Part shown: one piece after another, positions 1 through 62,227 of the stretch | How positions within the stretch are numbered: the stretch's first letter is position 1 | Layout of the letters: each line of letters begins with the position of its first letter | Source of the DNA: an uncultured Pelagibacteraceae bacterium | Lineage (GTDB): Bacteria; Pseudomonadota; Alphaproteobacteria; Pelagibacterales; Pelagibacteraceae | DNA: 62,227 nucleotides | Direction of reading: 5' to 3' | NCBI GenBank assembly: GCA_902559605.1 | Contig: CACEIC010000001.1 | Coordinates: forward strand, 105,056-167,282 | Position numbers and translations under genes: made by a program | Notes under the pieces: model-generated | What the model was told of the DNA's origin: nothing | Seen by the model: only the letters and a program-made list of their open reading frames with translations | The model's database searches: none

Positions 1-1
1 A

Positions 2-253
2 AAAAATTATGTAATTAAAACTATTGTAAAAGGTGATGAAAAAATTCCTGAAATTTCAGCCGCATCGATTATTGCTAAAGTTGAAAGAGATAAGCTAATG
101 AAAAAGATGTCTTTTTCTTTTAAAAAATACGGCTGGGATAATAATGCAGGTTATGGAACCAAGGATCATATTAAAGCTATTAAAAAATTTGGAGTGACTA
201 GATTTCATAGAAAAACCTTTCAACCAATACACAAGATATTGAGTCTTAAATAA
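2..253 (+). CDS. rnhB: Ribonuclease HII, C-terminal part (5' truncated by window edge)
   Basis: Frame 2 reads ...IPEISAASIIAKVERDKLM...YGWDNNAGYGTKDHIKAIKKFGVTRFHRKTFQPI.. stop at 251-253; the ASIIAKVxRD and GYGTxxH motifs are typical of RNase HII. Confidence 0.9.
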   Translation, partial: KNYVIKTIVKGDEKIPEISAASIIAKVERDKLMKKMSFSFKKYGWDNNAGYGTKDHIKAIKKFGVTRFHRKTFQPIHKILSLK

Positions 254-292
254 TAATCATAACAATTATCAATCAATAAATTCAATCACAGG

Positions 293-321
293 TTGACGTA
301 GACTCCTGACTGGAGTCTAAT
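293..321 (+). promoter_or_regulatory. Predicted ccrM promoter: TTGACG (293-298), 17-bp spacer, TCTAAT (316-321); spacer contains inverted repeat TAGACTCC-TGACT-GGAGTCTA (299-319) with two GANTC sites
   Basis: Direct sequence reading; near-consensus -35/-10 with 17-bp spacing just upstream of the ccrM ATG at 335. Confidence 0.65.
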
Positions 322-334
322 TCAAAAATATAAA

Positions 335-1408
335 ATGATCATTTCAGACATAAAAAATAAAATTATTAATGGAGATAGTATTAAGGAATTAAAAAAAATT
401 CCGGCTGAAAGTTTTGATCTGATATTTGCAGATCCACCTTACAACCTTCAACTGAAAAAAGAATTAAGTCGACCTGATAGATCTAAAGTCGATGCTGTAG
501 ACGATGCATGGGATAAATTTGATAGTTTTAAAAGTTATGATGAGTTTTCAGTTCAATGGCTTAAAGAATGTAAAAGAATTTTAAAAAAAAATGGATCTTT
601 ATGGGTCATAGGAAGTTATCATAATATTTTTAGAGTTGGTTCAAAAATGCAAGATTTAGGTTTTTGGATACTAAATGATGTGATTTGGAACAAAAAAAAC
701 CCTATGCCAAATTTTAGAGGAACACGTTTTACGAATGCGCACGAAACACTTATATGGGCATCAAAATGTGAAGGCTCAAAATATACTTTTAATTATCAAT
801 CACTTAAATGTTTAAACGATGATCTACAGATGAGATCTACATGGAATTTACCTATATGTAATGGAAAAGAAAGACTTAAAAATAATGGTAACAAAGTTCA
901 CTCAACACAAAAGCCAGAGTCTTTATTGCACAGAATTATATTAGCATCGTCTAATAAAGGCGATTTGGTATTGGACCCGTTTCTCGGTACGGGAACAACT
1001 GCTGTAGTTTCAAAAAAGTTAGGTAGAAATTATTTTGGTATAGAAAAAGAAAAAAACTATTTTGAAGCTGCAAGTAAAAGAATTAAAAATACAAAAATTA
1101 TAGAAGATGAATATTTAGATACTATAAAAAATAATAGATCCAAACCAAGAGTGCCATTTGGATCTTTGGTTGAATTAGGAATTATTAAACCTGGTACTGA
1201 AATTTTTGATCAAAAAAAACAAATCAATGCGAAAATTATGATTGACGGTAGTATAAAATATCGGAAATCAGAAGGATCAATTCATAAAGTTGCTGCACAA
1301 ATATTAGGTGCTGAGAGCTGTAACGGTTGGACTTTTTGGTATTATAAATCAGGTAATTCACTCAAACCAATTGATGATTTGAGGCAAAGACTAAGGCCAA
1401 CTACTTAA
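335..1408 (+). CDS. ccrM: Adenine-specific DNA methyltransferase, CcrM family (GANTC)
   Basis: DPPYNLQL catalytic motif, LDPFLGTGTTAV SAM motif, C-terminal CcrM-type domain (RPRVPFGSLVE-like, SIHKVAAQILGAESCNGWTFWY). Confidence 0.92.
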   Translation: MIISDIKNKIINGDSIKELKKIPAESFDLIFADPPYNLQLKKELSRPDRSKVDAVDDAWDKFDSFKSYDEFSVQWLKECKRILKKNGSLWVIGSYHNIFRVGSKMQDLGFWILNDVIWNKKNPMPNFRGTRFTNAHETLIWASKCEGSKYTFNYQSLKCLNDDLQMRSTWNLPICNGKERLKNNGNKVHSTQKPESLLHRIILASSNKGDLVLDPFLGTGTTAVVSKKLGRNYFGIEKEKNYFEAASKRIKNTKIIEDEYLDTIKNNRSKPRVPFGSLVELGIIKPGTEIFDQKKQINAKIMIDGSIKYRKSEGSIHKVAAQILGAESCNGWTFWYYKSGNSLKPIDDLRQRLRPTT

Positions 1409-2529
1409 TTTCTATAAATTTTTCCAAGATAACTCTCTAGAAATTTTTTATTTTTTGATAAAAATTTCAAAATAATATTTCTAATTAATATTATTATTGG
1501 ATTAGTTAAATGGAAGGCAAAATGGTTTAATTTTGATCTTTTATTTACTAGTAATATTTTACTTATCTTATCTTTATAAATACTATTTGAATTTGTAATA
1601 TTTTCTAAAATACCATTTGCTGTTTCAATACTTTGAGAAGCGCCTTGTGCAAAAGAAGGTGGAAAAGCAAATAAAGCATCACCACTCAAATAAGTATTTT
1701 GATATTTTAGTGTAGGTAATTCAGTGCTTACAAATACAGGAAAACACTTAATATTTGCTAAACTTTCGAAATTTATAATAGAATTTTGTGAAATAAAGTC
1801 TTTTAAAGATTTTATAAATGTTTCTGAATTAAGAATATTTTTATCTTCAATTTCTTTAGTAGTTAGTTTCTTTTTGATTATAGCAACGAAATTATATTCG
1901 AGTTTTTGATTTACAGGATAAGTTACATAGTGAAAATTTGACCCCATATAAACAGAAATATTATCTTTTTCATGTTGTTTTAAATTCGCCCTTAAAGCAA
2001 TATTCCCATTAAAAATTGGGTTTAAATGATTATTTGATATTTGAGATTTTAATTTTGAAAAAACACCGTCTGCAATTACTATATAATCGAAACTTTCATT
2101 CTTATTATTCCAAGAAATCTTTATTTTTTCATTATATTCGATATTTTGAATTTTGGCTTTAAATTGAATTTTTTCCTCAGGTATATTGCCAATTAAAAAC
2201 TTTATTAATGTTGATCTTTTAAGTGTTGTGTAGCGGTCATTTACATTATTGAATTGCTTTAAATCAATTTCACAAATCTTTTTAATATTATTAGCCTGGA
2301 AAAAATTAACTTTTGTTGGATAATAAACATCTGATGCTGAAATATTTTTAAATCCAATTTTATTCAACAAATTAATACTATTAACTGAAAGTTGAATACC
2401 ATAACCTTCATTTAAATTGAGGTAATCTTTTTTTTCAAATATTTTATAGTCTATTTCAGTATTTTTGTTTAATTCATTTGCAAGATACAAACCAGATATA
2501 CCAGCTCCAACAATTGCAACTTTTTTCAT
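1405..2529 (-). CDS. FAD-dependent monooxygenase (UbiH / salicylate hydroxylase-like)
   Basis: N-terminal GAGISGLYLANEL Rossmann motif; GDALFAFPPSFAQGASQSIE FAD motif. Confidence 0.8.
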   Translation of the reverse strand: MKKVAIVGAGISGLYLANELNKNTEIDYKIFEKKDYLNLNEGYGIQLSVNSINLLNKIGFKNISASDVYYPTKVNFFQANNIKKICEIDLKQFNNVNDRYTTLKRSTLIKFLIGNIPEEKIQFKAKIQNIEYNEKIKISWNNKNESFDYIVIADGVFSKLKSQISNNHLNPIFNGNIALRANLKQHEKDNISVYMGSNFHYVTYPVNQKLEYNFVAIIKKKLTTKEIEDKNILNSETFIKSLKDFISQNSIINFESLANIKCFPVFVSTELPTLKYQNTYLSGDALFAFPPSFAQGASQSIETANGILENITNSNSIYKDKISKILLVNKRSKLNHFAFHLTNPIIILIRNIILKFLSKNKKFLESYLGKIYRN

Positions 2530-3518
2530 TCAGATTTTGAGATGGTATAAAATATTTTTTTAGTAAATGATGGAATTATTTCTGAGCTTAATTTATCTTT
2601 TTTGATTAATATTTTATTTTTAATCTTTGGAGGTCTTTTTGAGTTATTTAACAAAATTTTCATTTCCATATTAGATAATTTTATATTAATTTTTTTATTA
2701 TTTGAATAATTATACTTACTTTCTCGAACTTCAGTCATAGGAAAAATTGGCATATTTTTCAAAAATTTAAATTTATCATTTTTGACTAATAAGTAGTTAT
2801 TATGTTTTTTGTAAATAGTCGCTTCGAAATATTTAGTTTTTATTTCTTTATTAAATTTGGTCAATTCAAAGTCATTTTTTTTTTGAGATATACAATTTTT
2901 ATTTAAAGGACATTCCTTACAACTTGGATTTTTTGGTTTGCATATTAAAGCACCTATCTCCATGATTGCTTGAGAGTAATCACTAGCGCGATCGGACAGT
3001 CCAAAAAAATTAATTTTTGTTTTTAAAAAATCTTTAGATATTTCATTCTGCTTTTTTAAATATAGAGTTCTTTTAAGAATTCTCTCTACATTTCCATCTA
3101 AAGGAATAGTTTTAAGGTTAAATGCTATAGACATTATTGCTTTGGATGTATATTCACCTACTCCTGGTAATTGTAACAACTTTTCATAGGATCTTGGCAA
3201 CTTACCATGGAAATCTCTAATAATTATAATTGCACTTTTTTTTAGATTTCTTGCTCTTGAATAATAACCAAGACCTTCCCAATGTTTCATTAAGATCTTT
3301 TCGTCGACATTTGCCAATGATTGAAAGGTTGGAATTTGTTTTACAAATTTTTTAAAATAAGGAATAACAGTTTTTACTTGAGTTTGCTGTAACATAAATT
3401 CACTAACAAACGTAAAATATTCTTTTTGCCTCTGAGAAACTTTTTTTCTCCAAGGTAAAATTCTTTTATTATTATCGTACCAAAGTAGAATTTTATTTGG
3501 TATGTTTTTACTATTCAT
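2526..3518 (-). CDS. mutY: A/G-specific adenine glycosylase MutY (start moved to MNSKNIPN..)
   Basis: LPWR.., EFMLQQTQVKTVIPYF, LPGVGEYTSKAI HhH-GPD, and C-x6-CxxC-x5-C iron-sulfur loop. Confidence 0.92.
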   Translation of the reverse strand: MNSKNIPNKILLWYDNNKRILPWRKKVSQRQKEYFTFVSEFMLQQTQVKTVIPYFKKFVKQIPTFQSLANVDEKILMKHWEGLGYYSRARNLKKSAIIIIRDFHGKLPRSYEKLLQLPGVGEYTSKAIMSIAFNLKTIPLDGNVERILKRTLYLKKQNEISKDFLKTKINFFGLSDRASDYSQAIMEIGALICKPKNPSCKECPLNKNCISQKKNDFELTKFNKEIKTKYFEATIYKKHNNYLLVKNDKFKFLKNMPIFPMTEVRESKYNYSNNKKINIKLSNMEMKILLNNSKRPPKIKNKILIKKDKLSSEIIPSFTKKIFYTISKSE

Positions 3519-4001
3519 ATGAGTCAAAAATATAATACTAAGCAGAGATATAACTCCATTCAAGGTTTAAGATCTTTTAAAGATACTTTACCCACAGAAG
3601 CAAAAAGAATAATTAGTAAAAAAGGTAAAATTTATAATGAAACTTTAGATAATTGGAAATATTTAGTAGGTAAAGATTTATTTAAAGTAAGCTTTCCTAA
3701 GTCATATAAAAGTTCAAACAAGTTATCGGGCAGTCGTTTAAATATTTTAGTAAAGAGGGGAAATGAAGTTGACGTTGAGTATTCTAAAAAAGAAATAATA
3801 AAAAAAATTAATGTTTTTTTTGGCTATCATGTTTTAGATGACATTAAATTGAATACATTTGATGGAAAAATTGAAGAAAGCCATAAAAATACCGCTATTA
3901 ATGCGACAAAAAATAAACATATAAAGAGCATAAATAATATTAAAAATGACAAAATAAAAAACTCACTGTTAGAGCTAAGTAAACATTTTAAAATAAAATG
4001 A
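3519..4001 (+). CDS. DUF721 / DciA-like protein
   Basis: WKYLVGKDL..VSFPK pattern typical of DUF721; location next to mutY/dsbA/smc as in other alphaproteobacteria. Confidence 0.65.
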   Translation: MSQKYNTKQRYNSIQGLRSFKDTLPTEAKRIISKKGKIYNETLDNWKYLVGKDLFKVSFPKSYKSSNKLSGSRLNILVKRGNEVDVEYSKKEIIKKINVFFGYHVLDDIKLNTFDGKIEESHKNTAINATKNKHIKSINNIKNDKIKNSLLELSKHFKIK

Positions 4002-4573
4002 AAAAAATAATTCTTGTCTCAATTTTAATTTTTTTTAATTTCATTAATGCTAATTCTGAAGTTAAACCAATTTTAGTAGGGAATGCAGACTCAAAAGTTA
4101 AGTTGATGGTTTTTGAATCTTTAACTTGCAGTTTTTGTGCAAATTTTCATAAAAATATTTATCCTAAACTAAAAGAGGATTTTATTGATAAAGGATTGAT
4201 CTCAATAGAATTTAAAAGCTTCCCATTAGATATCATTGCATTTAATGCAACTAAATTAGCGCATTGTAGAAATGATGGTGAGCATGAAATTTTGCATCAC
4301 CTTTATTTAAATCAAGACAAGTGGATCAAGGGAAAAAATGAATTAGAAGCAAATCAAGCAATGAAAAAATTTATTGATAATACTGAATATAATCTTGATT
4401 TTGATAAGTGCTTGGCTGATAAAAAAATAGAGGATCACATTTTAGAAGACCGAATCGAAGGTGTTAAAAAGTATAAAGTGAATGCTACTCCTACAGTCAT
4501 AATTAACGGAAAAAAGTTTGAAAATCACTCAAACTATAAAAAATTAAAAAAATACATTGAAAAACTGATATAA
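3998..4573 (+). CDS. DsbA-family thioredoxin-like periplasmic protein
   Basis: Signal peptide; ESLTCSFCANFHKNIYP (CxxC-type site), VNATPTVIINGK. Confidence 0.85.
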   Translation: MKKIILVSILIFFNFINANSEVKPILVGNADSKVKLMVFESLTCSFCANFHKNIYPKLKEDFIDKGLISIEFKSFPLDIIAFNATKLAHCRNDGEHEILHHLYLNQDKWIKGKNELEANQAMKKFIDNTEYNLDFDKCLADKKIEDHILEDRIEGVKKYKVNATPTVIINGKKFENHSNYKKLKKYIEKLI

Positions 4574-4581
4574 GTCAGTGA

Positions 4582-7155
4582 ATGGAATTTAAAAAAATCC
4601 AACTAAATGGATTTAAGTCTTTTGCTGAAAAAACAAATTTCCTGATTGAAGAAGGTTTAACTGGGATAGTTGGCCCAAACGGTTGTGGCAAATCAAATAT
4701 AGTGGAATCTTTGCGATGGTGTATGGGTGAGACATCGGCAAAAAGTATGAGAGGTTCAGGAATGGAAGACGTTATATTTTCTGGAACTTCAAACAAACCA
4801 TCAAAAAATATTGCAGAGGTTTTAGTGAACTTATCAAATGACAACAAAGATGGTCCTCTACAATATAATGAGCTTGATGAAATTGAAATAAGAAGAAAAA
4901 TAGAAAAAGATAAAGGCTCAAAATTTTATATAAATGGGAAAGAAGTTAGAGCTAAAGATGCTCAAATGTTTTTTGCAGATTTATCAACAGGTGCTCATTC
5001 ACCTTCGATTATTAGTCAAGGTAGAATTGGAGCATTGGTCACGGCAAAACCTTCTGATCGAAGAGCTATTTTAGAAGAAGCGGCTGGTATAGCGGGTTTA
5101 CATGTTAGAAGACACGAAGCAGAATTACGATTAGGAGCGGCAGAAAATAATTTAAAAAGGGCAGATGAATTAAGAAGACAACAGGAAAGACAATTAGCAA
5201 ATTTGCAAAAGCAAGCTGAAGAGGCTGCAAAATACAAATCTATTTCAGAAGAAATAAAAAAAGTTGAGGCAGGTTTATATTATTTACGTCTTTTAGAAAT
5301 TGATAATGAAATTAAAGTAGAGAATGAGATCAACAATGAGGCTGATGATCAAGTTAAGTCCTTCAATGAAAAATTAGAGGATTTAAGCATGAAAATTATT
5401 GAAAAGAATAAAAATGTAAATCCTATAAGAGAAAAAAATCAAGAAAACTTGTCAAAAATTCAGAGATTAAATCTAGAGTTAAAAAGTTTAGATGAGGAAA
5501 AAGACAGAGTTAACGATGAAATACAATCAATTAGAAAGGCTTTAGGTGTAATTGATGACGATATTGTTAGAGAAAAAAGCATAATCATTGATGCAAACTC
5601 TAATGAAAAAAGACTTAGAGAAGAAAAAGAAAATTTAATAACAGTCGATTCAAAATATTATGAAACTGAAAAATTGTCAGGTTTAGATTTGGTAAATGCA
5701 AAAGGGAAATTAAAAGATGAGCAAGATAAGTTAGAGAGAATACTAGAAAATCTAAACCTTGATACTCTAAAAAAGAATTCAGAAACTATTGATTTAGCAA
5801 GCGAGCAGTTAGATAAAGCAAAAGAAATGCTCTCAGAGAATAATATCAATGGTGCAACTAATTTAATAGATGAATGCAAAATAAATCTTTCGTTTTTAAA
5901 AATGAAAATTAATGAAATGCATGATGACGATTTAGCGATAACAGTAACTAAGAAAAACGAAGAAATCAAAAGTCTACAGGAAGAATATGCTGAAGCGTTT
6001 AGTACAAATCAAAATATTAAAAAAGAATCAATCAAGAGAAGTGAAAGAATTAAAATAATTGATCAAGAAATAGAAAGTTGGAAAAACTTATTAGTAAATT
6101 CTGAAAAAATGGTTAATGAATTAAATAGTAGAAAAGATACTCAACAAAAAAAATTAGATGACCTAGAAAAACAACCTCAAACGCAAGCTGAAAGAAAAGG
6201 GCAAATATCAGAAAATTTAAGAATTTCTGAAAAAGAAAAAAGTGATAATGAAATATTAATAGATGAACTAGATAAAGAGATTAACGAATTAAGAAGCAAT
6301 CTGAATACAACAAAGGAAGAGTCTATTGAAATAAGAGAGCGAAAAGCAAGCTCTGGAGCAACAATCGATGGTTTGAATAAAAGAAGAAATGATTTACTAG
6401 AAAGAGTATCAACAGAACTTAATTTAAAAGAAGAAGAGATACTAAATTTTTCAAATTTAAAAGATGCATCTGAATATCCAGATACAGTAACACAAGAGGA
6501 ATTACTTGATGAAAGAAAAAGGGAAAGAGAAAAATTAGGCTCTGTCAACTTAAGAGCAGATGAAGAAACTTCAAAATATGAAGATGAAATTAAAAAAATG
6601 GAAAAAGATAGACAAGATTTAGTAACTGCAATTATAAAATTAAAAGAAAGTATTAATGAACTAAATCAGAAAGGTAGGGAAAGACTTCTAGATGCTTTTG
6701 AAAAAGTGAATAGAAAGTTCAATGAAGTTTATACCAAACTATTTAATGGAGGTAGTGCAAAACTAGAGCTAGTAGACTCTGATGATCCTTTAGATGCAGG
6801 ATTAGAAATGTTGGTAAGTCCACCAGGAAAAAGATTACAATCAATAACTTTACTATCTGGAGGTGAACAGGCCCTGACTGCTTTATCATTAATCTTTGCA
6901 GTGTTTCTTACTAATCCAGCTCCAATATGTGTTCTCGATGAAGTAGACGCACCTCTCGATGATGCGAATGTAACAAGATTTTGCAATCTTTTGACGGAAC
7001 TAACTAAAATCACATCTACAAGATTTATTATTGTAACTCACCACGCTTTAACCATGTCTAAAATGGACAGACTATATGGTGTAACAATGCCAGAAAAAGG
7101 AATTAGCCAACTAGTTGCTGTAGATCTTCAAAAAGCAGAGAGTATGGTTGCTTAA
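4582..7155 (+). CDS. smc: SMC-family chromosome segregation ATPase, short (857 aa), no recognisable hinge
   Basis: Walker A GPNGCGKSNIVESLRWCMGE; signature LLSGGEQALTALSLIFAVF; Walker B ICVLDEVDAPLDDANVTRF. Confidence 0.93.
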   Translation: MEFKKIQLNGFKSFAEKTNFLIEEGLTGIVGPNGCGKSNIVESLRWCMGETSAKSMRGSGMEDVIFSGTSNKPSKNIAEVLVNLSNDNKDGPLQYNELDEIEIRRKIEKDKGSKFYINGKEVRAKDAQMFFADLSTGAHSPSIISQGRIGALVTAKPSDRRAILEEAAGIAGLHVRRHEAELRLGAAENNLKRADELRRQQERQLANLQKQAEEAAKYKSISEEIKKVEAGLYYLRLLEIDNEIKVENEINNEADDQVKSFNEKLEDLSMKIIEKNKNVNPIREKNQENLSKIQRLNLELKSLDEEKDRVNDEIQSIRKALGVIDDDIVREKSIIIDANSNEKRLREEKENLITVDSKYYETEKLSGLDLVNAKGKLKDEQDKLERILENLNLDTLKKNSETIDLASEQLDKAKEMLSENNINGATNLIDECKINLSFLKMKINEMHDDDLAITVTKKNEEIKSLQEEYAEAFSTNQNIKKESIKRSERIKIIDQEIESWKNLLVNSEKMVNELNSRKDTQQKKLDDLEKQPQTQAERKGQISENLRISEKEKSDNEILIDELDKEINELRSNLNTTKEESIEIRERKASSGATIDGLNKRRNDLLERVSTELNLKEEEILNFSNLKDASEYPDTVTQEELLDERKREREKLGSVNLRADEETSKYEDEIKKMEKDRQDLVTAIIKLKESINELNQKGRERLLDAFEKVNRKFNEVYTKLFNGGSAKLELVDSDDPLDAGLEMLVSPPGKRLQSITLLSGGEQALTALSLIFAVFLTNPAPICVLDEVDAPLDDANVTRFCNLLTELTKITSTRFIIVTHHALTMSKMDRLYGVTMPEKGISQLVAVDLQKAESMVA

Positions 7156-7157
7156 TA

Positions 7158-7433
7158 ATGGATGAAGACCAGTTTAAAACTCGCCTAAAAATTGCAAAAA
7201 ATAAAACCGATAAAGACAAAAAATCTGAAGAGGGAAATAAAGGCTCAAGTATGGGATCAGCCTTCAAAATGAGCACGGAATTGGTATCTGCAGTGGCTGT
7301 TGGGACAATTATTGGGTTTATTTTAGACAATTGGTTTGGTACTAAACCTTGGTTAATTTTAATATTTTTTTTTATTGGTGTAGTAGCTGGAATTATGAAC
7401 GTTATTAGATCAGCAAAAAAAATGCAAAAATAG
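7158..7433 (+). CDS. atpI: ATP synthase protein I
   Basis: Small two-TM AtpI-like protein (VGTIIGFILDNWFGTKPWLILIFFFIGVVAGIMNV) at start of F0 operon. Confidence 0.88.
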   Translation: MDEDQFKTRLKIAKNKTDKDKKSEEGNKGSSMGSAFKMSTELVSAVAVGTIIGFILDNWFGTKPWLILIFFFIGVVAGIMNVIRSAKKMQK

Positions 7434-7440
7434 TAGGCAA

Positions 7441-8172
7441 ATGGCAGCAAATCCAATGTACCAATTCAACGTTTACCGAATTGGTCCAGAAATTAAAATA
7501 AATAACATAGACATTTCATTCACAAACGCGAGTTTGTTTATGGTCATAAGTTCACTAGCAATATTAATTATTTTTAATTTAGGTACGAAGAGATCTATCA
7601 TACCAAATAAAATTCAATTACTTGCGGAACTCAGTTACTCTTTTATTTCAAAAATGATAAGTGATACAGCTGGATCAAAAGCTAAGCCTTACTTTTCTTT
7701 CATATTTTCTTTATTCATGTTTGTTTTGTTTTGTAACATGTTTGGGATGATACCATACTCTTTTACTGTCACTAGCCACATCATTGTAACTTTTGTATTA
7801 GCGGCATTTATATTTGTAGGAGTAACAATAATTGGATTTATTAAACATGGACTTGGATATCTAAAACTTTTTGTACCAAGTGGAGTTCCAATGGTTTTAT
7901 TGCCATTAATAGTTGTTATAGAAATAATTTCATACTTAAGTAGACCAATTAGTTTATCAGTTAGATTGTTTGCAAATATGATGGCAGGCCATACGATGAT
8001 GAAAGTTTTTGGAGGTTTCGTAGTTAGCTTAGGAATTGTTGGGGGCTGGCTACCACTAGGTTTTTCAGTTGCATTAACAGGTTTGGAGATATTAGTTGCT
8101 TTTCTTCAAGCATATGTATTTGCAATTTTAACATGTATCTATTTGAATGATGCATTAAATTTACACCATTAA
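7441..8172 (+). CDS. atpB: ATP synthase F0 subunit a
   Basis: SLSVRLFANMMAGHTMMKV and C-terminal LEILVAFLQAYVFAILTCIYLNDALNLHH. Confidence 0.95.
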   Translation: MAANPMYQFNVYRIGPEIKINNIDISFTNASLFMVISSLAILIIFNLGTKRSIIPNKIQLLAELSYSFISKMISDTAGSKAKPYFSFIFSLFMFVLFCNMFGMIPYSFTVTSHIIVTFVLAAFIFVGVTIIGFIKHGLGYLKLFVPSGVPMVLLPLIVVIEIISYLSRPISLSVRLFANMMAGHTMMKVFGGFVVSLGIVGGWLPLGFSVALTGLEILVAFLQAYVFAILTCIYLNDALNLHH

Positions 8173-8191
8173 TTAACATAAGGAGGATATA

Positions 8192-8419
8192 ATGGAATTA
8201 GAAGCAGCAAAAATGATAGGAGCAGGATTAGCAGCAATTGCGCTTGCAGGTGCAGGAGTTGGAATTGGGATAATTTTTGGAAATTATCTTTCAGGTGCAA
8301 TGAGAAATCCATCCGCAGCTCAAAAGCAGTTTCCAAACTTGTTATTAGGCTTTGCATTAGCGGAAGCGACTGGTTTATTTGGATTAGTTGTTGCATTAAT
8401 TATTCTTTTCGCGTTTTAA
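8192..8419 (+). CDS. atpE: ATP synthase F0 subunit c
   Basis: 75-aa two-TM proteolipid; GAGVGIGIIFGNYLSGAMRNPSA; FALAEATGLFGLVVALIILFAF. Confidence 0.95.
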   Translation: MELEAAKMIGAGLAAIALAGAGVGIGIIFGNYLSGAMRNPSAAQKQFPNLLLGFALAEATGLFGLVVALIILFAF

Positions 8420-8422
8420 TTA

Positions 8423-9013
8423 ATGTTGAAAAAGATAATTTTTCAATTTCTAGCTTTAAGTCTTATCTTTACTTATAGCGCTCAAAGCGCTGAAAGTGGA
8501 GGTATGCCCCAGCTTAATCCCGAGTTTTGGATATCTCAAATTTTTTGGTTAGTACTTACTTTCGGATTATTGTTTATAATTTTATCTAAGTTCATACTAC
8601 CAAAGATTAGCAACAATCTTGAAACCAGAAAATCACAAATCTTAGAGAATATCGAAACTGCAGACAAGCAACGGGAAGAAACTGAAAAAAAAGTTAAAGA
8701 ATTTGATAAAATTATCAATGATACAAAAGTCGAAGCAAAAAACTTCTTTAATGGTGAAAGACAAAAAGTTTTAGACGATATAAACAATAAAAGATTATCT
8801 TTAGAAAAGGATATCGAAAAAGAAATAATAAAAGCTGAAGAAGAAATAGACCAATTAAAAAAAACTTCTCAAGAGAAAATTACTAAAATTGCAATTGAGA
8901 CATCCTCCGATCTAGTTAAACAATTAATTGGTGAAGACATAAATAAAAGTAGTCTTTCAGCCATAGTTGAAGATCTTTCTAAAAAAGAAGTGGAAAAACA
9001 TAATGGCATTTGA
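8423..9013 (+). CDS. atpG: ATP synthase F0 subunit b'
   Basis: N-terminal TM plus coiled coil between atpE and second b subunit; MPQLNPEFWISQIFWLVLTF. Confidence 0.85.
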   Translation: MLKKIIFQFLALSLIFTYSAQSAESGGMPQLNPEFWISQIFWLVLTFGLLFIILSKFILPKISNNLETRKSQILENIETADKQREETEKKVKEFDKIINDTKVEAKNFFNGERQKVLDDINNKRLSLEKDIEKEIIKAEEEIDQLKKTSQEKITKIAIETSSDLVKQLIGEDINKSSLSAIVEDLSKKEVEKHNGI

Positions 9014-9500
9014 TGCAACATTTTGGGTAGCAGTTTCTTTTGTAATATTTTTTGGAGCGCTAATTTATTTAAAAGTTCCACAAAATGTTAATAATTTATT
9101 GAGCAAAATGATTACTGATATCAAAAATGAAATTGATGAAAGTGAAAAACTCCGAGCTGAATCTAAAAGACTATTAGATGAGGCGCAAAAGAAGCTAGAT
9201 ACTGCAAAAATTGAGAGTGAAAAGATTATGCAGCAGTCAAAAGATGAAACTGAAAGATTTGTAATTGAAATGAATGACAAATTTCATAAATCAGCTGAAC
9301 TCAAGAAAAGTCTGGCAGAAACCAAAATCTCGCAAATGAAAGATAATGCCATTAAAGAAATTAAAGATACATCAATTAACATTGCTGTAGAATCTGTGAA
9401 AAAAATTATTACAACATCTGTCGATAAGTCTAAACTTGACAATTTGTTCAATAAAAATCTTGAAGAAACAAAGACAGAATTAAAGAAAATAAGTTCTTAA
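9003..9500 (+). CDS. atpF: ATP synthase F0 subunit b (start at MAFDATFWVAV)
   Basis: FWVAVSFVIFFGALIYLKVP TM followed by coiled coil; overlaps atpF' stop. Confidence 0.88.
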   Translation: MAFDATFWVAVSFVIFFGALIYLKVPQNVNNLLSKMITDIKNEIDESEKLRAESKRLLDEAQKKLDTAKIESEKIMQQSKDETERFVIEMNDKFHKSAELKKSLAETKISQMKDNAIKEIKDTSINIAVESVKKIITTSVDKSKLDNLFNKNLEETKTELKKISS

Positions 9501-9548
9501 ACTAAGATAGTTTATCAAATTTTATAAAAATAATGTAAATTAAGGAAT

Positions 9549-11006
9549 ATGAATTCAATTGTAATTGGATCAGGTTTTGGTGGCATAGCAGCAGCTCTTA
9601 GACTTCGGGCAAAAGGTCATAAAGTCACTTTAATTGAAAAACAAAAAGATTTGGGTGGAAGAGCGAGAGTATTTAAAAGTAATGGGTTCACTTATGATGG
9701 TGGACCAACTGTAATAACCGCTCCTTATTTAATTTATGAAATTTTTAAACTTTTTAATAAAAATCCAGATGATTACATAAAAATAAAAGATTTGGATACT
9801 TGGTACAGATTTGTTTTTGAAGATGGAAGCCATTTTGATTATTCAGCAGATGAAAAGAAAATGGAAGAACAGATTGCAACAATTAATCATAAAGATGTTG
9901 TGGGTTACAGAAATTTACTTAAATTTACAAAAAAAATATTTGACAAGGGTTATTCAGAATTATCTGATGTGCCATTTGATAAACCTTCATTTATGTTTAA
10001 GCAAATTCCTGCATTGCTAAGTTTAAAAAGTTATAAATCTGTTTATTCATTGGTTAGTGGTTTTATTGAAAATGAAAAACTAAGAAGGCTATTTAGTATG
10101 CACCCATTATTGGTGGGTGGAAACCCTTTTACTACAACCTCTATATATGGATTAATTTTATATTTAGAAAAAAAATGGGGAATTCATTACTCTATGGGTG
10201 GAACAGGACAAATCATAAAAGGATTTGAGAAATTGATGTTAGAAGAAGATGTTACAATTATTAAAGGTAAAGAAGTTAAAAACTTGCTTACAGAAAATAA
10301 AAAAGTTGTCGGAGTTGTGACAAGTGAAGATGAAGAAATTAAAGCAGATAACGTAGTTTGTAACGCAGATCCTCCCGGCGTTTATTCCAAAATGCTAAAC
10401 AATCAAAAATATAACACTTTATTTAATTGGAAGATAAATAGAATGGAATATTCAATGGGATTATTTGTTTATTACTTTGGAACGAAAAAAAAATATCAAA
10501 ACGTTGAGCATCATACTATAAAGTTTGGTGATAAGTACAAAGAACACTTGGATGATATATTTGTAAACAAAAAATTAAATAGCGACATAAGCTATTACTT
10601 ACACAGACCTACCGCGACTGACTCGAGTATGGCACCTAAAGACCATGATTGCTTTTATGTATTAGTGCCTGTACCTAATAATAAATCAGGAATAAACTGG
10701 TCAGTCGAAGGTGAGAATCTAAAAAAACTTGTAATAGATAAAATGGAAAAAAGTTTATTACCAAATTTAAGAGAAAATATTGTAGATGATTTTTATTTAA
10801 CCCCTGATTATTTTGAAAATGAATTAAATACAAAATATGGCTCTGGTTTTTCAATTCAGCCCAAATTTTCTCAATCAGCATACTTTAGATTTCATAACAA
10901 ATCTGAGGTTTATGAAGGTTTATATTTTGTTGGAGCAGGCACTCATCCTGGGGCAGGTGTACCAGGAGTACTATCATCTGCCAAGGTCTTAGATAAAATT
11001 TTGTGA
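9549..11006 (+). CDS. crtI: Phytoene desaturase
   Basis: GSGFGGIAAALRLRAKGHKVTLIEKQKDLGGRA; FTYDGGPTVITAP; C-terminal YFVGAGTHPGAGVPGVLSSAKV. Confidence 0.95.
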   Translation: MNSIVIGSGFGGIAAALRLRAKGHKVTLIEKQKDLGGRARVFKSNGFTYDGGPTVITAPYLIYEIFKLFNKNPDDYIKIKDLDTWYRFVFEDGSHFDYSADEKKMEEQIATINHKDVVGYRNLLKFTKKIFDKGYSELSDVPFDKPSFMFKQIPALLSLKSYKSVYSLVSGFIENEKLRRLFSMHPLLVGGNPFTTTSIYGLILYLEKKWGIHYSMGGTGQIIKGFEKLMLEEDVTIIKGKEVKNLLTENKKVVGVVTSEDEEIKADNVVCNADPPGVYSKMLNNQKYNTLFNWKINRMEYSMGLFVYYFGTKKKYQNVEHHTIKFGDKYKEHLDDIFVNKKLNSDISYYLHRPTATDSSMAPKDHDCFYVLVPVPNNKSGINWSVEGENLKKLVIDKMEKSLLPNLRENIVDDFYLTPDYFENELNTKYGSGFSIQPKFSQSAYFRFHNKSEVYEGLYFVGAGTHPGAGVPGVLSSAKVLDKIL

Positions 11007-11857
11007 TGAATGAACAAAATTATTTATCGATATATGCTAAATCTTTTAATTGGGCAGGTTTCTTTTTGCCAAAACAAGTCTACTCTGAATGTTCTAATTT
11101 GTATGATTTTTGTAGATACATAGACAATTTAGCAGATGAAAAAGGTGATCTTGATACAAAATTAAAAAATTTCAATAATTTCAAACAAGATTTCAAATTA
11201 AAGAATGAAAATAATCAAATAATTAAAAACATGTGGGCTTTAATAAATAAATTTGAAATATCCCCGAAAATAATTGAAGATTTATTCGATGGAGTCGAGG
11301 CTGATATAAAATCAAAAGTAGAAATCAAAACTGACAAAGATCTGTATGTTTATTCATATAGAGTAGCTGGAACAGTTGGATTAATGATGGCAAAAATTTT
11401 AAATGTCAAAGAAAGATCAGCACTTTTAGGAGCAATTGACTTGGGTATTGCGATGCAATTAACTAATATTTCAAGAGATGTTATTGAAGATGAAAGCAAT
11501 AATAGGTTTTATATAAAAAAGAGTTTTGATGAAATTAAAAGAATTCTAAAAATTGCTGACAAATTTTATAATAATTCTTTTATATCAATTAAAAAAATTC
11601 CATTCTTTTTAAGATTTTCAATTTTAGTTGCAAGACGAGTATATAGACAAATTGGAAATGAAATCTTAAAAAAAGAAAACTTAGAAAATTATAATAAATC
11701 AGGAAAAATTTATGTAAACAATTTGGGAAAAGTCTTACATACAGCACTATCTATTGGTGATTTAATTAAATTATATTTTGTAAAAGAGGACAAAAAACTT
11801 ACAATAAAGGAGCATGAGATAATAATGCAAGATATTGAGTATAATGAAAGATTTTGA
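11003..11857 (+). CDS. crtB: Phytoene synthase
   Basis: YDFCRYIDNLADE and LTNISRDVIEDESNNRFYI Asp-rich motifs of squalene/phytoene synthases. Confidence 0.93.
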   Translation: MMNEQNYLSIYAKSFNWAGFFLPKQVYSECSNLYDFCRYIDNLADEKGDLDTKLKNFNNFKQDFKLKNENNQIIKNMWALINKFEISPKIIEDLFDGVEADIKSKVEIKTDKDLYVYSYRVAGTVGLMMAKILNVKERSALLGAIDLGIAMQLTNISRDVIEDESNNRFYIKKSFDEIKRILKIADKFYNNSFISIKKIPFFLRFSILVARRVYRQIGNEILKKENLENYNKSGKIYVNNLGKVLHTALSIGDLIKLYFVKEDKKLTIKEHEIIMQDIEYNERF

Positions 11858-12911
11858 TTACATAATTATTGGAGGTGGCTGCGCAGGCTTAACATTGGCT
11901 TACGAGTTAGAATATCACGATAAACTTAAAAATAAGACTTTAGCAATTATTGAAAAAAGAGATGAATATAAAAGAGACAAAACTTGGTCATACTGGAAAA
12001 CTGTACCTCACAAGTTTGATGACTGTGTAAAAAAAAGATGGAAAGATTATACAATCAACTTTAAAGGAAATGTTGAATATAAAGACTGTAAAGAAACTCC
12101 TTATGAAAGTATTGATAGTGGACTATTCTACAAAAAAATTTTAAATAAAATCAATAAAAATCCAAATATTCAATTCTTTAAAGATATTAGTGAAGTAAAT
12201 ATAGAAAACGCAATTTTATTTAACAGTTTGCCAAATCTAGAGAATAAAGATTCTAATTTATGGCAACATTTTCAAGGTGTTGAGATTGAAACCGAAAAAG
12301 ATTTTTTTGATGATCAAATAATGAATTTAATGGACTTTGATTGTGATCAAAAAAAAAGTGTTCATTTTTTCTATACACTACCCTATTCAAAAAAATCAGC
12401 TTTAATCGAAACTACGTGGCTTTCAAAAATGGAAGATGATAGTGAAAAAGATTATGATAAACAAATTACAGATTACATCGAAAACACTTTAAAATTAAAA
12501 AAATATAAAATTAATTATAAAGAAGTTGGGGCCATACCATTATTTTATCCAAAATTTAAAAACGACAGAAATACGATTAATATTGGAACTGCTGGAGGTA
12601 TGACGCGTTTGAGTACTGGCTATACTTTTCTAAATATTCAAGAACAAGCAGAATATATTACCCAAAACATTGATAAAATAACCCAAACTAGAGCTTTCAA
12701 TATAAAAAGTAAGTATAAGTTTTTAGATAATGTTTTTTTGAAAGTCCTAGCTGAAAAGCCAGAGATCATGCCAAATATTTTCTTCAAAATGTTTAAAAGC
12801 AAGTCAAAAACAGTAATAAATTTCCTTTCCAATAAAAGTAATATTTTCGAGGACTTATCCATTATATTAAAGATGCCAAAATGGATTTTTATTAAAGCTG
12901 TATTTAAATAA
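11835..12911 (+). CDS. crtY: Lycopene beta-cyclase
   Basis: IIGGGCAGLTLAYEL; KTWSYW; FFYTLPYSKKSALIETTWLS; IGTAGGMTRLSTGYTF. Confidence 0.92.
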   Translation: MSIMKDFDYIIIGGGCAGLTLAYELEYHDKLKNKTLAIIEKRDEYKRDKTWSYWKTVPHKFDDCVKKRWKDYTINFKGNVEYKDCKETPYESIDSGLFYKKILNKINKNPNIQFFKDISEVNIENAILFNSLPNLENKDSNLWQHFQGVEIETEKDFFDDQIMNLMDFDCDQKKSVHFFYTLPYSKKSALIETTWLSKMEDDSEKDYDKQITDYIENTLKLKKYKINYKEVGAIPLFYPKFKNDRNTINIGTAGGMTRLSTGYTFLNIQEQAEYITQNIDKITQTRAFNIKSKYKFLDNVFLKVLAEKPEIMPNIFFKMFKSKSKTVINFLSNKSNIFEDLSIILKMPKWIFIKAVFK

Positions 12912-13804
12912 TGATCAACAAAATAAATTTTTTTCATTCTATTATTTTTTTTAATATCTGCATTTTTTTTTCTGCCTTTGAGGTATTGAGAAATAATTCT
13001 TTTATACTTTTTAGTTTTTTTTTAATTCTTACAATTGGCATCTCTCACGGTGCGCTGGATCACGAAAAGGGTAAGAAACTTTTAAAAATTTATAAAATTA
13101 AAAATACAGAGGTGTTCTATATAACTTATATAGGTATTGCTATTTTTGTTGTTTTAATTTGGATTTTAAGTCCAATATTGTTGCTTTCGCTTTTTTTAAT
13201 AGTTGCAGCATATCATTTTGGCAAAGAAGATAGTGACTTTATCGAGACAAAAAATGCTAATTTCTTAGAAATTTTTTATTTCATTAAAGGATCATTAGTT
13301 ATTTCAGCACCCTTACTGTTTCATAAAGCTGAGACAATCGAAATTTTTAAAATGTTAAATTTTTCAATAAACGAAAATATTGCGGCTAATAATTTTTTAA
13401 TTCCTTTAGTTATATTATCAGTGCTAAGTAATTTTCTTATATATAAAGGTAATAATAATGATTTAAGATCAATTCTTTTTTTAGATAGTTTTTCAATAAT
13501 TATTTTAAACTATTTTTTTAATCCTATATTGGCTTTCACAATTTATTTCTGCTTTCTTCATTCTATAAGACACTCACTAAGTTTAATTAGTGAAATAAAT
13601 AAAAATTTGATGAAAGGATTTCCTATTTTTTTACGAAAAATTATTCCACTTACAGTAATTACAGCAATAATGTATTTAATTGTTTTTTATTTTATTTCAG
13701 AAAAATTTGGTATAGATGAAAGTATTATTAAAATAATATTTGTTGGATTGGCTTCATTGACTTTCCCTCATATTTTACTTGAATTCATGGTAGAAAAAAA
13801 ATGA
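12911..13804 (+). CDS. blh: Beta-carotene 15,15'-dioxygenase, Blh/Brp family
   Basis: Polytopic membrane protein with GISHGALDHEKGK, AAYHFGKED, CFLHSIRHSL and FPHILLEFMVE His motifs; follows crtIBY. Confidence 0.92.
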   Translation: MINKINFFHSIIFFNICIFFSAFEVLRNNSFILFSFFLILTIGISHGALDHEKGKKLLKIYKIKNTEVFYITYIGIAIFVVLIWILSPILLLSLFLIVAAYHFGKEDSDFIETKNANFLEIFYFIKGSLVISAPLLFHKAETIEIFKMLNFSINENIAANNFLIPLVILSVLSNFLIYKGNNNDLRSILFLDSFSIIILNYFFNPILAFTIYFCFLHSIRHSLSLISEINKNLMKGFPIFLRKIIPLTVITAIMYLIVFYFISEKFGIDESIIKIIFVGLASLTFPHILLEFMVEKK

Positions 13805-14745
13805 GTAACAAAAATTTAAAAATTTATTTAGCTGCACCAAGAGGATTTTGTGCAGGAGTTGATAGAGCAATTGAAATTGTAAAAAAGAGTATAGATAAAT
13901 TTGGTGCTCCAGTTTATGTAAGACACGAAATTGTACATAATAAACATGTTGTAGAAAGTTTAAAAAAGATTGGAGCAATATTTGTTGAAGAATTAGATGA
14001 GATTAAGGATAAATCGAGACCAGTTATATTCTCAGCACATGGGGTTCCAAAATCTGTTCCGGAGGAAGCTTCTAATTTAAATATGATGTTTGTAGATGCA
14101 ACGTGTCCTCTAGTATCTAAAGTTCATAGAGAAGCAGAAAACTTAAACAAACAAGGTCATCATATATTATTAATAGGACACGAAAACCATCCAGAAGTCA
14201 TAGGAACTATGGGTCAATTACCAAAAGGTTCAATAGATTTGATTGAAAATATTGAGGATGCAAATAAGTATGAAAATGTCTCAAATAAACAGCTATCTTT
14301 CATAACTCAAACAACGCTCTCTGTAGATGATACCAAAGATATAATTGCAGCTTTAAAATCTAAATATCCAGATATTAAAGAGCCTAAAAAAGATGACATA
14401 TGTTATGCAACAACAAATAGACAATCCGCAGTTAAAGAAATAGCAGATAAATGTGATATGTTTTTTGTAATTGGAAGTAGGAATTCATCTAACTCGGTAA
14501 GATTAGTTGAGGTTGCTAAAAACTCTGGTTGTAGTTCTGCTGAGTTAATACATTCAGAAAGTCCAGTGCCTATAGATAAAATTAAAGGATGTAATACGAT
14601 TGGAATCTCCTCAGGTGCTTCAGCACCAGAGATACTTGTTGAAAAATTTATAGCAGAGTTAAAAGATCAATTTACAGTCAACATAGAAGAAGTTGAAATC
14701 GTAAAAGAAAATATTACTTTTAAAATTCCCGGAAAATTAAATTAA
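13801..14745 (+). CDS. ispH: 4-hydroxy-3-methylbut-2-enyl diphosphate reductase
   Basis: PRGFCAGVDRAIEIV; ATCPLVSKVHREA; NSSNSVRLVEVA; GISSGASAPE. Confidence 0.97.
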   Translation: MSNKNLKIYLAAPRGFCAGVDRAIEIVKKSIDKFGAPVYVRHEIVHNKHVVESLKKIGAIFVEELDEIKDKSRPVIFSAHGVPKSVPEEASNLNMMFVDATCPLVSKVHREAENLNKQGHHILLIGHENHPEVIGTMGQLPKGSIDLIENIEDANKYENVSNKQLSFITQTTLSVDDTKDIIAALKSKYPDIKEPKKDDICYATTNRQSAVKEIADKCDMFFVIGSRNSSNSVRLVEVAKNSGCSSAELIHSESPVPIDKIKGCNTIGISSGASAPEILVEKFIAELKDQFTVNIEEVEIVKENITFKIPGKLN

Positions 14746-15710
14746 TGGCTGTTTATACTAAAATTAATAATAAACAGATAAAATTTATCGAGAAGGAATA
14801 TAATATTGGAAAAATTATAAATTATTCAGGTATAAAAAAAGGTATTGAAAATACCAACTTCCTTTTAAAAACAAAGAAAAATAAATATATTTTAACTATT
14901 TACGAGAAAAGAGTTCAGAAAAAAGATCTTCCATTTTTTGTTAATCTTATGTCTGGTCTATCTAGATTAAAAGTAAAATGTCCAGTTCCTATAAAAGATA
15001 AAAAGGGTAAATATTTATTTAACTTAAAAAATAAAAAAGCTTGTATTGTCAGTTTCTTAGAAGGAAAAGATAAAGATAAACTAAATAGTAAAGATTGTTT
15101 TATAGTTGGAAAAAATGCAGCACTACTTCATGAGGCTTCAAAAAAATTGAAATTATATAGAAAAAATTCTCTATCTATTAATTCATGGGGATCAATTCTC
15201 AATAAAATAGACAATAGAATTAATAAATTCTCAAAAAACCTAAAAGATTTAATGAAAGATGATTTGAAAGATCTCAAAAAAAAATGGCCTAAAAAAATGC
15301 CAAATGGAATAATTCATAGCGATCTATTTATTGATAATATTTTTTTCAATAAAGGTAAATTTCATGGATTTATAGATTTTTATTTTTCAGCTAATGATTA
15401 TTTATCTTATGAATTAGCAACCTGTATTAATGCTTTATGCTTTAAAAAGAAAAATAGAAAATTTGTATTAGATAAAAAAAGATCTTCAAATTTATTAAAG
15501 GGCTACCAATCAGTTAGAAAATTAAGTGAGATAGAAAAAAGAAATTTAAATACTTTGTGTAGAGGATCAGCTTTAAGATATCTTTTAACTAGATCATATG
15601 ATTATTTAAATACTCCTAAAAATGCTATCATTAAGATTAAAGATCCAAGAGAGTATATAGACAAATTAAACTTTCATAGAAATCTAAGTTCATTTAAGGA
15701 TTATTCTTGA
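14745..15710 (+). CDS. thrB: Homoserine kinase (ThrB, aminoglycoside phosphotransferase fold)
   Basis: GIENTNFLLKT, NGIIHSDLFIDNIFF, FIDFYFSANDYLSYELA. Confidence 0.92.
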   Translation: MAVYTKINNKQIKFIEKEYNIGKIINYSGIKKGIENTNFLLKTKKNKYILTIYEKRVQKKDLPFFVNLMSGLSRLKVKCPVPIKDKKGKYLFNLKNKKACIVSFLEGKDKDKLNSKDCFIVGKNAALLHEASKKLKLYRKNSLSINSWGSILNKIDNRINKFSKNLKDLMKDDLKDLKKKWPKKMPNGIIHSDLFIDNIFFNKGKFHGFIDFYFSANDYLSYELATCINALCFKKKNRKFVLDKKRSSNLLKGYQSVRKLSEIEKRNLNTLCRGSALRYLLTRSYDYLNTPKNAIIKIKDPREYIDKLNFHRNLSSFKDYS

Positions 15711-16132
15711 TGATTAAAATCTACACAGATGGTTCATGTATTGGAAATCCAGGAAATGGTGGTTGGGCTGCAATTATTATTGAAAATGGAAAGAAAACTC
15801 AAATTAAAGGAAGCAAAAAAGAAACAACAAACAATCAAATGGAATTACTTGCTCCGATTAAAGCTTTAAAAAAAATTCCAAAAGGAAGCAAGGTTCAAAT
15901 ATTTACAGATTCTAAATATGTAAAATCTGGAATAACTGAATGGATACATAATTGGAAAAAAAATGGTTGGAAAACAGCAAATAAAAAAGAAGTTAAGAAT
16001 AAAGAACTTTGGACAGAATTAGATAACCTATCAAATACATTTGAGATTAAATGGAGTTGGGTAAAAGCACATTCAACAGACAAACTTAATAATGAAGTCG
16101 ATTTTTTAGCAAGGTCTTCTGCAACAATTTAG
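15707..16132 (+). CDS. rnhA: Ribonuclease HI
   Basis: IYTDGSCIGNPGNGGWAAII; TNNQMELLAPIKAL; TDSKYVKSGITEWI; KAHSTDKLNNEVDFLAR. Confidence 0.96.
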   Translation: MMIKIYTDGSCIGNPGNGGWAAIIIENGKKTQIKGSKKETTNNQMELLAPIKALKKIPKGSKVQIFTDSKYVKSGITEWIHNWKKNGWKTANKKEVKNKELWTELDNLSNTFEIKWSWVKAHSTDKLNNEVDFLARSSATI

Positions 16133-16135
16133 CTA

Positions 16136-16156
16136 CACCTGGTAACAGAACGCCCC
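16136..16156. repeat. Direct repeat A (CACCTGGTAACAGAACGCCCC), pairs with 16743-16763 (18/21 identical)
   Basis: Direct comparison of the two intergenic segments. Confidence 0.85.
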
Positions 16157-16211
16157 TTACAACTTTGCAGATTTATTTATTAATTATGTTAATTTAAAAA
16201 TACAACCTGAC

Positions 16212-16231
16212 AGGTCGTAATGTAGTCGTAG
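16212..16231. repeat. Repeat B: AGGTCGTAAT-TGT?-type unit followed by AGTCGTAG; two GTCGTA cores 11 bp apart (214-219, 225-230)
   Basis: Direct reading; same AGGTCGTAAT decamer occurs at 16661-16670. Confidence 0.8.
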
Positions 16232-16235
16232 TTAT

Positions 16236-16625
16236 TTATTTTTTTGGTGAACATTTTCTTGCATATTTCATCTGGCCATTTGTATGTCTGTAAGCTCCTT
16301 TTTTTTTAACCTCAATATCTATAAGTCTTTGCATACATTCTGGCGTTGATGGAATTGCGTTTACGCAAGACTCAGCAGCATACTCATACCAATCATTTCC
16401 AAATCTAGCTAAAACTAAATTCATACACAATTCTACTGGATCTTTTTTTGGTTTTACTGTTTTGTTTTCTTTCAAAAGAAGTTTTAGAGTGCAATCTGCA
16501 AACTTTTCTGTTCCTTGCACAAAGCCAATATCCTTACAAGCATTTTTAGCTTCAGAAGTATCTAGTGCATTCCCAGTATTACACCATAAAAGAATTATAA
16601 CTATGATACCTAAATATTTTTTCAT
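16236..16625 (-). CDS. Small secreted Cys-containing protein of unknown function
   Basis: ORF with signal peptide MKKYLGIIVIILLWCNTGNA and six cysteines in the mature part; start moved to MKKYLG (cat at 16623-16625). Confidence 0.75.
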   Translation of the reverse strand: MKKYLGIIVIILLWCNTGNALDTSEAKNACKDIGFVQGTEKFADCTLKLLLKENKTVKPKKDPVELCMNLVLARFGNDWYEYAAESCVNAIPSTPECMQRLIDIEVKKKGAYRHTNGQMKYARKCSPKK

Positions 16626-16650
16626 GTTAAGCGATTCTAGCATAAATTTG

Positions 16651-16670
16651 GGTCGTAGCTAGGTCGTAAT
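16651..16670. repeat. Repeat B': GGTCGTAGCTAGGTCGTAAT; two GTCGTA cores 11 bp apart (652-657, 663-668)
   Basis: Direct reading; matches repeat B at 16212-16231 in core and spacing. Confidence 0.8.
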
Positions 16671-16742
16671 TTCCCTCAAAGTTTTAGATTTTAAACAATT
16701 GCGAATGGTGTATAATAAGGAATAATGTTACAAAGTCCGGGG

Positions 16743-16763
16743 CACCTGGCAACAGAACTGCCC
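16743..16763. repeat. Direct repeat A' (CACCTGGCAACAGAACTGCCC), within a GGGCA-N14-TGCCC hairpin at 16740-16763
   Basis: Direct comparison with 16136-16156. Confidence 0.85.
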
Positions 16764-16769
16764 TACTAA

Positions 16770-17255
16770 TTATAATAAATCTAAAACACCCTCTGCTGAA
16801 GATAAACCGCATTGTTTAGTCTCTTTTTCAACTTGAATATTAATGACTTCTAGATTTTCAATTACCATTGCGTAACGATTTGATCTGATACCCATTCCTT
16901 TTGAATTTCTATCCACTTCTGCACCAATTGCTTTCGTAAATAATAGATAAGGATCTGATAACATTGTAATTTTGTCTCCAACATTATTCGCTTCTCCCCA
17001 GGCATTCATAACAAATGGATCATTTACAGATAAACAAAATATATTATCTATTCCTTTAGCTTTTATTTTATCAGCATTAGCTACGTAGCCAGGTAGATGG
17101 AGTTTTGAACAAGTTGAAGTAAAAGCTCCAGGTAATCCAAACAACACTACTTTGCCATTTCCTAAAATATCTCTAATTTTGCTAGTTTGTGGTTCACTAT
17201 CTATTAGATGAAAAATTTCTATATCTGGGATTTGATCTTTTATTTTTAATTTCAT
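16770..17255 (-). CDS. Peroxiredoxin (Prx5/AHP-like)
   Basis: GKVVLFGLPGAFTSTCSKLHLPGYV; SVNDPFVMNAWG. Confidence 0.93.
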   Translation of the reverse strand: MKLKIKDQIPDIEIFHLIDSEPQTSKIRDILGNGKVVLFGLPGAFTSTCSKLHLPGYVANADKIKAKGIDNIFCLSVNDPFVMNAWGEANNVGDKITMLSDPYLLFTKAIGAEVDRNSKGMGIRSNRYAMVIENLEVINIQVEKETKQCGLSSAEGVLDLL

Positions 17256-18625
17256 ATTGAGTTTATTATGTATTCTTTAACTTTATTTATATCATTTGAA
17301 ATAACCTCAAATTTTTCTTCTCTATCATAAACATATTTAAGACTATCTGGTAAACTTTCAGTTTTTGAGATTGCATCTTCAATTGCTTTTGGAAATTTAC
17401 AGGGGTGTGCTGTAGATAAAACAACACAATTTTGTTCTAATCCAAGTTTTTTTGCAGCACCAATTCCAACTGCAGTATGTGGATCCACTACAACTTTATA
17501 TTCTTTATTTACATCTTTTATCATTTGTATAGTCTCATTTTCATCTAACATTTCAGATATAAAATTCTTTTTTATTTCATCTAAATCACTGCTATCAATT
17601 TGATAAGTATTATTTTTTATTTTAATCATCAAATCTTTTGTAACATCTGAATTGCAGTCTTTAATATCATACAAAAGTCTCTCAAAGTTACTTGCTATCT
17701 GGATATCCATACTAGGAGTATTTGTTTCCTCGACTTTCTTTTGAGAATAATCCCCACCAGAAATTGCTCTATGAAGGATGTCATTTTTGTTAGTAGCTAC
17801 AATAAGTTTATAAACTGGAAGTCCAAGTTTCTTTGCTAAATAACCAGCATAAATATCTCCAAAATTTCCAGTCGGAACAGAAAAAGACAAAGGCTGTCCA
17901 TTACCTATTTTAAAATAAGCATAAAAATAATAAACAGCTTGAGCAACAATTCTTGCCCAATTAATCGAATTAACACCTGACATATTTATTGAGCTTGAAA
18001 ATTTTTCATCATTAAACATTGCTTTGACTAAATTTTGACAGTCATCAAAATTTCCCTCAATAGCAATATTGAATACATTTTTTTCTTCATGGATTGTCAT
18101 CAGTTTTCTTTGCACTGGTGAAATCCTGTTATTTGGATGTAATACAAAAACATTTAAATTCTTTTTGCCTTTTAAAGCGTCAATAGCAGCTGCACCTGTA
18201 TCTCCTGAAGTTGCTACAATAATATTAATTTTTTCTTGCTCATTTCCTAAGTGATATTGATAGAAATTTCCTATCAATTGCATTGCAATATCTTTAAAAG
18301 CAAGTGTTGGGCCGTGATAGAGCTCTAAAACTTTTAAATTTCCTAAATCAGAGATTTTTACAACATCCTCTGCTCTAAAATTTGAATAAGATTTTGATAC
18401 TATAGAAATTAACTCTTCTTTGGTCATAAAATCACCAATAAATGGGAAAATTATTTCGGCTGCTAATTCATTGTAATTAAGACCACTCAGTTTGTTTAAT
18501 TCATCTTTACTAAATGGTTTGATTGATTTTGGTACAAAAAGACCTCCATCATCAGCTAAACCTTTAAGAAATACGTTTTTAAATGAAAAATGATCTGAAT
18601 TATTTCTAGTGCTTATATATTCCAT
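17252..18625 (-). CDS. thrC: Threonine synthase
   Basis: YISTRN; LYHGPTLAFKDIAMQLIG (PLP Lys); ATSGDTGAAAI; VPTGNFGDIYAGYLAKKLGLP. Confidence 0.97.
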   Translation of the reverse strand: MEYISTRNNSDHFSFKNVFLKGLADDGGLFVPKSIKPFSKDELNKLSGLNYNELAAEIIFPFIGDFMTKEELISIVSKSYSNFRAEDVVKISDLGNLKVLELYHGPTLAFKDIAMQLIGNFYQYHLGNEQEKINIIVATSGDTGAAAIDALKGKKNLNVFVLHPNNRISPVQRKLMTIHEEKNVFNIAIEGNFDDCQNLVKAMFNDEKFSSSINMSGVNSINWARIVAQAVYYFYAYFKIGNGQPLSFSVPTGNFGDIYAGYLAKKLGLPVYKLIVATNKNDILHRAISGGDYSQKKVEETNTPSMDIQIASNFERLLYDIKDCNSDVTKDLMIKIKNNTYQIDSSDLDEIKKNFISEMLDENETIQMIKDVNKEYKVVVDPHTAVGIGAAKKLGLEQNCVVLSTAHPCKFPKAIEDAISKTESLPDSLKYVYDREEKFEVISNDINKVKEYIINSI

Positions 18626-19296
18626 CAGTAATTTTTTTTTTTAAAATATAAATATATTAAAAAAATGGAAACAGCTAATGAAAACCATGTAAGAGCATAC
18701 TTTAAGTGGTTGTTTGAAATATTGGCTCCAATTTGTTTTGACTTAGGATAAATTCCTTCCTGCTTGCTAATATTGTTGATAATGAATGGAGAAAATTCTT
18801 TACCTGTATAGGTCAATAAATCTTCATCTTTAAGCGTGAACCAATAATTCTTATTTATGTCATTATCTGGCTTGAAATAATTAAATTTGCTTTTTAATTT
18901 TAAAACTCCCTCAAATTTACTTTCATTTGAAACATACTTTTTGGATTTAAAATCTCTTGGAACCCAACCCCGATTTATTAAATAGCTTTTATTGTTAATA
19001 CTAACTGGATTTATAATATCAAATCCTGGCTCTCCTTTTTCATTTAAGGAATATAAATAAATTATTTTTGAATTATCTAATATTCCCTCAAATTTGATTT
19101 TTTTAAAGTTAATTGGATTACTTCCATTAAATTCTACTGGATCACTTTTTAAAGATTGGTCGATTGAATTTATTAAATCAAGCTTCCAGTTTAGTCTTAT
19201 AATTTGCCAAGTACCTAATGCCAAAAAAACTAAAATAAAAAAGTATACAAAGATTGAAAAAGATAGCTTATTTTTCAGAACTATTAACTTCCCCAA
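18625..19296 (-). CDS. SURF1 family cytochrome oxidase assembly protein
   Basis: LGTWQIIRLNWKLDLI; YLINRGWVPRDFK; C-terminal TM HLKYALTWFSLAVSIFLIYLYF. Confidence 0.9.
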   Translation of the reverse strand: MGKLIVLKNKLSFSIFVYFFILVFLALGTWQIIRLNWKLDLINSIDQSLKSDPVEFNGSNPINFKKIKFEGILDNSKIIYLYSLNEKGEPGFDIINPVSINNKSYLINRGWVPRDFKSKKYVSNESKFEGVLKLKSKFNYFKPDNDINKNYWFTLKDEDLLTYTGKEFSPFIINNISKQEGIYPKSKQIGANISNNHLKYALTWFSLAVSIFLIYLYFKKKNY

Positions 19297-20075
19297 ATGT
19301 AAATAGCTGCAAATAAGAACAACCAGACAACGTCAACAAAGTGCCAGTACCAAGCAGCAGCCTCAAAACCAAAGTGATGTTCTTTAGTAAAATGTCCTAA
19401 TTTACCTCTCCATAAGCAAACCGCTAAGAAAATAGTCCCAACTAAAACGTGGAAACCATGAAACCCTGTAGCCATATAGAATGTAGCTCCATAAATGTGA
19501 CCTGAAAAACTAAATGTAGCGTGTTGGTATTCGTATATTTGCAATAACGTAAAAAATGCTCCTAAAATTACTGTACAGATTAGACCATTTATAAATCCTT
19601 TTCTGTCATCCTCTAATAAAGAATGATGCGCCCAAGTTACTGTTGTACCAGATAAAAGTAGGACAAGAGTATTTATAAGTGGGATGTCCCATGGATCAAA
19701 AGTTTCAATATCTTTTGGTGGCCATACATTTCCCATGAATTCATTAGGAAACAAACTTGCATCAAAGTATGCCCAAAACCACGCAACAAAAAACATTACC
19801 TCAGAAGCAATAAATAATGTCATTCCATATCTATGATGAATTTGAACAACAGGTGTATGATGACCTTTGTGCTCAGCTTCGATTACAACATCTCTAAACC
19901 ACATAAATGCGCAATAAATTATAAGTAAAAAACCTAAAACCATCGCCCACATAACTTTGCTGTGGAAATAATAAACAGATCCAACTGCTGTAACTAGTGT
20001 TGCTATAGATGTAGCTAATGGCCAAGGGCTAGGGTCAACTAAATGATAATCATGTTTTTGACCAGATGCAGACAT
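19284..20075 (-). CDS. coxC: Cytochrome c oxidase subunit III
   Basis: HDYHLVDPSPWPLATS; SEVMFFVAWFWAYFDASLFP; TGFHGFHVLVGT; FEAAAWYWHFVDVVWLFLFAAIYIWGS. Confidence 0.97.
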   Translation of the reverse strand: MSASGQKHDYHLVDPSPWPLATSIATLVTAVGSVYYFHSKVMWAMVLGFLLIIYCAFMWFRDVVIEAEHKGHHTPVVQIHHRYGMTLFIASEVMFFVAWFWAYFDASLFPNEFMGNVWPPKDIETFDPWDIPLINTLVLLLSGTTVTWAHHSLLEDDRKGFINGLICTVILGAFFTLLQIYEYQHATFSFSGHIYGATFYMATGFHGFHVLVGTIFLAVCLWRGKLGHFTKEHHFGFEAAAWYWHFVDVVWLFLFAAIYIWGS

Positions 20076-20080
20076 TAATT

Positions 20081-20629
20081 TTAACTCTCTTTTTTTTCGT
20101 TTTTATAATATTCAGATGAGAAAAAAGTATATGACATAGTAACATCTTCAACTCTAGATGTTTTTGGATCATTTACTAATTCTGGATCTAAGTAGAATAC
20201 TAGGGTGTAACTTGCCTTTTCCCCTGGATCTAGTGTTTGTTTTTCAAAGCAAAAACAGCCTAATTTATTAAAATATGCTCCAAATGATGATGGAGAAACA
20301 TTATATGTAGCTACAGCAGATGAAATTTCATCTCCTGTGTTTTCCACTTCAAATTTAATTCTGTATACCTTGCCAGGCTGAACATCCATAGTTTTTTGAT
20401 CAACATCAAAATTCCAATCAAGAGCACTGTTAACGTTGGTATCTAACCTTACATTTATTTTTTTATCTAGAACTATATTAGGAGCCTCTTTCGATATTTG
20501 TGTAGTTCCACCAAAGCCAGTTACTCTACAAAATAAATCATACAAAGGCACAGCTGCAAAAGACAATCCCAACATAAAGACAAAAATTCCTGCTAGGATT
20601 AGTGGAGTTAAAGTATTTTTTTTAATCAT
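20081..20629 (-). CDS. ctaG: Cytochrome c oxidase assembly protein CtaG/Cox11
   Basis: SFAAVPLYDLFCRVTGFGGTTQ; KLGCFCFEKQTLDPGE (CxC copper motif); TMSYTFF. Confidence 0.95.
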   Translation of the reverse strand: MIKKNTLTPLILAGIFVFMLGLSFAAVPLYDLFCRVTGFGGTTQISKEAPNIVLDKKINVRLDTNVNSALDWNFDVDQKTMDVQPGKVYRIKFEVENTGDEISSAVATYNVSPSSFGAYFNKLGCFCFEKQTLDPGEKASYTLVFYLDPELVNDPKTSRVEDVTMSYTFFSSEYYKNEKKES

Positions 20630-20751
20630 AAAGGTCTTTCAAATACTCCAATATTAAATAGTGTGAAAATGAATAAGAAAACTATAAATGCAACCAAACC
20701 AACTGCTGTCCATAAATTTTTCTTTTTTAATTTTTGATCTTTGACTATCAT
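20626..20751 (-). CDS. 41-aa single-TM protein in the cox operon (CoxF/CoxW-like position), absent from supplied ORF track
   Basis: Reverse-strand translation MIVKDQKLKKKNLWTAVGLVAFIVFLFIFTLFNIGVFERPL*; ATGA overlaps with both neighbouring genes. Confidence 0.75.
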   Translation of the reverse strand: MIVKDQKLKKKNLWTAVGLVAFIVFLFIFTLFNIGVFERPL

Positions 20752-21656
20752 AAAACTTTATCCACTAAGAAAAAAACAAATATTAAAAATAAGTAAATAA
20801 TTGAATAGCTGAAAATATATCTAGCTTTCTTTATGTTAAATTTTCCAACTTTATAGTTATAAAGCTGGTAACAAATTAAATTATAATAAAATGTAAGTAG
20901 TAAGCTAAGTGTTAAGAATACTTCACCGACAAATCCAATGTAATATGGGAAAACAATTGTTGGTATCATTAGCAAAGAATAAATTAGAATGTTCTTTTTA
21001 GTATCCTGAATTCCATTAGTTACTGGAAGCATAGGAATGCCTGCTTTTTTATAATCATCAGCTTTGTATAAGCTTAATGCCCAAAAGTGTGATGGTGTCC
21101 AAAAGAAAATTATTAAGAAAAAAGCAATCGACTCCAATGAAATAGAATTTGTTGCTATTGCCCACCCGATTACTGGTGGCAAGGCTCCTGATGCTCCACC
21201 TATAACAATATTTTGTGGAGTTTTTCTTTTTAACCAGATTGTATAAACAAATACGTAAAATAATATTGTAAACAATAATAGAAATGCTGATAAAGCATTT
21301 GTAACAAAGTATAAGCTTACAACTGAAACAACTGACAGAGATGTTCCAAAATATAATGCTTGATTTCTGTTCAACTTTCCTCTTGGAATTGGACGTAAGC
21401 ATGTTCTAGTCATTAATTTATCTAAATCAGCTTCATACCACATGTTAAGTGCTCCTGCTGCTCCAGCACCAAAAGCTACAATTAATATCCCAATTACTGA
21501 TTGTTGAAATGAAACTGAAGTAGGAGCTGTTAACAGACCAACTGCACAAGTGAAAATAACAAGAGACATTACTCTTGGTTTCATTAACTTTAATAATTCA
21601 GGAATAATACCTAGTTCGTAATATGATTTTTTTACTTTAGAATACGTCGTAGCCAT
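20748..21656 (-). CDS. ctaB: Protoheme IX farnesyltransferase (heme O synthase)
   Basis: LMKPRVMSLVIFTCAVGLL; NMWYEADLDKLMTRTCLRPIPRG; DDYKKAGIPMLPV. Confidence 0.95.
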   Translation of the reverse strand: MATTYSKVKKSYYELGIIPELLKLMKPRVMSLVIFTCAVGLLTAPTSVSFQQSVIGILIVAFGAGAAGALNMWYEADLDKLMTRTCLRPIPRGKLNRNQALYFGTSLSVVSVVSLYFVTNALSAFLLLFTILFYVFVYTIWLKRKTPQNIVIGGASGALPPVIGWAIATNSISLESIAFFLIIFFWTPSHFWALSLYKADDYKKAGIPMLPVTNGIQDTKKNILIYSLLMIPTIVFPYYIGFVGEVFLTLSLLLTFYYNLICYQLYNYKVGKFNIKKARYIFSYSIIYLFLIFVFFLVDKVL

Positions 21657-21682
21657 TTTAATTTTTATATCTTAAGACGTTA

Positions 21683-24132
<2,450 letters not shown>

Positions 24133-24191
24133 TTGTTTTCTATATAGATCGAAAATATTATAAAAAATACTAGAGAATTCGCGACAATTTA

Positions 24192-24890
24192 TCAATTTTG
24201 CAAATAATTGATCACAGATAACGCGGATATAACCGCAGTTTCTGACCTTAAAATGTTATCGCTTAGTTTTATCGATTGAGACCCTTTAAAGTTTAGAATC
24301 TTTTTAATTTCACCGGATGAATAATCCCCTTCAGGACCAATTAAAAGACAATTTGGTTTTGAATTTGAAATTTTAATTTTTTTATTATTTGTATTTAAAT
24401 CTCCAAAAATTAAATTGATATCTGAATTGTTAGATAGGAATTTATCTAATGATTGAGTTTTTTCAATTGAAGGAATATTTATTCTATTACTTTGCTCACA
24501 CGACTCTATAATTATTTTATTTAATCTCTCATTATTTACTTTTCTAACAATTGTCCTTTCAGAAATAATTGGTACAAATTTTGTTACTCCAAGCTCAGTT
24601 GCTTTTTGTATCATGAAGTTAAAATAATTTGATTTAATGGGTGAGAAGGCTAACCAGATTTCGTGCTCTTTATTTTTTTGTCTCAACTGTTTAACAACCT
24701 TGAAATTTAAGCTACTTTTTGAAATTTCAGTTACAATTGACTTCCATTCTCCAGATTTATTAAAAACTGAAAAGGTCTCTCCTTGTTTAATCCTCATTAC
24801 TTTCAATAAATAATGTGACTGAGACTTATTTAAATTAGTTTCTAAATTAATTGATAATTTTTCTGGATAAAATATTCTAATATTGCTCAT
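24192..24890 (-). CDS. rsmE: 16S rRNA (uracil1498-N3)-methyltransferase
   Basis: KATELGVTKFVPIISERT; LLIGPEGDYSSGEI; LSDNILRSETAVISALS. Confidence 0.93.
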   Translation of the reverse strand: MSNIRIFYPEKLSINLETNLNKSQSHYLLKVMRIKQGETFSVFNKSGEWKSIVTEISKSSLNFKVVKQLRQKNKEHEIWLAFSPIKSNYFNFMIQKATELGVTKFVPIISERTIVRKVNNERLNKIIIESCEQSNRINIPSIEKTQSLDKFLSNNSDINLIFGDLNTNNKKIKISNSKPNCLLIGPEGDYSSGEIKKILNFKGSQSIKLSDNILRSETAVISALSVINYLQN

Positions 24891-24907
24891 TATATTTAAA
24901 TTAATTT

Positions 24908-25570
24908 ATGAAAAAAATTAAAGCAATCATATTTGATGCATACGGCACCCTATTTGATGTAAATTCTGCAGCTGAAAAATGTAAGGAAAAATTAGGAGAT
25001 AAATGGGAAGGATTTGCTAATTATTGGAGAACTACACAGCTTGAATATACTTGGCTTAGAAGTTTAATGAGAAGACACAAAGATTTTTGGCAAATCACTG
25101 AAGATAGTTTGGATAAATCTATGAATTTTTACAATATTGATAATTCAATGAGATCAGAACTATTAAATTTATATAAAGTGCTTTCACCATTTACAGAAGT
25201 TAAGGATGCGCTACAAAAATTAAAACAATCAAATTATAAATTAGCAATTCTATCAAATGGTACACCTGACCTTTTAAATGAACTTGTTGTTAGTAATGGG
25301 TTAAAAGATATTTTTGATGATATTTTTTCTGTAGAAGAAGCTGGTATTTTTAAACCAGATTCAAAAGTATATGACCTTCCAATAAATAAATATAATATTG
25401 AAAAGAATGAAGTTTTATTCTTAAGTGCTAATACATGGGATGTTTCTGGTGCAGGGAATTATGGATACAACACAGTTTGGGTGAATAGAAATAATAATAT
25501 TTTTGATAAATTAGATTTTGAACCTATCAAACAAATAAGTAATTTATCAGAATTGCTTGATTTAATTTAG
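24908..25570 (+). CDS. Haloacid dehalogenase type II-like HAD hydrolase
   Basis: IIFDAYGTLFDVNSAAEKC; QLEYTWLRSLM; ILSNGTPDLL; SANTWDVSGAGNYGYNTVWVNR. Confidence 0.85.
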   Translation: MKKIKAIIFDAYGTLFDVNSAAEKCKEKLGDKWEGFANYWRTTQLEYTWLRSLMRRHKDFWQITEDSLDKSMNFYNIDNSMRSELLNLYKVLSPFTEVKDALQKLKQSNYKLAILSNGTPDLLNELVVSNGLKDIFDDIFSVEEAGIFKPDSKVYDLPINKYNIEKNEVLFLSANTWDVSGAGNYGYNTVWVNRNNNIFDKLDFEPIKQISNLSELLDLI

Positions 25571-25581
25571 ATATATCCTAT

Positions 25582-26427
25582 ATGAACAGCATGATAAATA
25601 TCGAAGTAGAAAAAATTATAGATCCAACACCAGCATCAGATGGTGCAGGAGTTAAACTAAAAAGAAGTATTGGTGTTGAACCAAATTATTATGATCCATT
25701 TTTAATGTTAGATGAATTTGGATCAGAAAATAAAGATGATTATATTGCAGGCTTTCCACCTCATCCACACAGAGGAATTGAAACAGTTACATACATGTTA
25801 GCTGGGAGTTTTGAACATAAAGATAGTACAGGTGGTCAAGGAAAAATGACTGCAGGAGATGTGCAGTGGATGAAAACTGGCAGTGGAATAATTCATTCTG
25901 AAATGCCGGCTATGAATGATGGAAAACTTCATGGTTTTCAATTATGGATTAATATGCCTGCTAGCGAAAAGATGAGTAAACCAGAATACCACTATATTGA
26001 CTCTGATAAAATGAGCACACATAAGGATGAAGATAAATTTATAAAAGTAATTGCTGGAAAATTTGAAAATTCAGAAGGTCCAATAAAAAAACACAATGTC
26101 GATCCAATTTATTTTGATGTAGAATTAAATGAAAGTAAAACTTTTAATCATCAAGTTCCATCCACACACAATTCATTCATATATTTAATTGAAGGTGAGA
26201 TAGAAATTGGAAACAATAAACATGAAAGTGTTAAAGACTCTACCTTAATTTTATTATCTAAAGGTGAAAACTTAAAAGTAACTGCTTTAACAAACGCTAA
26301 ATTTTTACTAATATCTGGAAAACCGATAGGAGAACAGATTGCAAGAGGTGGTCCATTCGTCATGAATACTAAACAAGAAATACTTCAAGCAATTGATGAT
26401 TACCATAATGGTAATTTCGTAAAATAA
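25582..26427 (+). CDS. Pirin family protein
   Basis: DPFLMLDEFGSE; FPPHPHRGIETVTYMLAGSFEHKDSTGGQGKMTAGDVQWMKTGSGIIHSEMP. Confidence 0.93.
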   Translation: MNSMINIEVEKIIDPTPASDGAGVKLKRSIGVEPNYYDPFLMLDEFGSENKDDYIAGFPPHPHRGIETVTYMLAGSFEHKDSTGGQGKMTAGDVQWMKTGSGIIHSEMPAMNDGKLHGFQLWINMPASEKMSKPEYHYIDSDKMSTHKDEDKFIKVIAGKFENSEGPIKKHNVDPIYFDVELNESKTFNHQVPSTHNSFIYLIEGEIEIGNNKHESVKDSTLILLSKGENLKVTALTNAKFLLISGKPIGEQIARGGPFVMNTKQEILQAIDDYHNGNFVK

Positions 26428-26429
26428 AT

Positions 26430-27401
26430 ATGAAAGCTATAAGATTTGAAAAGTTCGGTGGTCCAGAAGTATTAGAATACAAGGATATTGAAATCGGTAA
26501 ACCTGGTCCAAAGGAAGTTCTAGTAAAAAATTTGTCAGTTGGGCTTAATTATATTGATGTTTATCATCGAACTGGTTTGTATCCAATTGAATTACCAAGT
26601 GGACTTGGACTAGAAGCATCTGGAGTAGTTGAGGAAATTGGCTCAGAAGTGAGTCTTTTTAAAGTTGGAGATCGAGTAAGTCATGCTTCTGCTCCAATAA
26701 GTGGATACTCAGAAAAACAAATAATGCCAGAAGAGAAATTAGTTACCGTACCCGAAGGTATTTCAGATGAAATAGCCTCATGTATTTTATTAAAAGGCAT
26801 AACATCAGAATATTTATTACATAGGTCATATGCCGTAAAGAAAGGAGATAAAGTTTTATTTCATGCTGCAGCTGGTGGTGTTGGTCAAATACTATGTCAG
26901 TGGGCTAATGCTTTAGGATGTGAAGTTATTGGAACAGTTGGATCTAAAGAAAAAGTTGAAATAGCAAAAAAAAATGGGTGTCATCATGTTATCAATTATA
27001 CAGATCATAATTTTGTGGAAGAAGTTGAAAAATTAGTAGGTAAAAACGGAATAGATGTTGTCTATGATGGTGTTGGAGCAAAAACTTTTGAAGGATCAAT
27101 AGAATGTTTAAAAATTAGAGGGATGATGGTTGCATTTGGAAATGCATCTGGATATGTTCACACTATAGATGTTAAAAAACATATAAATACAAAAGGTCTT
27201 TTTTTTACAAGACCATCAATAATGCATTATACAATTACAAGAGATGAATTAGAAAAATCTGCTGAATTGGTTTTTGATGCAGTTCTCTCAGGGAAGATAA
27301 AAATTGAAGTTTCTAAAAAATACAAATTAAGTGAAGCTAAACAAGCTCATATAGATTTAGAGAATAGGGTTTTAACAGGACCAGCAGTTATTATTCCTTA
27401 A
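26430..27401 (+). CDS. NADPH:quinone oxidoreductase (MDR superfamily)
   Basis: MKAIRFEKFGGPEVLEY; HAAAGGVGQILCQWANALGCEVIGTV. Confidence 0.93.
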   Translation: MKAIRFEKFGGPEVLEYKDIEIGKPGPKEVLVKNLSVGLNYIDVYHRTGLYPIELPSGLGLEASGVVEEIGSEVSLFKVGDRVSHASAPISGYSEKQIMPEEKLVTVPEGISDEIASCILLKGITSEYLLHRSYAVKKGDKVLFHAAAGGVGQILCQWANALGCEVIGTVGSKEKVEIAKKNGCHHVINYTDHNFVEEVEKLVGKNGIDVVYDGVGAKTFEGSIECLKIRGMMVAFGNASGYVHTIDVKKHINTKGLFFTRPSIMHYTITRDELEKSAELVFDAVLSGKIKIEVSKKYKLSEAKQAHIDLENRVLTGPAVIIP

Positions 27402-27798
27402 ATTGATCATCCATGTCTGAAAGATGAAGTCTTAACGCTCTTGTCGAGATTTGTATTTCTCTTATAAAAAATATTATTGATACCATCATCGATAAACAAC
27501 AAGAGCCAAAAATTATTCTAGCTAAAAAATATGTCTCTAAATAAAGAGCAAAAACTGTAAGCATATTAAATAAGAAACCAAATGCTGCAAAAAGTATAGT
27601 AATCCTTAAATTTTTTACTCTATCATTTAAATTAATTAGCTGCTGCTTCCACTCTGGTGGAGTATGCTTTTCAAAAACATATTCGTCGTGTATTTTTCTA
27701 ATCAAACCACTTAATGTATGAAATCTATTACTATAGACAGCCATAATCAAAGGAATGGCGGGAAACATTAATGCGGTAACAGTGTAATCAATATTCAT
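27391..27798 (-). CDS. DUF2721-like membrane protein
   Basis: Small polytopic protein with LPAIPLIMAVYSNRF.. and RxLRLHL C-terminus. Confidence 0.65.
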   Translation of the reverse strand: MNIDYTVTALMFPAIPLIMAVYSNRFHTLSGLIRKIHDEYVFEKHTPPEWKQQLINLNDRVKNLRITILFAAFGFLFNMLTVFALYLETYFLARIIFGSCCLSMMVSIIFFIREIQISTRALRLHLSDMDDQFKE

Positions 27799-27847
27799 GC
27801 GAATCAGTTTGATTATGAATCTACGCTTTGTTATTTACAAGTAAATT

Positions 27848-28717
27848 ATGTCTGAAAAGGTTAAAATTTTTATTGAATTAACAAGACTTAATAAACCAAT
27901 TGGTTTCATGCTTCTATTTTGGCCGTGTGTTTGGGGTTTAACAATTTCATATGATTTTTCTCTTTCTTTAAAAACTTATTTTATTTATGCTTTTTTATTT
28001 TTTTCTGGATCTGTTCTAATGAGATCAGCAGGATGTATTGTTAACGATATAAGTGATAGAAAAATTGATAAGTTAGTCGAAAGAACAAAAAATAGACCGA
28101 TCGCGTCAGAAAAAATTTCCGTATTTAATGCTGCAATATATGCTGCAATCTTATGTTTAATCGCGTTTTTAGTTTTGATAAATTTTAATAAATTTACTAT
28201 TTATATGGCTCTTCTTTCAATGCCATTGGCTTTTACATATCCATTAATGAAAAGATTTACTTACTGGCCTCAACTTTTTTTAGGTATTACTTTTAATTAC
28301 GGTCTAGTTTTGGCATGGATATCTATTCAAAATGAAGTTTCTATAGTACCAATTATATTTTATTTAGGAGCCACATTTTGGACATTAGGTTACGACACAA
28401 TATATGGATATCAAGATATTAATGATGATGAAATAATTGGAGTTAAATCAACATCGATTAAATTTAAAAATAACCCAAAAAAATTTATATCGTTTTGTTA
28501 CATTATATTTTTAATATCATTGTTTCTTGTTGGTTATAAAATGAATTTTAATTATTTATATTATATTGCTTTAATAGTGCCTTTAACTCATTTGTTAATT
28601 TTTCAATCTCTTAAATTAAAAACTGAAAGTGGGAATGACTGCTTAGCAAAATTTAAAAGCAATAATCTTTTGGGTCTTATTATTTTAATAATTTTGTTAG
28701 TAGGAAAATTAACTTAA
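27848..28717 (+). CDS. ubiA: 4-hydroxybenzoate polyprenyltransferase
   Basis: LTRLNKPIGFMLLFWPCVWGL; RSAGCIVNDISDRKIDKLVERTKNRPIAS; YDTIYGYQDINDDEIIGVKSTSI. Confidence 0.95.
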   Translation: MSEKVKIFIELTRLNKPIGFMLLFWPCVWGLTISYDFSLSLKTYFIYAFLFFSGSVLMRSAGCIVNDISDRKIDKLVERTKNRPIASEKISVFNAAIYAAILCLIAFLVLINFNKFTIYMALLSMPLAFTYPLMKRFTYWPQLFLGITFNYGLVLAWISIQNEVSIVPIIFYLGATFWTLGYDTIYGYQDINDDEIIGVKSTSIKFKNNPKKFISFCYIIFLISLFLVGYKMNFNYLYYIALIVPLTHLLIFQSLKLKTESGNDCLAKFKSNNLLGLIILIILLVGKLT

Positions 28718-30459
28718 TGAAAAATGTTGATATTATAAAAAGATTGTACAATGATTATACAACAAAACATCTAAATAAAATAATTCTTGCTATATTGTTT
28801 TCTATTTTGGTTGCTGGCGCCACATCGGCAACAGCATGGTTACTCGACCCTGCAATAGAAAAAATTTTTATAAACAAAGATCAAAGTTTAATTTTCATAA
28901 TTCCACTTTTAATCATAATAGCTTTTGCTACAAAAGGCATATCTCTATATTTAGCAAAAGTTTTAATGATAAAAACTGCAGAAGAAGTGAAAAAAAATAT
29001 TCAAATCGATATGTTATCTTCTTTCATAAAAGCTGATACTGAAAAAATTGAAGACAAACATTCAGGTAAATATATTTCAAATCTTAACTTTGATGTAAAT
29101 CAAATAACTGGGATGCTAAGTAATGCAGTTTTAAATTTATTCAAAGATGGCTTAACGCTTATAGGCTTATTATTTGTAATGTTCTCTCAAAATTGGAGGC
29201 TTTCTCTTATAGCTTTAATCATGCTTCCTATAGCTACGATAACAGCTAAAAAATTAGGAAAACGTATTATTAAAGTTGCCACAGAAGCACAAGAAAAGTC
29301 AGGCGACTTAAATAAATATTTAATTGATCTTTTTAAAAATCATAAAATTATAAAAATTTTTCAAAGAGAGAATTATGAACATGAAAGATCAGAAAAATTT
29401 GTCAATGATCTAAAAGAAAAATCAATAAAAATTGCAACTGTTTTTATAAGATCTACTCCAATAATGGAAGTTGTAACTGGAATAATGATTGCAATATTAA
29501 TTTTTTACTCGGGAAAATTAATTATGAATGACCAGCTTAGTATAAACAATTTTTTCTCTTTTTTAGCTGCAATGATGCTTGCTTATCAACCAATAAAGTC
29601 TTTGGCAACAGTTAATGTTGCTTTTGGCCAAGGACTATCGGCAGGAAAAAGAATATTACCTATTATTGATCAACAAAATAAAATTTCAACAAATGAAAAT
29701 GGAAAAATATTAGATATAAGTAATGCATCAATAAAATTTCAAAATATTAATTTTAGTTACAAATCAAATCTTAACAATATAGTCCTTAAAGATATTAATA
29801 TTGATATAGCTGGCAGAAAAATGACAGCTTTAGTAGGTCACAGTGGATCGGGTAAATCTACAATATTAAATTTAATACCAAGAATTTATGATGCAGACTC
29901 TGGGGAAATTTTGATTGACAATCAAAAAGTACAAAATCTTAATCTTAAATCGTTAAGAAAAGAAATATCTATTGTTGATCAAAATACAACACTTTTTGAT
30001 GATACTATTTTTAATAATATCAAATATGCAAAGCCGGAGGCGAGTGACGAAGAAATTTTTACAGCTGCAAAAATATCAATGTGTACAGATTTTATAGAAA
30101 AATTAGAAAATAAATTTCAGACTGTTATAGGGGAAAACGGAGTAAAACTATCAGGTGGTGAAAAGCAAAGACTTTCGATAGCGAGAGCTTTGTTAAAGGA
30201 TAGCAAAATAATTCTTCTAGACGAAGCAACTTCATCTCTAGACTCTGAAACAGAAGAAAAAATACAAAAAGCTATTGAGGAATTAACAAAAAATAAAACA
30301 ACAGTAGTTATTGCTCATAGACTATCAACTATTCTTAATTCAGAAAAAATTTATGTTGTTGATAAAGGTTCTGTAGAATCATCAGGGAAACATGATGATC
30401 TAATCAAAAATTCATTGCTTTATAAAAACTTCTACGAGAGACAAATAAAAAATAACTAA
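28717..30459 (+). CDS. msbA: Lipid A export ABC transporter ATP-binding/permease (MsbA-like)
   Basis: ABC exporter; VGHSGSGKSTILNLIPRIYD; LSGGEKQRLSIARALLKDSKIILLDEATSSLD; upstream of waaA-lpxK-lpxL. Confidence 0.88.
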   Translation: MKNVDIIKRLYNDYTTKHLNKIILAILFSILVAGATSATAWLLDPAIEKIFINKDQSLIFIIPLLIIIAFATKGISLYLAKVLMIKTAEEVKKNIQIDMLSSFIKADTEKIEDKHSGKYISNLNFDVNQITGMLSNAVLNLFKDGLTLIGLLFVMFSQNWRLSLIALIMLPIATITAKKLGKRIIKVATEAQEKSGDLNKYLIDLFKNHKIIKIFQRENYEHERSEKFVNDLKEKSIKIATVFIRSTPIMEVVTGIMIAILIFYSGKLIMNDQLSINNFFSFLAAMMLAYQPIKSLATVNVAFGQGLSAGKRILPIIDQQNKISTNENGKILDISNASIKFQNINFSYKSNLNNIVLKDINIDIAGRKMTALVGHSGSGKSTILNLIPRIYDADSGEILIDNQKVQNLNLKSLRKEISIVDQNTTLFDDTIFNNIKYAKPEASDEEIFTAAKISMCTDFIEKLENKFQTVIGENGVKLSGGEKQRLSIARALLKDSKIILLDEATSSLDSETEEKIQKAIEELTKNKTTVVIAHRLSTILNSEKIYVVDKGSVESSGKHDDLIKNSLLYKNFYERQIKNN

Positions 30460-31688
30460 TGTATTTTTTGTATAATATACTAGGAATTATTTTTTTTTTA
30501 ATCTCACCATTTATATTATTTTTTAGAATGATTATTGGAAAGGAAGATTGGAGAAGAATCTTAGAAAAATACGCTTATTATAATTTAAAAAAGACTGATA
30601 CAACTGTATGGTTTCATGGTGCAAGTGTTGGGGAAATCATGAGCATTCTCCCTTTGATAAATAAGTTTGAAAAAGATAAATCTATAAAAAAAATTTTACT
30701 TACTTCATCTACATTAAGTTCTGCATCAATAATTGCAAAAAAACCATTAAAGAAAACAACTCATATTTACTATCCATTTGATATTGGATTTATATGCAAC
30801 AACTTTTTAAATTATTGGGAACCAAAAATCGCAATATTTGTAGATTCTGAGGTCTGGCCGAATATGTATGAAAAAATAAATTCAAAAAAAATACCTCTAA
30901 TTTTAATCAATGGTAGAATTACAAGTAAAAGTTTCAAAAGATGGCAAATCTTTTCATCTTTTGCAAAGAATGTTTTCAGTAAAATAACAATAGCTTTACC
31001 TCAAAATCAAGAAACCCAAAATTATTTAAAAAGATTAGGTGTTAAAAAAATTAAATTTGTAGGAAATTTAAAGTATTTTAAAAATGATAAACAAAGTTTG
31101 AAGAAAAATGTTAAAAACTATTTTAAAAATAAAAAAGTATTCTGTGCAGCTAGCACTCATTATAATGAAGAGAAAATTATTGGAAAATTACATTTAAAAT
31201 TGAAGAAAAAGTTTAAGAATTTAATTACAATATTGGTTCCACGTCACATAAATAGATCAGAGGAAATAAAGCAACAACTTAGAAAATTAAAACTGATAGT
31301 TACCGAAAGATCAAGCGGACATAAGCCGTCTGATAATTGCGACGTATATATTGTTAATACATATGGAGAAATGTCGAAATTTTTAAGACTTTCAAATGTA
31401 ACATTTATTGGTGGATCTTTAGTAAACCATGGAGGACAAAACCCATTAGAAGCTGTAAGAATGGGTAATTACGTGATGCATGGTAGAAAAGTACATAATT
31501 TTAAAGAAATATATAAGGAATTAAAAAAATTAAAAATATCCTCAGAGATTAAAAATATCGATCAAATGGAAAAGGTATATGTAAAAAATCATAATTACAA
31601 AATATCAAAGAGTAAAATTAATAAAATTAATTATTTAGGTGCTAAAATTTTTGAAAATAACGTTAAAGAAATTAAAAATTATTTATAA
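30459..31688 (+). CDS. waaA: 3-deoxy-D-manno-octulosonic acid transferase
   Basis: WFHGASVGEIMSILPLI; DSEVWPNM; FIGGSLVNHGGQNPLEA. Confidence 0.93.
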   Translation: MYFLYNILGIIFFLISPFILFFRMIIGKEDWRRILEKYAYYNLKKTDTTVWFHGASVGEIMSILPLINKFEKDKSIKKILLTSSTLSSASIIAKKPLKKTTHIYYPFDIGFICNNFLNYWEPKIAIFVDSEVWPNMYEKINSKKIPLILINGRITSKSFKRWQIFSSFAKNVFSKITIALPQNQETQNYLKRLGVKKIKFVGNLKYFKNDKQSLKKNVKNYFKNKKVFCAASTHYNEEKIIGKLHLKLKKKFKNLITILVPRHINRSEEIKQQLRKLKLIVTERSSGHKPSDNCDVYIVNTYGEMSKFLRLSNVTFIGGSLVNHGGQNPLEAVRMGNYVMHGRKVHNFKEIYKELKKLKISSEIKNIDQMEKVYVKNHNYKISKSKINKINYLGAKIFENNVKEIKNYL

Positions 31689-32611
31689 TGAAAGTAAAAA
31701 GACCCATTTTTTGGGATAGTTTCAATTTCATATCATTATTACTCTTACCATTTAGTTTGATAACAATTATTTTCAATTTTTTTAAATCTTTAAGTCTTAA
31801 AAAATATTTCAAAATAAAAACAATCTGTGTTGGAAATATTTACCTAGGTGGAACTGGAAAAACACCTTTAGTTTTAAAAATAAATGAAATTTTAAAATAT
31901 AAGTTTAAAACTGTATTTATAAAAAAAAAATATATTGATCAAATTGATGAGCAAAATATTTTATCAAAATATGGAAATCTGATTTGTTTAAGTTTTAGAG
32001 ATATCGCGCTGAGAATTGCTGAGAAAAAAAATTATCAGTTAGCTATATTAGATGATGGTTTACAAGATAAAAGTTTAAATTATGATATTTCTATTGCTTG
32101 TTTTAATAGTTCAGAGCTAGTTGGAAATGGGCTAGTTTTGCCCGCCGGGCCATTAAGGGAAAGAATTACAAATATTTTAAATTATGATCTTGCATTTCTT
32201 AATGGTGAAAAAGATAATAAAACTTTCGAGAAAACTCTAAAGAGATTAAATCCAAATTTAAAAATATTTAGAGCTAAATACACTCCTAAAAATCTTGAAT
32301 CTTTCAAATTTAAGAATAACTTTCTAGTTTTTTCAGGCATAGGTAATCCTTTGGAATTTCAACAAACATTAAAAAAATATAATTTTAAGATAAAAAAAAC
32401 GATGACTTTTCCTGACCATTATAAATATAAAAATTCTGATATAAATAATATAAAAAATATAGCTAAGAGTAATAAATTAAAAATTATAACAACCGAAAAA
32501 GACTACAATCGATTATCAAACACACAAAAAAAGAATATCCAATTTTTAAAAATAGGATTAAAAATTGAAAAAGAAAAAGAATTTAAAAATTTTTTATTAA
32601 AGAAATTATGA
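31688..32611 (+). CDS. lpxK: Tetraacyldisaccharide 4'-kinase
   Basis: VGNIYLGGTGKTPLVLKI; ILDDGLQDKSL; LPAGPLRER; TTEKDYNRL. Confidence 0.93.
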   Translation: MKVKRPIFWDSFNFISLLLLPFSLITIIFNFFKSLSLKKYFKIKTICVGNIYLGGTGKTPLVLKINEILKYKFKTVFIKKKYIDQIDEQNILSKYGNLICLSFRDIALRIAEKKNYQLAILDDGLQDKSLNYDISIACFNSSELVGNGLVLPAGPLRERITNILNYDLAFLNGEKDNKTFEKTLKRLNPNLKIFRAKYTPKNLESFKFKNNFLVFSGIGNPLEFQQTLKKYNFKIKKTMTFPDHYKYKNSDINNIKNIAKSNKLKIITTEKDYNRLSNTQKKNIQFLKIGLKIEKEKEFKNFLLKKL

Positions 32612-33468
32612 GGAAGTTTTTTTATTTAATTGAATTTATTTTAATAAAATTGTTTTTTTTTATACTAATTATAATTGGTTATAAAAATGGATCTAATTTA
32701 GGAGATTTCATTGGGCGCTTGTTTGGTCCAATATTTAGATCAAAAAAGTTAATTGAAAATAATTTGGAAAAATCTGGCATTGTAGACAAAAAAAATTACA
32801 ATAAAATTATCAGCAAAATATATGGAAATTATGGAAGAATACTTGCTGAATATCCTTTTCTTAAAGCATTTAGAAATAACAATTTAAATAAATTTATTGA
32901 AATAGAAGGGCTTGAAAACCTAAACAAAATTAAGAGAGAAAAAAGACGAGCTGTATTTATATCTGGTCATTTCAATAATTTTGAATTAATGGCGCTCCAA
33001 ATAGAAAAGGCTGGTATAAATTTGTGCGCTATTTATAGACCGCTAAATAACGTATTCCTTAACAAAACCATGGAAGAAATTAGAGAAAATTTTATATGCA
33101 AAAATCAAATTAAAAAAGGAAGATCAGGCACAAGACAGATTATTGAAAATATAAAAAAAGGTAACTCAGTAGCTTTAATGATAGACCAAAGGGTAAGGGA
33201 AGGAATAAAAATTAATTTTTTTGGTAAACCAGCTAGTACTACGACCATACCTGCACAATTAATTAAAAAATATAAATGTGATCTAGTGCCTATTTATATA
33301 GAGAGAAGAAAAAATAATTATTTTAAAATGTTTGTTTCAGAACCGATTAAAATTAGGGACAATAAATCAATCAAAGAAATCACTGAACATCTAAATAAGA
33401 TACTTGAAAAAATGATTTTAAAAAATGTAGACCAGTGGATCTGGACTCACGATAGGTGGAAAACTTAA
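32608..33468 (+). CDS. lpxL: Lipid A biosynthesis acyltransferase (LpxL-like)
   Basis: FISGHFNNFELMALQI; YRPLNN; ALMIDQRVREGIKINFFGKPASTTT; WIWTHDRW. Confidence 0.92.
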   Translation: MRKFFYLIEFILIKLFFFILIIIGYKNGSNLGDFIGRLFGPIFRSKKLIENNLEKSGIVDKKNYNKIISKIYGNYGRILAEYPFLKAFRNNNLNKFIEIEGLENLNKIKREKRRAVFISGHFNNFELMALQIEKAGINLCAIYRPLNNVFLNKTMEEIRENFICKNQIKKGRSGTRQIIENIKKGNSVALMIDQRVREGIKINFFGKPASTTTIPAQLIKKYKCDLVPIYIERRKNNYFKMFVSEPIKIRDNKSIKEITEHLNKILEKMILKNVDQWIWTHDRWKT

Positions 33469-33666
33469 TCAGTTTTTATCTAATAAATCTCTTTTCATTG
33501 AGGCCTCAACATACGAAAAATAGGCTTCCTGTTCCTCAACATTCCAGTAAGCTAAGTTTTCAAGTGGTATTTTTTTTTGTGAGACAGCACAAATCACATG
33601 ATCACCTTCTTCAATGATCTCAAAATTATTTGCTAAGTATTTTAATTTAGCTAACTTATTTAACAT
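33469..33666 (-). CDS. DUF2093-like small protein
   Basis: AKLKYLANNFEIIEEGDHVICAVSQKKIPLENLAYWNVEEQEAYFS pattern. Confidence 0.7.
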   Translation of the reverse strand: MLNKLAKLKYLANNFEIIEEGDHVICAVSQKKIPLENLAYWNVEEQEAYFSYVEASMKRDLLDKN

Positions 33667-33688
33667 ATTTAAGATATATATTTACTAA

Positions 33689-34954
33689 ATGAAAATTGCA
33701 ATTATTGGAAGTGGAGGACGAGAACATGCTCTAGTTCATCACTTAAGTAATTCAAAAAAAATAACAAAAATATATTCAATACCAGGTAATGCTGGTACCG
33801 AAGAAATATCTGTAAATATTGATTTAAATTTGGAAAATTTTCAAGATTTGTATAATTTTATTAAGAAAGAACAAATCGAATTGGTGATTGTTGGTCCAGA
33901 AAAACCATTAGTCGAAGGATTAGTAGATTTCCTAGAGTCAAAAAATATTAAAGTTTTTGGTCCTAGGAAAAAAGTAGCTCAATTAGAAGGCTCAAAAATA
34001 TTTACAAAACAAATTTGTGAGAAATTTAACATACCAACTGCTAAATTTAAAATTTGTAAATCCAAAGAAGACTCATTTATATTTTTATCTTCATCTAATT
34101 TTCCTCTTGTTGTAAAAGCAGATGTTCTTGCTGCAGGTAAAGGTGTTTATATTTGTCAAAATGTTGATGAGGCTAAAACTGCTGTTAACGAAATATTTGA
34201 CGGTAAATTTGGGAAAGCAGATCAAGTATTAATCGAAGAATTCCTAGAAGGTGATGAGATGAGTTTTTTTATTATTTCAGATGGAATTAGTTATAAAACT
34301 TTTAATACAGCTCAAGACCATAAAAGAGTTGGTGAGGGTGATACTGGAAAAAATACAGGAGGTATGGGAGCTTATTCACCTTCAAGCTTAATTAATGATG
34401 ATTTAGAGAATAAAATTTTAAACAAAATAATTGAGCCAACGTTAAAAGCTATAAGTGAAATGAATGAGAAGTACGTTGGTTTTTTATATGCCGGCTTAAT
34501 GATAAAAAGTAATGAACCATACCTAATTGAATATAATGTCAGGATGGGTGATCCTGAATGCCAAACTATATTACCGTTGGTTGACAGTGATTTATTGGAC
34601 ATAATAAATTCTTGTTGCAATTCAAAATTAAAGACCCACGAAATAAAATGGAAAAATAAAAAAAGTATGTGCATTGCTTTATGCTCAAAAGGATATCCTG
34701 AAAAATATAATAAGAATGTTGAAATTAAAAATTTAAAAGAATTCAAATCAACTAAAGATAATTTTATTTTTCATGCTGGAACGAAAAGTTCTGGAAACAA
34801 AATTGTAGCAGTTGGAGGTAGGGTAATAAATTTTGTTAATATCTCAGATAGTTATTTATCAAGTAGAAAAGAAATAATCAATCAGATTAATAAATTGAAT
34901 TGGGAAGATGGTTTTTATAGATCAGATATAGGCCATAAAGTCATAGATAAATGA
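33689..34954 (+). CDS. purD: Phosphoribosylamine-glycine ligase
   Basis: IGSGGREHALVHHL; GPEKPLVEGLVDFL; DHKRVGEGDTGKNTGGMGAYSP. Confidence 0.97.
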   Translation: MKIAIIGSGGREHALVHHLSNSKKITKIYSIPGNAGTEEISVNIDLNLENFQDLYNFIKKEQIELVIVGPEKPLVEGLVDFLESKNIKVFGPRKKVAQLEGSKIFTKQICEKFNIPTAKFKICKSKEDSFIFLSSSNFPLVVKADVLAAGKGVYICQNVDEAKTAVNEIFDGKFGKADQVLIEEFLEGDEMSFFIISDGISYKTFNTAQDHKRVGEGDTGKNTGGMGAYSPSSLINDDLENKILNKIIEPTLKAISEMNEKYVGFLYAGLMIKSNEPYLIEYNVRMGDPECQTILPLVDSDLLDIINSCCNSKLKTHEIKWKNKKSMCIALCSKGYPEKYNKNVEIKNLKEFKSTKDNFIFHAGTKSSGNKIVAVGGRVINFVNISDSYLSSRKEIINQINKLNWEDGFYRSDIGHKVIDK

Positions 34955-35517
34955 GAGTAATTGGTGGAAAACTAAGAGGAAAATTAATTCATAATCCTAC
35001 AGATAAAACAACAAGACCTTTAAAGGATATGGTTAGAGAGTCGATATTTAATATTTTAGAGCATTCTAAGAATGAAAAAATTAAATTCAAAAATGACGTA
35101 GTTTTGGATTTATTTTCCGGTTCTGGTTCGTTTGGCATTGAATGTTTGTCTAGAGGAGTAAAAAAAGTTTTTTTTTTTGAAAATTACAAACCCTCTTTGA
35201 AAATTTTAGAAAAAAACATTAAGGAGTTAGAAATTGATAAAGATTCAGTCATCAGGGAAATAAATGCATATGAAATTTCTAAAGAAAATATAGATAATGA
35301 AAAAATTAATTTAATTTATCTGGATCCACCATTTAAAGATAAAAATATAAATAAATTATTAAGGAAAATTTTAGACTTAAAAATTGCTCACAAAAGTACA
35401 TTAATAGTAATTCATAGAAATAAGAAATTTAATGAAAATTTTATAGAAGATTTTAAAGTTCTTAGAGAAAAAAAATATGGTTTATCAAAAATAATATTTG
35501 GTAAATTGCTATTTTAG
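34951..35517 (+). CDS. rsmD: 16S rRNA (guanine966-N2)-methyltransferase
   Basis: MRVIGGKLRGK; TTRPLKDMVRESIFNIL; DLFSGSGSFGIECLSRG; LDPPF. Confidence 0.95.
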   Translation: MRVIGGKLRGKLIHNPTDKTTRPLKDMVRESIFNILEHSKNEKIKFKNDVVLDLFSGSGSFGIECLSRGVKKVFFFENYKPSLKILEKNIKELEIDKDSVIREINAYEISKENIDNEKINLIYLDPPFKDKNINKLLRKILDLKIAHKSTLIVIHRNKKFNENFIEDFKVLREKKYGLSKIIFGKLLF

Positions 35518-36681
35518 GATTTTTTTTGTTTCTATTTTAATCAATTCAACTGAAGGTTGGTTAATTGGATTTACATTTAATAAGGAGCTAAGCATTAGTG
35601 TTTCTAAAATAAAAAATGTAAATAGTTCACCTAAAGTTTCCTCACTTTTATTTTTAATTTCAAAACTTCTAAAAGATAATTTTTTCTTATTAAATACATT
35701 TTGCGTAGCTTTTTTTTGAGCATACATTACTTGATCCAAACTTTTCTTTTTTAAATGTTCTAATCCATCAATTAAATATGCATTATTAAATTTAAGTGGA
35801 GTTCTCTCTCTAGTGAAAAAAAAACTAAAGAAATTATTTTTTGGACCATCTAAATAAAGTTGTAAAAGACTATGATTGTCCTTTGGCATTGTAGAGATTA
35901 TAGGAAAGAAGCCCTTACCCTTTTTTCCTAAACTTTCAGCAGATAATTGCTGGTACCATTTCAAAAAGTTATTTAATTTTTCATCATAATTTAAAATTAC
36001 ACAATTTTTTTTTCCTTTAATAATATTTGAGTAAATTGAAGAGACATTTTCAATTAAAAAATTAATAAATTTTTTATTTTTTATTAGATAATTTAATCGT
36101 TTAAATTTTTTTTCATTTAAACCCATCAATTCTGCCGGGACCATTCCAACTTCGGATAATACTGAATATCTTCCTCCTATGTAATTTTTATGGTCAATTA
36201 CATCAGATCTCAGTTTATTAGCTATAGCTCTAAGAATATTATTTTTTTTTTCAGTTATTATTAAATTTTTATTTCTTTTCTGTTTTGATAAGATCAGGTT
36301 TAAATTTGATAATGTTTCTAGGGTGTTACCTGATTTTGATATAATTATATTTACACGTTTTTTGTTTGATTTTGTTATTCTTATGTTCTGTAGGTTATTA
36401 TAAAAGAAAAATTTTTTTTTGATTTTATGACTAAGAAAATCATAAATGGCTTGTGCGCCTAGTATAGATCCCCCCATTCCTATTAAATTATACTCATAGT
36501 ATTTTTTGAAATTTAGTAAATTTTTTTTCTGAAATGAATAATTATAATTATTTGTTAGAGATTTTAATAAAGGATATTTTTCAATTAAATTTTTAAACTT
36601 TATGAAATTATTAAGTTTTTTTTTATTTAATTGTTTATTTTTATTATTAAAATTTTTGTAAATAATATGTTTTGTCTCCAT
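35509..36681 (-). CDS. pgi: Glucose-6-phosphate isomerase (divergent)
   Basis: GMGGSILGAQAIYDFL; ISKSGNTLETLSNL; GGRYSVLSEVGMVPAELMG; QVMYAQKKAT. Confidence 0.85.
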   Translation of the reverse strand: METKHIIYKNFNNKNKQLNKKKLNNFIKFKNLIEKYPLLKSLTNNYNYSFQKKNLLNFKKYYEYNLIGMGGSILGAQAIYDFLSHKIKKKFFFYNNLQNIRITKSNKKRVNIIISKSGNTLETLSNLNLILSKQKRNKNLIITEKKNNILRAIANKLRSDVIDHKNYIGGRYSVLSEVGMVPAELMGLNEKKFKRLNYLIKNKKFINFLIENVSSIYSNIIKGKKNCVILNYDEKLNNFLKWYQQLSAESLGKKGKGFFPIISTMPKDNHSLLQLYLDGPKNNFFSFFFTRERTPLKFNNAYLIDGLEHLKKKSLDQVMYAQKKATQNVFNKKKLSFRSFEIKNKSEETLGELFTFFILETLMLSSLLNVNPINQPSVELIKIETKKILK

Positions 36682-36684
36682 TAA

Positions 36685-37002
36685 TTACTGGATTTTCTTC
36701 TTCATATTATTTAATAAATCTGACCCGCTACTAGAGTCCTCAGAATTATTATCGTCTTTTATTTTGAGTAAATCTTTTACTTCTTTATCATTTGATTGAC
36801 TACTTACTTCCAAATCATCTCCTGGCATAGGAAGTTTATTCATGTCAGGTGGCATTTGGAGAGGATTTTTTTTTTTTACAAGAAATTCATCACTTTGTTC
36901 AGATCTTTTTTTACCTTCTAAAGCATCTCTAACTCCGCCACAAAAAGTTAATAATGGCACTAAAGCCATTAATAAGATTAAATTTAGTTTAAATTTTTTC
37001 AT
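36685..37002 (-). CDS. Small lipoprotein, DUF3035/BamF-like
   Basis: Lipoprotein signal [38 protein letters not shown]-like, then [20 protein letters not shown]; start moved to MKKFKLN. Confidence 0.7.
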
Positions 37003-37486
37003 CTTTTTTTTTATAGAATATAAATTCAGATAAAATAAGGCATATAATACCAATTGTTATAAATATGTCAGCTACATTAAAGATAAACCAATGATATCCT
37101 GCATAATTTAAATCTATAAAATCTGGAACAGCTCTGTAATAAACTCGGTCAAATAAGTTTCCTAAAGAGCCTCCTAATATTATCATTAAAAAAAATGATT
37201 TAATTTTTGACTCAATGAAAGCGAAATACAATATTACTAAGTTTATAATGACTATAATTGCAGTAAAGATATTATAGAAAAGTTTATCTTCTGATGAAAA
37301 TAAACCAAATCCTATCCCTGTATTCCAAACTAAATAGATATTTAAAAATTGATTTATATAAAGATCAACTTGTCCTTCATTATTTAAGATATTTAGAATA
37401 TAAATTTTTGATAGTCTATCTAAAGCAAAACAAACAACTAAAAATACAAAACCTATAAGAAGTTTATTTAATTTTTCATTTCCCAT
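36989..37486 (-). CDS. lspA: Lipoprotein signal peptidase
   Basis: [45 protein letters not shown]. Confidence 0.95.
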
Positions 37487-40229
37487 TAGTATTTAAAAGT
37501 CCACAATTTGGTCTTTCACAACTCGTTTCAAAAATTTTCCAACAAATAGGACATTTATTTCCTTGGGCCTTTTTTGCAACTACATCAATACTATTTTTTA
37601 AATTTTCATCTTTAATTACAGAGGCAGATGAGGTTATACAAATTTCAGAAAAATTAATATTTTTTGCCTTATCGTAAAATTCTTTATTTAATTTTATCTC
37701 AATTGTTGCTTCTAAACTTGAACCAATTGACTTTTCGGCTCTCATATTCTCTATTGAAATATTTGCCTCATCTCTAATTTTTTTAACATAATCCCAATCT
37801 GAGCTAAGTTCTTCATCGTTCCAAGAATTAGGAACTGAAACGAAATTTTGTAAATGGATACTTTGGCTATCTTTTTCCTTTTTAACTAGTTGATAAATTT
37901 CTTCAGTTGTAAATGATAATATTGGTGCAAACCATTTTAGGAGACACTGCAAAATAATATTTAAAAGAGTTATACAGTTCTTTCTTTTATCGGAATTTAA
38001 AGCGTCACAATATAGAGTATCTTTCCTGATATCGAAATAAAAAGCAGAAAGCTCAACTGTGCAAAAATTTAGTAATTCTTTGTATAAATTATGGAAGTTA
38101 TAAACTTTAAAATTATTTTTAAAATTCTCATTTATTGTATAAATTCTATGAAGCATAAATTTTTCAAGAGAATCAAAGTTTTCAAATTTAACTTTTTCTA
38201 GATCAAGATTTTCGTATTGATCTTGAATATTTCCTAATAGATATCTAAATGTATTTCTAATTTTTCTATAAGATTCAGCGTGTTGATCTAAAATTGAATA
38301 ATCTATTCTTAAATCTTCAGCATAATTTGAAGATGCAACCCAAATTCTTAATATATCAGCTCCATATTTTTTTAATATATCTTGTGGAGCAATAACGTTA
38401 CCTGTTGACTTTGACATTTTTAGACCTTTTCCATCTACAACAAAACCATGAGAAAGAATGCTTTCAAATGGAGCGACTCCTCTTGTTCCACATGATTGAA
38501 GTAATGAGGAGTGAAACCATCCTCTATGTTGATCTGAGCCCTCTAAATACATAGATGCTGGCCATTTGAGGTCGTCTCTTTTCTCTAAAACAAAGGAGTG
38601 AGTGGATCCACTGTCAAACCAAACTTCAACTATGTCTGATAATTTTTCATAGTCTTCTGCTTTATACTTGTCTCCAAGAAAGATCTGATAATCATCATTA
38701 AACCAACAATCAGAACCTTCTTTTTCATAAATTTTTGCAATATTTTCAAATACTTCATCATCAACTAAAACATCACCAGTTTTTTTTGAAATAAAAATTG
38801 GTAGTGGCACACCCCAGACTCTTTGTCTTGATACACACCAGTCTGGTCTAGTTTCAATCATTGATTTTATTCTTTCTTTTCCTTTGGAAGGATAAAAATC
38901 TGTATTATCGATAGCTTTTAATGCTTTATCTCTTAACCCGTGACTTTCCATTGATATAAACCATTGTGGCGTTGCCCTATGAACTAGTGGAGCTTTTGAT
39001 CTCCAAGAATGAGGATAAGAGTGAGTTAGTTTTCCATTTGTTACTAAATTTTTTTGTTCATCTAATTTTTCTATAATTAAGTTATTAGCCTTAAAAATAT
39101 GTAAACCTTCAAAAAGTTTAATTTCACTTGTATATTTTCCATCACCATCAACTGTTTCAATTGCTTTGATATTATTATTTAAACAAAGATTGAAGTCATC
39201 TGGTCCATGGCTCGGAGCACAATGTACAATACCTGTTCCTTGTTCAGTAGTGACAAAATTAGCCTCAAGCATAGGAATATCATAATTATATTCCATTTTA
39301 GAAAATGGATGACTGCAAATAGTTCCATTTAAATCTTTTCCTAAAAATTCGTTTAAAACTTTAATATTTTCTATAGAGGTATCTTTTTTAAAAGGTTCTA
39401 ATAAATCTTTTGCAATTACAATTTTTCTGTTAACAAAATTTTTGTTATCATTAATTTCAAGCAATACATATTTAAGGCTAGCATTGTAAGCTAATGCTTT
39501 ATTTGCAGGAATAGTCCAGGGAGTTGTAGTCCAAATTATTACGTCAGCACCTTTAATTATATCTAAATTTGAAAATTTCACTTTAAATGCAGCATAAATA
39601 GTATCTGAAACATGATCCATGTATTCAACTTCAGCATCAGCTAAAGCTGTTTTTTCAACAGTAGACCAAAGAACTGGCTTGTAACCTCTATAAAGGCTTC
39701 CTTCTTTAAGAAATTTTCCAAGTTCTCTGACTATTTGAGCTTCAGCATCAAATGACATTGTTGAATAGTAGTTTTCCCAATCACCAATTACCCCAAGTCT
39801 TGTAAATTCTCCTTTATGAACATCTATCCATTTGTTTGCAAACTCCCTACATTCTTTTCTGAATTCAATTACCGGAACATCATTTTTATTTTTTTTATTC
39901 TTTTTATATTGTTCTTCAATTTTCCACTCGATAGGCAACCCATGGCAATCCCATCCAGGAACATAAACTGAGTCCTTTCCATCCATTTGATGAAATTTTG
40001 TAATTATGTCTTTTAAAATTTTATTCAAAGCGGTACCCATATGAATATTTCCATTTGCATATGGAGGCCCATCATGGAGCACAAATTTTTCTTGCCCTTT
40101 ACTTTTTTTTCTTAACAAATTGTACAGGTCAATTTTCTTCCAAAATTCAATGTAATTTGGCTCCTTGTTTGGCAAATTTGCCTTCATTGAGAATTTTGTT
40201 TTAGGTAGATTTATATGTTCCTTGCTCAT
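37476..40229 (-). CDS. ileS: Isoleucyl-tRNA synthetase
   Basis: [34 protein letters not shown]-terminal CPICWK..CERPNCG zinc motif. Confidence 0.97.
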
Positions 40230-40235
40230 GATATT

Positions 40236-41162
40236 TTATCTTTTGGCAATTTTAATATCTTTCTTTATCTGTTTTTTTAAAGCATCAATATTTTTAAATT
40301 TGGTTTCTCCTCTAATAAATTTTGTAAAATTAATAGTTAGATTTTTATTATAAAGATTTCCAGAAAATTTAAATAAATTTACCTCTAATAATAATTTTTT
40401 TTGATTAAAAGTAGGCCTATAACCAATATTTGCTATTCCTTTGATCTTTTTTCTGTTTTTTTCGATATAAACGTCAACTGCATAAACTCCTACTTTTGGT
40501 ATTACATAGTTTTTTATATTTATGTTACAGGTCGGAAAACCAATTTTTCTTCCCATCATTCTACCCTTTTCAACGACACCTTCTATTGACCAATTTCTAG
40601 ATAAAAGTTGATTTGCAATTTTTAAATTACCATTTTCGATTAATTTTCTTATTAATGTTGAAGAAATAATTTTATTTTTTTTATATAATGGTTTTGGGTT
40701 AATTAATTTATAATCATATTTCTTTTGAAGTTTTTTTAATAGATTTACGTCCCCCTCTCTCTTATTTCCAAATCTAAAATTATTACTTACAAAAATATAA
40801 TCTGCGCTTAACTTTTTGCATAAAATATTTTTAATAAAATTATGACAAGATATTTTAGAGAATTTTTTATCAAATTTTTTATTTATTAAAAAATCAATGT
40901 TATAATCACTAAAATATCTGCTTTTTTGATTAAGATTTGAAAGTCGATAATTTGTAATACTTTTATTAAAGTACATTTTTGGTATTGGATCAAATGTCAC
41001 CACTCCAATTTTGGAATTATATTTTTTTTTATATTTTTTTGCTTCTTTGAATAATTTTTGATGGCCTAAGTGTAATCCATCAAAATTACCAATTAGTATC
41101 ATGGCATTTTGATGTTTTTTTAAAATCTCAAAATTTTTATAAATTTTAATTTTGTTCACCAT
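40236..41162 (-). CDS. ribF: Riboflavin kinase / FMN adenylyltransferase
   Basis: IGNFDGLHLGHQKLFKEA; GRMMGRKIGFPTCNI; GVYAVDVYI. Confidence 0.93.
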   Translation of the reverse strand: MVNKIKIYKNFEILKKHQNAMILIGNFDGLHLGHQKLFKEAKKYKKKYNSKIGVVTFDPIPKMYFNKSITNYRLSNLNQKSRYFSDYNIDFLINKKFDKKFSKISCHNFIKNILCKKLSADYIFVSNNFRFGNKREGDVNLLKKLQKKYDYKLINPKPLYKKNKIISSTLIRKLIENGNLKIANQLLSRNWSIEGVVEKGRMMGRKIGFPTCNINIKNYVIPKVGVYAVDVYIEKNRKKIKGIANIGYRPTFNQKKLLLEVNLFKFSGNLYNKNLTINFTKFIRGETKFKNIDALKKQIKKDIKIAKR

Positions 41163-41971
41163 TTTAATTTCGTTTGAGTGTAATTTACACTCACTCCATA
41201 TTTTTTTTCTAATTTATCAATATTTAAACTACTTAATTCTTTTTTATGTATACCACTCGTTATTAACAAATTGTCAAAATTTTGAATATTAGCTCCTTTT
41301 ATATCTGTATTCATATTATCTCCGATACATAAAACATTTTTACCATTTATGTTAGCAGATAAATTATAAACTGGAGGATAAGGTTTTCCAAAGTAAATTA
41401 CTTTCCCACCAATTTCCTCAAATATTTTTGCAACTGATCCAGCGCAAAACTCTCTAACATCTCCTCTATCAACAATTAGGTCTGGATTAGTACACACAAA
41501 TTTTTTATTTGAAAATTTCTCAAGTAAATCTTTATAATATTCAAGTTTTGTCTCATGATCTTCAAATAACCCTGTGCAAATAAAATAATCAGCTTGACTA
41601 ATATTACTAACTTTATTTTGCTCAAATCTTTTAAATAAGTCAAAATCTCTTGGTGGTCCAATATGATAAAATTTTGCATTTAGAAAATTTTCCATTAAAT
41701 ATTTTAATGAAGCTTCTCCTGAGGTGTATACATCTTCATAATATTTTTTGAGTCCTATTTTTTTTAAAAAATCAATAACTGTAGAATTTGGTCTTGGAGC
41801 ATTGGTAAGTAATACAAACTCTTTATTATTTTTTTTTAAATTTTCTAATACTTCAATAGAATCTTCAAAAATTTGTAATCCGTTATGGATCACTCCCCAT
41901 ATGTCGATAAAAAATAATTCGTAACTATTTATTTTAGATCTTAATCCATCTTTGTCTAAGTTTTGGGGCAT
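41156..41971 (-). CDS. HAD-superfamily IIA hydrolase
   Basis: FFIDIWGVIHNGLQIFEDSIEVLENLK; LLTNAPRPN; GKPYPPVYN; CIGDNMNTDIKGA. Confidence 0.9.
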   Translation of the reverse strand: MPQNLDKDGLRSKINSYELFFIDIWGVIHNGLQIFEDSIEVLENLKKNNKEFVLLTNAPRPNSTVIDFLKKIGLKKYYEDVYTSGEASLKYLMENFLNAKFYHIGPPRDFDLFKRFEQNKVSNISQADYFICTGLFEDHETKLEYYKDLLEKFSNKKFVCTNPDLIVDRGDVREFCAGSVAKIFEEIGGKVIYFGKPYPPVYNLSANINGKNVLCIGDNMNTDIKGANIQNFDNLLITSGIHKKELSSLNIDKLEKKYGVSVNYTQTKLKW

Positions 41972-42030
41972 ACTTGAGGTATAGCTTAAAAATATGCTTT
42001 ATTCTTGGGTTTTTTAGACCATAATTTTTA

Positions 42031-42067
42031 TTCAAGATCTTGAAAATTATTAAATATGTCTCTATAT
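42031..42067 (+). promoter_or_regulatory. Candidate RpoH-type groESL promoter: palindrome TTCAAGATCTTGAA (42031-42044) overlapping CTTGAAAA; 18-bp gap; TCTATAT (42061-42067)
   Basis: CTTG-N18-TCTATAT resembles alphaproteobacterial RpoH promoters; no CIRCE element seen. Confidence 0.55.
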
Positions 42068-42093
42068 GACTGCTAATTTAAAGGAGAATTCGT

Positions 42094-42387
42094 ATGAAGT
42101 TTAAACCGTTACATGACCGTGTTTTAATAGAAGTTTTAGATAGCAGCGAAAAAACTGCTGGTGGCATAATTATTCCAGATACAGCTCAAGAAAAACCTCA
42201 AGAAGGTAAAGTTGTTGCTGTCGGCGGAGGTGCAAAAACTGAAGATGGAAAACTAATACCTATGGACGTTAAAGTAGGAGATAAAGTTTTATTCGGTAAG
42301 TGGTCAGGAACAGAAGTTAAAATTGATGGTAAAGAGTACAGCATAATGAAAGAATCTGACATTATGGGTATTGCAACAGGTAAATAA
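42094..42387 (+). CDS. groES: Co-chaperonin GroES
   Basis: [44 protein letters not shown]. Confidence 0.98.
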
Positions 42388-42394
42388 TTAATAA

Positions 42395-44062
<1,668 letters not shown>

Positions 44063-44083
44063 TCCCAATCTTACTCAAAAAAA

Positions 44084-44122
44084 ATTCAAAAAGGGCAGTT
44101 TTTACTGCCCTTTTTTTTTGAA
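44084..44122 (+). terminator. Rho-independent terminator downstream of groEL: GGGCAGT-TTTT-ACTGCCC plus T9
   Basis: Stem 44093-44099/44104-44110, flanked by A-tract and T-tract. Confidence 0.92.
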
Positions 44123-44159
44123 TTGAAAAAAAATATTTTGAATATATAAGAACGCGCAA

Positions 44160-45986
44160 ATGACAACATCGATACGTAACATCACCATAATTGCTCATGT
44201 TGACCATGGCAAGACTACTTTGATTGATAACTTAATGAAACAGAGTGGTTCTTTTAGAGAAAATGAAGTTGTTGATGAAAGACTGATGGACTCCGGCGAA
44301 CTTGAAAAGGAAAGAGGTATTACAATTCTTGCCAAACCAGCTTCAATAAATTGGAAAGATTCTAGAATTAATATTATTGATACACCTGGACACAGGGATT
44401 TTGCTGCAGAAGTTGAAAGAGTTCTTAGTATGGCTGATGGTGCATTATTATTAATAGATTCAGCCGAAGGGGTAATGCCTCAAACTAAATTTGTATTAGC
44501 TAAAGCACTTAAACAAGGCCTTAAACCAATCGTAGTTATTAATAAATTAGACAAAGCTGACCAAAGAGCCGATGAAGTTTTAAATGAGACTTTTGACTTA
44601 TTTGTAAGCTTAGATGCCAACGAAGAGCAATTAGACTTTCCAGTTATTTACGCAAGTGGAAGATCTGGCTGGGCATCTAACGAAATAGATGGCCCAAGAG
44701 AGAACTTAAATCCATTATTAGATTTAGTAATAGATCATGTAAAGCCAGCAGAATTTGACAAGTCCAAGCCTTTTGCAATGCTTTCGACTCTTTTATATGC
44801 AGATAGTTTTCTAGGTAGAAGTTTAGTTGGTAGAATTTCACAAGGTACTGCAAAAGCAAATCAACAAATCAAGGCAATTAATCTTGATGGAGAAAAAGTT
44901 GATGAGGGAAGGTTGACTAAAATATTTAGATATGAGGGGACAAAAAAAGTACCAATAGAAGTTGGCGAAGCTGGAGATATTGTAGTTATCGCTGGATTAG
45001 AAAAAGCAAATGTTGCTGATACAATATGTGATACTGAGGTAGATATACCAATTCAAGCAACCCCGATTGATCCTCCAACGATGTCTATTAAGATTACAGT
45101 AAATAGTTCTCCATTAGCTGGAACTGAGGGTAAAAAACTTACAAGTACTCAAATTAGAGAGAGATTAGTTCAAGAAGCTCAAAATAATGTCGGGATTTCA
45201 TTTTCAGAAAATGAAAACAAAGATTCATTTGAAATAAGTGGAAGAGGTGAATTGATGTTGGAAATATTATTGACACAAATGAGACGTGAAGGGTTTGAAA
45301 TGACAGTAAGCCCCCCTAGAGTTTTATTTCAAAAAAATGAAAATGGTGAAAAATTAGAACCCATTGAAGAAATTACTATGGATCTTGACGAAGAGTTTTC
45401 TTCAAAAGTTATAGACTCCATGAATAAAAGAAAAGGAAAGTTAATAGATCTTAAAGATACTGGAAAAAATAAAAAACGATTAATCTTTCATGCACCAACT
45501 AGAGGTTTAATGGGATACACTAGTAGATTTCTTACTCTAACTAAAGGAACAGGAGTAATAAACAGAATATTCCATTCCTATGGAAAATTTGAGGGAGATA
45601 TGGAAGGCAGAAGAAATGGTGCATTAATTTCTATGGAGCAAGGAAAAGCAGTAGCATTTGCAATTTATAATCTACAGGCAAGAGGAGAAATGTTTGTTAC
45701 TCATAACGATCCAGTTTATTCAGGTATGATTGTGGGATTGTCACCTAAACCTGGTGATATGATTATAAATGTCATGAAAGGTAAAAAACTTACAAATATG
45801 AGGACACAAGGAACAGATGAAAATGTTGTTTTAACTCCCGTAAGAAAGATGTCTATTGCTGAACAATTGAGTATGTTAAATTCTGATGAAGCACTAGAAA
45901 TTACACCAAATTCATGCAGATTAAGGAAAGCTGTGCTTGATCCTCACGAGAGAAAAAAGCTCTCTAAATTATCTGAAGCTTCTTAA
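44160..45986 (+). CDS. typA: Ribosome-associated GTPase TypA/BipA
   Basis: IAHVDHGKTTLIDNLMKQSG; ERGITILAK; DTPGHRDFAAEVERVL; NKLDK. Confidence 0.97.
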   Translation: MTTSIRNITIIAHVDHGKTTLIDNLMKQSGSFRENEVVDERLMDSGELEKERGITILAKPASINWKDSRINIIDTPGHRDFAAEVERVLSMADGALLLIDSAEGVMPQTKFVLAKALKQGLKPIVVINKLDKADQRADEVLNETFDLFVSLDANEEQLDFPVIYASGRSGWASNEIDGPRENLNPLLDLVIDHVKPAEFDKSKPFAMLSTLLYADSFLGRSLVGRISQGTAKANQQIKAINLDGEKVDEGRLTKIFRYEGTKKVPIEVGEAGDIVVIAGLEKANVADTICDTEVDIPIQATPIDPPTMSIKITVNSSPLAGTEGKKLTSTQIRERLVQEAQNNVGISFSENENKDSFEISGRGELMLEILLTQMRREGFEMTVSPPRVLFQKNENGEKLEPIEEITMDLDEEFSSKVIDSMNKRKGKLIDLKDTGKNKKRLIFHAPTRGLMGYTSRFLTLTKGTGVINRIFHSYGKFEGDMEGRRNGALISMEQGKAVAFAIYNLQARGEMFVTHNDPVYSGMIVGLSPKPGDMIINVMKGKKLTNMRTQGTDENVVLTPVRKMSIAEQLSMLNSDEALEITPNSCRLRKAVLDPHERKKLSKLSEAS

Positions 45987-45991
45987 AATTA

Positions 45992-46447
45992 TTATTCAGA
46001 TTTATTTTTTGTAAAAGGCAGCCACTTTTCAAAAGCTGATTTACTAGGTCCGTCATATGGAATTGAGTAAGAGTTTGTTCTTGTCAATACTTCAATTCCT
46101 TTTGAGAAAACAAAAATAAAAACTATGACAAAAACAATTGTCATTATTTTAAATGGATCAAAATTTTTTGTCTTAAAAACACTAACAGCTTTTGCTTCAG
46201 CTCTATGAAATTGTTTAAACGTATAATAAACAGCAAATATTAAACCTATATGAGCAACATATGTCCCTGCCCAACCAAATGCAAAAGTAGCATAAGAAAA
46301 TACGTATAAACTAAATACTGTTGTCCATATAAAACTCAAAACTAATAATATTTGTAGTCTCACAGTTTTTGGAAGGGCTCTTAAATCATTTTTACTATCG
46401 TCAAATAGTATATTCGCTGATTCTTTCATCCAATTTTTTATAGACAT
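45992..46447 (-). CDS. Hypothetical three-TM membrane protein
   Basis: ORF with hydrophobic segments, tail-to-tail with typA. Confidence 0.65.
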   Translation of the reverse strand: MSIKNWMKESANILFDDSKNDLRALPKTVRLQILLVLSFIWTTVFSLYVFSYATFAFGWAGTYVAHIGLIFAVYYTFKQFHRAEAKAVSVFKTKNFDPFKIMTIVFVIVFIFVFSKGIEVLTRTNSYSIPYDGPSKSAFEKWLPFTKNKSE

Positions 46448-46507
46448 AATTTATATTTACAATTTTTATTCAATATTAACAATCGACTAATTGTCCACTA
46501 AAAACAT

Positions 46508-47155
46508 TTACTTCGTAACTTTATCCACAATATAAATTCCTAAAGCTACTGCGGGACCTATACCAAATGCAAATATTATAGTACCCAAACCAACAGTTCC
46601 TCCCAAATACCAACCAGATATAACAGCTGAAATTTCCAAAGTAGCTCGAATTAAAGCAATAGGAAGTTGAGTTTTTTTTGTTAGACCTGTCATCAATCCA
46701 TCTCTTGGACCAGGACCTAAATTTGCAATTAAATATATCCCACTTCCTAGACCGACAAGCAAAACAGAAAATACAGCAAGAATATATTTTGAAAAAGTAG
46801 CTAAAGGAGGATCAAAAAGAAAAAGTGTCAAATCGATTATCGTTGCTATAATTAAAATATTTAGAATTGTACCAATTCCTGGTTTTTGTTTTAGTGGAAA
46901 CCAAAACCCTAAAACAATAATACTTATTATGAATGTAGATAATCCGATCGAAATATTTAATATGTTTGATAACCCTTCTGCAAGAACAGACCATGGAGAA
47001 TTACCAGTAGTAGAAACTAATAAAAGACCCTCTCCCAACCCAAACAAAGATAAACCAACACATAAAAGTAAAAAAGTTGTAAATTTAGGTTTTAAATTTA
47101 AAGGTTTTTCTGAGCTCCAAGATTTTGAGGGGATATTTTTAATGGTTAAAAACAT
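46508..47155 (-). CDS. YczE/YitT-like integral membrane protein
   Basis: Repeated hydrophobic helices; NLGPGPRDGLMTGL; GTIIFAFGIGPAVALGI. Confidence 0.7.
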   Translation of the reverse strand: MFLTIKNIPSKSWSSEKPLNLKPKFTTFLLLCVGLSLFGLGEGLLLVSTTGNSPWSVLAEGLSNILNISIGLSTFIISIIVLGFWFPLKQKPGIGTILNILIIATIIDLTLFLFDPPLATFSKYILAVFSVLLVGLGSGIYLIANLGPGPRDGLMTGLTKKTQLPIALIRATLEISAVISGWYLGGTVGLGTIIFAFGIGPAVALGIYIVDKVTK

Positions 47156-47234
47156 AATTCTTTAGACTATTTATCTTTTAAACATAAAAATTCTATATAA
47201 AGTTCAAACAAGTTAATTAAAATGATATGAAATA

Positions 47235-47912
47235 ATGAGAAAATTCTTAGTAATATTGTTGGTTTTATCTCCTCTTTTTTTGCAAGCACATACTGACCAC
47301 TATAAAAATTATACAAACATAGAAATGGAGATATTTAAAGATGATGAAAAAATTGGAGAAAGTATTTTCACATTTAAAAAAGAAAAAAATAAATTTATTG
47401 TTAAAAATAAGACTAATTTCAATGTAAAATTATTGGGTGTTACAGTGTTCTCCATAAATAGTAGAGGTACTGAAGAATATATTGAAGACCAATTAATTTC
47501 ATTTAACTCAGAAACATTTCAAAACAATAAGAGAAAATATGTAAATTTAATTTTTGATGAAAAAAAAGAGAAGTTTATAATTGATGGTTCATCATATAAG
47601 GGTGAGGCGGATAAAGAAAATATAATCGGCCATTGGTGGAATCATAGAATTTTGCAAACTGAGACACAAATAAGTCCATTATCTGGAAGTGTAAAAAAAC
47701 AAAACATAGAATTTTTAGGAAAAGAAAAAATTAAACTTTATAATAAAGAATATGATGTAGAACACTTTAGACTATTTTCTACTGATCCAAATCTACCTGA
47801 TGATAAAAAATTAAATTTTGAAGTATGGTATGATAAGAAAAAAGCATTGATTATAAAAGTAGCTTATAAAAGAATGGGTTTATGGGAATATAGACTAAAA
47901 AAAATTCAATAA
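47235..47912 (+). CDS. Secreted DUF6134-like protein
   Basis: Signal peptide then NIEMEIFKDDEKIGESIFTFKKE...GHWWNHRIL. Confidence 0.6.
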   Translation: MRKFLVILLVLSPLFLQAHTDHYKNYTNIEMEIFKDDEKIGESIFTFKKEKNKFIVKNKTNFNVKLLGVTVFSINSRGTEEYIEDQLISFNSETFQNNKRKYVNLIFDEKKEKFIIDGSSYKGEADKENIIGHWWNHRILQTETQISPLSGSVKKQNIEFLGKEKIKLYNKEYDVEHFRLFSTDPNLPDDKKLNFEVWYDKKKALIIKVAYKRMGLWEYRLKKIQ

Positions 47913-49229
47913 TTATTTTCCCGCTACTGTCATTTGATTAATCAAAAGTGTAGGTGCATTTGTAGAGTATTTCATCTCTAGATCGTTTGCCAAAGTAATA
48001 TTCTTGAACATTTCCTTAAAATTTCCAGCAATAGTTATTTCACTTACTGGGTAAGTTAGTTCTCCATCCTCAACCATAAATCCTGACGCTCCAACTGAGT
48101 AATCTCCTGTTATAATATTACCTCCATGGCCTATAGTCTCTGTTATGTATAGAAACTTCTTTTCTGAATTTAGCAAATCCTTAAAACTTAAGGTACCGTT
48201 TTCAAAGTATAAGTTTGTTGTTCCTCCAGACCTACCGTTAGATTTTAAATTTAACTTTTTACCATAATAAGTATCAATTAAATAATTTTTTAAAATGCCA
48301 TTCTCAACTAGTTTCAGAGAGTTTGTTTCAACACCCTCGCTATCAAAGTTTTGGGAGCCTAATCCTTTTTCAATTTTTGGATCATCTATGATATTAATTG
48401 AATTTGGAAAAACTTCAGAATTGATTTGATCTTTTAAAAAAGAAGTTCCTCTTGCAATAGCACTCGCACTAATTGCACTTGCTAGTGTACTTAATATACC
48501 TTTGGAAATTCTTTTATCGAATATTACTCCAATTTTTTCACTCTTAATTTTTTTTGGACCTAACTTTTTTATTGCTTTGTTGGCAGCTATTTTTCCAATT
48601 TCTTCTGGTTTCATCATATCTTGCAAGAATCTTGTGCTACCAAACTCATAATCTCTTTCCATTGCACCATTAATTCTTGATACAGCTACACATGAAGATG
48701 AAAAATTTGAGGTTTTGTATCCACCTAAGAAACCATTACTGTTTGCGAGTATAAAATTATTTTTATTTTCGGTAAAACCAGCTTCAGTATTAACTATTTT
48801 TTCGTCCGTTGATGCTGTTTCTTCAACTTTTTTTAAAAATTCAATCTTTTTATCATTTTGATAATGTGTTTCATCATAGAGATTAAGGTCTCTTATCTCT
48901 TTAGACATTAAATCTTTATCTGGTAACGAATTATTTTCATCTGATGGAGTAATTTTTGTAGCATCAATACAACGTTCTATTAGTTTTTCTAAGTTTGATT
49001 TAGATAAATCTGATGAATTTATGCTTGATTTTTTTTTCTCTATGTAAGTAGTTAAATTGACAGCAAAACTATCTGCTCTATTTGACTCGTCTAATTTTTT
49101 ATTTCTAAAACTAACATTTTCTGAAACAGAGTGAATTACTTTTACACCCACATCCGTGGCTCCTAGTTTTTTAGAGTTCTCAATACAATAAGACGCTATA
49201 TCTTTTAAAAATTCCTGATCCCTTATCAT
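47913..49229 (-). CDS. pmbA: Metalloprotease-family TldE/PmbA
   Basis: TldD/PmbA family: DNLEMKYSTNAPTLLINQMTVAGK C-terminus; lacks HExxH; paired with tldD. Confidence 0.92.
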   Translation of the reverse strand: MIRDQEFLKDIASYCIENSKKLGATDVGVKVIHSVSENVSFRNKKLDESNRADSFAVNLTTYIEKKKSSINSSDLSKSNLEKLIERCIDATKITPSDENNSLPDKDLMSKEIRDLNLYDETHYQNDKKIEFLKKVEETASTDEKIVNTEAGFTENKNNFILANSNGFLGGYKTSNFSSSCVAVSRINGAMERDYEFGSTRFLQDMMKPEEIGKIAANKAIKKLGPKKIKSEKIGVIFDKRISKGILSTLASAISASAIARGTSFLKDQINSEVFPNSINIIDDPKIEKGLGSQNFDSEGVETNSLKLVENGILKNYLIDTYYGKKLNLKSNGRSGGTTNLYFENGTLSFKDLLNSEKKFLYITETIGHGGNIITGDYSVGASGFMVEDGELTYPVSEITIAGNFKEMFKNITLANDLEMKYSTNAPTLLINQMTVAGK

Positions 49230-49234
49230 TTAGA

Positions 49235-50647
49235 TTAAAGTTTTGTTCCACCCACGGTCATCTTATTTATAAGAATTGATGGCTGAGCTACTCCTACTGG
49301 AACACCCTGTCCAGCTTTCCCACATGTTCCAATACCTGGATCTAATTTCATATCATTACCAACTAATGAAACTTCTTTTAAAATTGATGGTCCATCTCCA
49401 ATTAATGTAGCACCTTTGATTGGTGATCCAATTTTACCATTATTTATTTCATATGCTTCTGTGCAGTTAAAGACAAATTTTCCTGAAGTTATGTCTACTT
49501 GTCCTCCCCCAAAACTTACAGCGAAAATACCTTTATCAACTGAACTTATCATTTCATCTTGCGAATATTTACCTGACAACATCATAGTATTTCTCATTCT
49601 TGGTAAAACCACATGTTTATAACTTTCTCTTCTTCCGCTACCTGTTGACTTGGTTCCCATCAAACGAGCGTTTAAACGGTCTTGCATATAGTTCTTTAAA
49701 ATTCCATTTTCTATTAAAACTGTATTTTCAGTAGGCGTTCCTTCATCATCTATCGTTAAACTTCCTCTTCTTTGATGTAATGTGCCATCATCTACAATTG
49801 TAACTCCTTCACTTGCTACTTGCTGCCCCATTAAATTATGAAAAGCTGAAGTTTTTTTTCTATTGAAATCTCCTTCAAGACCATGTCCAATTGCTTCATG
49901 TATCAAAATTGCTGGCCATCCAGGGCCTAAAACAACTTTCATCTCTCCTGCTGGTGCTGGTTTGCTTTCTAAATTCACATTTGCGATTCTAAAAGCTTCA
50001 TCACATACATCTTTCCAGCTTCCATCTTTTAGATAGTCATCATAGCTTTGTCTTCCTCCAACTCCATAAACACCTGTTTCTTTTTTTCCATCTTTCTCTA
50101 AAACGACGGAAACGTTAAATCTGACTAATGGCCTATCATCTTTCAAAACTTGATTATCAGAACGAATAATTTCTATTGATTTATGTTCACCTAGAAAATT
50201 TGCAGTTACTTGATTTACAATTGAGCCTTTTGATCTTAAATAGTTATTAACACATTTCAGCAAATCTATTTTCGAGTCGAAAGTCTTGCTTTCTATAGGA
50301 TTAATGTTTTCGTAATATTTGCTATTAGTTTTAGGAATTTCGTGATTATAAGTTCCTTTTTTTGACTTTAACGTATCTTTTAAATTCTCGCTTGATTTTC
50401 TTAGTGACTCTTTTGAAATATCATTAGAATGAGAGTAAGCAACAACCTCTCCTGTCACAGCTCTGAAACCATATCCTTGATCAGAGTTATAAGTTGAGCT
50501 CTTTATTTTATTATCATCTAAAACAATAGATTCAGATTTATGATTTTCTAAATATAATTCTCCGTCATCACAATTTTTTAAGGTTTCAGTAACAATTGCT
50601 TCAGCTTGTGATGTATCTATATCTGTTTCTTTGAAGAAATTTGACAT
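49235..50647 (-). CDS. tldD: Metalloprotease TldD
   Basis: LIHEAIGHGLEGDFNRKKTSAF (HExxxH); GKAGQGVPVGVAQPSILINKMTVGG. Confidence 0.95.
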   Translation of the reverse strand: MSNFFKETDIDTSQAEAIVTETLKNCDDGELYLENHKSESIVLDDNKIKSSTYNSDQGYGFRAVTGEVVAYSHSNDISKESLRKSSENLKDTLKSKKGTYNHEIPKTNSKYYENINPIESKTFDSKIDLLKCVNNYLRSKGSIVNQVTANFLGEHKSIEIIRSDNQVLKDDRPLVRFNVSVVLEKDGKKETGVYGVGGRQSYDDYLKDGSWKDVCDEAFRIANVNLESKPAPAGEMKVVLGPGWPAILIHEAIGHGLEGDFNRKKTSAFHNLMGQQVASEGVTIVDDGTLHQRRGSLTIDDEGTPTENTVLIENGILKNYMQDRLNARLMGTKSTGSGRRESYKHVVLPRMRNTMMLSGKYSQDEMISSVDKGIFAVSFGGGQVDITSGKFVFNCTEAYEINNGKIGSPIKGATLIGDGPSILKEVSLVGNDMKLDPGIGTCGKAGQGVPVGVAQPSILINKMTVGGTKL

Positions 50648-50732
50648 GTGAAGAATGTAATAGTGATTATTAATATATCAACTGCTTATTTGGCACATTT
50701 GTAAAAATAAAATATTCAAATATAGTTTGATA

Positions 50733-51077
50733 ATGAAGGTTTTTTTTAATAATTCATGCAAAATCTGCAGAGCAGAAATTAATATTTATAAAAAAGAAAA
50801 CATAGAAAATTTGAATTGGATAGACATTACTAAAAATAAAAATGCTGAATTAGAAACAAAAAAAACTGATAAAGAGCTTCTGAGAAGACTTCATGTGGAA
50901 CAAGATGGAAAAATCTATGTGGGTATTGATGCTTTTTTACTTATTTGGAAAAGTATTCCAAAATACAAGTTTCTTTATAAATTTTTTAAACTCCCAGTCA
51001 TTTACCAATTATTTTATGTTGGATATGAAATTGTAGCGTTCTTTTTGTATTTAAAAAATAAACATCAACTAAACTAA
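50733..51077 (+). CDS. DCC-family (DUF393) thiol-disulfide oxidoreductase-like protein
   Basis: MKVFFNNSCKICRAEINIYKK; start moved to ATG at 50733. Confidence 0.8.
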   Translation: MKVFFNNSCKICRAEINIYKKENIENLNWIDITKNKNAELETKKTDKELLRRLHVEQDGKIYVGIDAFLLIWKSIPKYKFLYKFFKLPVIYQLFYVGYEIVAFFLYLKNKHQLN

Positions 51078-51367
51078 TGTTGAATAGCGTATAAAATTTG
51101 TGTTACAAAAGATAAAAATATAAAAAAAGAGAAAAATAAAATAAAATACATAACTGTAACTGCTCTATTTCTCTTTCTTCTTAAAATAACAAATTTTTTA
51201 TCATCAAGAAAAGAGATGTCTCTATCACCTGGCACTGGATAATCATAACTCCATCTCCATAAAGATGAACCAAGTCTTTTATCTAGTTTATTGTAATAAT
51301 TTACCCAAGCCAATGACCACATAAACATTAAAAATAAAAATGTTAAAGCTAAAAAAGTTGAGAACAT
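51074..51367 (-). CDS. Hypothetical membrane protein
   Basis: Two hydrophobic segments flanking a polar middle; no family recognised. Confidence 0.6.
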   Translation of the reverse strand: MFSTFLALTFLFLMFMWSLAWVNYYNKLDKRLGSSLWRWSYDYPVPGDRDISFLDDKKFVILRRKRNRAVTVMYFILFFSFFIFLSFVTQILYAIQH

Positions 51368-51399
51368 AAATATATTAAATTATATTAAATTTTTTTTAT

Positions 51400-52119
51400 A
51401 TGTCTATCTGGGGAAGTTTAATTGGTGGGATGATCGGTTTTTCTTTAGGAGGGCCATTTGGAATGCTATTAGGTTCCTTAATTGGTGGAAAAGTATCAAG
51501 ATCAAGATCATCATTTAAATCTTTTACACAACCTCAACAAGTTTTTGCATTAGCTCTTATAGTTTTATCAGCGAAACTGAGTAAAGCAGACGGTCAGGTT
51601 AGTAGAGAGGAATTAATAGCGGTAAAAGATAAACTCAAAATTCCAGAACATGAATTAGATCAAGTTGGAAAAATTTTTAATAAAGCTAAAGAAGAAAGTA
51701 CTGGTTACGAGCCATATGCAAAACAAATAGCTCAGATTTATCAAGGAAATATAAATATATTGGAAGAAGTCATTAATATATTATTTTATATTGCAGAAGC
51801 TGATGGAAATATAAGTGATCAAGAATTTAGAATGATACAACATGTTTCTCAATTATTTGGTCTTAGTAACGCCCAGTTCAATGGAATAGTTGAGGGTAGA
51901 AAATCATCAGATAAACTCAATCCATATGTAGTATTAGAGAGCAAACCTGATGATAATCTTACAGATATTAGAAAAAGATATTTAAAATTAAGTAAAGAAC
52001 ACCATCCTGACTTACTTCTAAGTAAAGGAGTTCCTCAGGAAGTTATTGAGGAAAGCAAAAAGAAAATGAGAGCTATTAATTCAGCCTGGGATCAAATCCA
52101 AAAGCTAAAGAGTAATTAA
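51400..52119 (+). CDS. DjlA-like protein: glycine-rich membrane segment, TerB-like domain, C-terminal J-domain
   Basis: [37 protein letters not shown] / [28 protein letters not shown]. Confidence 0.87.
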
Positions 52120-53390
52120 AATTGCTCAGATTCTGTTGAGCCTTCCATTGCTGTTGTGGAGCTCTTTCCAGAACTTATTGTATTGGAAACTGCATCAAAA
52201 TAAGAAGTGCCAACTTCTCGTTGATGTTTAACACTGGTATATCCATCTTTTTCTCTAGCAAATTCATTTTGTTGTATTCTAGAGTAAGCAGTCATACCTT
52301 CCTTTTTATACTTTTCTGCAAGCTCGAAAATAGCAATATTTTGCGTATGGAATCCTGCTAAAGTTATAAATTGAAATTTATATCCCATCATTCCAATTTT
52401 AGTTTGAAATGTTGCAATCTCATCATCAGATAAATGTTTCTTCCAATTAAATGATGGGGAGCAATTATAAGCTAACATCTTGCCAGGAAATTTTGCATGT
52501 ATTGCATCAGCAAACTTTTTTGCTTCTTCTAAATTAGGTGTTGCAGTTTCACACCATATTAAATCCGCGTAAGGTGCATAAGCTAACCCTCTTGAGATTG
52601 CTTGATCAATACCATCTTTTACATAATAAAAGCCTTCAGGTGACCTTTCTCCGGTTAAAAACGGTTTGTCATTTTCATCAAAATCGTTTGTTATTAGTTT
52701 CGCAGCGTTGGCATCTGTTCTTGCAAGAATAATGAGAGGAACGTCGGCAATATCAGCTGCCAATCTCGCTGCTTTTAGATTTCGGACCATGGTTCCAGTA
52801 GGAACAAGTACCTTACCACCCATATGTCCACATTTTTTTTCACTAGCTAGTTGGTCTTCAAAATGAACTCCAGCTGCGCCAGCTTTTATAAATTTTTTTG
52901 TCAGCTCAAATACATTTAACGGTCCACCAAATCCTGCTTCACCATCTGCAATAATTGGCAACATGTAATCAGTTCTTTCGCTGCTTTTCATATCTCCGTC
53001 TGCAATTTCCATATGTTGAATTTGATCCGCTCTAATTAAGGAATTATTCATAGACTCAACTAATTTAGGTGCGCTGTCGTAAGGATATAAAGATTGATCA
53101 GGATACATTTCTCCAGCGCTGTTTGCGTCTGCTGCGACTTGCCAACCACTTAAATAAATTGCTTTTAAACCTGCTTTTGCATGTTGAACAGCTTGATTTC
53201 CTGATAAAGAACCAAGTGTGTTTACATATGGCTCTGTATTCAACAATCTCCAGAGTTTTTGAGATTGCTGTTTACACATTGAATACTCAATTTTAATAGA
53301 TCCTCTTAACCTTTCTACTTCTTCTGGCTTATAATCCCTTTGTATTCCTGCAAATCTTTTCAACTCGTACGAGATATTCTCGGCTGACAT
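52116..53390 (-). CDS. aceA: Isocitrate lyase
   Basis: [46 protein letters not shown]. Confidence 0.96.
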
Positions 53391-53416
53391 TATTCCCCCT
53401 TTAAAAACTAATTTTT

Positions 53417-53578
53417 TTATTTTTCGTTATATTCTTCTGTAAACTCATTCATTCCACTTGATCCCCAATCGCAGTGGTCATCTCTTAAATAAACCCCTCT
53501 GCTTCTATGCTCTTGGTGATCTTGGTGATTTGTAGTTTGAGAACTAGTTTCAATGTTTTTTATAGTATTTTTGTCCAT
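53417..53578 (-). CDS. 53-aa hydrophilic ORF immediately upstream of aceA
   Basis: [53 protein letters not shown]; 26 bp from aceA on the same strand. Confidence 0.55.
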
Positions 53579-53591
53579 GTAAACTTTATAA

Positions 53592-53607
53592 TTTACAATA
53601 TTTACAA
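53592..53607. promoter_or_regulatory. Operator-like direct repeat TTTACAATATTTACAA (half-sites 9 bp apart)
   Basis: Direct reading; matches the site at 53665-53680. Confidence 0.6.
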
Positions 53608-53651
53608 AATCCACAAAAAATGTTAAAATTCTAGTAAATACAATAAATTTT

Positions 53652-53680
53652 TTGTAAATAATAATTTACAAAGTTTACAA
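53652..53680. promoter_or_regulatory. Operator-like cluster TTGTAAAT(N4)ATTTACAA followed by GTTTACAA, just upstream of regulator ATG
   Basis: Inverted plus direct half-sites; spacing of the direct pair is the same 9 bp. Confidence 0.6.
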
Positions 53681-53687
53681 ATAGTAA

Positions 53688-55112
53688 ATGAGTCAAGTAG
53701 AATTAAACATTGGTCCAAAAATAAAAGCTTTTAGAAGACAGCTAGGTATGCAGGCAAACAAACTAGCCTCACAACTTAACATTTCACCAAGTTATTTAGC
53801 TTTAATCGAGGGTGGTAAAAGAAAAATTGACGGGGAATTACTTTTAAAAATTTGTGAGGAGTTAAGCATCAACATTAGCGATCTAACAAATAAATCAGAT
53901 ATCAATATGGTCAACACAATTTCAGAGTTGCTTGATGATCAACTTTTTGAAGATTTGGATATAGTTGGTCCAGAAGTTAAAGATCTAGCAAATAGTAATC
54001 CTAAAATTGGTAAAGCTCTAATAAGATTAGGAGACATTTTGAAAAAAAAAGATCATGAATTAGTTAACAAAATTGAAAAACTTTCAGGAAAAATTGTTGA
54101 TAATAGAAAAAACTCATTTCCTGGAGAAGTAATTTCAGATTTTTTGCAAGAAAATAGAAATTTTTTTCCAAAACTAGAGGAATTTGCAAATCAAATCTTT
54201 GAACAAATAAAACAAAATAATAGAACAAGATATATTGCTTTATGTGATTATTTAAAATCAGAGTATAAAATTGAAGTACAAGATATAATTCCTGAGGAAG
54301 GAAAACCCTTTTCAAAAATTTATGATAACAAAAATAGAAAGTTGCTATTGTCTGATTATTTGTCTTTGGAAACAAAGAAATTACATGCTGCAGCTCAAAT
54401 TGCACAAGAAGGGGCTAGTGACATAATAAATTCTTATCTTGATACTTTTAATTATCCAAATGAAGAGTCGAAAAAATTAACAAAAGTTGCTTTATTAAAT
54501 TATTGCGGAGCAGCAATTTTAATGCCCTACAAATTATTTCATTATGAATGTAAAAAACTTAAATATGATTTAGAGTTATTGCAAAATACTTTTGCAACTT
54601 CTTTCGAACAAGTCACACATAGAGTAACATGTTTGAATGATCCAAAATTACCTGGGGTTCCATTTCATTTTTTGAGAGTTGATGTAGCTGGTAATATTTC
54701 AAAAAGATTTTCATTGTCAGGTATAGAAATACCACGTTATGGTGGTGCTTGTCCTCGATGGAATGTATATTCAGCTTTTTCTAGACCTGGTGTTATACAG
54801 GCTGCAGTAAGTAAAATGACTAATGGTGAAAAGTATGTATGTATAGCAAGAACTGTTGAAAAAGGTATAGGAAGATATGGACAAAAAAAAAGTATGTTAT
54901 CTATTGGACTTGGATGTGAAGCCAAATATGCAAGAGATTTTGTTTATACGGAAAACTTAGATTTGAATGATAAAAAATCAGAGATACCTGTAGGGGTTTC
55001 ATGTAGAACTTGTGATAGACTAGATTGTTCTCAAAGAGCTTTTCCACCATTGCATAAAAAATTTGATGTAGACATTAATTCTAGAGGAGTATCTGTATAT
55101 GTCAGTGATTAA
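53688..55112 (+). CDS. XRE-family regulator with DUF2083/ImmA-type domain (RamB/ScfR-like), probable regulator of aceA
   Basis: N-terminal HTH (LGMQANKLASQLNISPSYLALIEGGKRKI) and C-terminal GVSCRTCDRLDCSQRAFPPLHK. Confidence 0.88.
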   Translation: MSQVELNIGPKIKAFRRQLGMQANKLASQLNISPSYLALIEGGKRKIDGELLLKICEELSINISDLTNKSDINMVNTISELLDDQLFEDLDIVGPEVKDLANSNPKIGKALIRLGDILKKKDHELVNKIEKLSGKIVDNRKNSFPGEVISDFLQENRNFFPKLEEFANQIFEQIKQNNRTRYIALCDYLKSEYKIEVQDIIPEEGKPFSKIYDNKNRKLLLSDYLSLETKKLHAAAQIAQEGASDIINSYLDTFNYPNEESKKLTKVALLNYCGAAILMPYKLFHYECKKLKYDLELLQNTFATSFEQVTHRVTCLNDPKLPGVPFHFLRVDVAGNISKRFSLSGIEIPRYGGACPRWNVYSAFSRPGVIQAAVSKMTNGEKYVCIARTVEKGIGRYGQKKSMLSIGLGCEAKYARDFVYTENLDLNDKKSEIPVGVSCRTCDRLDCSQRAFPPLHKKFDVDINSRGVSVYVSD

Positions 55113-55647
55113 AAAATATGTAAGTTTTATAATTATATTTTTATTTGTAAGTACAAATAATGTGTATTCAGACAATTTAAATATATTGTTTAAAGAATTG
55201 CTTAATGCAAGAAATTTACAACAAGCAGAGAAGCTAGAGGATCAAATTTGGAATAAATGGAAAAGACACCCGAACAATGATTATCTGACGAACAAATTAG
55301 AGAAAGGAACTTATTCCATGTACCATCAGCAGTATAGAATGGCATTAAAACTATTTACAGATGTGATTAATGAGGACCCAAAATGGGCGGAGGGTTGGAA
55401 TAAGAGAGCAACATTACTATTTATATTGGGTGATTATGAGAAATCGTTAGACGATATTGAAAAAGTTTTAGATCTAGAGCCAAGACATTTTGGAGCATTA
55501 TCAGGACGAGCGCAAATATACTTAAGCTTAAAGGAATATGAAAAAGCAGTTGATGACTTGAGAAAAGCAAAATCTATTTATCCATTAATCAAAAGTGGAG
55601 AAAATATAAAGTTAATAGAAAAAATTATCAAAGAACAACAAATTTAG
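55099..55647 (+). CDS. Secreted TPR protein
   Basis: Signal peptide; WAEGWNKRATLLFILGDYEKSLDDIEKVLDLEPRHFGALSGRAQIYLSLKEYEKAVDDL. Confidence 0.85.
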   Translation: MSVIKKYVSFIIIFLFVSTNNVYSDNLNILFKELLNARNLQQAEKLEDQIWNKWKRHPNNDYLTNKLEKGTYSMYHQQYRMALKLFTDVINEDPKWAEGWNKRATLLFILGDYEKSLDDIEKVLDLEPRHFGALSGRAQIYLSLKEYEKAVDDLRKAKSIYPLIKSGENIKLIEKIIKEQQI

Positions 55648-56822
55648 TTGTTCTTAGATCTTTTTTTTGCAATCAACTGGGTTAATGAATCTACCATTAA
55701 ATCTGAGGCTTTAAAAATTTCACTTGGTTTAAATTCATGTGAAATATTTTTTTCTTCATTTGTTTTATCTTCAATGACTATACCTTCATCTGGAGAATTA
55801 TTTTTAATATAAATTAGTATTAACCACTCATCATCAATTGTTTCATCCCATTTTATAAATATCTCTCCGGTTTCGAATCTTCTGTCTATGCATCTCAAGA
55901 TAGACATATGTTTAGTTATATATCTTTTATTAAGTTGAAAAACTAAACTATTCGCACTTCTGTAAAAGCTTTCAAGTGCAAACTCAATTTTTTGCCTAGC
56001 TAAAGTATACTCCCTTTCTCTTTGAAGTAATTTTGCTCTATCGTCTCCTTCTTGTGTTTCTACGCCTAACGCTTCAACTCGTTCTCTTATTTTCTGATCT
56101 CTTATTTGTTGATATTTTAATTTTAGTTTTTCGATACGCTCTTGTAATCCTGAATAATCCTCTCTCTTTTCTCTTAAGGCTAATTTTTCTAGTTGTTCTA
56201 ATTCTTTTACCTCTCTTATTCTAAACTTTTCTATTTGCTTTTCTAATTTTAATTCTTGTAAAAATTTCTTTTGTCTCTCCGCCTGCTCTTTTCTTAGTAT
56301 AGCCTGTTCTTTTCTTAAGAATAATTTTATATCTTTTGCTCTTTCTCTTTCTAATTTTTGTTCTTGTTTTAACTGGATTTCTTTTTCTTTTAAAAAAGCT
56401 AACTCATCTGCTTTCTTCTGTTTTTCAATTTCGATTTTTTCCTTTTCTGCTTGCTCAATTTTCTCAAGTTTAATTTGCCTTTTTTCCTCAGCTCTTATTT
56501 CTTTAAAACGAATTAATCTAAATTCTATACTTTGAAAAAATTTTTGTATTAATTTATCAATTGCTAATAAATTAAAACTAAATTTAAAAGAAAACTTATT
56601 TTTTAAATCTTCCTCAAGTCTGACCGTTCTTGAAATAATACCCTTTTCAGTACTTGTCTTTAACTTAACTTTTTTTATTTTTTTTCTTCGATTTAATCTT
56701 TTTGTTATTTTTTTTTTTAATTTTGGTCTTTTTTTCTTTATTTTTGACTTGAATTTATTTTTTGATTTTTTAACCTTTGTTTTTAAATTTTTTTTTTTAG
56801 GTTTTTTTTTCTTTTTTTTCAT
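55644..56822 (-). CDS. Hypothetical protein: lysine/arginine-rich N-terminus, charged coiled coil, small C-terminal domain
   Basis: About 36 K/R in first 61 residues, then long E/K/R/Q helix. Confidence 0.7.
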   Translation of the reverse strand: MKKKKKKPKKKNLKTKVKKSKNKFKSKIKKKRPKLKKKITKRLNRRKKIKKVKLKTSTEKGIISRTVRLEEDLKNKFSFKFSFNLLAIDKLIQKFFQSIEFRLIRFKEIRAEEKRQIKLEKIEQAEKEKIEIEKQKKADELAFLKEKEIQLKQEQKLERERAKDIKLFLRKEQAILRKEQAERQKKFLQELKLEKQIEKFRIREVKELEQLEKLALREKREDYSGLQERIEKLKLKYQQIRDQKIRERVEALGVETQEGDDRAKLLQREREYTLARQKIEFALESFYRSANSLVFQLNKRYITKHMSILRCIDRRFETGEIFIKWDETIDDEWLILIYIKNNSPDEGIVIEDKTNEEKNISHEFKPSEIFKASDLMVDSLTQLIAKKRSKNN

Positions 56823-56851
56823 TTAAGAAATACAGCTTTATCAGCTAATTT

Positions 56852-58039
56852 TTAATAAATATAGTCTCTAGTATTAGGAACAGATCTAATATCTTTAGTT
56901 AGCTGAAGTTGAAATACAACTTGATCTCCCCATTTAAAAGCCATTTCACAACTTGTAAGATAAAATTCCCACATCCTTAAAAATTTTTCATCAAACATTT
57001 CTAAAACTTGATCTTTTTTTGATAGAAATCTTTCTTTCCAATTTCTTAATGTGTGAGCATAGTGCATCCTTAAAATCTCTATATCTGTAGCTATAAGTCC
57101 AGAATCCTCTATTGGCCTTGCTATTTCGCTTAAACTAGGGGTATATCCACCAGGAAATATATATTTTGTTATCCAGGGCTGAGGGTCTCTAGGTGGTAGA
57201 TTTGATCCAATTGTGTGTATCAAAGCTACTCCATCCTTTTTTAACATTTGAGACACTCTATTAAAATAGGTTTGATAGAATTTTTTTCCAACATGCTCAA
57301 ACATTCCAACACTAACTATCCTATCAAATTTTTCATTCAATTGTCTGTAATCTATTAATTTAAATTCAACTTGATTATCTAAATTTAATTCTTTGGCTTT
57401 TTCTTGGCTATATTTTAATTGATTTTCTGAAAGTGTAATTCCGGTAACTGAAGCTTTTGTTTTTTTTGCAATGTCAATTGCAAGTGTTCCCCAACCAGAT
57501 CCAATATCTAAAACTTTTTGGTTAGGTTGTATGTGAAGTTTTTTAATTATGTGATCAATTTTATTTTCTTGAGCAGTTTCCAAGGTATCATTCTCATTTT
57601 TGAAGTATGCACATGAATATTGTCTTTTTTTATCAAGAAATAAATCGTATAATTTTTCTGAAATATCATAATGGTGTGCAACATTTTGTTTAGATTTAAG
57701 AATTTTATTAAAACTTGTTAAATATTTTAAAGTTCCCTTTATTTTATTTAATGTCTTTCCATAAATATTAATATCTGCTCTTCCAATATTTTTAAAAGCT
57801 ATATCAAGAAATTCCGTCAAGGTTCCATTTTTTAATCTTAAAGAGCCATTGGTATATGCTTCACCAAAATATAAATCAGGATGGAAAAGTAATTTTTTAT
57901 GCAAACTTTTGTCTAACAATTGTAATTCTATAGGAATTTCTTTCAAAGGCTTTCCTATAACATATCTGTTAGAATTATAATCTATTAAGATAAAACCATC
58001 TTCTTTGAACAAATCATTTAAAAAATTTATAAGTTTCAT
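56852..58039 (-). CDS. cfa: Cyclopropane-fatty-acyl-phospholipid synthase family methyltransferase
   Basis: VAHHYDISEKLYDLFLD; YSCAYF; VLDIGSGWGTLAIDIAKK; MFEHVGKKFYQTYF. Confidence 0.94.
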   Translation of the reverse strand: MKLINFLNDLFKEDGFILIDYNSNRYVIGKPLKEIPIELQLLDKSLHKKLLFHPDLYFGEAYTNGSLRLKNGTLTEFLDIAFKNIGRADINIYGKTLNKIKGTLKYLTSFNKILKSKQNVAHHYDISEKLYDLFLDKKRQYSCAYFKNENDTLETAQENKIDHIIKKLHIQPNQKVLDIGSGWGTLAIDIAKKTKASVTGITLSENQLKYSQEKAKELNLDNQVEFKLIDYRQLNEKFDRIVSVGMFEHVGKKFYQTYFNRVSQMLKKDGVALIHTIGSNLPPRDPQPWITKYIFPGGYTPSLSEIARPIEDSGLIATDIEILRMHYAHTLRNWKERFLSKKDQVLEMFDEKFLRMWEFYLTSCEMAFKWGDQVVFQLQLTKDIRSVPNTRDYIY

Positions 58040-58917
58040 TATGCTGCTTTTAAGTGCTTAAAGTCAAAATCAAGTTTTTGAAGTTCTGCAAAAAATATTT
58101 TTTTTTCGTTTTCATTTAACAGTTTCAATGGTGGAATTAAATTCTGGTAGTCATGGTCAATTTGTGCCATGAAAGTATGTAAACCTGAAATCAAATTAAA
58201 TTTATCGAAAATACTTCTTACTAAACATAACTTTTCGTTAGAAGATTGATCTGAGCCATTTTGAAATTTATCGTAAACATCTCTTGCTAAAATTGAAGTA
58301 ACATTTGTTGTTGCTGTAATTATTCCAGAACAACCTAATTCTAATCCTTTTAATAATTTTGACTCTGAACCAGGCATAACTGAAAAATTATCAATTTTCA
58401 AATTTTCATACAAATTATAAGAACTGTCTTTTACTCCAACAATTTGACTTGGAAATTTTTTTACTAACTCCTCAACACAATCAATACTAAATTTATATCC
58501 TGAGAGTTTTTCGAAATTATATAAAATTATTTTACATTCATTAATTTCATCTATTATTCTTGAGTAAAAATTAATCACATCGTCATCGCTATACTTATAA
58601 TAGGCAGGAGGCATAATTAAAAATTTATTAAACCCATTTGATTTGGCTATTTTTATCAAATTAATATTGTCAACTAGCGAATTAAGACCAGTTCCAATTA
58701 TAAATTTATCCCTATAATTACTTTTTGGTAACAAATTGATTAATTGAATTTTTTCCGAAAGAGATATGAGTTGTGATTGTCCAGTACTTCCAAAAAAAAC
58801 TACTCCGTGGCAACCTTTGTCGATTAAGTTTTCTGCATATTTAATCGTTTTTTCAGTATTTAAAGCCAGATTTTTATCTAATACTGACAATGTAGCTGCA
58901 TATATTCCATTAATCAT
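58039..58917 (-). CDS. Dihydrodipicolinate synthase family (DapA-like) aldolase/lyase
   Basis: GVVFFGSTGQSQLISLSEK; IILYNFEKLSGYKF; VGVKDSS. Confidence 0.88.
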   Translation of the reverse strand: MINGIYAATLSVLDKNLALNTEKTIKYAENLIDKGCHGVVFFGSTGQSQLISLSEKIQLINLLPKSNYRDKFIIGTGLNSLVDNINLIKIAKSNGFNKFLIMPPAYYKYSDDDVINFYSRIIDEINECKIILYNFEKLSGYKFSIDCVEELVKKFPSQIVGVKDSSYNLYENLKIDNFSVMPGSESKLLKGLELGCSGIITATTNVTSILARDVYDKFQNGSDQSSNEKLCLVRSIFDKFNLISGLHTFMAQIDHDYQNLIPPLKLLNENEKKIFFAELQKLDFDFKHLKAA

Positions 58918-58990
58918 AACTTAATTATATGAGTATATTTATAGAATAGATTTAAGAAAAAAATAATAAAAAAATATATTCTAAATACTT

Positions 58991-59926
58991 ATGAAAGTTT
59001 GTGTTTATCTTAGCTATATTGGTCTTGGAGCAAATTTGTTACATCTAAGTTATGTTCATCAATTATCTGAAAAGTTTGGACCTATAACAATTTTTACATT
59101 ATGCAAGAATTTGTCGGATGCATTGGAGGATGATCCTAAAATTAAAGAAGTCATAGTAATAGATAAAAAATATAATAAATTTAAAAATATATTAAGTTTT
59201 TCATCAGAATTAAAAAAATACAATTTTGATAAAATATTTATTTATTATCCAAGTCCTAGAATATTTGTTGCATGTAAGTTGGCTGGAATAAAAGATATTT
59301 ATCACTATCCTTTATTTAAAAAGAAAAATCTTCATTTAATCAACACAGCAAAAAAATTCACTGCTAGCGTATTAAATATGGAGAAATGTCGAACTTATAC
59401 AAAAATTCATATAAATGAAAATAAACTTAAAGGTGTCTCAAATTATTTTGATAAGTCAAAATTTAATATTGTAATAGGTGCTGGATCTTCAGGTCCAACA
59501 ACAAAATGGGGTACTGATAATTACTCAAATCTAATAAATGAGTTGAATAAACTAAATAAATTTAATTTTTTTATTTTGTGTGGTCCTAATGAAAAATTAA
59601 TTGCTCAAGAAATAATTGATAAGGTTGAAAGAGACAATATTACAGATCTTAGTGACAAAAATATCTCAGAGGTAATTCCTTTCATAGCATCTTCAGATAT
59701 GTATGTGGGGAATGATTCATTTGGTTCACATATTTCATCACAATCTGGCAAACCAAGCTTAGTAATTTTATTAGATACTCCAAAGGCATATACAGATTAT
59801 ACTCCTAATCATATTAGAATTATTCCTGAAGGTTATGATATTAATAATATTACACATGGAAGTGAAATTGATCCGAATTTAATTAAGGTCGAACAAGTAT
59901 ACAAATCAATATTAAGTTATACTTAA
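58991..59926 (+). CDS. Glycosyltransferase family 9-like (heptosyltransferase fold)
   Basis: NIVIGAGSSGPTTKWGTDNYSNLINELNK; FILCGPNEK; FIASSDMYVGNDSFGSHISSQSGKPSLVIL. Confidence 0.82.
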   Translation: MKVCVYLSYIGLGANLLHLSYVHQLSEKFGPITIFTLCKNLSDALEDDPKIKEVIVIDKKYNKFKNILSFSSELKKYNFDKIFIYYPSPRIFVACKLAGIKDIYHYPLFKKKNLHLINTAKKFTASVLNMEKCRTYTKIHINENKLKGVSNYFDKSKFNIVIGAGSSGPTTKWGTDNYSNLINELNKLNKFNFFILCGPNEKLIAQEIIDKVERDNITDLSDKNISEVIPFIASSDMYVGNDSFGSHISSQSGKPSLVILLDTPKAYTDYTPNHIRIIPEGYDINNITHGSEIDPNLIKVEQVYKSILSYT

Positions 59927-60432
59927 ACAACCGATTTTAAGACTGTGTCTTTGGCTTGGTTCACTAAAGTAGCAATATTATTCAATTCCGGACTTCTATC
60001 TGGATGAATTTTTTTCATAATTTTTTTATAAGAATTCATCACTTCATCTTTTGTATATTTTTTTTTGGGATCTAAATTTAAAATTCTATATGCCTCATCC
60101 AAACTCATATTCTGAGATGACATATTTTGATTAAATTGATTAAAATTAAATCTGCCAGAATTTTTTAGAACTCTAAAAAGCCCCCATAATCTAAATAGCT
60201 GAAATAAAGAAATGCCAGCTTTTGTTTTAATTAAAGGCAAAATAGCCAACATAAATGGTAAGGAAAATATATATCTTCCTGCATATGCCATTATTACCGC
60301 TAACAATATTGAAGAAATTATAATAAATGTTCTTACAAATTTTGATATTTTTTTTGTTGAGGTTTTGGCAAACCAATTGAGTAAAATATAAAGAATTATA
60401 AAGATTATTAATATTGCAAAAAAAATATTCAT
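59923..60432 (-). CDS. Membrane-anchored J-domain protein
   Basis: N-terminal TM helices; C-terminal MSLDEAYRILNLDPKKKYTKDEVMNSYKKIMKKIHPDRSP (HPD). Confidence 0.87.
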   Translation of the reverse strand: MNIFFAILIIFIILYILLNWFAKTSTKKISKFVRTFIIISSILLAVIMAYAGRYIFSLPFMLAILPLIKTKAGISLFQLFRLWGLFRVLKNSGRFNFNQFNQNMSSQNMSLDEAYRILNLDPKKKYTKDEVMNSYKKIMKKIHPDRSPELNNIATLVNQAKDTVLKSVV

Positions 60433-60449
60433 AAATTAATTAAATTTAA

Positions 60450-62227
60450 ATGAAAATACCACAGCTTAAAAAAAAACCAGAATTAAAATCTTGTCACAAT
60501 GTAACCTGGGAAGACGATTATAGTTGGATACATCAGGAAAATATACTCGAAGTATTGAAAGATAGTTCAAAATTATTACCAGAGGTTAGAAAATATCTTG
60601 AAGATGAAAATGATTATTTCAGTTATCAAATGTCAGATACAAAAGAAATTCAAAAAGTTTTATTCGACGAGATTAAAGGAAGAATTAAACTTGATGATGA
60701 GTCTCTTCCGTTTAAGGATGTAAGATATAGTTACTGGACAAAAACAACAACTAGAGGAAATTATTCTATAAAGTTAAGAAAAAAAATTGACTCTGATGAA
60801 GTAGAGGAAATTTGGAATGGCGATTTAGAAAAAGAAAAGCTTAAAACAGAATATTTTGGGCTTGGAGACTTGGAAGTTAGCTATAATGATAAATTACTAG
60901 CTTATTCATTAGATTTAAAAGGATCTGAATATTATACCATACATATAAGAGATATTAAAAGTCGAGAGCAAGTTGGTGGAAAGATTGAAAATACTAGTGG
61001 CGGAATAACATTTAGCTTAGATGACAAATATATTTTTTACTCAAAGCTTGATGACAATCACAGACCAAGAGAAATTTACAGGCACGAAATTGGAGCTCCT
61101 ACTAATAAAGATATTCTTATATTTAAAGAAGAAAGTGAAGCATTTACTGTAGGGATAGGACTTAGCTCTGATGAAAAGTATTTTTTTATTACGTCATCTG
61201 ATCATAATACGTCCGAACAGTATTATTTTAAAGCAGATGAAATAATTCCAAAACCGAAACTAATTGATAAAAGAAAAAGAGGGATAATATATTCAGTTAA
61301 TTCATGGAATGGGAATTTCTATAAACATACAAATGAGGATGCGGAAGATTTTAAAATTGAAAAAACAACTGATTTAGAAAAAAAAAACTGGGAAACATTT
61401 ATACCTGCACGAGAAGAGGTTTTAATTGGTGGATTAATTTTCTTAGATAATTGGATAATTAGATCTGAAACTTCTAATGCATTATCAAAATTAATATTAA
61501 GAAATCCAAAAAATAATGAAGAAGAAGAAATATTTTTTTCAGATGAAAAAGTTATAGTACCCGGTGTGTCGTTAACCCAAAGAGATAGAAATACTGATAC
61601 CGTTTATTTATCATATTCATCACCAAAAACTCCTGGAAGGACATACCTATACAATCTTAAAACAAAGGAGAAAAAATTAGTTAAAGAACAAGAGATTCCT
61701 AGTGGTCATAATTCTGATGACTACATAGTTGAAAGATTAGAGTGTGCCTCTCATGACGGAAGAATGGTTCCTATTACAATAACAAGACATAAAAAAACTA
61801 AATTAGATGGATCTGCAAAATTATTATTATATGGATACGGATCATACGGAAGTTCTATGTCACCAAGTTTTTCTTCAACCAGAATAAGTTTAATAGAGCG
61901 AGATATTATATGGGTAACTTCTCATATTAGAGGTGGTATGGAAAAAGGAATGAAATGGTGGAAAGAAGGAAAATTATTAAACAAGAAAAATACATTTGAA
62001 GATTACATTGCTTCTGCAAAATTTTTAATTGAAAAAAAGTTTACGTCTAAAGGTAATATTATTGGAATGGGTGGATCTGCTGGAGGTCTTTTGATGGGAG
62101 CCGTTGTTAACCAAGCTCCTGATTTATTTTTGGGCATTGTTATGGCTGTTCCTTTCGTTGACTCGTTGACTACGAACTTAGACCATTCGTTACCATTAAC
62201 AGTCGGCGAATTTGATGAATTTGGAAA
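60450..62227 (+). CDS. ptrB: Oligopeptidase B (S9 prolyl oligopeptidase family), truncated by window end
   Basis: Open frame from ATG 60450; WEDDYSWIHQEN; GMGGSAGGLLMGAVVNQAPDLF catalytic Ser motif. Confidence 0.93.
   Translation, partial: MKIPQLKKKPELKSCHNVTWEDDYSWIHQENILEVLKDSSKLLPEVRKYLEDENDYFSYQMSDTKEIQKVLFDEIKGRIKLDDESLPFKDVRYSYWTKTTTRGNYSIKLRKKIDSDEVEEIWNGDLEKEKLKTEYFGLGDLEVSYNDKLLAYSLDLKGSEYYTIHIRDIKSREQVGGKIENTSGGITFSLDDKYIFYSKLDDNHRPREIYRHEIGAPTNKDILIFKEESEAFTVGIGLSSDEKYFFITSSDHNTSEQYYFKADEIIPKPKLIDKRKRGIIYSVNSWNGNFYKHTNEDAEDFKIEKTTDLEKKNWETFIPAREEVLIGGLIFLDNWIIRSETSNALSKLILRNPKNNEEEEIFFSDEKVIVPGVSLTQRDRNTDTVYLSYSSPKTPGRTYLYNLKTKEKKLVKEQEIPSGHNSDDYIVERLECASHDGRMVPITITRHKKTKLDGSAKLLLYGYGSYGSSMSPSFSSTRISLIERDIIWVTSHIRGGMEKGMKWWKEGKLLNKKNTFEDYIASAKFLIEKKFTSKGNIIGMGGSAGGLLMGAVVNQAPDLFLGIVMAVPFVDSLTTNLDHSLPLTVGEFDEFG

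Follow-up and report, generated by a model that had tools for sequence, protein, structure and literature searches.

The closest described systems are the sigma-70 promoters of Caulobacter that are controlled by GcrA and CcrM, such as ctrA P1 and mipZ (PMC4287350, PMC3667746). Those Caulobacter promoters that have a GANTC site between the -35 and the -10 fall into one temporal class (PMC4287350). GcrA favours GANTC in its methylated form and brings in RNA polymerase (RNAP) (PMC3667746); furthermore, it contacts domain 2 of sigma and stimulates open complexes (PMC7403470). The ccrM promoter of Caulobacter crescentus carries two GANTC sites, that is, sites of the methylase at its own promoter, and hemimethylation has been linked to expression (reviewed in PMC10073500); the gene uses CtrA (PMC4287350). 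Methylase genes under the control of methylation at their own promoter are also known from CfrBI, LlaDII and AhdI, and the CfrBI site lies within inverted repeats (PMC12707154). According to the accessible part of Adhikari et al. 2021 (PMC7987155), ccrM is a predicted core target of GcrA, based on an extended GANTC that is conserved upstream of the gene and lost in Caulobacterales, and there is little GcrA regulation in Pelagibacter. We were not able to find any literature specific to the autoregulation of ccrM.

The locus described here comes from a SAR11 bacterium (Pelagibacter, genus g1) and lies at the beginning of a window of 62,227 nucleotides, by which we mean the whole stretch of DNA that was analysed. 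Its features are the following:

2..253, + strand: 3' part of rnhB (ribonuclease HII), the upstream gene; open reading frame, Pfam RNase_HII (1.8e-16)
241..245, + strand: GANTC within the rnhB coding sequence, in the codons for ...ILSLK*; kept in 50/50 close relatives, but constrained by coding
281..297, + strand: TTCAA-N7-TTGAC box that extends into the -35 (TTCAATCACAGGTTGAC); within Pelagibacter it is conserved (TTCAATC at 88-97% per column, 94 unique sequences)
293..298, + strand: -35 element TTGACG, from reading the sequence; invariant among close relatives
299..319, + strand: inverted repeat TAGACTCC (299-306)-TGACT-GGAGTCTA (312-319) with perfect 8-bp arms; in 36/50 near-clade members only
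301..305, + strand: GANTC site 1 (GACTC), in the spacer, offset +8 from TTGAC; recurs class-wide at +7 to +11, missing in 8/50 close relatives
313..317, + strand: GANTC site 2 (GAGTC), offset +20 from TTGAC, overlapping the -10; in 50/50 close relatives
316..321, + strand: probable -10 element TCTAAT with a C at -11, assigned from the class-wide alignment
335..1408, + strand: ccrM, cell-cycle-type GANTC adenine methyltransferase, ATG at 335; PDB 6pbd, NF050803, Pfam

A first-pass annotation had described a promoter consisting of TTGACG (293-298), a 17-bp spacer (299-315) and TCTAAT (316-321), with an inverted repeat of 8-bp arms at 299-319 that takes in two GANTC sites, 301-305 and 313-317. 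Re-reading the sequence, we find all of these elements where it had placed them. The third GANTC that it listed at 241-245 does exist, but it lies inside the rnhB reading frame (2-253) rather than between the genes, and it is probably not part of the promoter. Across the window as a whole GANTC is depleted to about half of the expected number (84 seen vs 176 expected).

TCTAAT is the likely -10, since T321 matches the -7 T that is conserved at 96% class-wide (see below). The GANTC site of Pelagibacter has moved by 1 bp relative to the class (+20 in the window vs +19 in most other Alphaproteobacteria), which places a C at -11, and for this reason the exact -10 is uncertain. The same C explains why a sigma-70 scan of the window does not list the promoter at 293-321. 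Transcription is predicted to start at about position 328, which would give a leader of about 7 nt that is devoid of a Shine-Dalgarno sequence.

The gene downstream of the promoter is indeed ccrM, as had been claimed. Its product matches the structure of Caulobacter CcrM (PDB 6pbd, E 1.2e-137) and contains the Pfam domains N6_N4_Mtase and RAMA; the best match is NF050803, the NCBIfam model of Caulobacter CcrM (4.9e-174), with a score of 578 bits that is below the curated cut-off of 830 bits. Within the family, 134 of 147 genomes have ccrM, among them every one of the 53 that are of high quality. In the window it sits between rnhB and an ORF resembling FAD oxidoreductases, with a MutY-like ORF also in the neighbourhood (the latter two identified by sequence reading only), and no restriction endonuclease partner is seen among these neighbours as read. 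The distance between ccrM and the parS-like site is about 208-228 kb in seven complete Pelagibacter genomes, which is about one third of a replichore if parS marks the origin. Apart from this main parS some 220 kb away, parS-like motifs occur at or just 5' of the ccrM promoter in several SAR11 lineages, namely GTTTCACGTAGAAAC (loci L020, L021, L034 and L193), CACGTGAAACAC (L141-L152) and motifs like TTCACGTGAAA (L129, L132 and L143). In one complete genome of genus g14 (G060:C1:621783-622831), the ccrM frame appears to be broken near its 3' end, with a second match that has internal stops.

The alignment of the ccrM upstream gap across genomes supports the first-pass annotation in one respect and not in others. 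Among 50 close relatives, site 2 is intact in every one, site 1 in 42 and the whole inverted repeat in 36. Of 94 distinct Pelagibacter-type promoters in an alignment, 74 have site 1 at +8 or +9 from TTGAC and 37 have a third GANTC at about -24. Site 2 lies at +20 in 93, a count that is favoured by the alignment anchor. Because of this bias, a table anchored on TTGAC alone is the fairer evidence; there, at least one GANTC is found at +7 to +25 in 78 of 90 Pelagibacteraceae loci and in 12 of 13 genera. The arrangement differs between genera. For example, g1, g8, g13 and g15 have GANTC at +8/+9 and +20, g5 and g10 at +20 and +42, and g7 has mostly a single GANTC at +10. Genus g6 carries another inverted repeat, GATTCAA-N7-TTGAATC, with GANTC at +9 and +25, of which the +9 site alone remains a GANTC in g12 and in most g4 loci. 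In g11 and in 4 of 6 g14 loci a core like AGTCTA or AGTTTA is retained without GANTC.

Two further observations concern the sequence around these sites. GATTCAA-N7-TTGAATC is found directly 5' of the ccrM start codon in L128, L139, L140 and further g4 and g6 loci. The TTCAA-N7-TTGA(A/C) box recurs at the ccrM promoters of Pelagibacteraceae (upstream regions of L119-L178) at varying positions: over the -35 in g1 and g8, inside the spacer in g4, g6 and g12, and 3' of the -10 in g5 and g10.

The class-wide set consisted of 54 ccrM loci, that is, 49 further alphaproteobacterial genomes (one per family) and 5 loci of the SAR11 sister family f2. Outside these elements, the upstream regions have diverged too far for an alignment. 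GANTC is nevertheless located exactly +19 from the start of TTGAC in 25 of the 54 loci and at +20 in 2, two coincidences within coding sequence (L222 and L255) being left out of this count of 27; in shuffled sequences, the +19 pattern is expected in 0.015 sequences. Plotted as a histogram, the GANTC offsets show one sharp peak, at 19, and they cluster at 7-10, and 21 of the 27 element-bearing loci carry a second GANTC at +7 to +11. Aligned on TTGAC, the -10 reads CAnnnT, where the C is the final base of GANTC and the A and the T are conserved at 93% and 96%. The recurrence of GANTC at fixed positions in ccrM core promoters, far beyond SAR11, is the part of the cross-genome comparison that speaks for the original proposal. 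The architecture had also been called unusually compact; it turns out to be the common layout of alphaproteobacterial ccrM promoters. Such a near-identical layout at ccrM in about half of the sampled families suggests a link between the output of the enzyme and the mark that it sets itself.

A leaderless or near-leaderless mRNA is predicted from the place of the start codon, since 19 of 28 loci have an in-frame one 5-9 nt past the -7 T. In L195-L199, L202, L205, L211, L228, L233 and L238, about 7 nt separate the predicted -10 from the ccrM start codon; translation of ccrM may thus do without a leader in much of the class.

Of 18 genomes scanned with the pattern TTGAC-N14-GANTCA-NNN-T, 16 yield the ccrM promoter; there are 6 other matches, compared with 8 for the reversed control. 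The Pelagibacter version, TTGAC-N14..16-GANTCTANT, finds ccrM about once per genome and essentially nothing else; the one recurring extra match, which we checked in G083, is antisense within rpoC. We therefore regard the composite as close to a signature of ccrM, and reject the notion that it is a general promoter type of SAR11.

As for the proteins that might read the mark, GcrA is encoded in the genome of the window, G000 (PF07750, 6e-34), with an ORF in L208; 21 genomes were searched along with it, of which 18 have GcrA. The locus thus has GANTC in the core promoter, both CcrM and GcrA encoded, and a conserved position (strongly for site 2, weakly for site 1), as in a sigma-70 promoter controlled by GcrA and CcrM. 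Class-wide, the element is not confined to genomes with a detected GcrA: in 8 of the 27 element-bearing genomes, two of them 100% complete, no GcrA above the family cut-off was found. Either GcrA is dispensable, or it has diverged beyond recognition in these genomes. These genomes are G014, G193, G208, G223, G234, G240, G248 and G249. The presence of GcrA does not predict the element, as there is no association between the two (GcrA in 19/27 genomes with the element vs 24/27 without it).

We were not able to find a CtrA ortholog in 13 genomes, where the best matches to an approximate CtrA query sequence were full-length OmpR-family proteins with about 26-35% identity. G000 is 62% complete, but complete relatives give the same result, which is consistent with Brilli et al. 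2010 (PMC2877005). Reading positions 240-334, we see no CtrA box of the form TTAA-N7-TTAA. With neither ortholog nor box found, we reject control of ccrM by CtrA in the window. The CtrA box and the GANTC element were compared as alternatives in too few cases.

What could the sites do? The first-pass annotation had proposed autoregulation of ccrM by methylation state. A GANTC at a fixed position, conserved far beyond SAR11, fits a control linked to methylation; the autoregulation itself and its direction are inferred. The reading that we favour, and hold to be rather probable, is that the ccrM core promoter is of the sigma-70 type with CcrM sites fixed in it, one overlapping the -10 at its upstream side and, in most cases, another in the spacer, and that their methylation is read by GcrA, possibly by RNAP itself, so that ccrM is tied to replication and to its own product. 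The passage of the replication fork through ccrM would leave the GANTC sites of the promoter hemimethylated. GcrA, a protein that binds both methylated GANTC and domain 2 of sigma, would stimulate the formation of open complexes at the weak -10 and lead to a burst of ccrM, and newly made CcrM would then restore full methylation and damp the promoter. The promoter would in this way sense when its own locus is replicated and how much of its product is present, and in SAR11, where no CtrA ortholog was found, such a loop would replace the control of ccrM by CtrA. Methylation-dependent binding and activation by GcrA are predicted for this promoter, and the sign of the feedback is put forward by analogy. 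The annotation had also considered hemi- or unmethylated DNA at 301-317. In a culture of Pelagibacter NP1, 99.86% of GANTC is fully methylated, with a gradient linked to replication (PMC9516812). Since methylation is so complete in this related strain, a stable hemi- or unmethylated state is unlikely, and the brief hemimethylated state after the fork would be the natural signal.

GcrA may not be needed. Methylation of the -10-proximal GANTC, or CcrM bound to it, could weaken the binding of RNAP or the opening of the promoter directly, as in the promoters of some restriction-modification methylases. We consider such GcrA-independent autorepression possible, if on the unlikely side. The site is located at about -16 to -12, the methylase genes of CfrBI, LlaDII and AhdI are regulated by promoter methylation (PMC12707154), and CcrM distorts the DNA at its site (PMC10073500). 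Furthermore, GcrA is undetected in 8 of 27 element-bearing genomes, which leaves room for a direct reading of the mark by RNAP. On the other hand, most genomes do have GcrA, the reader of exactly this mark, and no biochemical data on the effects of m6A at these positions of the -10 edge were found in the literature. A more far-reaching version, which we regard as rather unlikely, would have the Alphaproteobacteria share a methylation-sensing -10 locked in its geometry at ccrM (TTGAC-N14-GANTC-A-NNN-T, often leaderless) and read directly by RNAP, with ccrM as a self-limiting replication sensor that predates GcrA and CtrA and is able to work without them.

It is also conceivable, but improbable, that this is an ordinary constitutive sigma-70 promoter in which the methylation of GANTC makes no difference and conservation goes back to promoter strength alone. 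The -35 and the -10 are the most conserved parts, the -10 core is kept without GANTC in g11 and most of g14, and site 1 is often missing among close relatives, all of which speaks for this reading. However, the GA at +19/+20, upstream of the -10, does not belong to a standard -10, and yet GANTC recurs, with its N free, across regions that cannot be aligned, in genomes in which GANTC is generally under-represented (PMC3973325, with which the count in the window agrees). Very improbable indeed is a role of the inverted repeat independent of methylation, be it as the operator of a dedicated dimeric repressor or as an RNA hairpin, even though its arms are perfect in the window and a separate box, TTCAA-N7-TTGA(A/C), is conserved in the family and shifts relative to the promoter. 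It is the GANTC units that are conserved and not the repeat, which is gone in 14 of 50 close relatives and has no consistent symmetry class-wide; of 22 pairs of GANTC, 7 have complementary N bases, 5 have identical ones and 10 have neither. There is no T run downstream of the repeat, and on this ground we reject a terminator or an RNA hairpin. We have therefore rejected the inverted repeat as a functional unit, against the emphasis that it had first been given, and it would arise incidentally from a pair of GANTC sites that are each close to palindromic.

Compared with the Caulobacter promoters of the ctrA P1 and mipZ type, the likeness lies in the GANTC in or beside the -35 and -10 and in the presence of both CcrM and GcrA. 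The differences are that here the regulated gene is ccrM itself, that site 2 holds a constant position bordering the -10, that the composite is nearly specific to ccrM, and that the role of GcrA is predicted, with some element-bearing genomes showing no detectable GcrA. The ccrM gene of C. crescentus shares the two GANTC sites but uses CtrA, whereas in SAR11 no CtrA ortholog was found and GANTC lies inside the core promoter. With the methylases of the CfrBI and LlaDII type, ccrM shares a recognition site of its own enzyme within its core promoter. Unlike the methylases of CfrBI, LlaDII and AhdI, CcrM is an orphan with no restriction partner, and the inverted repeat at its promoter is not conserved. 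Adhikari et al. 2021 scored sites anywhere from -200 to +100, whereas we describe fixed positions; in the accessible part of that paper (PMC7987155) we saw neither TTGAC-N14-GANTC-A with its fixed spacing nor the arrangement of two sites nor the near-leaderless start described. While related ideas have already been published, the fixed positions, the specificity for the gene and the near-leaderless start are apparently new, as we found no description of them in the accessible literature.

The timing of CcrM is unsettled in bacteria without CtrA, for example in SAR11, whose cells are some of the most numerous in the ocean. The composite described here offers a signature by which ccrM promoters can be recognised. 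With its own mark fixed beside the -10, at one gene and in many families, ccrM is a concrete and simple test case for autoregulation by methylation, and the layout suggests a common ancestral control of ccrM beneath the lineage-specific wiring of CtrA.
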